Program-made: the position numbers and the translations under genes
Shown: positions 1 to 52,466 of the stretch, piece after piece
Numbering within the stretch: position 1 is the stretch's first letter
Layout of the letters: every line of letters begins with the position of its first letter
Assembly (NCBI GenBank): GCA_002863125.1
Contig: PKEB01000002.1
Location: 1-52,466, forward strand
Source: Flavobacteriales bacterium
Lineage (GTDB): Bacteria; Bacteroidota; Bacteroidia; Flavobacteriales_D; Sanyastnellaceae
DNA: 52,466 bases
Reading direction: 5' to 3'
The notes under the pieces: model-generated
The model's input: only the letters and a program-made list of their open reading frames with translations
Databases searched by the model: none
What the model was told of the DNA's origin: nothing

Positions 1-217
1 GCGGCAAGTCGAGCTCGTCGCACCGGTCTTCTACCAGGGGAGCGCAGATTAAACCGCGTCCATGCGTGGCCATGAAGTTGACGACTTCGGGGGTGGCATG
101 ACGAGCAGCCACAAGGAAATCACCCTCGTTTTCGCGGTCCTCATCGTCCACGACAATAATGACCTCTCCATTGCGAACGGCCTCAATGGCTTCTGGGATG
201 GTGTCCAGCATTTGCAT
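1..217 (-). CDS. ribB: 3,4-dihydroxy-2-butanone 4-phosphate synthase, N-terminal part
   Basis: This partial gene runs off the left end of the window. The 72 visible residues begin [13 protein letters not shown] and continue with a [11 protein letters not shown] motif, the acidic metal- and substrate-binding loop of DHBP synthase, then [14 protein letters not shown], which is also diagnostic. The enzyme converts ribulose 5-phosphate to the four-carbon unit of riboflavin in the cytoplasm. ATG at 217 is preferred because a perfect TAnnTTTG promoter ends 4 nt before it; ATG at 211 is the alternative. Many Bacteroidota have a fused ribBA, and the visible piece cannot exclude that, but a separate ribA lies at 13106-13681, which favours a stand-alone ribB. 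Confidence 0.87.
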
Positions 218-221
218 GGTG

Positions 222-229
222 CAAAAGTA
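222..229 (-). promoter_or_regulatory. Bacteroidota -7 promoter element for ribB
   Basis: TACTTTTG on the minus strand matches TAnnTTTG exactly and ends 4 nt before the ribB ATG, implying a leaderless or nearly leaderless mRNA. No clear TTTG box lies 19 nt upstream. Confidence 0.6.
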
Positions 230-255
230 GGGTGTTCCTCGCCGAATAACTGCCC

Positions 256-263
256 TAACTTTG
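256..263 (+). promoter_or_regulatory. Bacteroidota -7 promoter element for def
   Basis: TAACTTTG matches TAnnTTTG exactly and is followed by TCCC and the def ATG. It sits back to back with the ribB promoter in a 50-bp divergent intergenic region. Confidence 0.6.
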
Positions 264-267
264 TCCC

Positions 268-840
268 ATGATTTTACCGATAGTCGCCTACGGAGATCCA
301 GTGCTAAAAGCTGAGGCTGAGGACATCGAGAAAGGCCATGCTGGATTGGATGTACTGGTGCAAAATATGTGGGAAACGATGTATGAAGCGGACGGGGTGG
401 GACTGGCGGCACCCCAAGTCGGCTTATCGATTCGTTTGTTTGTCTGCGACGGCTCTCCCTTTGCCGAAGGCGAAAAAGGAGATCCCGGATGCCAGGATTT
501 CAAGCGCGTCATGATCAACCCGGTCCTGTTTGATGAATCTGAGGACACCGGTGAAATGGAGGAAGGGTGCCTCTCCATCCCGGGCATTCGCGAAGGTGTG
601 GAGCGACCCAATTCAATCTCAGTTGAGTACTACAATGAGAAGTGGGAATTGGTGGAAGAGCGGTTGACGGGTTTGGCGGCTCGAATTGTGCAACACGAAA
701 ACGACCACCTCGATGGGGTGTTGATCACCGACCACCTCACGCCGATGAAGCGCCGTTTGCTCCACGGCAAATTGCGGGACATCGGATTGGGCAAGGTGCC
801 CTCGGACTACCGCATGAAGCTTCCAAAACGCAAGCGATGA
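268..840 (+). CDS. def: Peptide deformylase
   Basis: This is a 190-residue cytoplasmic metalloenzyme that removes the formyl group from the N-terminal methionine of new proteins. All three family motifs are present: GVGLAAPQ (residues 43-50), EGCLSIP (99-105, with metal ligand Cys101) and HENDH (143-147, two metal-binding histidines and the catalytic glutamate). The length is normal for the family. The ATG at 268 is supported by a TAnnTTTG promoter ending 4 nt upstream. The stop codon overlaps the next gene's start in an ATGA arrangement, so the two are probably cotranscribed and translationally coupled. Confidence 0.97.
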
Positions 841-1331
841 AGGCGGGATTTTTGGCTGCAGGCGTTGCTGTGCTGTTGCTCTTGGGCTGCGGCATGCCGA
901 AGAAGAAAGGGGCGTGTGCGCAGTTGCGCTCGGAGGTAGCGCAAATGGAGCAATCCCTGTTGGCGGGGGGTGAGGTGGTGGATGCCGAGCTGCGGGCGCA
1001 GATGATGCAAACGTATGCGCGGTTCGCGAACACCTGTCACGACCATGAATTCACGCCCGAGGCGTTGTTTCGCCGAGCGGATTTACTCCGTTCTGCCGGC
1101 AAGTTTCAAGAGGCCATGACCCAGCTGCGTGACATCCACGACCATTATGCCAACTACGACAAGCGTTCCGTGTGCGCTTTCCTCGTTGGTTTCATTGCGG
1201 AGGTGGAATTGAACGACCGCGAGCAGGCCAAGAAAACCTACCAGCAGGTCATCGAAGTTCACCCGGATTCTGAGGCAGCAAAATGGGCGCGTCAGTCCCT
1301 GCAGAATCTGGAGGCGACTGCCCGTGACTGA
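837..1331 (+). CDS. TPR-like lipoprotein
   Basis: The frame is open from 642, but the start is best placed at ATG 837, where it overlaps the def stop (ATGA). The 164-residue product then begins with a textbook lipoprotein signal: a short positive start, a hydrophobic stretch and an LLGC lipobox with Cys18. The rest is helical. Two tetratricopeptide-like hairpins are visible (ALFRRADLLRSAGKFQEAM and EQAKKTYQQVIEVHPDSEAA), resembling the outer-membrane lipoproteins that hold protein complexes together. No specific partner can be named; coupling to def may be incidental. Confidence 0.8.
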   Translation: MKAGFLAAGVAVLLLLGCGMPKKKGACAQLRSEVAQMEQSLLAGGEVVDAELRAQMMQTYARFANTCHDHEFTPEALFRRADLLRSAGKFQEAMTQLRDIHDHYANYDKRSVCAFLVGFIAEVELNDREQAKKTYQQVIEVHPDSEAAKWARQSLQNLEATARD

Positions 1332-1380
1332 GCCGGGAACATTCGCTCGCATTTGGGCGTGTTATGTCGAGGGCGAGGCT

Positions 1381-1388
1381 TAGTTTTG
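1381..1388 (+). promoter_or_regulatory. Promoter element for fba-pgi
   Basis: TAGTTTTG is an exact TAnnTTTG match, 18 nt before the fba ATG at 1407. A TTTG lies at 1352-1355 but at a longer spacing (25 nt) than the usual 19 or so. Confidence 0.5.
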
Positions 1389-1406
1389 TGCCCCAAATTG
1401 CTAACC

Positions 1407-2477
1407 ATGAGTCAAAAATTTCGCCCAGGCGTACTGTGGGGTAAAGAGGTGCGCGAAGTGTTCGAAGATGCACAAGCCAACGGCTACGCACTTCCTGCCG
1501 TTAATGTCATTGGAACGAATTCCATCAACGCTGTTTTGGAAACAGCGCGTGACCTGAATTCGCCGGTCATCATCCAATTCTCGAATGGAGGTGCTGCGTT
1601 CAATGCTGGCAAGGGCCTGAAGTTGGACGATCAACAAAATGCGGTGCTCGGATCCATTGCCGGCGCCCACCACGTGCACACAATGGCCCAAGCCTACGGT
1701 GTGCCGGTCATCTTGCACACCGATCACTGCGCACGCAAACTGCTCCCTTGGATCGATGGGTTGCTCGACGCAAGTGAGGCACATTTCAAGGCCACAGGCC
1801 AGCCGTTGTTCAGCTCGCACATGATTGACTTGAGCGAAGAACCGATCGAGGCGAACATCGCCACGTGCAAGCCCTACCTCGAGCGGATGCACGGATTGGG
1901 CATGTTCCTCGAAATTGAATTGGGTGTCACCGGTGGGGAAGAAGACGGCGTGGACAATACGGACATCGACAGCAGCAAGCTGTACACCCAGCCAGAAGAA
2001 GTGGCATACGCTTACGAAGAGCTTCGAGCCATCAGCGATCAGTTCACGGTCGCCGCTGCTTTCGGAAACGTTCACGGTGTTTACAAGCCGGGCAACGTCG
2101 CCCTCACGCCGAAGATCCTGGACAACAGCCAGAAGTTTATTGAGGAGAAATTTGGTACCTGTTCCAACCCGGTTGACTTTGTGTTCCACGGTGGAAGTGG
2201 CTCAACAGTGGAGGAAATCCGTGAGGCCATTTCTTATGGGGCGATCAAGATGAACATCGACACGGACATGCAGTGGGCTTTTTTGAGCGGTATCCGGGAT
2301 TACGTGACGGACAACATCGATTACCTGAAGACCCAAATTGGGAACCCGGAAGGACCCGATGTGCCAAACAAGAAGAAGTATGACCCGCGCGTGTGGTTGC
2401 GCCAAGGCGAAGGGTACTTCGTGGAGCGCTTGAAGCAGGCTTTTGAAGATTTGAACTGCGTCAACCGCAACGCCTGA
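1407..2477 (+). CDS. fbaA: Fructose-bisphosphate aldolase, class II
   Basis: This enzyme interconverts fructose 1,6-bisphosphate with dihydroxyacetone phosphate and glyceraldehyde 3-phosphate. The 356-residue length matches the class IIA (FbaA) group. Visible motifs are HTDHCARK (His104, Asp106, His107: catalytic and zinc region), FGNVHGVYKPGNV, the phosphate-binding FHGGSGS and MNIDTDMQWA. The open frame extends 54 nt upstream, but MSQKFRPG is the usual start and the promoter at 1381-1388 lies inside the extension, so ATG 1407 is chosen. The next gene, pgi, begins 5 bp after the stop, forming a glycolysis/gluconeogenesis operon. Confidence 0.97.
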   Translation: MSQKFRPGVLWGKEVREVFEDAQANGYALPAVNVIGTNSINAVLETARDLNSPVIIQFSNGGAAFNAGKGLKLDDQQNAVLGSIAGAHHVHTMAQAYGVPVILHTDHCARKLLPWIDGLLDASEAHFKATGQPLFSSHMIDLSEEPIEANIATCKPYLERMHGLGMFLEIELGVTGGEEDGVDNTDIDSSKLYTQPEEVAYAYEELRAISDQFTVAAAFGNVHGVYKPGNVALTPKILDNSQKFIEEKFGTCSNPVDFVFHGGSGSTVEEIREAISYGAIKMNIDTDMQWAFLSGIRDYVTDNIDYLKTQIGNPEGPDVPNKKKYDPRVWLRQGEGYFVERLKQAFEDLNCVNRNA

Positions 2478-2482
2478 GCTGC

Positions 2483-4096
2483 ATGTTGAAGCCCTTTTAC
2501 CTTCGCCAATCTGCAGCGCACAAGCGCCTTTTGGAATTGGCTGCGAGCGTCGGTGCGCTGCACTTGCGTGATTTATTTGCCGGGGACCCCGATCGACTGC
2601 ACCGCATGTCCGCGAGTCTGGAGGGGCTGTACCTGGATTGGTCTAAGCACCGGGTGACCGAGGAGGTCATGGACGCCTTGTTTGCGCTGGCCGAAGAGGC
2701 TGGATGGGCAAAAGGGGTGCAAGACTTGTTTGCGGGTGAACGCATCAACCAGACGGAAGACCGAGCGGTGCTGCACATGGCACTGCGTGGAGACGCAGGC
2801 GACGGGTTCACTGTGGATGGAAAGGATGTGATGGATGAGGTATTGGCCACGCGCCGTGCGATGGGAGCCTATGCCGACGCGGTTCGATCCAATGGGCGCA
2901 TCACGGATGTGGTCAACATCGGGATTGGCGGTTCTGATTTAGGGCCATTGATGGTAACAAAAGCCCTTCGGAATCAGTCCGAAGGCGGTCCAAACGTGCA
3001 TTTTGTCAGCAACGTCGACGGTGCGCATTTGGAGTCAGTATTGGACAGTTTGAATCCCGAAACGACCTTATTCATTGTTGTGAGTAAGACGTTTACAACA
3101 CAGGAAACCATGGCCAATGCGGATGCCGCAAAAGCCTGGATTGAAGCTGCTTCGTTGCCCGTTTCAGATCATTTCGCTGCGGTGTCGACCAACGTTCCGG
3201 CAGCTGTTGCTTTCGGTGTGAAAGAGGCCCATGTTTTCGGGTTTCGGGATTGGGTAGGCGGCCGCTACAGCCTCTGGGGTCCGGTGGGATTGAGCATTGC
3301 GTGTTCAGTTGGCAGTGCCGCATTTGGAGAATTGTTGGCAGGCGCACGCGATATGGATCGCCACGTTGCCGAAGCGCCGGCGCGAGAAAACGTACCGTTG
3401 ATCAGTGCGCTCTTGGGGGTCTGGTACCGGGAATACCTGGGATTCCCTACCCACGTTGTCCTGCCTTATGCCCAAGATTTAGACCGCTTCCCAGCCTACT
3501 TGCAGCAGGCAGATATGGAAAGCAACGGTAAATACGTCGGTCGGGATGGGCTTCCTGTTGAACACGCGACAGGTCCGGTAGTCTGGGGAGAGGCCGGAAC
3601 CAACGGCCAACACGCGTTTTACCAGTTGCTTCATCAAGGCACGGACATTCACCCTGCGGACATCATCGCTGTGGATGCACCGCTATCCGCTTATACCGAT
3701 CACCACACCAAGTTGTTGGCCAACGCCATTGCACAGGCGGAGGCATTGATGTGCGGGCGGAATGAAGCCGATGTGCGCGCAGAAATGGAGGCTGCCGGTC
3801 GAACAGCGGCGGAAATTGAGGCCGTTGCGCCTCACCGGGTTTTTCGGGGCAATCGTCCCAGTACCTTCATCCTGTTGGATGCGTTGAACGCGCGCAGCGT
3901 CGGTCAGTTGATTGCGTTGTATGAGCACCGCATTTTCATCCAAGGCTTGCTTTGGAACGTGTGCAGTTACGACCAATGGGGGGTGGAATTGGGCAAGGTG
4001 CTGGCCAAAAACATCCTTTCCGAATGGTCAGAGGTAAGCACCGGCTCCGAACACGACGCCAGCACGCAGTTCCTCATTGAGCGTCTGAAGCGCTAA
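2483..4096 (+). CDS. pgi: Glucose-6-phosphate isomerase
   Basis: A 537-residue cytoplasmic enzyme interconverting glucose 6-phosphate and fructose 6-phosphate. Recognisable family blocks in order are IGIGGSDLGP (sugar phosphate binding), VDGAHLESVL, VSKTFTTQETM, GFRDWVGGRYSLWGPVGLS (one of the two PGI signatures), QLLHQGTDIHPADII and YDQWGVELGK (the second signature, containing the catalytic lysine). The length is close to the 549 residues of the Escherichia coli enzyme. It starts 5 bp after fbaA and is almost certainly in the same operon. No terminator is evident in the 134 bp before the next gene. Confidence 0.97.
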   Translation: MLKPFYLRQSAAHKRLLELAASVGALHLRDLFAGDPDRLHRMSASLEGLYLDWSKHRVTEEVMDALFALAEEAGWAKGVQDLFAGERINQTEDRAVLHMALRGDAGDGFTVDGKDVMDEVLATRRAMGAYADAVRSNGRITDVVNIGIGGSDLGPLMVTKALRNQSEGGPNVHFVSNVDGAHLESVLDSLNPETTLFIVVSKTFTTQETMANADAAKAWIEAASLPVSDHFAAVSTNVPAAVAFGVKEAHVFGFRDWVGGRYSLWGPVGLSIACSVGSAAFGELLAGARDMDRHVAEAPARENVPLISALLGVWYREYLGFPTHVVLPYAQDLDRFPAYLQQADMESNGKYVGRDGLPVEHATGPVVWGEAGTNGQHAFYQLLHQGTDIHPADIIAVDAPLSAYTDHHTKLLANAIAQAEALMCGRNEADVRAEMEAAGRTAAEIEAVAPHRVFRGNRPSTFILLDALNARSVGQLIALYEHRIFIQGLLWNVCSYDQWGVELGKVLAKNILSEWSEVSTGSEHDASTQFLIERLKR

Positions 4097-4230
4097 ATTT
4101 TTGGTCCGTCTGAGCGCAAGTGAACGCACGCGTGAGGGTAATTTCTGCATTTCGAGGACTCCGATGTTGCGCAATCTTGGGGGAAATTGTAGTTTGCAGA
4201 TTCATAACGACTAACTGTAACACCAAATCC

Positions 4231-7200
4231 ATGCGCAATTTATTCTTGGCCCTCCTCGGGGGAATGCTCTCTGTGCCCGCATTGGCCGACGTCGTCGGCA
4301 TTGAAGCTGAAGTGCATGCAACTTCAGAGAACGGAACGACCTACCGTGTTTATGTCAATTTCGATGCAGTCGACGACGAATTGATCGCCATCTATGGAAC
4401 TGTTGGCGAGGCGCAAAATGCACCATTGAGTGTTTTGACAACGACGACGTTCTACCAGGAGCCGACGGCTTCGGTCAATTATGCGCAGGATTTAAATCCC
4501 GCCTTTTTCGGCTTTTTCCCCAATCTCGCTTACGACAGCTGGTTCACCATCGGATCAGAAGACAACTCGGGTACAGGCGGATTGAGTGCTGTGGGCATGG
4601 AGCCATACCTCGACGGATTCAATACGGCTAATGGATTCACGGTGGATACCTTCACGGGGGCCTCTTGGTTTGTTATTCCCGGTGTGTCGGCCGATGCCAT
4701 TGCGGGGGACGATAACCGCGTGTTGGTCGCGCAATTGACAACTGACGGCATCATCACGGTTGTGCTGAATGCACAGTATGACGATGCCTCGGGCAACACA
4801 TCGACAGCCATTGGGCTGACTGCGACGTTTCCCGAGTTGGCGGCGGGATGCACCGATGCAACGGCTTGCAACTACGACGGCGACGCAGAAGCGGATGACG
4901 GAAGTTGTTTCTTCCCTGGTGATGCGTGTGATGATGGGGACAGTTTGACCATCAACGATGTATACAATGCCGACTGTGCGTGCACCGGCGAAGCGGTAGT
5001 TGAGGGCTGCACCGATGCCAGTGCGTGCAACTACGCGACTGCAGCGAACACCGACGATGGCTCGTGCTTTTTTGTAGGTGATGCCTGCGATGACGGCGAC
5101 GCCAGTACCGGTGGTGACGTGATCGGTGATGACTGCCAATGTGCGGGTTTTGACATCGTCTTCGGCTGCACCGATTCATCGGCGTGCAACTACGACTCAG
5201 CTGCCGAGCAATCGGATGGTTCGTGTGTGTATCCAGGCGATGCCTGCGATGACGGCTTCAGCAACACCATTGACGATGTGTACCAAAGTGACTGCTCGTG
5301 CAGCGGCACCTTGGTTCCAACCGGTCCAGCCGGGATCGAGGTAGAGGAATACGCCACATCCGAATACGGAACAACGTACCGAGTGTACGCGACGTTCGAC
5401 GCGCCAACCAATGAACTCATTGCCGTTTACGGAACCGTGAGTGAAGCACAAAACGCACCGTTGAGTGTACTTTCAACGACCGGTTTCTATAACACGGGAT
5501 TGGGTTCAAATTTTGGAGAATTCATCAACCCAGCGTTCTTCTCGGCCTTCCCTGAGGTGGAGTATGACAGCTGGTTCACCATCGGCACGGAGAATACCAA
5601 TGGGGACGGTGGAGTCGCTTCAGTTGGGTTGGAACCCTACTTGGAAGAGTTTAACTCTGGCAACGGATTCACGGTCGATACGTTCTTGGGCGCGTCTTGG
5701 TTTGTGGTTCCGGGTTCAAACACCGACGCCATTGCGGGGGATGACAATAAGGTCCTTGTCGCGCAATTGACTACGGATGGTGTGGCTACGTTGGTCATGA
5801 ATTTCCAGTACGATGACCTCGAAGGCAACAGCTACAATACCGATGGTTTGACCGTGACGTTCCCTGAAGTACCCTCCGGGTGCACGGATGCGACGGCATG
5901 CAACTACGATGCGGAGGCCGAAGTCAACGACGGCTCGTGCGCATACCCTGGGGATGCCTGTGACGATGGAGATGCGATGACCATCAACGATGCCTACACA
6001 GATACTTGTGGATGTGCTGGAGATGCAGTGGTTGAAGGGTGTACAGATGCTGCAGCGTGTAACTACGATGAGGCGGCTAACGTGGACGATGGTTCATGCG
6101 CCCAGTTGGATGAATGCGGCGTATGCGGTGGCAATGGTATTCCCGATGGCGCCTGCGGATGCGATGGCAATGGACCGGATGAATACTATGATTGCGATGG
6201 CAATTGCTTGAACGATACAGATGACGATGGCATTTGCGATGAATTGGAGATAGCCGGTTGTCAGGACGGTGCTGCGTGCAATTACGATGCGGACGCAACT
6301 GATAACGATAACTCGTGCACTTACCCCGATGAGCTCTACAATTGCGACGGCACATGTGTCAATGACGTCAATCAGAACGGCCTATGCGACGAACTGGAAG
6401 TGTTTGGCTGCACATCGGAAACAGCGGACAATTATGATCCCGACGCCTTGACTGACAACGGCACATGCGTCTGGTTGGATGGATTGGTCGAATCACTCTC
6501 ATACGAGGTGTATGCGGAAGATGGCATTTCGGGCATGACGACGTACCGGTTGTACGCCAATTTCGCTTCGGACGATGTGGAGGTAACGGCAGTTTACGGT
6601 ACAGAAGAATCTCCATGGCAACTGGTACCTTCCACGTCTTTCTACCAGGATGAGGTCGGTACGGCGTTCGCGAGTGGAATCAACCCGGCGTTCTTTGCGG
6701 TGGTGCCATCGCTCGAATATGATTCTTGGTTGGCCATTGGTGCCGCACCGGGTGAGGATGATCAATCCAACTCGGTAGGGATGGATGCATTTACCCCGGC
6801 CTTTGAGGCGGGTGGGGCATTGGACGTGAATACCTTCCTTGGGGGGTCACTTTTCCTCATTCCTGGCGCATCAACACAAGCTGTTCCGGTGGACGGAAAA
6901 GTCCTGTTGGCGCAGGTGACAACGGATGGACTGACCGATGCCTTGGTCAACATTCAATTGCGTGATGCCAATGATGAAACGTTCGAGGTTGCGGGGCTGT
7001 CATTGACCTTCCCACAGGTGGAGGTTACCGGCGCGGGTTGCACTGACCCAGCAGCCAATAACTACGACCCGGGGGCGTTGCTGGATGATGGTACATGTGA
7101 ATACCCCGAGCCGAGCTACACGGGGCTCACCTACGAATTGCTTGCAGAGGACCTGCCTGAGGCGGGCATGCGGACGTTCCGTGTATATGCGAATTTCAGC

Positions 7201-8499
7201 AATCCGAATGACCAGCTTACGGCGGTTTTTGCGCAAGACGGCAACCCGATGAGCATTGCTTCGTCTACCAGCTTTTACCAAAACGCAATCGGCGGAGCCT
7301 TTGCCAGTGAGATCAATCCGTTTGCCGACATGGTCGATCCGGATGTGGTGTACGACAGCTGGTTTACCATTGGGGGAGAAAACAGTGATTTGAACCTGTC
7401 CACGGTAGGAACTGATGTGGCCGCTGCTGCATTTGAAACGGGGGACGCATTTGAGGTCAACAACTCCTTGGGTGCAAGCTGGTTTGTGTTGCCTGACACG
7501 GAACCATTGGCATTCCCTGATGACAACGGTCAAGTTTTGATTGCCCAGTTGACCACGACCGGACAAGTCAACCTCCTGGTGAATTTGCAATACCGAGCAC
7601 AGAACGGTGAGAATCCGCAGGTGTTGAATGAGTCCTTGGTCTTCCCTGATATCGCTCTCGGATGCACCGATGAAATGGCGTGCAACTACGATGCCGAAGC
7701 GGAGGCAGATGATGGAACATGCAACTACCCAGCTGATTATTACGATTGCGATGGTGCCTGCTTGAACGACACCGATAGCGACGGAGTATGCGATGAATTG
7801 GAAGTTCCCGGTTGTACAGACTCCGATGCGGACAATTACAACGCTGATGCGACGGACGACGACGGTTCCTGCGAGTTCGAAGGGTGTACGTTCCCTACGG
7901 CCTGTAACTACGACCCCACGGCGAATACGGATGATGGGTCGTGTACATTCCCTGAGACGTTCTACGATTGCGACGGTAACTGCCTGCAAGACGACGATGG
8001 CGATGGAATCTGCAACCAATTGGAAGTGCCAGGTTGCACGGACACCGAAGCCCAGAACTATGACGCGACAGCAACGGATGATGACGGTTCGTGCGAATAC
8101 CCCGGTTGTACCAACCCGGATGCAGAGAACTACGATCCCGATGCGAACGTCGACGATGGATCCTGCATCGCGGGAGGCTGTATCTACTCGAATGCTACCA
8201 ACTACGATTCAGCGGCTTCTTATGATGACGGTTCTTGCGTTTTCGAGGGCTGTACCGATGAGGCAGCTAGCAACTACGCCCCACTGGCCTTGGACGATGA
8301 TGGTTCGTGCGTTTACGATGTATTGGGATGTACCTACGCAGAAGCATCCAACTACAATGCTGAGGCGACAGTCGACGACGGCAGTTGTGAATTGGTAGCT
8401 GAAGACGATTGCCCGTTCGACGTGGATGGAAACGGTTTGGTTGGTTCAGGTGACTTGCTGGAATTCCTGGCGGCCTATAGCTACCCCTGCCCGGAATAG
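4231..8499 (+). CDS. Large secreted modular protein: four novel domains, 16 Cys repeats, dockerin-like tail
   Basis: The frame is open from 4120, but MRNLFLALLGG at 4231 gives a clean signal peptide ending ALA, leaving a 1422-residue precursor. Four copies of an unassigned domain of about 180 residues lie near residues 22-204, 368-548, 753-935 and 962-1142. Each has YRVYxNF, FYQ, NPxF, a YDSWxxIG-like motif and a VL(V/I)AQ(L/V)TT strand. Between and after them are 16 short cysteine repeats (GCTDxxACNYDxxAxxDDGSC), some extended by DxDGDGxCDELE calcium-binding-like segments. The last 30 residues, CPFDVDGNGLVGSGDLLEFL onward, resemble half a dockerin. No standard T9SS tail is seen. The role is unknown; a calcium-stabilised surface or matrix protein is an inference. 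Confidence 0.85.
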   Translation: MRNLFLALLGGMLSVPALADVVGIEAEVHATSENGTTYRVYVNFDAVDDELIAIYGTVGEAQNAPLSVLTTTTFYQEPTASVNYAQDLNPAFFGFFPNLAYDSWFTIGSEDNSGTGGLSAVGMEPYLDGFNTANGFTVDTFTGASWFVIPGVSADAIAGDDNRVLVAQLTTDGIITVVLNAQYDDASGNTSTAIGLTATFPELAAGCTDATACNYDGDAEADDGSCFFPGDACDDGDSLTINDVYNADCACTGEAVVEGCTDASACNYATAANTDDGSCFFVGDACDDGDASTGGDVIGDDCQCAGFDIVFGCTDSSACNYDSAAEQSDGSCVYPGDACDDGFSNTIDDVYQSDCSCSGTLVPTGPAGIEVEEYATSEYGTTYRVYATFDAPTNELIAVYGTVSEAQNAPLSVLSTTGFYNTGLGSNFGEFINPAFFSAFPEVEYDSWFTIGTENTNGDGGVASVGLEPYLEEFNSGNGFTVDTFLGASWFVVPGSNTDAIAGDDNKVLVAQLTTDGVATLVMNFQYDDLEGNSYNTDGLTVTFPEVPSGCTDATACNYDAEAEVNDGSCAYPGDACDDGDAMTINDAYTDTCGCAGDAVVEGCTDAAACNYDEAANVDDGSCAQLDECGVCGGNGIPDGACGCDGNGPDEYYDCDGNCLNDTDDDGICDELEIAGCQDGAACNYDADATDNDNSCTYPDELYNCDGTCVNDVNQNGLCDELEVFGCTSETADNYDPDALTDNGTCVWLDGLVESLSYEVYAEDGISGMTTYRLYANFASDDVEVTAVYGTEESPWQLVPSTSFYQDEVGTAFASGINPAFFAVVPSLEYDSWLAIGAAPGEDDQSNSVGMDAFTPAFEAGGALDVNTFLGGSLFLIPGASTQAVPVDGKVLLAQVTTDGLTDALVNIQLRDANDETFEVAGLSLTFPQVEVTGAGCTDPAANNYDPGALLDDGTCEYPEPSYTGLTYELLAEDLPEAGMRTFRVYANFSNPNDQLTAVFAQDGNPMSIASSTSFYQNAIGGAFASEINPFADMVDPDVVYDSWFTIGGENSDLNLSTVGTDVAAAAFETGDAFEVNNSLGASWFVLPDTEPLAFPDDNGQVLIAQLTTTGQVNLLVNLQYRAQNGENPQVLNESLVFPDIALGCTDEMACNYDAEAEADDGTCNYPADYYDCDGACLNDTDSDGVCDELEVPGCTDSDADNYNADATDDDGSCEFEGCTFPTACNYDPTANTDDGSCTFPETFYDCDGNCLQDDDGDGICNQLEVPGCTDTEAQNYDATATDDDGSCEYPGCTNPDAENYDPDANVDDGSCIAGGCIYSNATNYDSAASYDDGSCVFEGCTDEAASNYAPLALDDDGSCVYDVLGCTYAEASNYNAEATVDDGSCELVAEDDCPFDVDGNGLVGSGDLLEFLAAYSYPCPE
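4846..5331 (+). repeat. Cysteine repeat block 1 in the 1422-residue secreted protein
   Basis: Three tandem units of about 53 residues, each starting GCTDxxACNY and continuing DDGSC-like, GDACDDGD and a C-x-C pair. The DNA copies have diverged, so the repetition is clearest at protein level. Confidence 0.8.
5878..6468 (+). repeat. Cysteine repeat block 2
   Basis: Four units headed GCTD, GCTD, GCQD and GCTS. Two are extended by YDCDGNC / DDDGICDELE-type segments rich in aspartate, suggesting calcium binding. Confidence 0.75.
7660..8395 (+). repeat. Cysteine repeat block 3
   Basis: Eight units beginning at GCTDEMACNYD and ending at DDGSCELV. The last five are compact, about 24 residues each, with only the two cysteines and the NY and DDGSC motifs kept. 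Confidence 0.78.
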
Positions 8500-8523
8500 G
8501 TCCTGAACAGCGAACTGAACTCG

Positions 8524-8555
8524 AAAAGCACTGGGCGTACCGTCCGGTGCTTTTT
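8524..8555 (+). terminator. Rho-independent terminator
   Basis: AAAAGCAC pairs with GTGCTTTT around a GG...CC extension, followed by a T run. It lies 24 bp after the stop of the large secreted protein. Confidence 0.8.
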
Positions 8556-8619
8556 GTTTATAAGTGGTATGGTGTTCATTTGACACGAAGTCCTAAATTC
8601 GGAACGAAAAACTACCCCT

Positions 8620-9969
8620 ATGCCACAGGAACAAAAACGACTTTCGTTTTGGCAAATCTGGAACATGAGCTTCGGATTCCTTGGAATCCAGTTTGGATTT
8701 GCCTTGCAAGGCGGCAACATGTCGCGCATTTTTCAAACGTTGGGGGCGAGTCCGGAAGAACTGCCTGGTCTGTGGATTGCAGCACCCTTGACGGGCTTAT
8801 TGGTGCAGCCAATCATAGGGTATTGGAGCGACCGTACGTGGAGCCCGAAGTGGGGGAGACGGCGGCCGTATTTCATGATTGGGGCCGTCCTGAGTTCGGC
8901 TGCGTTGTTCATCATGCCGCACAGTTCGGCGTTGTGGATGGCCGCGGGATTGCTGTGGGTGCTGGACGCATCCATCAACATCAGCATGGAGCCTTTCCGC
9001 GCGCTCGTTGCGGATAAGTTGCCTGAAGACCAGCGCAATTTTGGTTTCGTATTGCAGACGTTGATTATTGGCATAGGCACCTGGGTGGCGAGCAACCTTC
9101 CTTGGATTGTTACGCAACTGGGTGCGAAAAACGAAGCTCCCGCCGGCGAGATTCCGGATTCTGTGTTCTACTCGTTCGCTGTAGGCGCGGCGGTGTTCTT
9201 GATTACCATCATCGTCACGGTGTGGACTACGGACGAAGAACCACCGGAAGATCTGGCTGCATTCGAAAAGGCGAAAGCACTGTCTGCAGGCTTTTTGGCC
9301 GGCGCCAAGGAAATCCTCGGTTCGATTGCGGGAATGCCGAAGGTGATGCTGCAGCTTGGGGTGGTGCAATTCTTCAGCTGGTTTGCGTTTTTTACGATGT
9401 GGTCGTTCGCGACGCCGGCATTGACAGAACACGTCTTTGCTTCGCCCAATCCGGAAGCCGGCGCTGTCAACTTTGAAGTGGCCAATGCGGCATTCAATGA
9501 GGCCGCCAATGCCGTGTCTAGCGCCATGGGGGTCTACGGATTGAGTTCGATGGCGTTCGCGCTACTGCTCGCCTTCTACACCAGTCGATATTCCATCAAC
9601 CGCCGCTTAGTGCATGGAGTTTCCCTCGCCATTGGTGGACTTGGTTTTGCGTGGATGTTGCAACTGAATCCCGATTGTGCTGTACAATTGAAATGGTGTT
9701 TTGCGTGTATCGGTGTAGCGTGGGGTTCCATTCTCTCCATGCCATACGCCATGCTCTCAAGTTCGGTGCCTAAAGATCAAATGGGTATTTACATGGGCAT
9801 TTTCAACATGTTCATTGTCATCCCTCAGATCCTCGCAGCGCTTGGCGGAATCAATTGGGTGAACAGTGTTCTTTTCGACGGAAACATCGCCTTCACCATG
9901 ATGATTGCAGGGCTCAGCTTGGGGGCTGGTGCCCTTTCATTGGTGCTCGTTGATCGCTCCGTGCACTGA
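8620..9969 (+). CDS. MFS sugar transporter, SLC45/GPH type
   Basis: A 449-residue inner-membrane protein with about 12 hydrophobic segments. The loop [17 protein letters not shown] after the second segment is the hallmark D-R-(x)-G-R-R-R-P signature of SLC45 and plant sucrose:proton symporters, and [17 protein letters not shown] is the matching motif after segment four. Relatives in Bacteroidota are commonly linked to alpha-glucoside (maltose or sucrose) uptake. The exact substrate cannot be read from sequence. The next gene encodes a secreted protein with repeated carbohydrate-binding-like modules, which fits a sugar-use context. A one-mismatch promoter-like TAAATTCG lies at 8594-8601. Confidence 0.88.
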
Positions 9970-10122
9970 TGCCAATATGTTGTATTTCAGACACCTTTTC
10001 GGCTTTAAACTAAAATTCCTTGTTGTTTTTAGATTATTTAAGTGTTATCTTCCAGCGTTAAATTGCCCATTCTCAATGGTAGAATAATGGCGTTCATAGA
10101 AAAAACAAAAAATTCTAACCTT

Positions 10123-13008
10123 ATGCGATTCTTAAGTTTTCTTGCGTGTGTCCTTCTCGGATTTGGTGCGCAAGCCCAAAATCTCGCTGGCACACAATGG
10201 CAATTGTACCCAGGTGCCGGAGCCATGGGTGTTGGGCCCAATCAGGGCGACACTGGATGGTGGTCAAGCAGCGAAGGAGATGTCGAAACACGGGCATGCT
10301 TGTTCGACGACATCTACGCATTCAATGCGGATGGTTCATTTCAAAATATCCTCCAAGACGCCACTTGGCTCGAAGGCTGGCAGGGCGTAGCCGAAGGCTG
10401 CGGGACGCCTGTCGCTCCCCACGATGGCACGGCCACGGCGACATGGTCTGAAGACGGTTCAAGTGTGACGCTTGATGGCACAGGGGCCTTCCTGGGCCTC
10501 GCAAAAGTGCACAACAACGGCGAGCTCTCTGATCCCGCCGATGCTCCCGCTTCTATCACGTATGAGATTACGTCGTTATCCGAAGATGCGATGACGTTGG
10601 ATATCAACTACAGCTTCGGATGGTGGCGCTTCCAGTTCGTTCCTGCCGGAACCGAGCTCGAAACATTCGACTTAACATTTGAAGTAAACACAGCAAATAT
10701 TGAAGTCGGTCCCAACGGCATGTACGCTGGTGGCGGCGCTTTGGGCGATGCCCAAGCAGTTGCTATGTCTGATGATGATGCCGATGGCATTTGGAGTGCA
10801 ACGATTTCCGTTAATGAGGGTTTTTCAGGTAATTATGTTTTCCTGAACAGCCCTAATGATGGTGGTGACTGGGATGCAAAAGAAGACTTGGCTGGATTGC
10901 CATGCGCAGACGGACCTTTCAATGACCGCCTACTGGCACCAGTAACAGAAAACACAACAATTAGTACGTGTTTTGGGCAATGCTCAACAGACGGTTCATG
11001 TGAACAGCCTGCGGCAACAGTAGACGTCTCGTTCAGCGTTGACATGAACGATTACCCTTCAGGCTTTGGGTTCGTGAACCTGAGCGGAAGTTTAAATGGC
11101 TGGTGTGGAGACTGCAATCAAATGTCGGATGATGATGGTGATGGAGTTTATGAAATAACCGTCTCCCTATCAGGAGAGTCCACCTATGAGTATAAATTTA
11201 CACTTGATAACTGGGCAGTTCAGGAAACCTTCATCGAAGGTGACGCATGTACTTCGACTATCGATGGATTCACCAACAGGTCCTTAGTTGTCGGATCAGA
11301 CAACGTTAATCTTAATGTAGTTTGCTTCAATTCCTGTGATGCTTGCACTGGAGCAGATCCAATCAGTGTAACATTCCAAGTGGATATGTCTGAGGAAGGC
11401 GCAAATCCAGCAGGAGTATTTATTGCCGGCAGCTTCCAGGGTTGGGATGCTGGTGCGAGCCAAATGTCTGATGACGACGGAGATCTTATTTACACTTACA
11501 CGCAAACAGGGATCCCTCCAAACTCAAATATTCAGTGGAAGTATTTGAATGGGGCAGATTTCTCTTTCGAAGAAACTGTTCCTCCTTCTTGCAATACAGG
11601 CACGAACCGATTCTACGATTTAGGAGAGGAAGATGTAGTCTTAGATGTGGTTTGTTTCAGCTCCTGCGTAGCTTGTGATGTAGAAGTACCGCAACACGAT
11701 GTGACATTTAATGTCAATACGGCTAATATTGAAGTTGGACCGAATGGAATGTACCTCGGTGGTGGTGATTTCTTCGGAGATGCTATGGGCCATGCAATGG
11801 CTGACGATGACGGAGATGGTATTTACACGGTAACGGTTGCAGTTCCTTCTGGCTATTCAGGTAACTATATTTTCTTAAATAGCCCGAATGATGGTGGCGA
11901 TTGGGGGGCGAAAGAAGACCTAGCTGGCCAAGAATGTGCTGATGGCACTTGGAATGACCGTTTACTCCCTGCAGTTACAGAAGACACTACTCTGAGCACT
12001 TGCTTTGGCGAGTGTTCTGAGGATGGATCATGCCCTGCTCCTCCTGCAGTATTCCATGACGTAACATTCAACTGCAACACGGCGAACATCACGGTAGGAC
12101 CGAACGGCATGTTCCTTGGCGGAGGTGATTACTTCGGCGATGCTATGGGACACGCAATGTCTGATGACGACGGCGACGGAATCTACACCGTCACGGTTGC
12201 TGTTCCTGATGGATACAGCGGAAACTACATTTACCTGAACAGCCCGAACGACGGTGGCGATTGGAATGCCAAAGAGGACCTCGCCGGCCAAGAATGCGCT
12301 GACGGTACATGGAATGACCGTTTGTTGCCAACTGTTACGGAGGCAACAACTGTAAGCGCTTGTTGGGAGCAGTGCGGAACAGACGGAACATGTGCTGCAC
12401 CGCCAGCGATGGTTGACGTTCAGTTCGCAATAGATATGAACACGACCGGATTCCCGAACGCTGACTACGATAATATCGTAATCAACGGCAGCTGGAACGG
12501 CTGGGGCGGCTGGGGTGTTACCCTCGCTGATGCTGACGGCGACGGCATCTTCACGGGCACACTGAACATCGAAGACGGTGCGAGCTTTGAATTCGTCATT
12601 GCCGCTACGGGTCCAGCCGATGGTTGGTCTGGATGGGGTACTGTTTTCAACGCTCCAGAAGCGTGTGCGGTTGCTCCGAACAACTACGGCGCAACAGCCG
12701 CAGAAGGATTGGTTGTTGCATACTGCGCTGGAAGCTGCGAGGCAACATGCCCAATCCCAGGTTGCACAGATCCATTCTACGCAGAATTCGATTTGGCAGC
12801 TACTGCTGATGACGGCTCTTGCGCGACGCCAGTGGCATTTGGTTGCATCTACGAAGCAGCTGAAAACTACAACGCTGAGGCAAACACAGACGACGGTTCT
12901 TGTGTATTTGAGTTGAATGCCTGCCCAGGCGATTTGGACGGCGATGGATTGGTGGCAACACCTGACTTGTTGCAGTTCTTGTCTGTCTTCGGCACCGACT
13001 GCGAATAA
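10123..13008 (+). CDS. Secreted multi-module, probably carbohydrate-binding protein with dockerin-like tail
   Basis: MRFLSFLACVLLGFGAQAQ gives a good signal peptide; in-frame ATGs at 10042 and 10087 would add a charged extension. The 961-residue product has an N-terminal domain (residues about 20-175; AVGP-like QGD-WWSSS and YAFNADGSFQNIL motifs) of a type found beside glycoside-hydrolase domains in Bacteroidota. Three NTANIxVGPNGM(Y/F) modules follow (about 183-295, 525-638, 645-759), mixed with three SusE-like beta-sandwich modules starting V-F-VDM (301-412, 414-523, 764-876). Two GCTD-type cysteine repeats and the tail CPGDLDGDGLVATPDLLQFL close the protein. No catalytic domain is evident. 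Binding to starch-like glucans is inferred from architecture and the neighbouring transporter. Confidence 0.82.
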   Translation: MRFLSFLACVLLGFGAQAQNLAGTQWQLYPGAGAMGVGPNQGDTGWWSSSEGDVETRACLFDDIYAFNADGSFQNILQDATWLEGWQGVAEGCGTPVAPHDGTATATWSEDGSSVTLDGTGAFLGLAKVHNNGELSDPADAPASITYEITSLSEDAMTLDINYSFGWWRFQFVPAGTELETFDLTFEVNTANIEVGPNGMYAGGGALGDAQAVAMSDDDADGIWSATISVNEGFSGNYVFLNSPNDGGDWDAKEDLAGLPCADGPFNDRLLAPVTENTTISTCFGQCSTDGSCEQPAATVDVSFSVDMNDYPSGFGFVNLSGSLNGWCGDCNQMSDDDGDGVYEITVSLSGESTYEYKFTLDNWAVQETFIEGDACTSTIDGFTNRSLVVGSDNVNLNVVCFNSCDACTGADPISVTFQVDMSEEGANPAGVFIAGSFQGWDAGASQMSDDDGDLIYTYTQTGIPPNSNIQWKYLNGADFSFEETVPPSCNTGTNRFYDLGEEDVVLDVVCFSSCVACDVEVPQHDVTFNVNTANIEVGPNGMYLGGGDFFGDAMGHAMADDDGDGIYTVTVAVPSGYSGNYIFLNSPNDGGDWGAKEDLAGQECADGTWNDRLLPAVTEDTTLSTCFGECSEDGSCPAPPAVFHDVTFNCNTANITVGPNGMFLGGGDYFGDAMGHAMSDDDGDGIYTVTVAVPDGYSGNYIYLNSPNDGGDWNAKEDLAGQECADGTWNDRLLPTVTEATTVSACWEQCGTDGTCAAPPAMVDVQFAIDMNTTGFPNADYDNIVINGSWNGWGGWGVTLADADGDGIFTGTLNIEDGASFEFVIAATGPADGWSGWGTVFNAPEACAVAPNNYGATAAEGLVVAYCAGSCEATCPIPGCTDPFYAEFDLAATADDGSCATPVAFGCIYEAAENYNAEANTDDGSCVFELNACPGDLDGDGLVATPDLLQFLSVFGTDCE
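11695..12400 (+). repeat. Tandem NTANI modules 2 and 3
   Basis: Two adjacent modules of about 113 residues are nearly identical as protein (shared stretches include YSGNYI-LNSPNDGGDW and GQECADGTWNDRLLP) but differ at many synonymous positions. Module 2 uses A/T-ending codons, module 3 mostly G/C-ending ones. Confidence 0.85.
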
Positions 13009-13035
13009 GCGCGATAACAACGAACAATTTCATGG

Positions 13036-13067
13036 AAAGCCGGTTCCCATACAGGGGCCGGCTTTTC
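13036..13067 (+). terminator. Rho-independent terminator
   Basis: AAAGCCGG and CCGGCTTTT form a strong stem with a CCC/GGG extension in the loop, ending in TTTTCT. It lies 27 bp after the stop of the modular secreted protein. Confidence 0.8.
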
Positions 13068-13093
13068 TATTCTTAAGCGCCGCTTCTTCTCTC

Positions 13094-13101
13094 TATCTTT
13101 G
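13094..13101 (+). promoter_or_regulatory. Bacteroidota -7 promoter element for ribA
   Basis: TATCTTTG matches TAnnTTTG exactly and ends 4 nt before the GTG start at 13106. This supports GTG as the true start and a leaderless mRNA. Confidence 0.65.
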
Positions 13102-13105
13102 TTCT

Positions 13106-13681
13106 GTGGAAAAACTCGCTGAAGCCCGATTACCTGTTCCCAATGCACAATTTACCATGATTGCATTTGGAGAAGAGGGTGATTTGCATCCGCACATTGC
13201 TCTTGTGTCGTCGTCAGCCGATGGCGCGGCAGTTCCGCTGGTGCGTGTGCACAGCGAGTGCATGACTGGCGATGTTTTCGGATCAACGCGCTGTGATTGC
13301 GGGCAGCAATTGGACTTGTCCCTGGACCAGATTGGAGCCGAAGGGGGCTGCTTGATTTACCTGCGCCAAGAAGGCCGCGGCATCGGGCTGGTCGAAAAAC
13401 TGAAGGCGTACAACCTCCAAGATGAGGGGATGGATACCATCGAAGCGAATGAAGCCCTCGGGCATCAAGCGGATGCTCGCTCGTTCGATGTGGCAGCAGA
13501 GATTTTGCGAACACTGGGCATGCTTGAGGTGCGGTTGCTGACCAACAATCCACAAAAAGTGAAAGAGCTCGAAGAAAACGGGATCCGCGTCGAAAAACGC
13601 GAGCCCGTGGTGATCGCTCCCGTTAAGGAAAACGAAGCCTATCTCGCCGTTAAAAAAGCGGTGATGGGGCACTGGCTGTAA
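13106..13681 (+). CDS. ribA: GTP cyclohydrolase II
   Basis: The first committed step of riboflavin synthesis: GTP to 2,5-diamino-6-ribosylamino-pyrimidinone phosphate, formate and pyrophosphate. The 191-residue product shows VHSECMTGDVFGSTRCDCG (three zinc-binding cysteines), RQEGRGIGL (catalytic region) and LLTNNPQKV near the C-terminus. No ATG fits the family start. GTG at 13106 gives VEKLAEARLPVP, which aligns with the usual KxxAEAxLPT start, and a TAnnTTTG promoter ends 4 nt before it. It follows a terminator and is probably transcribed alone. Confidence 0.94.
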   Translation: MEKLAEARLPVPNAQFTMIAFGEEGDLHPHIALVSSSADGAAVPLVRVHSECMTGDVFGSTRCDCGQQLDLSLDQIGAEGGCLIYLRQEGRGIGLVEKLKAYNLQDEGMDTIEANEALGHQADARSFDVAAEILRTLGMLEVRLLTNNPQKVKELEENGIRVEKREPVVIAPVKENEAYLAVKKAVMGHWL

Positions 13682-13691
13682 TTCGTCAGGC

Positions 13692-14969
13692 CTACATGGA
13701 GATGGCGTGCATGAGCTCCATGCACACGATGGCTCCCACCGTGCCGACGGCATAACCCAAAACAGCAAGCAGGACACCCACTGGGGCCAAGGCAGGAGAG
13801 AACGCGCTCGCTACAATCGGTGCACTGGCCGCACCGCCCACGTTGGCTTGTGAGCCCACCGCGACAAAGAAGAAGGGGGCTCTGATCATTTTGGCGACGC
13901 TCAAGAGGACCACGATGTGTGTCAGCATCCAAATGAGCCCGATCAAAATAACCGACCAGTAAACGTCCCAGTTGTGATACAGTTCCACCACGTCCATCTT
14001 CATGCCGATGGTCGCAACGAGAATGTACAGGAACACACTCCCCAGTTTGCTTGCCCCGGCGCCCTCGTAATTGCGGAGCCCGGTGAAGCTCAAGCCAATA
14101 CCCACAGCAGTCGCTGTCACGACAATCCAGAAGAATCCCTGCTCCAAGCTGCTTAAGTATTGAACGAAGCTGTCGGGGTTGCGCTCGAGGATGCCACCGA
14201 ACCACCCCTTAAATGTCGGTCCGAGCACATCTGCTGATACGTGTGCCAAAGCGACGGAACCAAAGGCCACACCGCCGATGATCATTAAGTCGGTAAACGA
14301 CGGCACTCGGGCAATGCCCAATTGGAAGGCTTCGACTTTCTTTTTGAGTTCATCGACTGCCGAAGCATCTGCTTTCAGTCGGCGGTCGAGCGCTGCGCTC
14401 ATGCCCGCTCCGACCAGCAAAAAGGGCATCCACAGGTTCGCTACAAACACATCCACTATGAGCATGGCGGAGAACTGGTCGTCGGTGGTCATGGAAATTT
14501 CCTTCAACGCCGCCTGATTGGCACCTCCACCAATCCAGCTACCGGCCACCGTCGACAGCCCGCGCCAAAAGGCGTCTGGCGCATCGCCGCCCAGAACTGC
14601 AGGTTCTATGAAGCTCACCGCCCAAAGGGCCAGCGGCCCCCCGATGATGATGCCGATGGTCGCCGCAAAAAACATGATGATGGCCTTCGGCCCCAGGTTC
14701 CAAATGCCCTTGAGGTCGATGCTCAAGCAGAGCAGCACCAAGCTGGCCGGCAAGAGGTAGCGGGACGCCACGAAGTACAAATTGGACGCCTCGCCGTCCA
14801 CCAGTCCAAAGCTGTTGTACATCGCTGGCAAGAAGTAGCAGACGAGCAGCGTTGGGATGATGGTGTAAAACCGCTTAAACTGAGGAAGGGTGCTGCTGTA
14901 AAAGACCAAGGCCAGTGTCGTCACCAGCAAGCCGAGCACCACGGCGTCGTTCGTAATCAATGCGTCCAT
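13692..14969 (-). CDS. DUF819 family membrane permease
   Basis: A 425-residue integral membrane protein with about 10-12 hydrophobic helices. The segment GSWIGGGANQAALKEI is the characteristic DUF819 motif; the family (Bacillus YjcL-like) contains predicted permeases of unknown substrate. ATG 14969 is chosen over an in-frame TTG at 14978; the promoter-like TTAGTTTG ends 6 nt before the ATG. It is separated from the upstream fkpA-like gene by a terminator, so it is probably its own unit. It converges with ribA with only 10 bp between stops. Confidence 0.85.
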   Translation of the reverse strand: MDALITNDAVVLGLLVTTLALVFYSSTLPQFKRFYTIIPTLLVCYFLPAMYNSFGLVDGEASNLYFVASRYLLPASLVLLCLSIDLKGIWNLGPKAIIMFFAATIGIIIGGPLALWAVSFIEPAVLGGDAPDAFWRGLSTVAGSWIGGGANQAALKEISMTTDDQFSAMLIVDVFVANLWMPFLLVGAGMSAALDRRLKADASAVDELKKKVEAFQLGIARVPSFTDLMIIGGVAFGSVALAHVSADVLGPTFKGWFGGILERNPDSFVQYLSSLEQGFFWIVVTATAVGIGLSFTGLRNYEGAGASKLGSVFLYILVATIGMKMDVVELYHNWDVYWSVILIGLIWMLTHIVVLLSVAKMIRAPFFFVAVGSQANVGGAASAPIVASAFSPALAPVGVLLAVLGYAVGTVGAIVCMELMHAISM

Positions 14970-15008
14970 GGGGCGCAAACTAATGAATTTCTGCGCCGGC
15001 TAGGCATG

Positions 15009-15036
15009 AAAAAACCCCGGCGGAACCGAGGTTTTT
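15009..15036 (-). terminator. Rho-independent terminator after the FKBP gene
   Basis: AAAAACC-CGG pairs with CCG-GGTTTTT. Read on the minus strand the stem ends in a T run and lies just downstream of the FKBP stop at 15057. Confidence 0.75.
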
Positions 15037-15056
15037 CATCATGCAGTGAAGCTTGA

Positions 15057-15725
15057 TTACTGGAAGGAGATCAATTCTACTTCGAAGATCAACGCCGAAT
15101 ACGGTGGGATGAGGCCGTTCGGGTTGGGGTTCGCGCCGTACGCCAATTCTTGTGGGATGTAGAACTTGGTCTTTCCACCGGGCTTCATGAGTTGCAGCCC
15201 TTCGGTCCATCCTTTGATGACGTTGCCCAAGGGGAAGGAGATGGGTTCGCCGCGCTTGTAAGACGAATCGAATTCGGTGCCGTCGATGAGCGTTCCGCGG
15301 TAGTGCACGGTCACGGTTGATGCTGCAGTTGGGTTTTCGCCTTCTCCGACGGTGAGGTGGGTGTACTGCAACCCGGATGCGGTTACGTTGACCTCTTTGT
15401 TCTCCGCGTTTTCCGCCAAGAAGGCCTCACTTTCCGCCTTGGCTGCTGCTCCGGCGGCTTCTTTCTTGGCTTGGAAGAATTCACCCACCATGGCGTTGGC
15501 CTGTTCAGGGGTCATACTGGCTGAAGCGGCCATTTGCTCGGCGAGGCCTTTGGCCATGTCGTCGGTTGAAATTTCATTGAGGCCTTGGTCTTGCAAGTTC
15601 TTCGCAAACAAAATGCCCAGGGCATAGCTGATGGATTCCATAGAGGGAGTGGTTTGGGCTCGGCCAGGAGCGGCGAGCAAGGTGATGAGAGAAAAGAGCG
15701 TTGCCGCTTTTATGATGTGTTTCAT
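15057..15725 (-). CDS. FKBP-type peptidyl-prolyl cis-trans isomerase, FkpA/Mip-like
   Basis: A 222-residue periplasmic foldase. MKHIIKAATLFSLITLLAAPGRAQ is a signal peptide, so the start is ATG 15725 rather than the upstream in-frame codon. Residues about 25-115 form the helical dimerisation domain typical of FkpA and Mip (SYALGILFAKNLQDQGL, then an Ala/Glu-rich helix). The C-terminal half is the FKBP domain (VHYRGTLIDGTEFDSSYKRG, VIKGWTEGLQLMKPGGK, YGANPNPNGLIPPYSALIF). It catalyses proline isomerisation of exported proteins. It starts 7 bp after yaaA and is probably cotranscribed with it. Confidence 0.93.
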   Translation of the reverse strand: MKHIIKAATLFSLITLLAAPGRAQTTPSMESISYALGILFAKNLQDQGLNEISTDDMAKGLAEQMAASASMTPEQANAMVGEFFQAKKEAAGAAAKAESEAFLAENAENKEVNVTASGLQYTHLTVGEGENPTAASTVTVHYRGTLIDGTEFDSSYKRGEPISFPLGNVIKGWTEGLQLMKPGGKTKFYIPQELAYGANPNPNGLIPPYSALIFEVELISFQ

Positions 15726-15732
15726 GGTTAAA

Positions 15733-16506
15733 TTATTTCGATGTTGAGGCGTCGCGGGTAAACACCCAATCGTCCGCCGATGAGAGGTTGGGATCGTAAG
15801 CATATCCCATTCCTGTGAATTGTTTCAAGTCTTCCGGGTTCGTCCATTGGTTTTGGACGATGTGCCGCGCCATGGTGCCCCGGGCTTCCTTCGCATAGGC
15901 CATTTTGGCTTTGTATTCCGTGCCAACCAATTCTTTGAAGGCGGGGGTGATGACCCGCCCTGCGTAGGTTTTGGCGATGGCCGCCTTGCTGTACTCGTTA
16001 CTCGCCAAGTTGATGATGAGGCCATTGGCGTCGGCTTCAATGCTCCGTTGGATGCGATCGCCCCAGAACGCATACAGATTGAGGGTTTTGGAGGCGATGG
16101 CCCACTTCAACCCCATTTCAAGGCGGTAGGGCTGCATCAGGTCAAGGGGCTTCAGCACGCCATACAGCCCTGACAGAATCCGCAGGTGCCGTTGGGCAAA
16201 CGCGCGGTCGGCATCATTCCACGTGCGGGCTTGAAGCCCCGTGTAAACGGCTCCCTTGAAGCAGTGGGCAGCAGGCCGGGCATTGGCTTCTGAAAAAGGG
16301 GTGCTCCAGCTGCTTGCCCATTCGACCGTCTGTGCAGCGATGCTGGGATTGACGCTCATCAGTCCTTCCACTTTTTTCGCACTCAACCGCTTCAGCTTCG
16401 CCATGAGCTTTTCCGATGCTTCGAGAAATGCTGGAAGCGTGTTGTCCTTGACCGGAGGTGCATCTTCAAAAGAGAGCGTTTTGGAAGGGGATAGGAGGAT
16501 GAGCAT
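15733..16506 (-). CDS. yaaA: YaaA/UPF0246 peroxide-stress protein
   Basis: A 257-residue cytoplasmic protein, the same length as E. coli YaaA, which lowers intracellular free iron during peroxide stress and binds DNA. Family blocks are LLSPSKTL at the N-terminus, FKGAVYTGL, ILSGLYGVLKPLDLMQPYRLEM and NLASNEYSKA. ATG 16506 is chosen because MLILLSPSK is the standard start and a promoter element at 16516-16523 overlaps the longer reading frame. The FKBP gene follows by 7 bp. Confidence 0.92.
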   Translation of the reverse strand: MLILLSPSKTLSFEDAPPVKDNTLPAFLEASEKLMAKLKRLSAKKVEGLMSVNPSIAAQTVEWASSWSTPFSEANARPAAHCFKGAVYTGLQARTWNDADRAFAQRHLRILSGLYGVLKPLDLMQPYRLEMGLKWAIASKTLNLYAFWGDRIQRSIEADANGLIINLASNEYSKAAIAKTYAGRVITPAFKELVGTEYKAKMAYAKEARGTMARHIVQNQWTNPEDLKQFTGMGYAYDPNLSSADDWVFTRDASTSK

Positions 16507-16515
16507 AAGCGACCA

Positions 16516-16523
16516 CAAAGCTA
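16516..16523 (-). promoter_or_regulatory. Promoter element for yaaA-FKBP
   Basis: TAGCTTTG on the minus strand is an exact TAnnTTTG match, 9 nt before the chosen ATG. A TTGG (one mismatch to TTTG) sits 19 nt upstream. Confidence 0.55.
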
Positions 16524-16585
16524 GCATTCAAGGCCAGTGAATCCAATTCGCGTATATTCGAAATCCAAACGTTAACCCCATCGCG

Positions 16586-18490
16586 ATGCGTCATTTCATT
16601 CCTGTATTTCTCTTGTTGTTCGCTTCCCTTTTCGTGTTCTCACTTCCCGGCGCACAGTCGCAATGTGAAGCAGGCGAAGTGGCCATTGAATTCGTAATCG
16701 ATACGGATCCATGGGGCTACGAATTGTACTGGGAACTCACACCTACCGGAGAGGCATGCGGAGGCGAAAATTTCATCGCTAGCGGAGGTAATTCGGCTAA
16801 TGTAGGCTGCGATGGAGCCGGCACTGGCGGCAACGGTGGCACCACTTACGGCAACAATGCCATCTACACCGAAGGACCGTTTTGTATCGCGGATGTTGAG
16901 TTGGTTGACTTGATTCATGTGGACAGCTACGGCGACGGCGGCAATCGGTTTGACCTCTACATGGACGGCATTTTATCCGGAATTTTCAACGGCACGGGAT
17001 ACGGCAACGTGTGGACATTCACGGCAGGGGAGAGTTTGTTCATCGATTATGATGTGCCCTGTGCTGCAGCGGAGATTGAGGTTGATGGAGAATCGGTTGT
17101 AGTGACCTCAGGAGGCGGAACCGTGCAAGCCGAGGAGTTGAGCCCAGGCCCAGCACCGAGTGGTTCGTGCAGCTTACCTGGTTCGTGGTGTGGCTCGGAT
17201 GGGTACGCTTCGAGTTCCGTTTGGTTGACGTTCACACCCGAGACGACAGATCCCGTGACCATCACGACATGTTCCGATTCTTCGACGTTCGATACGCAGT
17301 TGGCGTTGTACCGGGCGACCGATTGCGGTGATTTCTCGACCTACGAATTGATCGGGTCCAACGACGATTGGTGTGCGGGTTACCGCTCGACGATGTATAC
17401 GAGCTGCTTGGAAGTGGGTGAAACTTATTACATCCAAGTTGATGGATGGGCAGGCCAAACCGGCGATGCCGATGTGTCGGTCTTCACATCCGAGTCATCC
17501 GATTCGTCTGCAGATGCGCAGGTGCGCAACGTGGCGTGCCCGATGGATAAGGACACGGCTCCGGACGGCTTCATTCTGGCCTATGTGAACGAAGGCGGAT
17601 CGGACTTTGATTGCACTTGGTCGGGGCCAAACGGGTACACTTCAACTGATTCGTGGATATTTGACTTGGCCCCTGGGGTATATACGGCGAACATCACCAC
17701 GACCTGCGGTACGCAATTCACCATTGAGCGCACCGTTGCTGCTCCTGAAGCCTGGAGCGTGAGTACGACGGTGACCGAAGCGAGTTGTGAAGAGGCCTCG
17801 GACGGGGTCATTGAAATTGAGGTGGGAGGCGCATCGGATCCGTATACCTTCGCGTGGACCGGTCCCAATGAATTCACATCTGAACAGCAAAACCTCGATA
17901 GCCTGTCGCCAGGGACCTACCAGTTGAACCTCACCGATGCCAACGGCTGTTCGTATCCCGTGACTGCATTTGTTCCGGAGGTGGAGCCCAGTGATTTCAC
18001 CATTGGCAACGACACCATCATCTGCGAGGATGAGCCGCTGCTCATATACGGTCCGCTCGGCTACGACTACGAATGGCAGGACGGTTCCAACAACCAGTTC
18101 TTTTACGTTTCGCCCGGTGACTTTTCGCCCGGGACGTACAGCATCGTCCTCAGCGGAACGACCGACTCCGGTTGCGAATTCGCTGATGCTATGATCTTGA
18201 CGGTACACGATTGCTCGGTTGGCGTCGGTGAAGTGGGGCTGGGCGATGCCGTGTTGTACCCCAACCCGGCTGTCGAAAATGTCTTCTTCGAAGTGGATCC
18301 GGGGTCTAGTGGCTGGACCGTTCGCGCCTTTGATTTGGCCGGGCGGGAAGTAGCCTCAACCCAATGGATGGGCAGTTCCACAGCTGTGTTCGATGTGGCC
18401 AGCTGGAAAAACGGTCAATACGTGCTGCAATTCGAAGACGCAGAACGCGTCATCGTGCGCCAACTATCGGTTCAGCACGGATTGCGTTAA
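16586..18490 (+). CDS. Secreted protein with type A T9SS sorting domain
   Basis: A 634-residue exported protein. A signal peptide ends near residue 25. Residues about 26-150 are a DSYGDG-type domain, also found at the N-terminus of the lysyl oxidase at 21968. Residues about 155-305 resemble a pre-peptidase C-terminal fold (WLTFTPE, DTQLALY, YYIQVDG). Then come SprB/PKD-like repeats (GPNEFTSEQQNLDSLSPGTY, LTDANGCSYPV). The last 80 residues (LYPNPAVENVFFEV to the end) are a type A T9SS sorting domain. No enzyme domain is recognised, so an adhesive surface protein is likely. Its last 27 bp overlap the convergent threonine aldolase gene. Confidence 0.85.
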   Translation: MRHFIPVFLLLFASLFVFSLPGAQSQCEAGEVAIEFVIDTDPWGYELYWELTPTGEACGGENFIASGGNSANVGCDGAGTGGNGGTTYGNNAIYTEGPFCIADVELVDLIHVDSYGDGGNRFDLYMDGILSGIFNGTGYGNVWTFTAGESLFIDYDVPCAAAEIEVDGESVVVTSGGGTVQAEELSPGPAPSGSCSLPGSWCGSDGYASSSVWLTFTPETTDPVTITTCSDSSTFDTQLALYRATDCGDFSTYELIGSNDDWCAGYRSTMYTSCLEVGETYYIQVDGWAGQTGDADVSVFTSESSDSSADAQVRNVACPMDKDTAPDGFILAYVNEGGSDFDCTWSGPNGYTSTDSWIFDLAPGVYTANITTTCGTQFTIERTVAAPEAWSVSTTVTEASCEEASDGVIEIEVGGASDPYTFAWTGPNEFTSEQQNLDSLSPGTYQLNLTDANGCSYPVTAFVPEVEPSDFTIGNDTIICEDEPLLIYGPLGYDYEWQDGSNNQFFYVSPGDFSPGTYSIVLSGTTDSGCEFADAMILTVHDCSVGVGEVGLGDAVLYPNPAVENVFFEVDPGSSGWTVRAFDLAGREVASTQWMGSSTAVFDVASWKNGQYVLQFEDAERVIVRQLSVQHGLR

Positions 18491-19519
18491 TGCCGAGCAC
18501 GTGGCGTCGATCTGTCCTTGATTGAGGTCGCGGTGGACGACCATGCGCACCTTTTGGGGGCCGAAGGCGAAGCAATGGATGCCATCCCGGGCGGCAGCTT
18601 CCACAAATTCTGCTGCTGTCAATCCTGCGGCGATTTCGAAAATGACAATGTTGGTCTCGACGGGATCTACGGCGGAGACCCGGCTCAGTCCTGTGAGCAC
18701 GTCTCCGATTTGCTTGGCCCTGCTGTGGTCTTCGTGCAGTCGGGGCAATTCGTGATCCAAGGCGTGGTTGCAGGCCGCTGTCAAAACACCGATTTGGCGC
18801 ATCCCTCCGCCGAAAACCTTGCGCGAACGGTGCGCTTCGGCGATGAAGGCCTTCGAGCCAATCAACACCGAACCAACCGGCGCGCCGAGGCCTTTGGAGA
18901 AGCACACTGAAATGGAATCGAACAATTGCCCATAGGTCTTCCAGTCCACCACCGCCGGCAGGGCATTCCCCGCGCGCGCGACCATGGCGTTCCAGCACCG
19001 CGCACCGTCGAGGTGCAAGGGCAGCCCCGCCGCATCGCAGCCTTCGCGAATGGCCTGAATGTCATCTACGTTCCACACGGCTCCTCCGCCGCGGTTGCAG
19101 GTGTCCTCGATGCACACGAGGGAGGTGCGGGCGTAGTGGCTGTCTGCTGGATTGATTTCTGCTGCGGCGTCTTTCCATGTGAATCGGCCGTGGTCGCCGT
19201 GGAGCAGGCGAACGGACGCTCCTGAGTTGCGGGCAATTCCGCCGCCTTCGTAGTTGTAGATGTGCGCCATTCGGTCGCAAATGACCTCGGCTCCAGGCCG
19301 CACGTGCACGTTGATGGCGATTTGGTTGGTCATGGTGCCGGAAGGGCAGAACAGGGACGCTTCATGACCAAACATCTCCGCACACCGTTGCTGAAAAGCC
19401 TCAGTGGTGGGGTCTTCGGCGAATACATCGTCACCAGTTTGTGCGGCGTGCATCGCATCCAACATGGCCGGGGTAGGGCGGGTCAAAGTGTCCGACCGGA
19501 AATCAGCGTTCAGCTCCAT
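18464..19519 (-). CDS. ltaE: Low-specificity L-threonine aldolase
   Basis: A 351-residue PLP enzyme cleaving L-threonine to glycine and acetaldehyde. Motifs are DFRSDTLTRPT, the PSGTMTNQIA cofactor loop, HLDGAR (Asp contacting the PLP ring) and CFSKGLGAPVGS with the Schiff-base Lys209. ATG 19519 is chosen over GTG 19525 because a TAnnTTTG promoter ends 5 nt before it. The 3' end overlaps the end of the convergent T9SS cargo gene by 27 bp, both strands being coding there. It is divergent from the S46 peptidase. Confidence 0.94.
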   Translation of the reverse strand: MELNADFRSDTLTRPTPAMLDAMHAAQTGDDVFAEDPTTEAFQQRCAEMFGHEASLFCPSGTMTNQIAINVHVRPGAEVICDRMAHIYNYEGGGIARNSGASVRLLHGDHGRFTWKDAAAEINPADSHYARTSLVCIEDTCNRGGGAVWNVDDIQAIREGCDAAGLPLHLDGARCWNAMVARAGNALPAVVDWKTYGQLFDSISVCFSKGLGAPVGSVLIGSKAFIAEAHRSRKVFGGGMRQIGVLTAACNHALDHELPRLHEDHSRAKQIGDVLTGLSRVSAVDPVETNIVIFEIAAGLTAAEFVEAAARDGIHCFAFGPQKVRMVVHRDLNQGQIDATCSALTQSVLNR

Positions 19520-19524
19520 GAACA

Positions 19525-19555
19525 CAAAGCTAATCCCGGCCTTCTTATCTTCAAC
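19525..19555 (-). promoter_or_regulatory. Promoter of ltaE
   Basis: On the minus strand a GTTG box (19552-19555) is followed after exactly 19 nt by TAGCTTTG (19525-19532), 5 nt before the ATG. Spacing and sequence fit the Bacteroidota housekeeping promoter. Confidence 0.68.
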
Positions 19556-19578
19556 CCCGCAACACGAAATCGAACCCC

Positions 19579-21696
19579 ATGATCAACCGATTCACTCCCC
19601 TTTTCTTGCTCGCCACATTTGTCCTTTCCCATGCTTCCATCGAGGCGAAGGAGGGCATGTGGATACCGACTTTGCTGCAAGCAGTGGAAGGGGACATGCA
19701 GGCGATGGGCCTGCACTTGACCGCAGATGACATTTACAGCATCAACGAAGGCAGTTTGAAGGATGCCATTGTGCATTTCAATGGAGGCTGCACGGCGGAG
19801 ATGATCAGCGGGGAGGGCTTGCTGCTGACCAATCACCACTGCGGTTATGGCGAGATTGCCTACCACAGTACGGTTGAAAATGATTACCTAACAGATGGCT
19901 TTTGGGCGATGACGCGCGCGGAGGAGTTGGCCAACCCGGACTTGGTCGCCACCTTTATTGACCGGATCGAGGACGTCACGGAGCTTGTGCGCAATGCGGA
20001 AGATCCCCAAGCGGCAAAAGCGGACTTGGTGGCCCAAGCCACGGACGGCACCGGCCTCGACGCCGAGGTGGTGGCGTTTGATTTTGGCAACAGCTTTTAC
20101 TTAATCACCACGAAGACCTACCGCGATGTGCGGCTCGTAGGCGCGCCTCCTTCGGCGGTGGGAAAATTCGGCGGGGACACCGACAACTGGGTATGGCCGC
20201 GCCACACGGGGGATTTCAGCATGTTTCGCATCTATGCGGACGCGAACAATGAGCCGGCGGATTACAGCGAATCCAACGTTCCCTTTCAGCCGAAACACCA
20301 CTTTCCCGTCGACCTCGGTGGGGTCAAGGAGGGGGATTTCACTATGGTTTTTGGATTCCCCGGCCGCACGGAGCAATACCTGACCAGCGATGCAGTGACG
20401 TACGTGGTTGAGCACTTGAACCCAGCGCGCATCGAGATGCGTGACGCATCATTGGCTGTGGTCAATGCAGCGCGCTCCAGTTCACCGGCCTTGCGCATTG
20501 CATACGCGGACAAGCAGAGTTCCATCGCCAACGCTTGGAAGAAGTGGATTGGGCAAAACACCGGCTTGAATGAATTGGACGCCGTGGGCAAAAAGCTCGA
20601 ACTCGAAGCGGAGTTCATGGCCCGGGCCGCCGCAGCGGATAATTTGCCGTGGATGCAGTTGATCAGTAACATGCAATCGGCCAATGCAGAACGCAATCCC
20701 TACATGTTGGCCCGAAGCCTGTTCATTGAGTGGGTGTATTATGGTCCTGATGCTTTGAACTATGCGTGGTCATTTGCCCCGCTGGTAGAACGCTGGGAAG
20801 CCACGGAGGCCGCTGGTGAAACCGATGCCGTGATTGCGCAGTTGCAGGCCCGCACCAAAGACCATTTTCGGCAGTATGACGCGACCGTTGATCGGGACAT
20901 CATGGCGGCCCTTGTGGCCCCGTATTTTGACCACATCGATGGGGCATTCGTTCCGGAAGCCCTGCAGGCGGCGGAATCCGACCCCGACAACTGGGCAGCG
21001 CGCACCTATGCGAAGTCCGTATTCGACGACCGCGATGCGGTTGAGGCGTTATTGGCCAAAGGCAGCGCCAAAGCGTTTGCCAAACTTTCGAAGGACCCCT
21101 TGTATGCCCTCATCAAATCTATGCGCAACGCGTATTTCGATCGTGTCGCAGCTGGATATGGTGCCGCTTCAGCGGAACTTGATTCGCTGACCGGGATGTA
21201 CACCAACGGCTTGCGCACTTTGTTCCCGGAGCGCGCTTTTTTTCCGGATGCGAACAGCACCTTGCGTCTGACCTACGGAAAAGTGGAAGGGTCATCGCCT
21301 TACGATGGTATGACCTACCTGCCGTTTACAACGGCGAAAGGCATTTTGCAGAAATACATCCCTGGCGATGCCGACTTCGACTTGCCGGCGGATTTGGTTG
21401 CGGCACTTGAGGAAGGAGATTGGGGGGCGTATGCCAATGAAGAAGGCGAGCTTCCCGTATGCTTCACGGGTTCCAACCATACCACCGGAGGAAACTCGGG
21501 TTCACCAGCCATCGATGGGGACGGTCACCTTGTGGGCATCAATTTCGACCGGTCCTGGGAATCGACCATGAGCGATATTCTATTCGACGGCTCACGCTGC
21601 CGCAACATCATGGTCGACATTCGGTATGTCCTCTGGATCACCGATGTGTATGCAGGTGCCGGCCACCTCGTCGAAGAGATGGACGTGGTTCGCTGA
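19579..21696 (+). CDS. S46 family dipeptidyl-peptidase, DPP11-like
   Basis: A 705-residue periplasmic or surface serine peptidase that removes dipeptides from peptide N-termini, feeding amino-acid catabolism. A signal peptide ends near residue 23 (SIEAKEGMWIP is the usual mature start region). NHHCGY at residues 85-90 carries the catalytic histidine, DNWVWPRHTGDFS a conserved block with the catalytic aspartate, and GGNSGSP the catalytic Ser640. The residue 18 positions after the serine is Arg658 (in GINFDRSW). In Porphyromonas this position is Arg in DPP11 (Asp/Glu-specific) and Gly in DPP7 (hydrophobic), so acidic P1 specificity is inferred. Confidence 0.94.
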   Translation: MINRFTPLFLLATFVLSHASIEAKEGMWIPTLLQAVEGDMQAMGLHLTADDIYSINEGSLKDAIVHFNGGCTAEMISGEGLLLTNHHCGYGEIAYHSTVENDYLTDGFWAMTRAEELANPDLVATFIDRIEDVTELVRNAEDPQAAKADLVAQATDGTGLDAEVVAFDFGNSFYLITTKTYRDVRLVGAPPSAVGKFGGDTDNWVWPRHTGDFSMFRIYADANNEPADYSESNVPFQPKHHFPVDLGGVKEGDFTMVFGFPGRTEQYLTSDAVTYVVEHLNPARIEMRDASLAVVNAARSSSPALRIAYADKQSSIANAWKKWIGQNTGLNELDAVGKKLELEAEFMARAAAADNLPWMQLISNMQSANAERNPYMLARSLFIEWVYYGPDALNYAWSFAPLVERWEATEAAGETDAVIAQLQARTKDHFRQYDATVDRDIMAALVAPYFDHIDGAFVPEALQAAESDPDNWAARTYAKSVFDDRDAVEALLAKGSAKAFAKLSKDPLYALIKSMRNAYFDRVAAGYGAASAELDSLTGMYTNGLRTLFPERAFFPDANSTLRLTYGKVEGSSPYDGMTYLPFTTAKGILQKYIPGDADFDLPADLVAALEEGDWGAYANEEGELPVCFTGSNHTTGGNSGSPAIDGDGHLVGINFDRSWESTMSDILFDGSRCRNIMVDIRYVLWITDVYAGAGHLVEEMDVVR

Positions 21697-21715
21697 AGAC
21701 TGCGTGCGGATTGGA

Positions 21716-21844
21716 CTACGCCAAGAAGGCGATGATGGTAATCACCAATCCAAACAGAATCAGCGCAAAAACGACGGGTCCGCCGATTTCATTTTGTTCC
21801 GGTTCTGCGTGGTGTCCGTGGTCGTGAGAAGGGTCGTGTGCCAT
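21716..21844 (-). CDS. Small His-rich single-pass membrane protein (42 residues)
   Basis: The frame reads MAHDPSHDHGHHAEPEQNEI and then about 20 hydrophobic residues (GPVVFALILFGLVITI and on) to a stop. Six of the first 20 residues suggest metal binding or simple charge balance: HxxHDHGHH. Support for a real gene is a perfect TATTTTTG promoter ending 4 nt before the ATG, exactly the arrangement used by six other genes here, and a sensible soluble-head/one-helix layout. The tail is 20 bp from the convergent S46 gene stop. I do not recognise the family; small subunits of respiratory oxidases have a similar look, but this is only resemblance. Confidence 0.65.
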   Translation of the reverse strand: MAHDPSHDHGHHAEPEQNEIGGPVVFALILFGLVITIIAFLA

Positions 21845-21848
21845 GGAG

Positions 21849-21856
21849 CAAAAATA
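21849..21856 (-). promoter_or_regulatory. Promoter element for the 42-residue protein
   Basis: TATTTTTG on the minus strand matches TAnnTTTG exactly and is followed by CTCC and ATG. Confidence 0.55.
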
Positions 21857-21967
21857 ACGGATTCTTCCGCATTTATTGTTGCGGGCTGGTGCAACCCATT
21901 ATGCGTTGGTGGTGTTTGGGTCTACAGGATTGATTATCTTCGGAGTTTGACCACCAAATTGAAACCC

Positions 21968-24889
21968 ATGCTGGCATTTTCGACCCGTTTTTACGCGCTT
22001 TCGTGCGCGCTGATTTCTTGCCTGTGCCTGGCCATAGCTCCGGCTTGGAGCCAATGCGCTGACGACGAAACCACCATCGAGGTGGTCATCGAACCGGACG
22101 GCTACCCGAACGAAATTTCTTGGGAACTTTCTTACCAAGGCAACGTCATCGCCTCGGGGGGCGCTGAAGGAGACGTCATTTGTTTTGATGCCACCATCGA
22201 ACAGCCCTGCTTGCAATTCAGCATGTTCGATTCGTATGGCGACGGCATCTTCGCGCCCGGCGGCTATACCCTCTACCAAGACGGCACGGAAATCGCATCC
22301 GGAGGTGATTACGGGTACGGAGAGACGGTGAACTTTGATTGCGCGCCCGGGTCGACATGCAACGATGCGTTCGAGCTTGACGAATCGGATTACGGTACCA
22401 TTGAGCAAACCCAAGGCAATGCGTGGTATGTTTTCACGCCGCCTGCCAACGGTATGTACGAATTCAATACGTGCGGATCTGGCTGCGACACCAAGCTCTG
22501 GATTTACGATTACTGCAACATGGGCAGCTTCGACAACACCAACGAGGGCTCGATTTATTATGACGATGAAGAAGGCGGGTGCGGTGATGAAGCTAATCTG
22601 ACGGTGCTGTTGGAAGGCGGTGCGCCCGTTTGGATCCGAATGGGGTTGGGTTCGCCTGATTACGCATCACTTGTTGATCTTCAATCTGAGTGGGCGTACC
22701 ATGACCAAGGCGAGGACTTGGGTTCTGAATGGACCGCAGCGGATTACGATGATACCGATTGGGATTCCGGAAATGCGGAACTGGGATACGGTGATGGAGA
22801 TGAAGCAACAACGGTATCATACGGCGATAACGCATCGGACAAACACATTACGACCTACTTCCGTCACGCCTTTGAATACACCGGAGAATCGGGTTCAGGA
22901 ATGGAGGGCTTGTTGCGCTTGCGCCGCGATGACGGCGCTGTGGTCTACCTAAACGGGGTGGAAATCATGCGAAGCAACATGCCTGACGGATTCGTGAATT
23001 CCGAAACCACAGCATTGAGCGAAATCGTCGGCGGGAACGAATCACAGTTGTACGAATACCCAGTCGTGCTCAACATGAACAACGGGTTGAACGTGCTAGC
23101 GGTTGAAGTTCACCAGATCAATTCGACCAGTTCGGACATCAGTTTCGATGCCGAGTTGTTGCTGGCCGATCCCGATGGCACGTGTGCCGAGGGTTTTGAT
23201 TGGGTGTTCAATTTTGCTGGTCCTGCAACCGGGTGCACGGATGAAGAAGCTTGCAACTACAACCCACTCGCCGAGGTGGATAGCGGCGATTGTATTTATG
23301 CCGGAGATCCAGATTGCACGGGTCCAGATTTGATTGTTAGCGCAGAAGCCATCGTCAACAGCCTGTCAACCCAAGTGATGCAGGTGAGCGAGACGGACTG
23401 CTACATCGACGAGGGCTGCTTGAATGGCTACGGCGACCGGGAGTTGGTTCGCTTCACGACCCACATCCTCAACATCGGCACACTTGATTACTACATCGGT
23501 GTGCCCAGCCAGGCGGACAATAACCAGTTTGAATGGGGCGATTGCCACAGCCACTGGCACCACAAGGGCTACGCCAAGTATGACCTCTTCACGCTCGAAG
23601 GTCAGTACATTCCGATTGGGTTCAAAAACGGATTCTGTGTCATGGATCTCGAGTGCAGCGGCGGCGGTACCGGCCAGTATGGCTGCGGAAACATGGGCAT
23701 TTCAGCGGGCTGCGGTGATATTTACGGTTCTGGCTTGAGCTGCCAATGGATTGATGTGACCGATGTTGAGGACGGCACCTATTACTTGATCGTTCGGGCG
23801 AACTACGATTTCATCCCGGATGCCCTCGGTCGAGCCGAGAACTCGTATGACAACAACCACGCAGCCGTCTGCATCAACCTCGATCGTTCGACCGGTGAAT
23901 TGGAAGTGGATGTCATCGGTGACTGTGAGCCGTTCAGTGATTGCGAAGGCACGGAGTTCGGTACGGCCGAGACCGATTGCAACGGCGATTGCAACGGGAC
24001 GGCCTTGATGGGCGACCTCGATAACAACGGCGCACAAGAGTACGCCGACGCCGTGGCGTACGTAGAGCACATCCTTGGCGACGACATCGAAGCGCTGCCC
24101 TGTACGGACGTCGATCAAGACGACGAAATCACGGTGACAGACGCAGCCCACTTGGCGCTATGTCAACTTTTCAATGAGCTCCACCAGCATCCCGATAGCT
24201 CGGGAATCCATGACAAGTGCGAGTTCCCTGTGAACCACATAGTCAATCCTTTCGATACGGTGCATTTCACCATAGGCGCCGTCAACTGGGGCCAGCAGTA
24301 CATGGACATTTACGTGCACAACCCGAACAATCGAATCGTCGGATACCAGTTCTCCATGAGCGGCATGGCGATTTCTTCTGCGGTGAGCCTCGCGGACCCC
24401 ACCGAGTATTCCATAACGCCTTCCTTCACGCCTGGTGGAGTGGAGGTCATCGGCCTGTCATACGAGGACATGAGTTTCCCAAAGCACTATGAGTTTGTGC
24501 CGCTGGTGCGTCTTTACTGGGCTTCCATTGAAGACGAGGTGTGCATTGATTTCGTCACCGACGTCGTCAACGAGGCCTACCACAATACGCTGAATGTCAT
24601 TGAGGAAGGGTGCGTAACCGCGAGTGGTGTTGCTGAAACCGTGGACGCTGAAGCGCCCATGCTTTACCCCAATCCGATGACGGACTACGCCACGTTGCGT
24701 TTTGCCAATCCCACCGGGCAACCCATGCAGTTGACCATCACCGATCCAACCGGTCGTGTGGTTCACACCGCAAACCCCACAGGCACCACTTATACCATTG
24801 ACCGCGGCGCGCTGCGAAGTGGAACCTACCTTTACACCCTATCTGGACCTGCAACGCCAGTATTTACCGGTCAATTGAACATTCAATGA
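21968..24889 (+). CDS. Secreted lysyl oxidase with T9SS sorting domain
   Basis: A 973-residue secreted protein. Signal peptide to about residue 28, a DSYGDG domain (about 30-118), a PPC-like region, and a galactose-binding-like beta-sandwich (YFRHAFEY, LRRDDGAVVYLNGVEI). The lysyl oxidase domain (about 455-640) keeps the copper site CHSHWHH (His527, 529, 531), Lys553 in GFKNGFC and Tyr586 in DIYG. The last two align with human LOX Lys320 and Tyr355, which form lysine tyrosylquinone. CQWIDVTDVEDGTYYL is also strikingly LOX-like. A dockerin-like calcium segment (GDLDNNGAQEYADA, DVDQDDEITVTDAAHL) and a type A T9SS tail (LYPNPMTDYATL) follow. It should oxidise primary amines, perhaps lysines of surface proteins. 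It overlaps the CotH gene by 4 bp. Confidence 0.9.
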   Translation: MLAFSTRFYALSCALISCLCLAIAPAWSQCADDETTIEVVIEPDGYPNEISWELSYQGNVIASGGAEGDVICFDATIEQPCLQFSMFDSYGDGIFAPGGYTLYQDGTEIASGGDYGYGETVNFDCAPGSTCNDAFELDESDYGTIEQTQGNAWYVFTPPANGMYEFNTCGSGCDTKLWIYDYCNMGSFDNTNEGSIYYDDEEGGCGDEANLTVLLEGGAPVWIRMGLGSPDYASLVDLQSEWAYHDQGEDLGSEWTAADYDDTDWDSGNAELGYGDGDEATTVSYGDNASDKHITTYFRHAFEYTGESGSGMEGLLRLRRDDGAVVYLNGVEIMRSNMPDGFVNSETTALSEIVGGNESQLYEYPVVLNMNNGLNVLAVEVHQINSTSSDISFDAELLLADPDGTCAEGFDWVFNFAGPATGCTDEEACNYNPLAEVDSGDCIYAGDPDCTGPDLIVSAEAIVNSLSTQVMQVSETDCYIDEGCLNGYGDRELVRFTTHILNIGTLDYYIGVPSQADNNQFEWGDCHSHWHHKGYAKYDLFTLEGQYIPIGFKNGFCVMDLECSGGGTGQYGCGNMGISAGCGDIYGSGLSCQWIDVTDVEDGTYYLIVRANYDFIPDALGRAENSYDNNHAAVCINLDRSTGELEVDVIGDCEPFSDCEGTEFGTAETDCNGDCNGTALMGDLDNNGAQEYADAVAYVEHILGDDIEALPCTDVDQDDEITVTDAAHLALCQLFNELHQHPDSSGIHDKCEFPVNHIVNPFDTVHFTIGAVNWGQQYMDIYVHNPNNRIVGYQFSMSGMAISSAVSLADPTEYSITPSFTPGGVEVIGLSYEDMSFPKHYEFVPLVRLYWASIEDEVCIDFVTDVVNEAYHNTLNVIEEGCVTASGVAETVDAEAPMLYPNPMTDYATLRFANPTGQPMQLTITDPTGRVVHTANPTGTTYTIDRGALRSGTYLYTLSGPATPVFTGQLNIQ

Positions 24890-27800
24890 TGCGTAAGCAC
24901 CTCTTGAACATCCCTTTCCTTGCCACCCTTGCGTGCTTGGCTGTCTCAGCAGCCTCAGCGCAAGTCATCATCAATGAGTTTTCGGCCAGCAACTACACGC
25001 TGGGCGTCAACGGTGATAACGAAGATTACATCGAATTTTATAACGAAGGCCCTGCGGAGGTTGACCTCGACGGCCACTGGTTATCCGACAATCCGGACAA
25101 CCCGCAGATGTTTGAAATACCGGCGGGCACAACCGTGCCGGCGGGTGGCTACCTGCTGATAATTTGCTCCAACGAGGGGGAAGTCCCCGAGAATCTCTAT
25201 GTCGGAGGCAGCTTGAACACGAATTTCAAGGTGACGCAGACGATGGGGGAATCGGTCGTGTTCTCAGATCCTGCGGGTAACATCCTGGAATCGTACACCT
25301 TTTACGAAGACTGGACGCCGACACAGGCGGACCACAGCTGGTCCCGTGATGCGGATGGTTCAGCCGGTCAGTGGCGTGTCTGCACGAATCCCACGCCGGG
25401 CAATCCCAACGGCGGAAACCTCTACATCGAGTACGCACCTACCCCGCAGTTCCAAGAAGAATCCGGTTACTATGCGGGCGGTACCAATGTGGCCATTACA
25501 GCTCCTGTTGGCTACGACATCCGATACACGACGGACGGATACGCACCGACCCCGGGCAGCCCCTTGTACACGGGACCCATCGCGGTCAATGAAACGACGG
25601 TCATCCGTGCGCGGTGTTTTGACCCGACTGGCGCCTACGCGGATTCGCACATCAACACCAACACCTATTTCACTGGCAATGACAACCACAGCATCATCGT
25701 GGTTTCGGTGTCAGGCGACGAACAGGAGGACGGCCAATGGCCCGGTGGCTGGGGTGGGGGAGCGGACGAGCCGTGCCACGTTGAGTTTTTCCATCCCGAC
25801 GGTACTTACTGGTGCGAGGGTTCAGGCGACTCCAACGAGCACGGCAATGACTCGAATGCCTACCCACAAAAGGGATTTGACTACATCACACGCGATCAAA
25901 TGGGCCACAGCTACGGCTTGCTGGAGCCGCTCTTCCACGTGAAGGAGCGCGACGTATACCAGCGTTTGATCTTCAAAGCTGCGGCGAACGACAATTACCC
26001 AAGCTCCGGTGGTGGACACATCCGGGATGCCTACGTGCAGACGCTCAGCCATTTGGCGGATCTGCACGTCGACGAACGAACCAACGAAAGCTGCATCGTC
26101 TACCTCAATGGCGAATACTGGGGCGTTTACGAGTACCGTGAAAAGGTGGATGACCTTGATTTTACCACGGAGTACTACGATCAACCGCGTCACTTTGTGG
26201 ACTTCATCAAAACGTGGGGCGGTACGTGGGTAGAGTACGGAGACGATGCCGATTGGATGCCGCTTGTGAACTTTGTGACCGGTCAAGACATGACCGATCC
26301 GGATAACTACGATTACGTCACAAGCGTCTACAACGTGATGAGCCTCATCGACTATTACCTGCTGAATTCTTTCACGGTATGCGCTGATTGGTTGAATTGG
26401 AATACCGCTTGGTGGCGTGGTCGCCATCCCGATGGCAGCGGTAAGAAGTGGCGCTACGCGTTGTGGGACATGGACAACACGTTTGGCCATGGTGCAAACT
26501 ACACCGGTGTACCGTCCCAAGGTGCGGACGCCGATCCCTGCAATCCCGAGTCACTCGGTAACGTGGGCGGGCAAGGTCACATCCCGATTTTCAATTCCTT
26601 AATGGAAAATGAAGATTTCTGGGCCACCTACATCAACCGCTGGGCGGACTTGAGCAACACGCACTTCAGCTGTGACAACATGCACGCTGTGCTGGATAGC
26701 ATGATCAACGTCATCGAGCCCGAGATGGATCGTCACATCGATCGTTGGGGCGGGAGCTACGACGGCTGGATGGCCAACGTGGACGAAATCCACGACTTCA
26801 TCGAGGAGCGGTGCGCGGAAATGCTCATCAACGGCCTCGAGGATTGCTATGAAGTGGAATCTGTAACGCTGACCCTCATCATCGACGGAATGGGCGAGGT
26901 GCAGGTGAATTCGGTGGATATTGGCCCCTTCGACGTGCCGATGGATGCGACTTACTTTGCTGGTGTTCCGATGGAGCTCACAGCTGAAGAGTCGATGGGC
27001 GAGGTCTTCTTGTTTTGGCAGGTACTGGACGGGGACATCACCCTGAACGACCCCACCAATCCGTACCTCGGTTTCACTTTGAACGGCGATGCGACCTTGG
27101 TTGCTTACTTCGCTGCGAATGCCGATCCCCAGGAGACGACGTTCGTGGTGGATCCTCCCGGTGCGGGAGAAATTTATGTGGACGGTACGGCCTTGTTGAA
27201 TTACCCGGCAACCGAATTGCTCGACTACGGCGCACACGACGTCCAAGCCGTCGGTCTGGATCAATGGCACGTCTTCACGGGCTGGTCCTCAACCGGTCCC
27301 CAAGTGGCGCCGTCCATGGCCAATGCCGCTGGAAGCATCTCCGTCACCGAACCCGCTACGTACACGGCTCACTTCAATGTGATTGAACACAGCGACCTGA
27401 AGGTCCGGGTGGAGCCACCGAACAAAGGTGTTGTCCGCATCGAAGGCGGTGCGGTCATTGTCACGGACGAATGGGAAGGTGGCCTTGAAATCGCGGGCTT
27501 GCTGAACGCGGATGCAGCACCGGTGGAACATTGGGCTTTCGACCGATGGGAAATTGCCAATGCCGCACCGAATCCCAGCGCAACATCCGCGAACATCACC
27601 TTTCCCAAGCAAGACGAAGAAGAACTCGTGGCTTACTTCGTGCCGATTGATTTCGCCGTATATGTCCCAACGGCATTCAGCCCGAACAACGATGGATTGA
27701 ACGACGCGTTCATGCCAGTTGGCACCTCGTTTGTCGCTGAAACGTACCACTTGATTGTCATCAACCGATGGGGAGAAAAGGTGTTTGAATCGTTCGACCC

Positions 27801-27939
27801 GAAGGAGCCTTGGATTGGCCAGCACCAAGGCGGCGATCACTTCGTCCGCGATGGCCAGTACATGTACCGATTGGAAGTTCAGTCGGTGCACGAGATGGTG
27901 CCGCGGAGCTATACAGGCAGCGTAACGGTCGTTCGCTAA
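24886..27939 (+). CDS. Secreted CotH-type kinase with type B T9SS sorting domain
   Basis: A 1017-residue exported protein whose start overlaps the lysyl oxidase stop. Order of parts: signal peptide to about residue 25 (SAASAQ), lamin-tail domain (VIINEFSASN, DYIEFYN; about 26-150), a chitobiase C-terminal-like strand domain (YTTDGYAPTPGSPLYTGPI), then the CotH kinase domain (about 265-660) with RDAYVQTLSH, YLNGEYWGVYEYREK and ALWDMDNTFGHG (Asp528/Asp530, likely metal-binding acids). Two InlB-like beta repeats (about 675-895) and a gliding-motility C-terminal domain (PTAFSPNNDGLND, NRWGEKVFES) follow. CotH proteins of Bacillus phosphorylate spore-coat proteins; the substrate here is unknown. 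Confidence 0.9.
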   Translation: MMRKHLLNIPFLATLACLAVSAASAQVIINEFSASNYTLGVNGDNEDYIEFYNEGPAEVDLDGHWLSDNPDNPQMFEIPAGTTVPAGGYLLIICSNEGEVPENLYVGGSLNTNFKVTQTMGESVVFSDPAGNILESYTFYEDWTPTQADHSWSRDADGSAGQWRVCTNPTPGNPNGGNLYIEYAPTPQFQEESGYYAGGTNVAITAPVGYDIRYTTDGYAPTPGSPLYTGPIAVNETTVIRARCFDPTGAYADSHINTNTYFTGNDNHSIIVVSVSGDEQEDGQWPGGWGGGADEPCHVEFFHPDGTYWCEGSGDSNEHGNDSNAYPQKGFDYITRDQMGHSYGLLEPLFHVKERDVYQRLIFKAAANDNYPSSGGGHIRDAYVQTLSHLADLHVDERTNESCIVYLNGEYWGVYEYREKVDDLDFTTEYYDQPRHFVDFIKTWGGTWVEYGDDADWMPLVNFVTGQDMTDPDNYDYVTSVYNVMSLIDYYLLNSFTVCADWLNWNTAWWRGRHPDGSGKKWRYALWDMDNTFGHGANYTGVPSQGADADPCNPESLGNVGGQGHIPIFNSLMENEDFWATYINRWADLSNTHFSCDNMHAVLDSMINVIEPEMDRHIDRWGGSYDGWMANVDEIHDFIEERCAEMLINGLEDCYEVESVTLTLIIDGMGEVQVNSVDIGPFDVPMDATYFAGVPMELTAEESMGEVFLFWQVLDGDITLNDPTNPYLGFTLNGDATLVAYFAANADPQETTFVVDPPGAGEIYVDGTALLNYPATELLDYGAHDVQAVGLDQWHVFTGWSSTGPQVAPSMANAAGSISVTEPATYTAHFNVIEHSDLKVRVEPPNKGVVRIEGGAVIVTDEWEGGLEIAGLLNADAAPVEHWAFDRWEIANAAPNPSATSANITFPKQDEEELVAYFVPIDFAVYVPTAFSPNNDGLNDAFMPVGTSFVAETYHLIVINRWGEKVFESFDPKEPWIGQHQGGDHFVRDGQYMYRLEVQSVHEMVPRSYTGSVTVVR

Positions 27940-27944
27940 ACGGC

Positions 27945-28661
27945 ATGACCGTTTCCCTTTGGTCTGGTCCCCGCAACTGCAGCACAGCCTTGATGTACAG
28001 CTTTGCGCAGCGGCCGGACTTTGGGGTCGTTGATGAGCCCTTATTCGCGCATTTCTTGCAGCAAACCGGGGCGGAACGACCATCCCGTGCCGAGGTGCTT
28101 TCTGTTATGCCCACCGTGCGTGCGGATATCCTGCCTACCCTCAAGCGCGACAACGCGCACGTTTTTCTGAAACACATGGCCAATCATACCGAGGGCTGGC
28201 CGGAGCCGCGCGATTTCGGAACACACAAGCACGTGCTGCTTACCCGCCATCCGCGAAAGGTGTTGAAGTCGTACCGGGCCCACATCGATTCGCCCACGGC
28301 ACTGGATTTGTGCTACCACCACCAACATCGCTGGCTTGAGCGCTGCGAGGCGGAAGGTTGGCCGGTGGTCGTATTGGATTCCGATCGCCTCGTAGCGGCG
28401 CCAGAACAGTCCTTGAGGGCGCTCATGGATTGGCTGGGCGTGGACTTTGATCCGTGCATGCTCAAGTGGCCAGCTGGTTCGCGTCAGGAAGACGGACCAT
28501 GGGCCAAATACTGGTACCACCGCGTGCATGCCTCCACCGGATGGGAGAAGGTCCCGGCGACTGACTTGGATTCCTTACCGCCTGTCGATGAGCGGTTCTT
28601 ACCTTTAGTTGCAGAAACCGAGCCGCTCTTCGAATTGCTGCGCGCTCGTGCATTGAACTGA
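27945..28661 (+). CDS. PAPS-type sulfotransferase-like protein
   Basis: A 238-residue cytoplasmic protein starting 5 bp after the CotH gene. SGPRNCSTALMYSF near the N-terminus fits the 5'-phosphosulfate-binding loop (SxPRxxST) of sulfotransferases, and LLTRHPRKVLKSY fits the 3'-phosphate-binding motif. Proteins of this subgroup are often annotated as sulfotransferase or branched-chain-aminotransferase-like because related domains occur fused to a class IV aminotransferase in some eukaryotes. The next gene is exactly such an aminotransferase. True activity and substrate are unknown; no signal peptide is present, so it does not obviously act on the two secreted operon partners. Confidence 0.82.
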   Translation: MTVSLWSGPRNCSTALMYSFAQRPDFGVVDEPLFAHFLQQTGAERPSRAEVLSVMPTVRADILPTLKRDNAHVFLKHMANHTEGWPEPRDFGTHKHVLLTRHPRKVLKSYRAHIDSPTALDLCYHHQHRWLERCEAEGWPVVVLDSDRLVAAPEQSLRALMDWLGVDFDPCMLKWPAGSRQEDGPWAKYWYHRVHASTGWEKVPATDLDSLPPVDERFLPLVAETEPLFELLRARALN

Positions 28662-28665
28662 TCCC

Positions 28666-29571
28666 ATGGCAAAATTCAACCAACCTGACCCACGCAACGC
28701 GGAGACCCTTGTTTGGGTCAACGGACTCGTGCCCCGCGCGGAGGCCAAAGTGAGTGTGCTCGACAGTGTGGTGCAAGGCGGTGATGCCGTGTGGGAGGGC
28801 CTGCGCATCCTCAACGGGCGAGCGTTGCAACTCAATGAGCACATCAGCCGCTTGCTGGACTCAGCCCATGCACTCGCCTTTGCCGCCATTCCGACCCGAT
28901 CGGAAGTGGAGGATGCCATTTTTGCCACCCTCAAAGCCAATGGCATGTCGGACGGTGTGCATTGCCGGATCACTCTGACGCGTGGCATGAAAAGCACGAG
29001 CGGCATGGACCCGCGACTCAACGTTTTTGGAACCACGTTGATTGTGTTGCCCGAATACAAAGGCATGGTCTACGGCGACGAAGGCATACGGCTGGTGACC
29101 TCAGCCATTCGCCGCAACAACCCCGCATTCCTCGATTCCAAGATCCACCACAACAACTTGCTCAACAACATCCTCGCGAAGATCGAGGCCAACGTCGCGG
29201 GGGTGGACGATGCCTTGATGCTCGATGGCGAAGGCTTCATTGCTGAGACCAACGCGACCAATGTGTTTGCCATCCGCGAAGGCACCCTTGTGACGCCGAC
29301 TGCGGTAGCCTGCCTGCCCGGATTGACGCGGCAATTGGTGTTGGAACTGGCGCACGGAGCGAATATTCCCGTGGAAGAACGCCGCGTGAGCCTGACGGAA
29401 TTTTACACCGCGGATGAGGTCTTCACGACTGGAACGATGGGCGGCTTGGCGCACGTGGTGGAAATCGATGGACGGCGCATCGGCGCGTCAACGGGCATGG
29501 GTCCGGTCACCGAGCGACTGCAGGACATCTACCGCACCCAAAGCTGGGAACAGGCGGTGCCGCTGCGTTAA
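28666..29571 (+). CDS. Class IV aminotransferase (branched-chain/D-amino-acid aminotransferase-like)
   Basis: A 301-residue fold-type IV PLP enzyme. Features are WVNGLVPRAEAKVSVLD at the start, KIHHNNLL with the PLP-binding Lys159 (same number as E. coli IlvE), FIAETNATNVFAI (phosphate-binding loop) and EVFTTGTMGGLAHV. Substrate could be a branched-chain amino acid, a D-amino acid or 4-amino-4-deoxychorismate-like compound; sequence alone does not decide. It begins 4 bp after the sulfotransferase-like gene and ends with a 4-bp convergent overlap with the EamA transporter. Confidence 0.88.
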   Translation: MAKFNQPDPRNAETLVWVNGLVPRAEAKVSVLDSVVQGGDAVWEGLRILNGRALQLNEHISRLLDSAHALAFAAIPTRSEVEDAIFATLKANGMSDGVHCRITLTRGMKSTSGMDPRLNVFGTTLIVLPEYKGMVYGDEGIRLVTSAIRRNNPAFLDSKIHHNNLLNNILAKIEANVAGVDDALMLDGEGFIAETNATNVFAIREGTLVTPTAVACLPGLTRQLVLELAHGANIPVEERRVSLTEFYTADEVFTTGTMGGLAHVVEIDGRRIGASTGMGPVTERLQDIYRTQSWEQAVPLR

Positions 29572-30440
29572 GGCGATGATCTTTGCTCCCAGCGCCGTTT
29601 GAGCACGGTGTTGACGGTCACAGACAGGATGACCAACCCGATGCCGGCCAAGGCCCATTGATTGAGGTGCTCGTCGAACAGCAGCAAGCCGAAAATGAAT
29701 GCAAGAACGGCTCCGAAGTACTTGAATGGCATGATGACGTTGGCCTCGCCTTGGTGAAGGGCAAACGTCATGGCCACCTGCGCTACCATGCTCAGCAGGC
29801 CCACAGCCAATGCGAGCAGCCATTCGTTGCCAACTGGCGGAACCCAAGTAAACGCCGTCCACCCTCCGGTCACCGGCACGGCGACGAGGTGAAACCAGAT
29901 GACCACCCCAACCGGGTGATCCGTTTCGCGGCACTTCATTGTGGCCAGGTAGGCCACCGCGGCAGCCATGGCGCTGCTCACGCCCAGCCCGAAATAGAGC
30001 CAGTTGATCCGTGGATCGAATCCCTTGACCATGAGCACTCCGGCAAACGCGGTGGCGAAGAACAGCCACTGCACTGGCCGCATCGAGCGCTGGCCATCAA
30101 AGTACCGGGCGAGCAATACGGTGAAGATGGGGGACAGGTACTGGATGACCGTGGCACTCGCAATGGGGATGAACCGCAGCGTGTGAAAGAAGGTGGCGAG
30201 TCCAATCGTGCCGAAAATGCCGCGGATGAGGAGCCATTTGCGGTTGACCCCGAACAGGGAATATCCGTTCCACCACAGCCAGCCGCCTGTGAGAACCAAG
30301 GAGATGACCGAGCGTAAGAATACCAGTTCCTGCGTTGGCAAATGCGCCAATGCCTTGACGCACAAATTGGCAGCGGTGTACAAGATGGTCGCCAGGACCA
30401 TCCACGCTATGCCCGATGTGGCTCGTCCGGTTGCCGCCAT
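29568..30440 (-). CDS. EamA/DMT-family transporter
   Basis: A 290-residue inner-membrane protein with ten hydrophobic helices in two EamA halves. VFLRSVISLVLT in helix two and TVIQYLSPIFTVLLA in helix four are typical of the drug/metabolite superfamily; the second half repeats the pattern (VIMPFKYFGAVLAFIFG, FDEHLNQWALAGIGLVI). Family members export or import small metabolites such as amino acids and S-adenosylmethionine; the substrate here is unknown. Its ATG shares one base with the icmF stop (TAATG), so the two are probably translationally coupled. Confidence 0.87.
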   Translation of the reverse strand: MAATGRATSGIAWMVLATILYTAANLCVKALAHLPTQELVFLRSVISLVLTGGWLWWNGYSLFGVNRKWLLIRGIFGTIGLATFFHTLRFIPIASATVIQYLSPIFTVLLARYFDGQRSMRPVQWLFFATAFAGVLMVKGFDPRINWLYFGLGVSSAMAAAVAYLATMKCRETDHPVGVVIWFHLVAVPVTGGWTAFTWVPPVGNEWLLALAVGLLSMVAQVAMTFALHQGEANVIMPFKYFGAVLAFIFGLLLFDEHLNQWALAGIGLVILSVTVNTVLKRRWEQRSSP

Positions 30441-33400
30441 TACATGTTGCGGCGGTAGGCACCGCCCACTTCAAACAGCGCATCGCTCAACTGACCTAGG
30501 GTGCAGTGCTTGGCACTTACCAGCAGCGATTCGAACACGTTGTTCCCTTCGATGGCGGCGGACTTCACAGCATCGATGGCATGCGTTGAAGCTTCAGCGT
30601 GGCTGTCGTGGATGCGTGCGACCTGTTCCAGCTGGGATTCCTTTTCTGCAGCCTCGGCCCGAATGACCTCACCGGGGGTGAGCGTGGGTGAACCGTTCTT
30701 GGCGAGGAAGGTATTGACCCCGATGATGGGGAATTCGCCTGTGTGCTTTAGGGTCTCATAATGCAAACTCTCCTCCTGGATGCGCGAGCGCTGGTACATG
30801 GTTTCCATCGCTCCGATGACGCCGCCGCGTTCGGTGATGCGGTCAAATTCAACCATCACGGCTTCTTCAACGAGATCGGTCAAGGCTTCGATGATGTAGG
30901 ACCCTTGAAGTGGGTTCTCGTTCTTCGTCAGGCCGAGCTCTTTGTTGATGATGAGCTGGATGGCCATGGCGCGGCGCACACTGTGTTCCGTGGGCGTTGT
31001 GATGGCCTCGTCGTACGCATTGGTGTGCAATGAATTGCAGTTGTCGTAGATGGCGTACAGCGCTTGCAATGTGGTGCGGATGTCGTTGAAATCGATTTCC
31101 TGCGCGTGCAGCGAACGGCCCGACGTCTGGATGTGGTACTTGAGCATTTGGGCGCGTGCGGATGCCCCATACTTCTCGCGCATGGCTTTGGCCCAGATGC
31201 GCCGGGCCACGCGGCCGATGACTGCATACTCTGGATCGATGCCGTTGGAGAAGAAAAAGCTCAGATTGGGCCCGAATTCGTTCAAATCCATGCCTCGGCT
31301 CAAGTAGTACTCGACGTAGGTAAAACCGTTCGCAAGGGTAAAGGCCAATTGCGTAATCGGATTGGCCCCTGCTTCGGCGATGTGGTACCCACTGATTGAG
31401 ACGCTGTAGAAATTGCGGATGGAGCGGTCAATGAACGAGGCCTGCACATCACCCATCAGTCGCAAGGCAAACTCCGTGGAGAATATGCACGTGTTCTGGG
31501 CTTGGTCCTCTTTTAAAATATCGGCCTGAACCGTGCCGCGCACTTGGCTCATCGCCTCTGCTTGCAACCGGCTGTGCACCTTGACAGGCAATACCTCATC
31601 GCCGGTGCATCCCAGCAGCAACAGGCCCAAACCGTTGTGCCCTTCAGGCAGGTCGCCAAGGTAGGTCGGGCGTTTCAACCCCTTGTCTTCCCATTTGGCT
31701 TTCAGGACGCGTTCGACCTCGCTTTCGAGGCCTTCGGCACGGATGTACTTCTCGCAGTGTTGATCCACTGCGGCGTTCAGGAAGAACGCAAGTAAAATGG
31801 GAGCAGGGCCGTTGATGGTCATCGACACACTGGTCGTCGGGTCGCAGAGGTCGAATCCGCTGTAGAGTTTCTTGGTATCGTCAAGACAGCAGACGCTCAC
31901 ACCGCTGTTACCCACCTTGCCGTAGATGTCCGGACGTCGATCGGGATCGCGTCCATAGAGCGTAACGCTGTCAAAGGCAGTGGACAGCCGTTTAGCCGGC
32001 ATTCCCTGTGATACATAGTGGAATCGCTTGTTGGTTCGCTCCGGTCCGCCTTCTCCAGCAAACATGCGCGCCGGATCCTCACCCTGGCGCTTGAATGGAT
32101 AAATGCCCGCCGTGTAGGGGAAACTGCCAGGCAAGTTTTCCTGCAAAGACCACCGCGTCAAATCGCTCCAACCGCTCAGCCGAGGCACGGCGATTTTCGG
32201 GATGTCGAGGTGGGAAAGGCTTTTGCCCGTGGTTTGAACGTTGATGTCCTCGCCGCGCACTTGATAGGTAAATACTTCGGATTCGTACCGATCGCGCAAT
32301 TCGGGCCACTGTTCTAACCACTCCAAGACCTTTGGATCCATGTCCAATTGCAACGCGTGTGCCTTGGCTTCAATGGATCCCGCCGCTTCGTCCACCAATG
32401 CTTGCGCTGTCTGCAACGCTTGCAGTTGGCCCGCCGTGGCAGCTTGCTTTTCGGTCCAGTCGTTGTAGTGCCGGATCTGCTCGGCAATCTCGCTGAGGTA
32501 ACGGGTGCGTTTGGGCGGGATGACGAATTGCTTTTCACTTGAAGCGTCTCCTTTAGCAGCGGGCACGTTCAATTCCACCTCCGTTCGCTCGGTCAGCAAG
32601 TTCATGACCATGCTAAAGAGCTGATTCGTTCCCGGGTCGTTGAATTGGGAAGCGATGGTCCCAACGATGGGCAGGTCTTCGTCTTGGGCGTCCCAGAGGT
32701 CGTGGTTGCGCTTGAATTGCTTTCGCACGTCGCGGATGGCATCGAGGCCGCCTCGCTTGTCAAACTTGTTGATGGCCACAATGTCGGCAAAGTCGAGCAT
32801 GTCGATTTTTTCCAACTGGGTAGCGGCGCCGAATTCCGGCGTCATGATGTACAGGGCCACGTCGCTGTGGTCCATGATTTCAGTATCGCTTTGGCCGATG
32901 CCACTGGTCTCGAGGACGATGAGGTCAAATCCTGAAACGCGCAACACGTCCAGTCCCTCTGCCACGTGCTTGGACAGGGCGAGGTTGGATTGACGCGTGG
33001 CCAGTGAGCGCATGTACACCCGTTCGTTGTTGATGGCGTTCATGCGGATGCGGTCCCCGAGGAGGGCGCCGCCGGTTTTGCGCTTCGACGGGTCGACGCT
33101 GATCAGGCCGATGCGCTTCTCCGGGAAAGCGGCGAGGAAGCGGCGAACCAATTCGTCGACCATGGAGGATTTGCCGGCACCACCGGTTCCGGTGACGCCT
33201 AAAACCGGCACCTCGGGGATGTCACTATGGGCCGCTCGGAAGGCTTGTTGAAAGCCGTCCGGATCGAGCTCAGCGGCTGTGATGCACCGCGCAATGGCCC
33301 GCGGCGAAGCACTGGACAAGGCACTGAATTCCTCGCTCAACGTGTCTGCAACTTCAATGGTGGTGAAGTCGCACCGCTGGATGAGGTCATTGATCATACC

Positions 33401-33799
33401 CTGCAGTCCCATGGCGCGCCCGTCGTCCGGGTGGTAGATGCGTTCGATGCCGTAGGCGTGGAGTTCTTCGATTTCCTCCGGAAGGATGGTTCCGCCACCG
33501 CCTCCGAAAATGCGGATGTGGCCCGCACCGCGCTCATCCAGGAGGTCTTTCATGTACTTGAAATACTCGATGTGGCCGCCTTGGTAGGAAGTCATGGCAA
33601 TGGCTTGAGCGTCTTCCTGGATGGCACAATTGACCACTTCATCTACACTGCGGTCGTGGCCGAGGTGAATGACCTCGCAACCGGAACGTTGCATGATGCG
33701 GCGCATGATGTTGATGGCGGCATCGTGACCATCGAATAGGCTGGCAGCCGTGACGATGCGAACGTTGTGCTGGGGGGTGTAGACGGTTTCTTTTTTCAT
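30440..33799 (-). CDS. icmF: Isobutyryl-CoA mutase fused (IcmF)
   Basis: A 1119-residue cobalamin enzyme interconverting isobutyryl-CoA and n-butyryl-CoA, with its own G-protein chaperone. Order: B12-binding domain (1-145) with [10 protein letters not shown], where His25 is the predicted lower cobalt ligand; MeaB-type GTPase domain (about 195-430) with P-loop GTGGAGKSS (204-212); linker; CoA mutase barrel (about 540-1119). The active-site stretch [10 protein letters not shown] and the segment [17 protein letters not shown] follow the IcmF pattern, not the TYTMR-type pattern of methylmalonyl-CoA mutase. ATG 33799 is chosen over an 18-codon extension that would cross the promoter. Confidence 0.94.
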
Positions 33800-33820
33800 T
33801 GAAGTCAACCTGAGGTACCG

Positions 33821-33828
33821 CAAAGGTA
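33821..33828 (-). promoter_or_regulatory. Promoter element for icmF
   Basis: TACCTTTG on the minus strand matches TAnnTTTG and lies 21 nt before the icmF ATG. Confidence 0.58.
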
Positions 33829-33857
33829 GCAGGTTGAGGACCGTTGCGTGCATGCGC

Positions 33858-33865
33858 TATTTTCG
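33858..33865 (+). promoter_or_regulatory. Promoter-like element for rluF
   Basis: TATTTTCG differs from TAnnTTTG at one base and ends 4 nt before the rluF ATG. It is divergent from the icmF promoter, about 30 bp away. Confidence 0.45.
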
Positions 33866-33869
33866 CGGC

Positions 33870-34583
33870 ATGGAAAACGACGAAGGCATTCGGATCAACA
33901 AGTACTTCACGCAGGTGGGGTATTGCTCGCGTCGTGCTGCGGACAAACTTATCGATGCGGGCGCGGTCAAGATCAATGGCCAGGTGCCGGAGAAGGGAAC
34001 CAAGGTGATGCCGGGCGATGTTGTAACCGTTCGTGGCAAAGTTGTGTCAACGGATGCAGAGAAGGAGCATGTGTACCTCGCCGTTCACAAGCCTGTGGGC
34101 ATCGTTTGTACCACGGACCAGCGCCGCGAGAAGGACAACATTGTGGATTTTGTCAATTACCCAACGCGGGTGTTTCCCGTTGGTCGGTTGGATAAGATGA
34201 GCGAAGGGCTCATTCTGATGACGGATGACGGCGAAATCGTCAACCACATCCTGCGGGAGCGCCACGGCCACGAAAAGGAATACATCGTCACCGTCAACCG
34301 CCCGTACGACGACGCCTTCCTACGCTCGATGTCGCGAGGAGTTCACATCTTGGACACGACCACGCGTCCCTGTAAGGTGGAGCGCTTGTCGCCGACGGTT
34401 TTCAAAATCATTTTGGTGCAGGGCTTGAACCGTCAAATCCGCCGCATGTGCGAGGCATTGGGCCACCGCGTAGTGCGCCTTAAGCGCGTCCGTATCATGC
34501 AATTGGAGCTTGATGTTCCGCCCGGAAAGTGGCGTCACCTCACGGAGGCCGAGGTGAAACGGCTGTGGGGGAGAGGCAAATGA
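33870..34583 (+). CDS. rluF: 23S rRNA pseudouridine synthase, RluF-type
   Basis: A 237-residue enzyme of the RsuA/RluB/RluF group. An S4 RNA-binding domain spans residues 7-55 (RINKYFTQVGYCSRRAADKL). The catalytic domain has GRLDKMSEGLILMTDDG with catalytic Asp108, EYIVTVNRPYDDAFL and GLNRQIRRMCEALGHRVVRL, the last being closest to RluF, which modifies U2604 of E. coli 23S rRNA (and tRNA-Tyr U35). The start at 33870 removes a 12-codon extension and places the ATG 4 nt after a promoter-like TATTTTCG. It is divergent from icmF. Confidence 0.92.
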   Translation: MENDEGIRINKYFTQVGYCSRRAADKLIDAGAVKINGQVPEKGTKVMPGDVVTVRGKVVSTDAEKEHVYLAVHKPVGIVCTTDQRREKDNIVDFVNYPTRVFPVGRLDKMSEGLILMTDDGEIVNHILRERHGHEKEYIVTVNRPYDDAFLRSMSRGVHILDTTTRPCKVERLSPTVFKIILVQGLNRQIRRMCEALGHRVVRLKRVRIMQLELDVPPGKWRHLTEAEVKRLWGRGK

Positions 34584-34682
34584 TGCCCATGTAGCGGAAT
34601 TCCGCTATTTTGCGCTTTCAATTGAACAAGCAACGTTTTGCCAATGCGGCTTGTTTTGCTTGCAGACCCTGAAATACCATTC

Positions 34683-37600
34683 ATGAAAGAACTCGTGAAT
34701 TCTCACCCCTCAATTTTCCGCGGCTGGGCTGCCTCTTGCCTCCGCGTGTTCTCCATTGCGTTTACTGTAGCTTTGGTCACCGGCAGCGCCTCCGCCCAAA
34801 TGACTGGTGTCACGTGGGAGGTGGACACTGCGTTTTACGAACCCACCACCTTCGATGCCGCTGGCGAGCCGCTGTACGCGGACTTGGAAGGATATGTGAC
34901 GTACAAGCTCTTTGCGGAGTTTACCAACGCAACGGATGAGCTCAGTGCGATCTACTCCGATGCCGTCGTACTCGGGACCGAACCGTTTTACATCAACGCG
35001 CCTTGTGGCTGCTTCAATCCGGACTTGGGTGATGTGTTACTTGGAGGCACACAAAACCTGGCGTTGCTTGATCTTTTTCCCGAGGTGGCTTACGATACAT
35101 ACTGGACCCTCGGCTTTGCGGCAGGAGAGCAATACACTGGCAGTAATACGGCTTATGAATCGACCACAATGTGTGCGGAAGAAGAAGACGGTGGACTCAT
35201 CTTTACTGTTGTTCCCGAAGCGGCAGGAGACGACTTGCGCATCCAATTTGCGCAGGTGACGACGTGCGGATTGTTTGAATTCCATGCGTGCTTCCAGGTT
35301 TTTGTCGAAGGCGTGCAGGCACCCTACCAGGAATGGTGCATGGATGGGGACGGCAATGGCCCCGAACTGGTGGAAAACCCCTGCGAGACCTATGCGGAAA
35401 CCAATGCCGCCATCGATATCACCAGTAGCATCGACTGCTTTGGTGACCTTGCGAGTGTCGATGTCAATGCCTACGGTGTTTCACCCATCACCTATGAATT
35501 GTTCGATGCATCGGACTCGACCTTGGTCACGACGCAGGTCGATGACAACGAATTTTTCGGCCTCTCAGAGGGAGATTATTTCGTGGCCATCGTCGATGGC
35601 AACACGTGCCGTGACTCATCTGACGTTTTTGGGTTTGTCGAGCCGCCTGAATTGAGCGCGGCCTGGTCATTGCTGGAAGACAACATATGCCCAGGTGACT
35701 TGTCGAGCGTGGTTGAAATCGATTTTTCTGGAGGGGTACCGAACTACAACATCGTGGCGTTTTCCGCAACCAACACGGGAACGGGGCTTTTGCCCGACCC
35801 GAACTACCAATGGGTAGGGTTGGATTGCGTAGATGGAAACGGTGAGTGGGATTTTGAAATTTCGGATGCCAACGGTTGTTCGTTGGACACCTCAATAATC
35901 ATTTCATGCATTGACCCGATCGTACTGCAAGCCACGGCTGAGGACATCACTTGTTTCTCATACGGTGACGGCCTCATTACAGGGTCGATGAGTGGTGGAA
36001 CGGGTACGTTGACGTTGACCGGAGATCCAGACTTGGGTGCCAATATCTCGGGTGAAGGTTCTGTGGACTTTGCAGTTACAGAGCTTGAAGCTGCAGCGTA
36101 CTTCTTGCTGGTAACGGATGCCAACGGATGCCAGGATTCGACAGAGGTAACCATCATCGAACCGGATGCCGTAACGATGCAGATCATCGCAAACGACCTA
36201 CTCTGTGCAGAATCCTGTGACGGTGAGGTGAACATTGCGGCGTTCGGGGGTTCGGGTGTTTTCAACTATTCAGTGACCGATGCAGATGGCAATGAGTACG
36301 ATGATGAAGGCCTGTGTGTAGGTTCATACTTGGCCAATGCCGAGGATGAAAACGGCTGCTTCGTGGATTCAGCCTTCCAGGTGATGGCGCCGGATAGCAT
36401 TTTATTCGATATCGTTATTGAGGACGTGACGTGCAACGGAGAGACCAACGGATCGATTTGTGTGGAAAACGTAACCGGTGGTACCGGCGCTCTGAGTTTC
36501 CAAGTGGACCCTCCCGGGGCGGCCTTCCAATTCGACCCGTGTTTTGACGTGGCCTCAGGCACTTACGTGGTGACCGCGATGGATGAGGTCGGATGCGAAG
36601 TGAGTTCGGATCCGCAGTTGGTCATTGAGCCGGATGCCATTCAGTTGATTCTGTCTGCAACCGAAATTACCTGTACGTCCTATGCGGACGGCATGCTGAC
36701 GGTGGAGGGCATCGGCGGGACAGGTGCTTTGACTTTGGTGGAACCCGAAGACGGAGTGCTGCCCTACACATTGGAGGATTTGCCGCCAGGTCCCATAGGT
36801 CTTACGGTTCAGGATGAGAACGGATGCATCAGTACAGAAGCAGCTGAAATCATTGAGCCGGATTCGCTTCAAGTTGAATGGCTACTGTTGGAAGACGTGG
36901 GATGCGGCGGCGATTGCGATGGGACGGCCATCGTGGATTTCAGCGGTGGTACAGGCAGCGTGATGATGACGCTCAACGGCAGTGAAGAATTTAACTTTGC
37001 AGCACTTTGTGCGGGTGCATACACCGCCACGGTGGTGGATGGCAACGGATGCATGGATTCGACCTTTTTCGAAATCATGGAGCCGGACCCCATCGAGGTG
37101 CTGATCGATGTGACCGATGTGACCTGTACCGGGATGAATGATGGAGAGGTGAACATTTTCCCAATCGGTGGAACTGGCGACATCACGTGGGAGGTCCTCG
37201 AAGAAGGCCTCGACTTGTTGAATCTAAATGAAGGCGTGTACACCATTACGGCGATTGACTCCATAGGCTGCGTCGAGGACACGGCGTTCACCGTTGCGGC
37301 TGAGATCGACACGGACATGCTCATCAGCATGCTCAGCTCACCGGTCACCTGCTGGAATGAGCAAGACGGCACTGCGACGGCGTCGGTTGTTGGCGGATTC
37401 CAGCCGATTGAGTACCTGTGGAGCGACGAAGATGCCCAGACTACGGCCACGGCGACAGGCCTGTACGAAGACACCTACTCGGTCGTCGTCACTGATAGCC
37501 TGGGATGCACCCTGACCCGGGTAGTGACGGTGGAACCGACCATTGGCTGTTTCTTCATCGCCGAAGCCATTACGCCGAATGGCGATGGATACAACGACGA

Positions 37601-37811
37601 ATGGATCGTCGGTGGATTGGAGTATTTCCCCGCCGCAGACGTACGGGTGTTCAACCGCTGGGGCCAGCAGGTATTCTATTCGCAGGGGTATCAAATACGT
37701 TGGGACGGTCGCTACAATAACGCGCCATTGCCTATGGCCGACTACTATTACGTCATTGAATTTGCCGGTGACAAGGATCCGATTACAGGAACCGTAACCT
37801 TGAAATACTAA
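34683..37811 (+). CDS. SprB-repeat surface protein with type B T9SS sorting domain
   Basis: A 1042-residue exported protein. ATG 34683 gives a long signal peptide ending SASAQ near residue 40; the ATG at 34638 is an alternative. Residues about 42-225 are a divergent copy of the unassigned domain found in the 4231, 38811 and 50125 genes (FYINAPC, VAYDTYWTLG, IQFAQVTTCG). Eight or nine SprB repeats follow (for example ITCFSYGDGLITGSMSGGTG and VTCNGETNGSICVENVTGGT), as in the gliding adhesin SprB. The end is a gliding-motility-associated C-terminal domain (AEAITPNGDGYNDEW, VRVFNRWGQQVFYS). It is followed by a PorP/SprF gene, the usual partner of type B cargo. Confidence 0.9.
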   Translation: MKELVNSHPSIFRGWAASCLRVFSIAFTVALVTGSASAQMTGVTWEVDTAFYEPTTFDAAGEPLYADLEGYVTYKLFAEFTNATDELSAIYSDAVVLGTEPFYINAPCGCFNPDLGDVLLGGTQNLALLDLFPEVAYDTYWTLGFAAGEQYTGSNTAYESTTMCAEEEDGGLIFTVVPEAAGDDLRIQFAQVTTCGLFEFHACFQVFVEGVQAPYQEWCMDGDGNGPELVENPCETYAETNAAIDITSSIDCFGDLASVDVNAYGVSPITYELFDASDSTLVTTQVDDNEFFGLSEGDYFVAIVDGNTCRDSSDVFGFVEPPELSAAWSLLEDNICPGDLSSVVEIDFSGGVPNYNIVAFSATNTGTGLLPDPNYQWVGLDCVDGNGEWDFEISDANGCSLDTSIIISCIDPIVLQATAEDITCFSYGDGLITGSMSGGTGTLTLTGDPDLGANISGEGSVDFAVTELEAAAYFLLVTDANGCQDSTEVTIIEPDAVTMQIIANDLLCAESCDGEVNIAAFGGSGVFNYSVTDADGNEYDDEGLCVGSYLANAEDENGCFVDSAFQVMAPDSILFDIVIEDVTCNGETNGSICVENVTGGTGALSFQVDPPGAAFQFDPCFDVASGTYVVTAMDEVGCEVSSDPQLVIEPDAIQLILSATEITCTSYADGMLTVEGIGGTGALTLVEPEDGVLPYTLEDLPPGPIGLTVQDENGCISTEAAEIIEPDSLQVEWLLLEDVGCGGDCDGTAIVDFSGGTGSVMMTLNGSEEFNFAALCAGAYTATVVDGNGCMDSTFFEIMEPDPIEVLIDVTDVTCTGMNDGEVNIFPIGGTGDITWEVLEEGLDLLNLNEGVYTITAIDSIGCVEDTAFTVAAEIDTDMLISMLSSPVTCWNEQDGTATASVVGGFQPIEYLWSDEDAQTTATATGLYEDTYSVVVTDSLGCTLTRVVTVEPTIGCFFIAEAITPNGDGYNDEWIVGGLEYFPAADVRVFNRWGQQVFYSQGYQIRWDGRYNNAPLPMADYYYVIEFAGDKDPITGTVTLKY

Positions 37812-37818
37812 AGCCCAC

Positions 37819-38787
37819 ATGAAGCATTTCATTCTCACCTTGTTCTCTGTGGCCTTGGGCCTTGCTTTGGTGGCTCCTGAGGCGAAAGCACAGCAGTTGT
37901 TTCGCCGTTCGCAGTTTATGACCAATCCATTTCTTAGCAACCCGGCTATTGCCGGAACGTTGCCCGAGACACCCATTACCATGCAGTACCGCAACCAGTG
38001 GACTGGGTTCGATGGAGCGCCTGAAACGATGACGCTGAGTGGCCACACAGCCCTGCCCAATCGAATCGGCGTAGGCGGAATCGTCTACTCAGATGATACG
38101 GGCGGCGCCATTAAGCGGACGGGCATTGAGTTGGGTGGGTCGTACACGATTGATTTGAACAACTACGATGCGGTGTCATTTGGTTTGAGCTTGATGGCCA
38201 ACCAGTGGTCTTTCGATAATGACCTCGACGTCTGGGACGTGGAAGATCCCGCTTTGAACTATGGAATGGAGCAATCGGTTTCCGTCGACGCACATTTCGG
38301 TTTGATGGTCTTCGGTGAAGCATATGCGTTTGGATTCGCGATTCCGCACTTGATTCAATCTTCAACGGGCCTCGAAAACTCGCCCATCCAAGGGGGGCTT
38401 GACAACAAGCAGGTCCGTCATTTCCGCTTCATGGGTCACTACCGGTACGAAGTATCCAATGATTTCATCATCGAACCTTCAGCATTGGTGCGCGTCACGG
38501 AACGCACGCCGGCACAGCTCGATGTATACCTCCGAGGTTGGTACGCCGACATGGCATGGGTCAGCGTAGGATTCCGCACGAATGATGCTGTTGTCATGGG
38601 TGTGGGAGGGCAATACGGTTCCTTTGGTTTGTCCTACGTGTACGACATCACGAGCACGGCTGCGAGCTACCTCAGTCCGCACTCCCACGAAATTTGCTTA
38701 ACCTATTTTGTACCGCGTTCTACGGGATTCCGTTCGAATTCGATGAATTCTCGTCGTATATTAGAACGTAAACGAATTGTGAAATAA
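37819..38787 (+). CDS. PorP/SprF-family type IX secretion outer-membrane protein
   Basis: A 322-residue outer-membrane beta-barrel protein. A signal peptide ends near AKAQ (residue 26). The mature start QQLFRRSQFMTNPFLSNPA and the block QYRNQWTGFDGAPETMTLS are signatures of the PorP/SprF family, whose members receive or anchor specific type B T9SS cargo. It lies 7 bp after the SprB-repeat gene, so that protein is its likely client. Confidence 0.93.
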   Translation: MKHFILTLFSVALGLALVAPEAKAQQLFRRSQFMTNPFLSNPAIAGTLPETPITMQYRNQWTGFDGAPETMTLSGHTALPNRIGVGGIVYSDDTGGAIKRTGIELGGSYTIDLNNYDAVSFGLSLMANQWSFDNDLDVWDVEDPALNYGMEQSVSVDAHFGLMVFGEAYAFGFAIPHLIQSSTGLENSPIQGGLDNKQVRHFRFMGHYRYEVSNDFIIEPSALVRVTERTPAQLDVYLRGWYADMAWVSVGFRTNDAVVMGVGGQYGSFGLSYVYDITSTAASYLSPHSHEICLTYFVPRSTGFRSNSMNSRRILERKRIVK

Positions 38788-38810
38788 GGAGCAATCCCAA
38801 CGACAGACGC

Positions 38811-39434
38811 ATGAAACAAATGAAGTTGAGCGCTTTGACGATGATGTTGGCCCCCGCATTGGTTTGGGGTCAGTTTTCCCACATCGAAGTGGATGAGGTG
38901 GATAACGGAGGAGTTGTCCGTGGAAAAACGTACCGTGTTTATGCGGTCATGGAAAGCGAAGGCGATGTGATCGACGCCATTTTTGGAGAGGCCGGTAAGC
39001 CATTGGAAATTTCATGTGAAAGTGGATTTTACCAGCATCCAAAGGGCGGTGGCATGGCCGCGGAAGTGCAGCGTTACGATGTTGAAAACGACGCGACCCT
39101 TGCGTACGATTCATGGGTGACTATCGGTTTGGAGGACAACTACATGAACTCATTGACGGCGTTTCCACCAGAGACCACGTTTTTTGACGCGTTTGAGAAT
39201 GGAGGGACGTTGACTACGGACAATGGTGCGTGGTTTGTTTTGCCGGACAAGCGTCAAGCCTTGGCTCCAGCAGACAAGCGCATTTTGATTGCTCAGTTCA
39301 CCACCACAGGCACCGTCAACGGCCTCATCAACATCCACGGCCGTACCAAGGCTATTTTCGATGCTGAGGGCAACGTGGAGAGCGGTGCAAAGCTGATTCA
39401 GGCAGAAGGCGTTACCTTCACCTGCGGACGTTAA
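38811..39434 (+). CDS. Small secreted protein consisting of one unassigned domain
   Basis: A 207-residue exported protein whose whole mature part (after a signal peptide ending LVWG) is one copy of the domain repeated in the 1422-residue protein at 4231. It keeps KTYRVYAVM, the FYQ motif, LAYDSWVTIG, GAWFVLPDKRQALAP and the ILIAQFTTTGTVNGLIN strand. It therefore shows that the domain can stand alone and sets its limits at roughly 185 residues. It starts 23 bp after the PorP/SprF gene and is probably the third gene of that operon. No tail signal is present. Function unknown. Its stop overlaps msrB by 4 bp. Confidence 0.83.
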   Translation: MKQMKLSALTMMLAPALVWGQFSHIEVDEVDNGGVVRGKTYRVYAVMESEGDVIDAIFGEAGKPLEISCESGFYQHPKGGGMAAEVQRYDVENDATLAYDSWVTIGLEDNYMNSLTAFPPETTFFDAFENGGTLTTDNGAWFVLPDKRQALAPADKRILIAQFTTTGTVNGLINIHGRTKAIFDAEGNVESGAKLIQAEGVTFTCGR

Positions 39435-39928
39435 TCCTCGACTCTAGGAAAGTCATGAATGAACTGCGCGGAATCGCGCGGGACAAACGCGAGCGCCGCA
39501 CTGTTAATGCAGTAGCGCAGCCCAGTCGGCTCAGGACCGTCGCCAAATACGTGTCCTAAATGCCCATCACAGGCGCTGCACAGGAGCTCGGTACGCGGGT
39601 ACCCCAATTTGTAATCGGTGCGCGTGGTGATGGCCTTTTCGGCCAAGACTTCAAAGAAACTCGGCCACCCGCTGCCGCTGTCGTACTTGTCGCGGCTGTC
39701 GAATAACGCCTGTCCGCACCCGGCACAGTAATACACCCCATCCTCGTGGTGATCCCAAAAAGCGCCCGTGAACGGGGGTTCCGTTCCGCATTGCCGGAGG
39801 ATCCGGAATTGCTCGTCCGTGAGCTTCTCGCTCCAATCGATGGCAGGCTTGATCTCAGGTTGTTGTGCAGTGCTGCAGCCGGTAGGGAGGATAAGCACGG
39901 CTGCAGGGATCCAATGGCGAAGCGTCAT
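39431..39928 (-). CDS. msrB: Peptide methionine-(R)-S-oxide reductase, lipoprotein form
   Basis: A 165-residue enzyme that repairs oxidised methionine in proteins. Zinc cysteines are Cys68/Cys71 (YYCAGCG) and Cys117/Cys120 (LLCSACDGHLGHVF); catalytic Cys140 is in RYCINSAAL. The N-terminus MTLRHWIPAAVLILPTGC looks like a lipoprotein signal with a slightly unusual lipobox (PTGC), so the enzyme probably acts in the periplasm or on the cell surface. It begins within the uvrA stop (ATGA overlap, 4 bp), an operon that may link DNA and protein damage repair. Confidence 0.95.
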   Translation of the reverse strand: MTLRHWIPAAVLILPTGCSTAQQPEIKPAIDWSEKLTDEQFRILRQCGTEPPFTGAFWDHHEDGVYYCAGCGQALFDSRDKYDSGSGWPSFFEVLAEKAITTRTDYKLGYPRTELLCSACDGHLGHVFGDGPEPTGLRYCINSAALAFVPRDSAQFIHDFPRVED

Positions 39929-42726
39929 GTCATTTTGGGTTTGAGGTGTTTGCCGGTAAGCGAGTCCGTACAGGCTGCGATGGTTTCCGGCGCGCCCTGG
40001 TACACCACGGTTCCACCTGCGTCCCCGCCGCCGGGCCCCATGTCAATAATGTAGTCGGCTTGCGCGATGACATCGAGTTGGTGTTCGATGACCAGCACCG
40101 TGTGGCCCATTTCAAGAAGGGCATTGAGCGATACCATGAGTTTTTGGACATCGTAGGCGTGCAAGCCGGTGGTCGGTTCGTCAAATACGAATAAGGTGTG
40201 TTCTTGGCGGTCTCCGCGTCCGAGGAAGGTGGCCAGCTTGATGCGCTGGGCTTCTCCGCCGCTCAAGGTGTTGCTGCTTTGTCCGAGGGTCACATAGCCC
40301 AGCCCGACATCAAGGAGGGGCTGTAGCTTGGCGAGGAGGCGCTTTTGCACGGTGCTGGGCTTTTTCTCTTCGGCCGCTGGGGCGAAGAATTCAATGGCAT
40401 CGGCCACCGTCATGTCGAGGACGTCGGCAATGTGCCGGCCGTTCCATTTGACATCGAGGATCTCGTCTTGGAATCGGCGGCCTTTGCACACGTCGCACCG
40501 CAATTTCAAATCGGCCATGAACTGCATGCCGATGGTCACTTGGCCTTCGCCCTCGCACGTCTCGCAGCGGCCGCCAGCGACGTTGAAGCTGAAGTGAGAA
40601 GGTTTGTAGCCGCGCGCCTTGGCGATGCCTGTGCCGCTGAACAACTGCCGAATCTCGTCGTACGCCTTGACGTACGTAACCGGGTTGCTGCGGGAAGACT
40701 TGCCAATGGGATTTTGGTCGACGAATTCCAACGCGCCAATCTTGTGCACGCTGCCCGACAACGCCCCGAGGGCCGATTGTCCGCCGCCGAGCCCTTCCAG
40801 TTCGGCCCGGAGCAAGGGGAGGAAGACCTGATTGACCAGGGTGCTTTTGCCCGATCCGCTTACGCCAGTGATGGCAGTCAACGCGTGCAGGGGGATGCGG
40901 ATGTCCACGCCCTTGAGGTTGTTTTTGTAGGCGCCCGTCAGTTCCAGCCAGTCGGGGCCGAGTTGGCGCGGGAGCTTTTCCGCGTTGTCCAGATGGCCAT
41001 TGAGGTAGGCGGCGGTCAACGACGGGTGGTCGGTGTCCAGACTTTCCCACGTGGGTGCATCGCCGGCAAATACCACTTCGCCGCCCAAGCTCCCCGCACG
41101 CGGTCCAAGGTCCACGAGGTGGTCAGCGGCCCGCATGATGTTTTCGTCGTGTTCAACGACGACAACGGTGTTGCCGAGATCGCGGAGTTGCTTGAGGATG
41201 CCAATGAGGCGCTCGGTGTCCTCTGGGTGGAGGCCGATGCTCGGTTCGTCAAGGACGTAGGTGCTCCCGACCAGGCTGCTGCCGAGGCAGGTGCTTAAGG
41301 AGATACGCTGCGATTCACCGCCGCTGAGGGTTTTGCTCGAGCGGTCCAAGGTCAGGTAGCCGACCCCGACTTCGCACAGGTAGCGCAACCGCGTTTCCGC
41401 CTCCTGGAGGAGTCGCTCGCCGATTTCGGCTTCGGTCGGGTTGAGTTGGAGGCCTTGGGTCCATGCCAAGGCGTCACTGGAGGACATGCGCAGCACTTCA
41501 GGCAAGGTGCGGCCGCCGACGAATACATTCTGTGCGCCTTCACCCAAGCGCGTGCCGTGGCACGTGGGGCACGTGGTGCGGCCACGGTACCGGCTCAGCA
41601 TGACGCGGAATTGAATTTTATAGCTCTTCTCCTCGAGGTAGGCGAAAAACGCGTTCAGCCCCTTGAATCCTTTGCCGCCCTCCCAGACCAGGGTTTGCTG
41701 GGCTTCAGTCAGTTCTCGCCAGGCGCTGTGAATGGGGATGTCGTTGTCCCGAGCGGCGAGGCAGAGGCGCTGCTTCCATTTGCCCATGCGCTCCCCGCGC
41801 CAGCAGGCGATGGCGTCGTCGTAGATGCTGAGTTTGGGATCGGGCACCACGCGCTCCGGATCGATGCCGATGACGTGCCCAAAGCCCTCGCACCGGTTGC
41901 AGGCGCCAATGGGGCTGTTGAAGGTGAAGAGTTCGGGGCTGGGTTCGGGGAACGTCATGCCGTCCCGTTCGAAGCGGTCGGAGAAAGCCCAAGCTTCTTG
42001 GTCGCCGTCCGCAAACCGGATTTCGCACGCGCCGTCCCCTTCAAAAAAGGCCGTTTCGACGGAATCGAACACGCGGGAATTGAAATCGCCTTCATTGTCA
42101 GCTGCGGGCGTGACCAAACGGTCCACGACGAGCCACCACGCATCGGCATCCGAAGCGATGGCGTCGGCGATGGCATGGGCTTGGCCTGAGGCGTCCATGA
42201 CCCGGCTGAATCCTTGCTGCTGCAAAATCTCCAACTGCTGGGCCCAGGTGCGGTCGGCTTTCTTGTGGATGGGGGCGACGACGAGGAACCGGATGCCGGC
42301 CTCGAGCGCTCGCAATCGGTCCAATACGTCTTCCGGGCGGTCCTTCTTGACCGGTTCGCCGCTGACGGGTGAGATGGTGGTGCCGATGCGTGCGTACAGC
42401 AGGCGCAAGTGGTCGTGGATCTCGGTCCGGGTGGCCACCGTGGAGCGCGGACCCCCTGAGGACGTGCGCTGTTCAATGGCGATGGCAGGGGAGATGCCGT
42501 CGATGGAATCCACGTCGGGCTTGTCGAGTCGTCCAAGGAACTGGCGGGCGTAGCTGCTCAAGCTCTCGACGTAGCGGCGCTGTCCTTCGGCGTAAAGCGT
42601 ATCGAAGGCGAGTGAGCTCTTGCCCGACCCGGAAAGCCCGGTGATGACGGTCCATTTCCGCTTGGGGATGGTGACATCGATGTTCTTGAGGTTGTGCTCG
42701 CGAGCACCTTTGATCCGGATCTCCAT
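39925..42726 (-). CDS. uvrA: Excinuclease ABC subunit A
   Basis: A 933-residue ATPase that finds bulky DNA lesions for nucleotide excision repair. Two ABC modules are visible: GLSGSGKSSLAFDTLYAEGQ (Walker A 1) and GVSGSGKSTLVN (Walker A 2), with signature LSGGESQRI and LSGGEAQRI. CxxC pairs occur at ACNRCEGFG, CPTCHGTRL, CETCEGEG and CDVCKGRR. The CxxC pair that normally precedes the first of these in E. coli (CPYCGYS) is missing; the region reads RFERDGMTFPEP. This suggests one of the Bacteroidota UvrA paralogue types. msrB follows with a 4-bp overlap. Confidence 0.96.
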   Translation of the reverse strand: MEIRIKGAREHNLKNIDVTIPKRKWTVITGLSGSGKSSLAFDTLYAEGQRRYVESLSSYARQFLGRLDKPDVDSIDGISPAIAIEQRTSSGGPRSTVATRTEIHDHLRLLYARIGTTISPVSGEPVKKDRPEDVLDRLRALEAGIRFLVVAPIHKKADRTWAQQLEILQQQGFSRVMDASGQAHAIADAIASDADAWWLVVDRLVTPAADNEGDFNSRVFDSVETAFFEGDGACEIRFADGDQEAWAFSDRFERDGMTFPEPSPELFTFNSPIGACNRCEGFGHVIGIDPERVVPDPKLSIYDDAIACWRGERMGKWKQRLCLAARDNDIPIHSAWRELTEAQQTLVWEGGKGFKGLNAFFAYLEEKSYKIQFRVMLSRYRGRTTCPTCHGTRLGEGAQNVFVGGRTLPEVLRMSSSDALAWTQGLQLNPTEAEIGERLLQEAETRLRYLCEVGVGYLTLDRSSKTLSGGESQRISLSTCLGSSLVGSTYVLDEPSIGLHPEDTERLIGILKQLRDLGNTVVVVEHDENIMRAADHLVDLGPRAGSLGGEVVFAGDAPTWESLDTDHPSLTAAYLNGHLDNAEKLPRQLGPDWLELTGAYKNNLKGVDIRIPLHALTAITGVSGSGKSTLVNQVFLPLLRAELEGLGGGQSALGALSGSVHKIGALEFVDQNPIGKSSRSNPVTYVKAYDEIRQLFSGTGIAKARGYKPSHFSFNVAGGRCETCEGEGQVTIGMQFMADLKLRCDVCKGRRFQDEILDVKWNGRHIADVLDMTVADAIEFFAPAAEEKKPSTVQKRLLAKLQPLLDVGLGYVTLGQSSNTLSGGEAQRIKLATFLGRGDRQEHTLFVFDEPTTGLHAYDVQKLMVSLNALLEMGHTVLVIEHQLDVIAQADYIIDMGPGGGDAGGTVVYQGAPETIAACTDSLTGKHLKPKMT

Positions 42727-42897
42727 TCGCTTTTGTTAACACCCCAAATCGCCCGTGGGTTTCGAAGCGACGAAATTATGACGTATATTAGTAGGAGTTA
42801 TTCGAAAAAAGCACGCGATAGAAACATTTTACGCTTCAAAGTAAGGCCCCGACGATTTCCCATGACTCGGGTTGTGTATCACCCTTAACTGCGTAAA
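42727..42897. other. Divergent intergenic region uvrA / ECF sigma
   Basis: This 171-bp AT-richer stretch must hold the promoters of both genes. I see no exact TAnnTTTG motif; on the minus strand TAATTTCG (around 42772-42779) is one mismatch away. No RNA gene or long ORF is evident. Confidence 0.5.
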
Positions 42898-43485
42898 ATG
42901 ATGCGAGCATCACTTTCAGACCAACAGTTGATTTCCTTGTACCTTTCCGGGGACGAGGCTGCGTTCGAAACCCTTTTGAACCGCCATCAACAACAAGTTT
43001 ATTCCAAAATCTTCTTCATCGTCCGCGACAGCGACCTTGCGAACGACCTGTTTCAGGACACCTTCATCAAGGTGGTGAACACGCTCAAGAGCGGGAGGTA
43101 CAACGAGGAAGGGAAGTTTTTGCCTTGGGTGATGCGCATCGCGCACAACTTGAGCATCGACCACTTCCGCCGCGGCAAGAAAATGCGCATGCTGCGCGCT
43201 ACCGAAGAATTCGACGTGTTCGATACGATGTGTTCTGACGAGCCGCACATGGAAGACCGCATGATCCAGGAGCAAATCCATCAGGACGTGCGCGACCTCC
43301 TCGAAACCCTGCCCGAAGAGCAGCGGTTGGTGGTCAAAATGCGCATCGAACGCGACATGAGTTTCCAGGAAATTGCTGACGAAACGGGCGTTTCCATCAA
43401 CACGGCACTCGGCCGCATGCGCTACGCGCTAATCAATCTGCGCAAGGCCATGGACGAGCGCGGCGTGCAGCTGACGCTGAATTAA
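42898..43485 (+). CDS. ECF-type RNA polymerase sigma factor
   Basis: A 195-residue sigma-70 family factor with region 2 (FIVRDSDLANDLFQDTFIKV, then GKFLPWVMRIAHNLSIDHFR) and region 4 (LLETLPEEQRLVVKMRIERD, SFQEIADETGVSINTALGRM). It should redirect RNA polymerase to a small regulon. No anti-sigma gene is adjacent, which is unusual for classic ECF factors but common for this Bacteroidota housekeeping-like type. ATG 42898 is directly followed by a second ATG at 42901. A 56-residue ORF follows after 70 bp. Confidence 0.93.
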   Translation: MMRASLSDQQLISLYLSGDEAAFETLLNRHQQQVYSKIFFIVRDSDLANDLFQDTFIKVVNTLKSGRYNEEGKFLPWVMRIAHNLSIDHFRRGKKMRMLRATEEFDVFDTMCSDEPHMEDRMIQEQIHQDVRDLLETLPEEQRLVVKMRIERDMSFQEIADETGVSINTALGRMRYALINLRKAMDERGVQLTLN

Positions 43486-43555
43486 TTTTCGAGCGCGTAC
43501 AATAGAAGCCGATGCGTCGCGTTTATGGGGTACGAAACCTCAAAAACAAGTGCCC

Positions 43556-43726
43556 ATGGCCCATTGTACCCTTGACGATTTGACGTCGGATTGGTTTGAA
43601 GCTTCTGTCGAGTCCAACTTGAAAATGCCCCGCGCCACGAGTGTGCGCAACATCCTCCAGTATTCAGCTGGATTGAGCGCGCAGTCAACCAAGCGCTTCG
43701 GCACCTTCACCGGACTCATGAACTGA
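43556..43726 (+). CDS. Small hypothetical protein downstream of the sigma factor (56 residues)
   Basis: The frame begins MAHCTLDDLTSDWFEASVES and ends SAGLSAQSTKRFGTFTGLMN. It is acidic at the start and basic at the end, with a segment MPRATSVRNILQYSAGLS. It resembles short proteins with a conserved ILxYSxxL segment often found next to ECF sigma genes in Bacteroidota, although I rely on memory for that. It lies between the sigma gene and a strong terminator, with good codon use and no competing frame. Function unknown; a modulator of the sigma factor is possible. Confidence 0.58.
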   Translation: MAHCTLDDLTSDWFEASVESNLKMPRATSVRNILQYSAGLSAQSTKRFGTFTGLMN

Positions 43727-43747
43727 GCCCCTGACGTACAAACGAAG

Positions 43748-43777
43748 AAAAGACCGCCCCGAGCGGTCTTTTTTTTT
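43748..43777 (+). terminator. Rho-independent terminator
   Basis: AAAGACCGC and GCGGTCTTT form a perfect stem with a CCCGA loop, followed by a long T run. It ends the sigma-factor unit and, since the stem begins with an A run, may also serve the convergent nuclease gene. Confidence 0.88.
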
Positions 43778-43785
43778 GTGCCCAG

Positions 43786-45138
43786 TTAGGCGGGCTCGAT
43801 GATTTCAAACCGAATCTTCCCCTGCTCGCGCTCGTGGAGGGCGTGCTGCACGATGGCGTCCGCTGTGGCGGAGCCGTTTTTCTGTTCGACCAGTTCTGGG
43901 ATCTCGTCAAACCGGCTGACGGTCGCGTCCGTGAAGCACCAGCCTTTGACGTGTTCGTTTTCCATCAACACGATGGCCCGCTCTTCATCGGAACGCCCGC
44001 GGTCCAGGATGGCCCAGGTCTCGCGCGTCTGAGCGGCGGCGACGAGGGCATTCATGGCTTCGTTGTGTGCATCGCGTTGGTCGTCCTCAATCGTTTGGCC
44101 ACGGCCGTCGCTTCCCAGACCGAGCAATTCGGGATGCAACCCATGCTGGACGGCTTGGGCGTGGAGCCAAGCGCGAGCGTCGTCTTCCCGGCGGAACCAG
44201 CGAATGGCGTGCTTGACATGGCGCTGCCGCTGGAGGTGCAGCCGTATGAACCCGCGTTGGTCTGCGTAGCTCACGATTGCAGTGCGGATGGGGATGGACT
44301 TCTGCGCCCGATTGTGGATGGGCCAATGCGTGCGAATCAGCTCGTCTTCAATGAGGCGGGCCATGAGCACGGAGCCGGTGCTTTCGGCTTCGATGCGGTG
44401 GATGTCGCGCAAAAACGCTTGGCGCCGAGCAGACTTCATGGAGCCATTGAAGTGGGTGCGCACCCGGTGGCGCACGTTGTGGGACATGCCGATGTAGACG
44501 GGCGTGCCCTTTTGGTTCAGAAACCGGTAGACGCCGGGTGCGGTGGGCAGCGCCTCAAAATCGCTGGCGGGAACGTGTTGCGGCAGCCAGGATTCACGCT
44601 CCCCGCGCTTGAGCATGCCCGCCACCACGTCAGCGGCGCGCTCCGTGGCCATCATCCGGTGGAAGAGCTCCAATGTGGCCGCGCAGTCGCCCATGGCCCG
44701 GTGCCTGGCGTCGTTGCCGATGCCGAGGTCTTCGCAGATGCGTCCTAGGCTGTAGCTGGCGTGACCGGGAAGGAGCTTACGCGCCATGCGCACAGTGCAC
44801 AGTTTGGGACTGCGCCAGACGCGCCCCATGGTCTCGTAGTGGCCACGGATGAACGCATAATCGAACCCCACGTTGTGCGCCACGAAGACGCAGCCGCTCA
44901 AGAATTCTTCCAGCTCGTCTGCAATGGCTTCGAACGTCGGTGCTGCCTCGACCATGTCGTTGGTGATTCCAGTGAGTTGCGTGATGTGCAACGGAATGGG
45001 CAAACCGGGGTCGACGAGCGTTTCCCACCGTTCGAGTTCTGCGGTGCCGTCGGTAATGATCGCGGCAACCTCGGTGATGCCGTGGCCTTTGGCATGGGAG
45101 CCGGTGGTTTCGATGTCAACGATGGCGTAGCGCGTCAT
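43786..45138 (-). CDS. DEDDh exonuclease fused to GIY-YIG nuclease (DnaQ-UvrC/Cho-like)
   Basis: A 450-residue protein. Residues about 1-165 are a DNA polymerase III epsilon-like 3'-5' exonuclease: IVDIETTG (Asp8, Glu10), VAHNVGFDYAF and HRAMGDCAAT supply the DEDDh residues. Residues about 185-265 are a GIY-YIG domain (GVYRFLNQKGTPVYIG, HNVRHRVRTHF) like the N-terminus of UvrC and Cho. The rest (about 265-450) is a Bacteroidota-type extension of unknown fold. Together these suggest a DNA repair or processing nuclease. The long upstream open frame is not coding: ATG 45138 is preceded by GAACTTTG (one mismatch to TAnnTTTG) ending 4 nt away. Confidence 0.91.
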   Translation of the reverse strand: MTRYAIVDIETTGSHAKGHGITEVAAIITDGTAELERWETLVDPGLPIPLHITQLTGITNDMVEAAPTFEAIADELEEFLSGCVFVAHNVGFDYAFIRGHYETMGRVWRSPKLCTVRMARKLLPGHASYSLGRICEDLGIGNDARHRAMGDCAATLELFHRMMATERAADVVAGMLKRGERESWLPQHVPASDFEALPTAPGVYRFLNQKGTPVYIGMSHNVRHRVRTHFNGSMKSARRQAFLRDIHRIEAESTGSVLMARLIEDELIRTHWPIHNRAQKSIPIRTAIVSYADQRGFIRLHLQRQRHVKHAIRWFRREDDARAWLHAQAVQHGLHPELLGLGSDGRGQTIEDDQRDAHNEAMNALVAAAQTRETWAILDRGRSDEERAIVLMENEHVKGWCFTDATVSRFDEIPELVEQKNGSATADAIVQHALHEREQGKIRFEIIEPA

Positions 45139-45142
45139 GGTG

Positions 45143-45150
45143 CAAAGTTC
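45143..45150 (-). promoter_or_regulatory. Promoter-like element for the exonuclease gene
   Basis: GAACTTTG on the minus strand differs from TAnnTTTG at one base and ends 4 nt (CACC) before the ATG. Confidence 0.42.
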
Positions 45151-45177
45151 GGGATTCACAGCTTTGTTCTCGGGAGC

Positions 45178-45185
45178 TACCTTTG
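45178..45185 (+). promoter_or_regulatory. Bacteroidota -7 promoter element for the cyclophilin gene
   Basis: TACCTTTG matches TAnnTTTG exactly, then CAGC and ATG. It is divergent from the exonuclease promoter in a 51-bp intergenic gap. Confidence 0.6.
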
Positions 45186-45189
45186 CAGC

Positions 45190-45978
45190 ATGCGAAGCGC
45201 GCTGTTCTTGGGGTGGTTGGTGATTTGGGCTGTGGGCTGCGGTGAAACCTCGCCTGCGCCGGCAGAAGCGGTGCCGGCGGAACCCGTGGCTGCTGCAGTT
45301 GATCAAGCTGCGGTCGCCGCCAAGGCCAAAATTCTCGCCTACTCGTCCTTGACCGATGCGAATTGCGAAGCGTTCCTGACCGAATGGCACGCGGAGCATA
45401 ACGGGAGTCGGATGGAGGTTGAGACCAAATACGGTACAATGACCCTCGAGTTGTTCGACGACGTTCCGTTGCATGCGGCCAACTTTCGCTATAAGGTGGA
45501 ACGTGGGTATTACCGGCCCAGTGAATTTGTACGGGTGGTGCCGGAGTTTGTAGTGCAGGGCGGTAATTCAGAAGACATTCGGGCGCAGGAAATGCGCTGG
45601 CTTATCGGAAAGCACACGCTGCCCAGTGAGTTCGACGATCGTTACCGGCACGTGCGCGGGGCTGTAGCGATGGGGCGCACCTACAAAGGCAATCCCGACA
45701 AGCGCTCCGCTGCGTACGATTTTTACATCGTCGTGGGCCGCAAGGTGACCGCCGTGGAATTGCAGCAGATCGAACGGGAGAAGGGGTTCACGTACACCGA
45801 GGCCCAAAAACAACGTTACTACGCAGAAGGCGGCACACCGCATTTAGACAACGAGCACACGGTGTTTGGTCGGCTGGTGGATGGTTGGGAGGTACTGGAC
45901 CGGTTGTCACAGGTGCCCACCGATGACAGCGATTGGCCGTTGCAACGGCTGGAAATGCGGGTTTCGGCCGTAAATTAG
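45190..45978 (+). CDS. Cyclophilin-type peptidyl-prolyl isomerase lipoprotein
   Basis: A 262-residue lipoprotein: MRSALFLGWLVIWAVGC gives a lipobox ending at Cys17, followed by a Pro/Ala/Val-rich linker. The isomerase domain has YGTMTLELFDDVPLHAANF, YYRPSEFVRVVPEFVVQGGN and HTVFGRLVDGWEVLDRLSQV, the family core. The segment around RSAAYDFYIVVGRKVT is longer than in simple cyclophilins. It should assist folding in the periplasm or at the outer membrane. The upstream frame is open to 44761 but not coding; the promoter ends 4 nt before this ATG. The next gene follows by 5 bp. Confidence 0.91.
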   Translation: MRSALFLGWLVIWAVGCGETSPAPAEAVPAEPVAAAVDQAAVAAKAKILAYSSLTDANCEAFLTEWHAEHNGSRMEVETKYGTMTLELFDDVPLHAANFRYKVERGYYRPSEFVRVVPEFVVQGGNSEDIRAQEMRWLIGKHTLPSEFDDRYRHVRGAVAMGRTYKGNPDKRSAAYDFYIVVGRKVTAVELQQIEREKGFTYTEAQKQRYYAEGGTPHLDNEHTVFGRLVDGWEVLDRLSQVPTDDSDWPLQRLEMRVSAVN

Positions 45979-45983
45979 AAGGA

Positions 45984-46946
45984 ATGAAAAGTGCGTGGAT
46001 TCTCGGTGTGTTGTTGGCCATGGGAGCTTGTGTTCCGGTGGCTTGGAGCCAAGATTGGGACGATTGGGACGACTATGATTCGTACGTGCCTGGGCGCAAA
46101 GGCATCGAGTTCGCCTTGAACTTTGGCGTTTACCAGGGGCATCACAAGGCAGCCAATGAGTTTTACAGCGGCATTTCGGGTGAGATTTATGAATTGTCCG
46201 ATCCTACGGCCAATTTGATGACAATCGAGGACCGTTTGGGCGTGAACAATGTCAACAGTTTGATTTGGAGCCAAGTGATGAACAGCATTGGCCTCGAAGC
46301 TGGAGAGTTTGAGTACATTGAATATCCGATTTACAGCGAAGCTTTGCGTCTGTACGGCATGCGCTACACGCCGGGTACGATTATAGGGTTGCAAACCTTG
46401 CTTTTTTTCAATCCTGAAAGCGCTTTTGTGCTCCACATTGATGCGATTAATGGCCTCAAATCCGAAGGGGCATGGAATATGGTGACCAATGAGATTGTAC
46501 AGGGAGCTGGCTCGGAAAACCGCCGCACGTTTGGAATTTTCTCCGAAGAAAACCGTTTTCAGTTGTCGCTCGGATACCGGACGGCTGCATATATCGTCGA
46601 CGAGGCGAGTTGGACGTTTGAAGTGGGGGGTAACATGCTCGCTACCCAGCTCAAGCAGAACTACGTGCGCATACAGAACCAGAACTACCAACTTTTGACA
46701 GCACCTGCAGGCAACGGCCAATTCACCAATCCCACGTCCAGTCTTACATCAACGGGCTTTGGGTTCTACGGGGCCCTTGGCGTGGAGTTGTTTTTTGAGA
46801 AAGGGGGCAACCTGATGCTCTCTGCGCGCGTCAGCCGGGACCGGGTGGTGATGGGCACCTACCAAGATAACCTGGTCCAAGGCGCGCTGTATCTCACTTG
46901 GGTAATCCCGCCTCAGCTCGGCGACTTTGTTCGTGCGAGTTTCTGA
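45984..46946 (+). CDS. Outer-membrane beta-barrel-like protein of unknown function
   Basis: A 320-residue protein with a signal peptide ending VAWSQ (about residue 22) and an acidic DWDDWDDYDSY mature start. Alternating hydrophobic strands and a C-terminal phenylalanine (RASF) fit a beta-barrel. No family is recognised. It starts 5 bp after the cyclophilin gene, and a periplasmic foldase next to an outer-membrane protein would make sense if the foldase helps assemble it, though this is inference. Confidence 0.75.
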   Translation: MKSAWILGVLLAMGACVPVAWSQDWDDWDDYDSYVPGRKGIEFALNFGVYQGHHKAANEFYSGISGEIYELSDPTANLMTIEDRLGVNNVNSLIWSQVMNSIGLEAGEFEYIEYPIYSEALRLYGMRYTPGTIIGLQTLLFFNPESAFVLHIDAINGLKSEGAWNMVTNEIVQGAGSENRRTFGIFSEENRFQLSLGYRTAAYIVDEASWTFEVGGNMLATQLKQNYVRIQNQNYQLLTAPAGNGQFTNPTSSLTSTGFGFYGALGVELFFEKGGNLMLSARVSRDRVVMGTYQDNLVQGALYLTWVIPPQLGDFVRASF

Positions 46947-46995
46947 CGCAAAGAGTTATCTTACCTTGTAGGGAGAAACCAATAACTAAGGTAGA

Positions 46996-48102
46996 ATGAA
47001 TTTAATGATCCCATTGTGCGCACTTGCGTTGGCTTTTGCTGTGAGTGCAAACGCCCAAGGCCCAGAAGTGGAAATTGATTTGACAGCTACGGAGGTGGTC
47101 AGCCAAGGCCGCACTGGCACGTGCTGGAGCTTCAGCACGACGAGTTTTCTCGAGTCGGAGGCGTTTCGCATCACGGGCGAATTGCACGACTTCAGCGAGA
47201 TGGCCAGCGTGCGGGTGATTTACCCCGAAAAAGTTGCCCGTTACGTACGCTACCACGGCAAGCACCAGATGGGACCGGGCGGGCTCTCGCACGACGTGAC
47301 ACACTCTGCAGCCAAATACGGCATCGTGCCGCAATCGGTGTACGGCGGTGGCCAAGCAGCGGGCGCATACGACCACGGAGCTTTGGACGGCATGATGGAG
47401 ACCATGGCGAAGGCCTTGGTGGAACAGTCGGGTGGGGTGGCACCAGCGGGTATGGAGGCCGTGGAGGCGACGCTGGACGCATACCTAGGTGCGTTGCCGG
47501 AAGCGTTTGAGTACAACGGCGCCCAGTACACCCCGGCGTCGTTCCGGGATGCGGTGGGCATCGATCCCGCTGCGTATGCGACCCTGACCAGTTTCACGCA
47601 CCATCCGTTTGGGACGTCGTTTGTGTTGGAAGTGCCGGACAACCACGCGCATGGAGCGTTTTACAATGTTGAGCTGGACGATTTGGAAGAAGCGGTGCAC
47701 CACGCCCTCGAAAACGGCTACACGGTCGCTTGGGACGCGGATGTGAGCAACAAAGGCTTTTCGTTCCGCGACGGCTGGGCCATCATGCCCGAGGCTGCTG
47801 CGAGCAAGGAGGAGTGGAAGACGTTGGATGCGATGCCGCTTGAGCCTGCCGTGGACCAAGCCATGCGCCAATCGGCTTTTGATTCACAGGAAAACACCGA
47901 TGACCACCTCATGCACATCGTCGGTCTTGCTGCTGACGCCCAAGGCCGGGAGTACTTCATCATCAAGAACTCGTGGGGCCAGGGCAATGACTACGGCGGC
48001 AAACAATACGTTTCCATGGCCTACTTTCGCCACCACACCATCGGCATCATGCTGCACGAGGAAGGGTTGACCAAGGAAATGCGCAAGGCCATGGGGCGTT
48101 GA
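46996..48102 (+). CDS. Secreted C1B (bleomycin-hydrolase-like) cysteine peptidase
   Basis: A 368-residue exported papain-family peptidase, shorter than cytoplasmic PepC or bleomycin hydrolase (about 450 residues). After the signal peptide (ending ANAQ), GRTGTCWSFST carries catalytic Cys43, DDHLMHIVG the catalytic histidine and IKNSWGQGNDYGG the catalytic asparagine. It should act as an aminopeptidase-like enzyme in the periplasm or outside the cell. Upstream, TACCTT and AAGGTA form a small inverted repeat around 46965-46993, of unknown meaning. Confidence 0.9.
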   Translation: MNLMIPLCALALAFAVSANAQGPEVEIDLTATEVVSQGRTGTCWSFSTTSFLESEAFRITGELHDFSEMASVRVIYPEKVARYVRYHGKHQMGPGGLSHDVTHSAAKYGIVPQSVYGGGQAAGAYDHGALDGMMETMAKALVEQSGGVAPAGMEAVEATLDAYLGALPEAFEYNGAQYTPASFRDAVGIDPAAYATLTSFTHHPFGTSFVLEVPDNHAHGAFYNVELDDLEEAVHHALENGYTVAWDADVSNKGFSFRDGWAIMPEAAASKEEWKTLDAMPLEPAVDQAMRQSAFDSQENTDDHLMHIVGLAADAQGREYFIIKNSWGQGNDYGGKQYVSMAYFRHHTIGIMLHEEGLTKEMRKAMGR

Positions 48103-48135
48103 TTGCAGGCAGATAAAGAGAATTGTTGCGAACCG

Positions 48136-48166
48136 TTTGGCGGTTCAACACGAGTTGGTATCTTTG
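48136..48166 (+). promoter_or_regulatory. Complete Bacteroidota promoter for tRNA-Arg
   Basis: TTTG at 48136-48139, a spacer of exactly 19 nt and TATCTTTG at 48159-48166: both boxes match the Bacteroidota housekeeping promoter. The mature tRNA starts 24 nt later. Confidence 0.8.
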
Positions 48167-48189
48167 CCCCCCGTTTCGGCGGAGAAAAT

Positions 48190-48263
48190 GGCTCTGTAGC
48201 TCAACTGGATAGAGCATCGCACTACGGATGCGAAGGTTTGGGGTTCGAATCCCTACAGGGTCA
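48190..48263 (+). tRNA. tRNA-Arg (anticodon ACG)
   Basis: A 74-nt cloverleaf. Acceptor GGCTCTG pairs with CAGGGTC (two G-U pairs), D-arm GCTC/GAGC, anticodon stem TCGCA/TGCGA with loop CTACGGA and anticodon ACG, variable loop AGGTT, T-arm TGGGG/CCCTA with loop TTCGAAT. CCA is not encoded. It reads CGN arginine codons through inosine at the first position. A promoter lies upstream and a terminator follows directly. Confidence 0.96.
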
Positions 48264-48268
48264 CGAAG

Positions 48269-48302
48269 AAGCCTGTAAGTCATTGACTTGCAGGCTTTTT
48301 TG
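48269..48302 (+). terminator. Rho-independent terminator after tRNA-Arg
   Basis: A 14-bp stem, AAGCCTG-AAGTCA paired with TGACTT-CAGGCTT, with a short TT loop and a T run. It starts about 6 nt after the tRNA. Confidence 0.9.
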
Positions 48303-48352
48303 ATTCTGGCACTACTCAAACTATCTTAGGAAAATAGCGAAGGTTGGGGAGG

Positions 48353-49150
48353 TCAATGCTGCCGTAACGTCTCCAAGAAATGCAGCCCAACAGGCTCCAC
48401 CATGCTTTGATTCTTGGGTGAGCGTTCGGGATGCCACTGGACACCGACGTAGAAAGGGAACTGCACAGTGTCCGCCCGACGAATTCCCTCGATCAGGCCA
48501 TCTCGGGCATAAGCCCACGCCTCGAGCCCTTTCCCCAATTGATTAATACCCTGGTGGTGATGGGATATCACCTGGGATTTTGATTCGAATTCAATCCCAA
48601 TGAGATCTGCGTTTGACCCAGCGATAACGGCGTGCAGGGTATCCCGAGAACTTCCTTCCGTGCCCGCGCGGTGGGCATCGGTGCCCAATACGTCCGGGAG
48701 GTGAGCGTGCAAGGTGCCCCCGTTGTGCACGTTCATGAATTGTAGCCCTCGGCAAATACCCAAACAAGGAAGCCGAAGGGAGTCCACTGCATGCAAGAGT
48801 GCGCTTTCGATGCGGTCTCGTTCGATGTCAATGGTGCCACACCTTGTTGTGTCTGCGGCTTGGCCGTATCGGGCGGGGTGGATGTCTGCGCCGCCTGTCA
48901 TTAGCACCCCGTGGGCAGCTTCAAGGGCTTCGTTCAATTCTACAAACGTCAATTCCGAAGCATTGTGCCAGTGGATGACATCAGGCGATGCTAAAGGCTC
49001 GAGGTAGTCTTCGTAGGTACGGCTCTCGAATAACCGAGAGGCTACGATGTGAAGGGTGTCTGGTGCTGAAGAGGGAGCAGTATGAGGTGTTGGAGAAGAG
49101 CAGCTTGTAAGCAAGAAGGCAACGGCGGCAAGAGCGTAGAATCGAACCAT
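48353..49150 (-). CDS. Class I glutamine amidotransferase-like (peptidase C26) lipoprotein
   Basis: A 265-residue protein related to gamma-glutamyl-GABA hydrolase PuuD. LLTSC gives lipobox Cys17, so it is exported and membrane-anchored, unlike PuuD. LMTGGADIHPARYG is the PuuD-type oxyanion loop, LGICRGLQ has the nucleophile Cys133 and VGVQWHPE the catalytic histidine. It should cleave gamma-glutamyl bonds, perhaps in peptides outside the cytoplasm. It shares a short divergent region of 25 bp with the patatin gene. Confidence 0.86.
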   Translation of the reverse strand: MVRFYALAAVAFLLTSCSSPTPHTAPSSAPDTLHIVASRLFESRTYEDYLEPLASPDVIHWHNASELTFVELNEALEAAHGVLMTGGADIHPARYGQAADTTRCGTIDIERDRIESALLHAVDSLRLPCLGICRGLQFMNVHNGGTLHAHLPDVLGTDAHRAGTEGSSRDTLHAVIAGSNADLIGIEFESKSQVISHHHQGINQLGKGLEAWAYARDGLIEGIRRADTVQFPFYVGVQWHPERSPKNQSMVEPVGLHFLETLRQH

Positions 49151-49175
49151 GGTGGAAATTTCGTAAATTATTCAT

Positions 49176-50036
49176 GTGAACCCAAAGCAACCATATGACG
49201 CATTGGTCCTGGAAGGAGGGAGCTTGCGGTGCGCATTCACTGCGGGGGTGTTGGATGTCTTTGCGACCGTCGGTTTCAACCCATTTCAATCATTCTACGC
49301 CGTATCCGCTGGATCGATGGCATTGACTTCGTATTTGTCGGGTCAACGTAAGCATTTCATAAACGTAGCTTCACAGCTGGTGGAAGATGGCGAATTCATC
49401 CGGTTCACTTCCGCTTTTTCAGAGGAAGGACTCATGAATCTGGCGCATTTGGCGCACGTTGTTCGATCATCGGATCCCATTGATTGGGCTGCGGCGTACA
49501 CGGCCATCGAAAGCAAATGTGTCTTCATTGTGGCAGCAGATTGCGAGACAGGGGAGCCACATTATTTGCAACCCGAAAAGGGCAATTGGATGCGCCTCGT
49601 TTTGGCTTCGTGTACTCTGCCACTCGTAACCCGTGGCCGAATTCAGGTGGGTGGTCGCTGGGTGTTCGATGGGGGGTATGCGGACGCCATTCCTTTGAAC
49701 CGCGCGGTTGAAGACGGACACCAACGCATCCTTGTTGTGCGCACGCGGCCATCCGGCACCAAGATTGAGCAAGGCACGCTCGATTGGTTGGCGTCGTATT
49801 GGTTTCGGAACAACGAAGCCATAGCCAAATTGTTTGAGTCCAGCCACGAGCAGTACAACAGCGTGGTGGACCAGTTGCGTGCCGAAGGCAACGGTACAGC
49901 TACCTGGTCTGAAATTGCCCCTTACACGCCGCTCCTATCCGATGGATACAGTGTGACGGCTAGCGATGTACGCGCGGATTACCGCCACGGAATGGAGGCG
50001 GGATTGGATTGGCTGGCTCGAAACCCCATCGACTAG
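49176..50036 (+). CDS. Patatin-like phospholipase (YjjU-type)
   Basis: A 286-residue predicted cytoplasmic acyl hydrolase. The start is GTG at 49176; the ATG two bases earlier reads straight into a stop. LEGGSLRCAFTAGVLDVF is the oxyanion-hole region. The nucleophile motif is AVSAG (Ser44), with Ala in place of the first Gly of GxSxG. FDGGYADAIP supplies the aspartate of the Ser-Asp dyad. It probably hydrolyses a lipid ester; substrate unknown. Confidence 0.88.
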   Translation: MNPKQPYDALVLEGGSLRCAFTAGVLDVFATVGFNPFQSFYAVSAGSMALTSYLSGQRKHFINVASQLVEDGEFIRFTSAFSEEGLMNLAHLAHVVRSSDPIDWAAAYTAIESKCVFIVAADCETGEPHYLQPEKGNWMRLVLASCTLPLVTRGRIQVGGRWVFDGGYADAIPLNRAVEDGHQRILVVRTRPSGTKIEQGTLDWLASYWFRNNEAIAKLFESSHEQYNSVVDQLRAEGNGTATWSEIAPYTPLLSDGYSVTASDVRADYRHGMEAGLDWLARNPID

Positions 50037-50124
50037 GATATTTATATAATACTATGTAAAGTACGTTTTTATAGCGTTTAAAGCTTAATTTTCGTATTTT
50101 AGAGCGAATCGACGAAACTTTATC
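50037..50124. other. AT-rich intergenic region
   Basis: These 88 bp are much richer in A and T than the surroundings and presumably contain the promoter of the next gene (TAATTTTC near 50091 is a one-mismatch candidate). No terminator hairpin with a T run is clear. Confidence 0.5.
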
Positions 50125-52466
50125 ATGCGTCTCTTTACAGAACCTTTAAGCGTAGGCGTCAAGTGCTACATCCGCATTTCACTGCTTTCCAGTTTATTTT
50201 TCTTATCTCCTGGACTGCAAGCTGGGGTATTTGAAGTGGCATCCGTTCCTGTAGTCTTGAATGACCAATACAAATTCACGCAATCCAGCGTTACGCCTGT
50301 TGTAATTGACCCTTTTTTCGATTATACAGATTACCAATTGCATCAGGTTTTTGTCCACACGGTGAATGAGACGGATTACATCAAACGCATTTTTGGCGAC
50401 GCTGATTACCCAGCAGGAGTCCATGCGCCAAATGGTATTTACAACAATTATTTTTGCGCAGGTCCTACTTCAGGTGGTGTTCCGCCACCTAATTTCATGA
50501 TTGGAACTTCCAATGCGTTCGAATTTGATTCTTGGGTAGGAATCGGTTTAACCTATTTTCCAGATTATGTGCTCGGAGAGGAAGATGTACTGATTGATGA
50601 AACAGCATCAAATCCCTGGTCAAACCATTTCACTTTGTCATTTGAGTCGAGCGGTAATTATGGGGCCTTGGACATTTTCATGGATGATGCGGAAAGCCAA
50701 GGCGGTTGGTACTTGGACAGCGATGATGCGACAAATGGTTACGCTGGTGATGACCACAAGGCCATTGTCATGCAGTTGATGACGACTGGCACGTTCACAT
50801 GGACTCTGAATGCTGAGATTTGGATTGACGGTGACCCAGATAATGCGATTATCGTCAGCCAGACTTACAACGGAACATCGCTTGAATCGCCAGTGATATT
50901 GGGTTGTACAAGCCCTACAGCCTGTAATTTTGATTCGTTTGCTAATACGGACGACGGTACATGTGAGTTCCCTGAAGAATACTATGATTGCGACGGAGCG
51001 TGTTTGATTGACCTCGATGGCGACGGAGTATGCGATGAACTCGAAATTGTGGGATGTCAAGACGATGCAGCATGTAATTACATGGAGGCAGCGACGGACG
51101 CTGGTGAATGTGATTATCCTGAGGGCTGTGAGTCTTGTTCGGGTGCGACTGACGGCACTGGATATGCCATTGACAACGACCAAGACGATGATGGCATATG
51201 TGACGGAGTAGACCCTTGCATTGGTGCCTACGATGCCTTTGGGGTTTGTAACGGTGATGGTACAATTCAAGGGGCCTTGGACAACTCTCTTGCAGGAGAT
51301 ACAATATCCATTCCAGCAGGCGCTTACATTGAAGCGCTGGTCATAACCCATTCCATTTACCTCATCGCAGAAGGGGAGGTGCTTTTGGATGTGTCGGGTT
51401 CAACAACGGGTGTTTCCATAGAAGCGGGTGTTTCGAATGTGTTGATTGATGGATTGGACATCACTGGAAACAGTTTGACGGGTAGCGGAATAACCATTAA
51501 TCCAGGTTGTGCTAATGTTGAGATTAGAGACAATTCAATCAGCCAAATCTTGCTGCCTGGAGGAGGGAATCAGTCACCATTGTCTTACGGCATTCTGTGC
51601 TGGGGCGATTCGAACCCAATAGCACCCCCTTCAGGTATTGTGATAGTGAATAACACCATCGAATCTGTTTTGGGTTCAGCCATTTCCCTTGGATCAAATT
51701 CAGAATCAGTCGAGATTCGTGATAATTCTTTCAATAACATTATTCCTGTTGATTATTTCGGTTCACCTCTTGCGATAGGTATACAAGCCGAACTTGCGAA
51801 CAACTTGGAAATCTTTGGGAACAGCTACTCGAATTTGCTACAGTCAAATAGCTTGGTGAATTGCACCAATGTTTCAATTCAGCAGAATACTTACGAAAAT
51901 TCTTCCTTGATGTTGCTCACGACATTTCCACATGATGCGGAATTTCTAGATGCTCCTTGGTGGTCTTCGGCCCTGTCATTGGGAGGAAGTGAGCTTTATG
52001 AAGTATTTGTGAATACGCCAATGGACCCAACGTATTTGTTAGGGCTCTCGCAGGGAATTAATGACTCGTCGTCCAATCCCGGGTGCACGAATCCTGCTGC
52101 GTGCAATTTCGATAGTGGCGCTCTTTCGGATGATGGATCTTGCATCATTCCGACGGGATGCGAATTATGCTCAGGTGAAACGGATGGTACCGGAACCATT
52201 CTTGACGTGGACAACGATGTAGATGCAGATGGCATCTGTGATCAAGATGATAACTGCACCGACACTTCAGCCTGTAATTACGATGACCCAATTAATTCGG
52301 CATGTCAGGTCAATGATGAATGCGGCGTGTGTGGCGGGACAGGTATCCCTGCTGATTATTGCGATTGCAATGGAAATCAGAACGATGCTTTGGGTATCTG
52401 TGGTGGCGCTTGCTTGGCTGATGTGGATGCGGACGGCATCTGCGATGACGCGGATAACTGCACCGA
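50125..52466 (+). CDS. Secreted modular protein, C-terminus outside the window
   Basis: The frame is open from ATG 50125 to the window end (780 residues). A signal peptide ends near LQAG (residue 37). Residues about 60-260 are a divergent copy of the unassigned domain (YQLHQVFVHT, IFGDADYP, FEFDSWVGIG, IVMQLMTTGTFTWTLN). GCTSPTACNF and GCQDDAACNY repeats with DLDGDGVCDELE calcium-like segments follow. Residues about 380-595 look like a right-handed parallel beta-helix (NVLIDGLDITGNSLTG, NVEIRDNSI, SVEIRDNSF, NLEIFGNSY: NosD/pectate-lyase-like rungs). More GCTN and VNDECGVCGGTGIP repeats come after. It probably binds or processes a polysaccharide, or acts structurally; unproven. Confidence 0.82.
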   Translation, partial: MRLFTEPLSVGVKCYIRISLLSSLFFLSPGLQAGVFEVASVPVVLNDQYKFTQSSVTPVVIDPFFDYTDYQLHQVFVHTVNETDYIKRIFGDADYPAGVHAPNGIYNNYFCAGPTSGGVPPPNFMIGTSNAFEFDSWVGIGLTYFPDYVLGEEDVLIDETASNPWSNHFTLSFESSGNYGALDIFMDDAESQGGWYLDSDDATNGYAGDDHKAIVMQLMTTGTFTWTLNAEIWIDGDPDNAIIVSQTYNGTSLESPVILGCTSPTACNFDSFANTDDGTCEFPEEYYDCDGACLIDLDGDGVCDELEIVGCQDDAACNYMEAATDAGECDYPEGCESCSGATDGTGYAIDNDQDDDGICDGVDPCIGAYDAFGVCNGDGTIQGALDNSLAGDTISIPAGAYIEALVITHSIYLIAEGEVLLDVSGSTTGVSIEAGVSNVLIDGLDITGNSLTGSGITINPGCANVEIRDNSISQILLPGGGNQSPLSYGILCWGDSNPIAPPSGIVIVNNTIESVLGSAISLGSNSESVEIRDNSFNNIIPVDYFGSPLAIGIQAELANNLEIFGNSYSNLLQSNSLVNCTNVSIQQNTYENSSLMLLTTFPHDAEFLDAPWWSSALSLGGSELYEVFVNTPMDPTYLLGLSQGINDSSSNPGCTNPAACNFDSGALSDDGSCIIPTGCELCSGETDGTGTILDVDNDVDADGICDQDDNCTDTSACNYDDPINSACQVNDECGVCGGTGIPADYCDCNGNQNDALGICGGACLADVDADGICDDADNCT

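Follow-up and report, generated by a model that had tools for sequence, protein, structure and literature searches.

The gene at 21968-24889 (+) of the window, that is, of the whole 52,466-nucleotide stretch of DNA that was analysed, very probably encodes an active, surface-located or released lysyl oxidase (LOX), dependent on copper and the LTQ cofactor and exported via the Sec system and the T9SS. An earlier note had proposed the core of this reading, namely that the protein is a LOX whose copper and LTQ residues are intact and that the T9SS exports it; this is supported here by the PF01186 match, the LOXL2 fold, the aligned residues and the sorting tail. The animal relative of this enzyme cross-links collagen; the source of the window is an uncultured Flavobacteriales bacterium, probably a marine one.

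Identity and fold of the protein

The span and frame assigned earlier to the gene are correct: 21968-24889 on the plus strand translates into 973 aa with no internal stop. The longest ORF starts at 21626; the start at 21968 was preferred, since the alignments of near relatives begin at this ATG (blastp), which opens the signal peptide. The residue numbering also agrees with the translation, namely Cys526 and His527/529/531 in DCHSHWHH, Lys553 in GFKNGFC and Tyr586 in DIYG, and the spacings of 22 and 33 residues claimed in the note follow from these positions. CQWIDVTD is located at residue 592.

The search against PF01186 that the note had suggested gave a match with E 1.3e-32 and 113.5 bits (cut-off 20.4). 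By profile search, this match is unique in the whole genome, and 14 control genomes yielded 0. Human LOXL2 was the only strong match in the PDB, both by sequence (E 8.6e-24 with phmmer and 5.7e-29 with a profile) and by fold. The AlphaFold2 model of the LOX domain (pLDDT 85.9, pTM 0.83) matched LOXL2 in Foldseek with E 1.1e-15, and the fold comparison with LOXL2, also suggested in the note, gave Z 22.3 at 2.7 Å over 201 residues, the next fold reaching Z 7.9. A wide separation of the LTQ lysine and tyrosine is no valid refutation of a LOX, since the two are described as lying 16.6 Å apart in the LOXL2 precursor crystal (PMC9694262).

Catalytic residues and cysteines

His527/529/531, Lys553 and Tyr586 sit in the copper and LTQ columns of LOXL2, and all five were kept in 110/110 loci, where the ORFs of relatives were chosen by a Cys..HxHxH motif and each locus yielded one. 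The flanking cysteines align as had been claimed: Cys478, Cys484, Cys526, Cys557, Cys563, Cys573, Cys582 and Cys592 match eight LOXL2 cysteines, each in 110/110 loci. In LOXL2 these eight are reported to form the disulfides 573-625, 579-695, 657-673 and 663-685 (PMC9180022), and in the sequence alignment the cysteines of all four pairs have counterparts here; for a fifth LOXL2 pair (732-746), Cys635-Cys653 is a candidate located outside the aligned stretch. Variable disulfide numbers among LOXs are stressed in the study of the archaeal HTU-LOX (PMC6452851).

LOXL2 His623, His637 and His652 correspond to Gly524, Lys537 and Phe552 (phmmer alignment). Mutation of His623 or His652 is reported to leave under half of the LTQ in LOXL2 (PMC9694262), and since these two residues are replaced here, the cofactor yield could differ from that of LOXL2. 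According to PMC4448552, bacterial LOXs in general are devoid of the His that opens the motif.

The replacement of these accessory LOXL2 histidines could suit a catalytically dead LOX fold, retained as a binding or structural module, and so could the fact that some copies belong to large multi-domain proteins (1,261-2,237 aa, with PKD and MopE repeats, in 5/5 long relatives scanned with Pfam); we consider this highly improbable in view of the five catalytic residues kept at every locus and of Lys553 being the only lysine fixed in 71/71 full-length proteins (median of 7 lysines per protein), with Lys839 second at 69/71. We infer instead a copper-loaded, active enzyme, in which Cu on His527/529/531 would drive LTQ formation from Lys553 and Tyr586, and which would turn primary amines, either small ones or those of peptidyl-lysine, into aldehydes with the formation of NH3 and H2O2. 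The amine oxidase activity described for a distant archaeal homologue (PMC6452851) and the retention of LOX in most genomes of the family speak for this reading.

Architecture and export

Table 1. Features of the LOX gene and of its two neighbours, in window coordinates
Feature	Position	Strand	Basis
S46 peptidase family gene, upstream of LOX	19579..21696	+	PF10459, E 6.3e-213
Signal peptide, residues 1-28	21968..22051	+	by eye from translation, AWS before Q29
N-terminal Cys-containing beta region, residues 29-226	22052..22645	+	aligns in most of 110 loci; strands in model
Inserted module, residues ~227-396	22646..23155	+	blastp gap pattern in relatives
Cys-rich linker GCTDEEACNYNP...CIYAGDPDC, residues 397-445	23156..23302	+	translation; invariant Cys columns in alignment
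Lysyl oxidase catalytic domain (PF01186), residues 454-639	23327..23884	+	Pfam, LOXL2 match, fold
Copper-site motif His527-x-His529-x-His531	23546..23560	+	aligned to LOXL2 DCHRHYH; 110/110 loci
Lys553, predicted LTQ lysine	23624..23626	+	aligned to LOXL2 GHKASFC; 110/110 loci
Tyr586, predicted LTQ tyrosine	23723..23725	+	aligned to LOXL2 CWDMY; 110/110 loci
Two DxDxxx-type calcium-loop segments, residues 682-733	24011..24166	+	by eye; low pLDDT
C-terminal beta-strand region, residues ~759-884	24242..24619	+	strands in model, pLDDT mostly good
Type A T9SS C-terminal sorting domain, residues 899-973	24662..24886	+	PF18962 and TIGR04183 above cut-off
LTD and CotH kinase-like protein with CHU_C (type B T9SS) tail	24886..27939	+	Pfam; start overlaps LOX stop by 4 nt

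Judging from the translation, Gln29 is probably the mature N-terminus; a Q-rule for signal-peptide cleavage in Bacteroidetes is given in PMC5837995. The T9SS tail named in the earlier note was recovered with both PF18962 (35.9 bits, cut-off 27) and TIGR04183 (31.3 bits, cut-off 23), and the genome carries T9SS machinery, for which SprA was the component searched: a frame of 2505 aa matches SprA_N with E 1.5e-159. The LOX would pass the Sec system and then the outer membrane via the T9SS, and would either stay at the cell surface or be released. Among 10 relatives scanned, the tail was above the cut-off in 4 and below it in 2 (26.0 and 22.2 bits, cut-off 27), and the remaining 4 gave no match at E<=0.01; consequently, some of the relatives may not export their LOX via the T9SS.

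Residues 29-226, for which Pfam listed no family at E<=1, belong on alignment evidence to the core architecture of the LOX proteins, and some of the non-aligning loci among the 110 are cut by contig ends. The inserted module is missing in many relatives, where loci with ORFs of ~800 aa show a blastp gap from ~225 to 397, and is covered in relatives' ORFs of ~975-1,023 aa. Its earlier label, 'galactose-binding-like', is unproven: Pfam listed no galactose-binding family at E<=1 in the window protein, and PF23759 was found elsewhere, in proteins of the relatives L114 and L118. The dockerin label is unconfirmed too: no Pfam dockerin appeared at E<=1, and the resemblance is one of motif, seen by eye, in a low-confidence region of the model. 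Fold assignment for the N-terminal, inserted and C-terminal modules was dropped: the full-length model had a pTM of 0.34, and among the matches listed for it were LOXL2 and beta-sandwich-bearing GH2-type enzymes, the GH2 matches being unspecific.

Distribution and gene neighbourhood

LOX was found in 100 of the 114 genomes of the source's uncultured Flavobacteriales family and in 4/395 genomes across the phylum; that it is nearly core in this family yet rare in the phylum is new here. Five family genomes of at least 96% completeness (G035, G038, G039, G061 and G064) have none, which shows that it is dispensable. A mobile origin was rejected: phages gave 0 matches, and plasmids a single distant one, from Gemmatirosa, at 28.9% identity.

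The tail of the CotH-like neighbour is above the Pfam cut-off for CHU_C and below the NCBIfam cut-off for TIGR04131 (30 vs 35 bits). A T9SS-tailed CotH-kinase-like gene adjoins LOX in 42/75 testable loci; as none is next door in the other 33, and as CotH homologues (E<=1e-30) occur in 185/200 genomes, those lacking LOX included, an obligate partnership was rejected. We regard it as improbable that the two genes form a secreted maturation pair, oxidising and phosphorylating an extracellular matrix or coat protein. If true, the pair would do in bacteria, throughout this family, what LOX and Fam20C-type kinases do on animal matrix.

Hydrogen peroxide is a product of LOX chemistry, and a surface LOX with a T9SS tail could make it as a weapon or signal inhibiting neighbours. 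HTU-LOX, a distant archaeal homologue, is described as an active, 3-aminopropionitrile-sensitive amine oxidase and was indeed assayed via H2O2 release (PMC6452851). However, Pfam listed no catalase or immunity-type family in the 17 window and neighbour genes scanned, and no such role of LOX is described in the literature examined, so this use appears quite improbable.

On the upstream side, the S46 gene lies within 1.2 kb of LOX on the same strand in 42/67 testable loci. This would fit a nutritional surface amine oxidase that, beside the S46 peptidase, gains nitrogen and carbon by deaminating lysyl peptides, polyamines or amines resembling taurine taken from the water, although the linkage is weak functional evidence, since synteny at many of these loci extends to other neighbours in the window. 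The relaxed specificity described for HTU-LOX, which counts taurine as one of its best substrates (PMC6452851), points the same way, as does the lysine-poor cargo considered below; on balance, we find the nutritional role possible, if doubtful.

Lysine content of the exported proteins

The mature LOX protein has 7 lysines in 946 aa, and the T9SS cargo of the LOX-bearing source genome contains ~1% Lys on average, which leaves few LOX targets on the genome's own type A surface proteins. Cargo was Lys-poor compared with cytosol-like proteins in all 6 genomes where it was found, of 7 sampled; the stretches sampled from the seventh, G194, held no T9SS cargo. The best 30 proteins per genome (of 63, 136, at least 150, 87 and at least 150 matches) were compared using bootstrap intervals. 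Cargo Lys amounted to 0.97% (G000), 0.70% (G032) and 1.20% (G025) in genomes with LOX, and to 1.35% (G061) and 1.07% (G039) in those without. The same-genus pair, G032 and G061, goes the predicted way with intervals just overlapping, while G039 is about as low as G000. A LOX-specific Lys depletion of the surface proteome was rejected, because the intervals of genomes with and without LOX (3 vs 2) all overlap.

Proposed function and known systems

We tentatively favour extracellular protein modification, either cross-linking or aldehyde tagging and perhaps together with the CotH-like kinase, as the role of this LOX; something other than protein modification or amine and nitrogen scavenging is conceivable but doubtful. 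The native role of prokaryotic LOX has been termed cryptic (PMC6452851). A near-core LOX with an export tail, a strict active site and a recurrent neighbour offers a better lineage for finding that role than sporadic copies do, and makes the bacterial use of lysyl oxidase testable. In addition, a LOX domain with most of the animal-type cysteine set should be useful for studies of LTQ biogenesis, and the sample of multi-module LOXs helps to ask about the origin of animal LOX.

Bacteroidetes are already in print as one of five bacterial clades with LOX (Grau-Bove et al. 2015, PMC4448552), and an archaeal LOX has been assayed; the present analysis adds the near-core status in one family, the CotH-like adjacency and the long PKD/MopE proteins. 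The earlier note knew of no LOX of this architecture, and we found no prior description in the open-access papers searched either.

The window protein shares with human LOXL2 (PDB 5ze3) the fold, the HxHxH motif, the positions of the LTQ Lys and Tyr and eight catalytic-domain cysteines; unlike LOXL2, it has no SRCR domain listed by Pfam and carries a T9SS tail and extra bacterial modules. The neighbour resembles the Bacillus subtilis CotH kinase (PMC7821199) at the level of the PF08757 kinase-like domain, but has a CHU_C tail, LTD and repeats. HTU-LOX from Haloterrigena turkmenica is likewise a prokaryotic LOX with conserved His, Lys and Tyr, although archaeal, and is compared here by its published description (PMC6452851). 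The bacterial homologues surveyed, including those of Bacteroidetes, belong to the same family as the window LOX; most prokaryotic LOXs, except three, are described there as simple one-domain architectures (PMC4448552), whereas the LOXs reported here are multi-module proteins, near-core in one family and, in the window protein, equipped with a T9SS tail.

The LOX protein and its predicted active site

The assignment of the gene product to the lysyl oxidase (LOX) family, proposed in an earlier note, was upheld by the Pfam search, and the type IX secretion system (T9SS) tail claimed there was likewise recognised, the NCBIfam model TIGR04183 also scoring above its cut-off. PF01186 matches the 2.27 Mb genome at this gene only and has no match in any of 14 control genomes. 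Human LOXL2 (PDB 5ze3) was the sole convincing PDB match by sequence (E 8.6e-24; the following rows had E 0.71 and 0.76), and an 81-sequence profile matched it with E 5.7e-29.

Features of the LOX gene and other genes of the window
Feature	Position	Strand	Evidence and remarks
LOX ORF	21968-24889	+	single open frame, 973 aa (translation)
Lysyl_oxidase domain (PF01186)	residues 454-639	+	Pfam, E 1.3e-32, 113.5 bits vs cut-off 20.4
Por_Secre_tail	residues 899-959	+	Pfam, 35.9 bits vs cut-off 27
CotH gene	24886-27939	+	4-nt overlap with the LOX stop
SprB-repeat protein	34638-37811		SprB repeats, type B T9SS tail (CHU_C)
1459-aa ORF	4120-8499		0.2% Lys, 18% Asp+Glu; no Pfam family exceeding curated cut-off

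In the sequence alignment, Cys526-His527-x-His529-x-His531 falls on DCHRHYH of LOXL2, Lys553 on GHKASFC and Tyr586 on CWDMY; the functional residues of LOXL2 are His626/628/630, Lys653 and Tyr689 (PMC9694262). The copper and quinone-cofactor residues named in the note thus occupy the LOXL2 columns, and these five residues, together with 11 Cys of the LOX region, were each present in 110/110 loci (30 found by HMM and 80 by a six-probe search, some sharing an organism); choosing ORFs by the Cys..HxHxH motif favours His, yet an ORF was obtained from every locus, and one probe contains Lys553, which may favour this residue, the 30 HMM-found loci being free of that bias. Full-length proteins came from the window and from 70 of the 80 probe-found loci; Lys553 was the sole lysine kept in all 71, followed by Lys839 in 69 and Lys537 in 57. 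These proteins contain only 3 to 14 lysines (median 7), and the single lysine fixed in them is the predicted cofactor residue.

Eight Cys of the window LOX align with those of four LOXL2 disulphides, whereas His623 and His652 of LOXL2 are replaced by Gly524 and Phe552, which speaks against full equivalence. LOXL2 mutants of these two His retained less than 50% of the lysine tyrosylquinone (LTQ) cofactor (PMC9694262); bacterial LOX were noted to be without the first His of the motif, and activity was nonetheless predicted for them (Grau-Bove et al., PMC4448552).

The AlphaFold2 model of residues 442-658, built from the window sequence and 80 relatives, had a pLDDT of 85.9 and a pTM of 0.83. Its top Foldseek match was 5ze3 (E 1.1e-15), and only two 5ze3 chains fell below E 0.001. 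The superposition on LOXL2 suggested earlier bore out the fold: VIA-align gave Z 22.3 over 201 aligned residues (rmsd 2.7 Å, 33% identity), the runner-up having Z 7.9. Active-site distances would not be decisive, because the crystal structure of the LOXL2 precursor has Lys653 and Tyr689 separated by 16.6 Å (PMC9694262).

Domain architecture

The core common to the relatives spans about residues 28-226 and 397-973 (blastp), and the insert at residues 227-396 was found in many near relatives and was absent from others. It is easily gained or lost, since a locus of the same genus (L017, genome G010) lacks it despite 80% identity in the C-terminal part. Two modules proposed in the note were not confirmed: no galactose-binding family was recognised in the insert, and the dockerin-like segment gave no Pfam dockerin at E<=1 and had low pLDDT. 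PF01186 was matched in 10/10 relatives scanned; the T9SS tail was above the cut-off in four, below it in two (26.0 and 22.2 vs 27 bits) and without a match at E<=0.01 in four.

Other genera of this family have LOX within long proteins (loci L014, L015, L020 and L114-L119; genomes G027, G028, G031, G046, G054, G077 and G086). PKD and MopE-type (PF11617) repeats were present in 5/5 of those scanned (1,261-2,237 aa), one with 17 stretches of such repeats, and 4/5 had a type A tail. The name of PF11617 refers to copper binding; we provisionally take these repeats to be calcium-loop-like.

Predicted chemistry and possible targets

In the LOX family, Cu(II) and O2 turn the Tyr into a quinone that binds the Lys to give LTQ, and the mature enzyme converts R-CH2-NH2 to an aldehyde, NH3 and H2O2. 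From its residues and fold, the window LOX would form LTQ and oxidise amines in the same way, and its export tail, with SprA encoded by the genome, points to a secreted enzyme.

T9SS cargo of the window genome averages 0.91% Lys (21 proteins) vs 4.45% in cytosol-like proteins (57 proteins), so that cross-linking the genome's own type A cargo in bulk does not suggest itself as a role. Likelier targets are a small number of partners that do carry lysine, some other structural protein, or amines and proteins from outside. Type A cargo was lysine-poor (about 0.7-1.9%, partly from the best 30 matches per genome) in the window genome G000 and in G025, G032, G039, G061, G115 and G190, and reached 3.2% in G196 (two proteins); cytosol-like proteins had about 4.5-8% in the genomes counted. 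Low cargo lysine as an effect of LOX was rejected, since such cargo occurs in genomes with and without LOX.

Gene neighbourhood

Pfam assigns the CotH gene product LTD and CotH domains (the latter with E 5.1e-32) and a T9SS tail of type B (CHU_C), the NCBIfam type B model remaining below its cut-off (30 vs 35 bits). A CotH gene lies directly downstream on the same strand in 42 of the 75 testable loci (of 80 probe-found; at least 600 nt downstream of LOX), the tblastn match starting between -3 and 205 nt relative to the LOX stop, with identities as low as 50%. On a quick 88-row LOX tree, made by a lighter method and with some long branches meeting, this adjacency requires 2 changes with unknown-context rows omitted and 5 if they are scored as absent. 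An exclusive LOX-CotH pairing was rejected, as CotH homologues occur in 185/200 relatives, LOX-lacking ones included. An S46 peptidase gene lies within 1.2 kb upstream in 42/67 testable loci.

A second LOX paralogue group, partly from the same assemblies (e.g. L039/L080 and L058/L077, with a common contig prefix), has other gene contexts. In this group, a gene belonging to a single protein cluster lies directly upstream of LOX in 7/23 clustered loci (L071, L080, L084, L088, L098, L100 and L101); its sole member scanned, from L088, belongs to the glucose/sorbosone dehydrogenase family (PF07995), whose proteins are often quinone-dependent.

Distribution and relation to known lysyl oxidases

By hand count, LOX is present in 20/22 genomes of the genus, the window's own included, and in 80/92 of the remaining family genomes, giving 100/114 for the family, some LOX-negative genomes being incomplete; it was not found in G035, G038, G039, G061 and G064 despite 96-99% completeness. 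Elsewhere in the order it occurs in 19/86 genomes, 7 of them weak (E 2.8e-8 to 7.6e-6), and phylum-wide in 4/395, two of which belong to this family (one being the window's own). The 80 probe-found loci are mostly labelled uncultured Flavobacteriales or Bacteroidetes, some Crocinitomicaceae or Saprospiraceae; we presume a marine origin from the sample codes. The LOX domain of L031 (Flavobacteriales bacterium UBA6969) is identical to that of the window. Two distant LOX-like proteins from other Bacteroidota families (L112 and L113; E 5e-8 and 9e-8) retain, by eye, HxHxH, the KVSYC lysine and the GYDxYG tyrosine.

Two loci on PBNL01 contigs labelled 'Euryarchaeota archaeon isolate SP189' (L057 and L083) encode LOX 77% and 68% identical to that of the window, L057 being flanked by S46 and CotH genes. 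This record is probably a mislabelled Bacteroidota MAG and a pitfall for claims of archaeal LOX.

In the open-access literature, the one paper mentioning both lysyl oxidase and type IX secretion was, judged by title, on oral cancer; no paper on a flavobacterial LOX of this kind was recognised by title, and none was found on lysyl oxidase in marine metagenome-assembled genomes. LOX was reported in 2015 from Bacteroidetes and four other bacterial clades, most prokaryotic sequences of that survey, three excepted, having simple architectures (PMC4448552). The archaeal LOX of Haloterrigena is an active enzyme, sensitive to 3-aminopropionitrile, whose role is described as cryptic (PMC6452851). We rate the enzyme family as already known, and the T9SS tail, the new architectures and the lineage-wide distribution as new.
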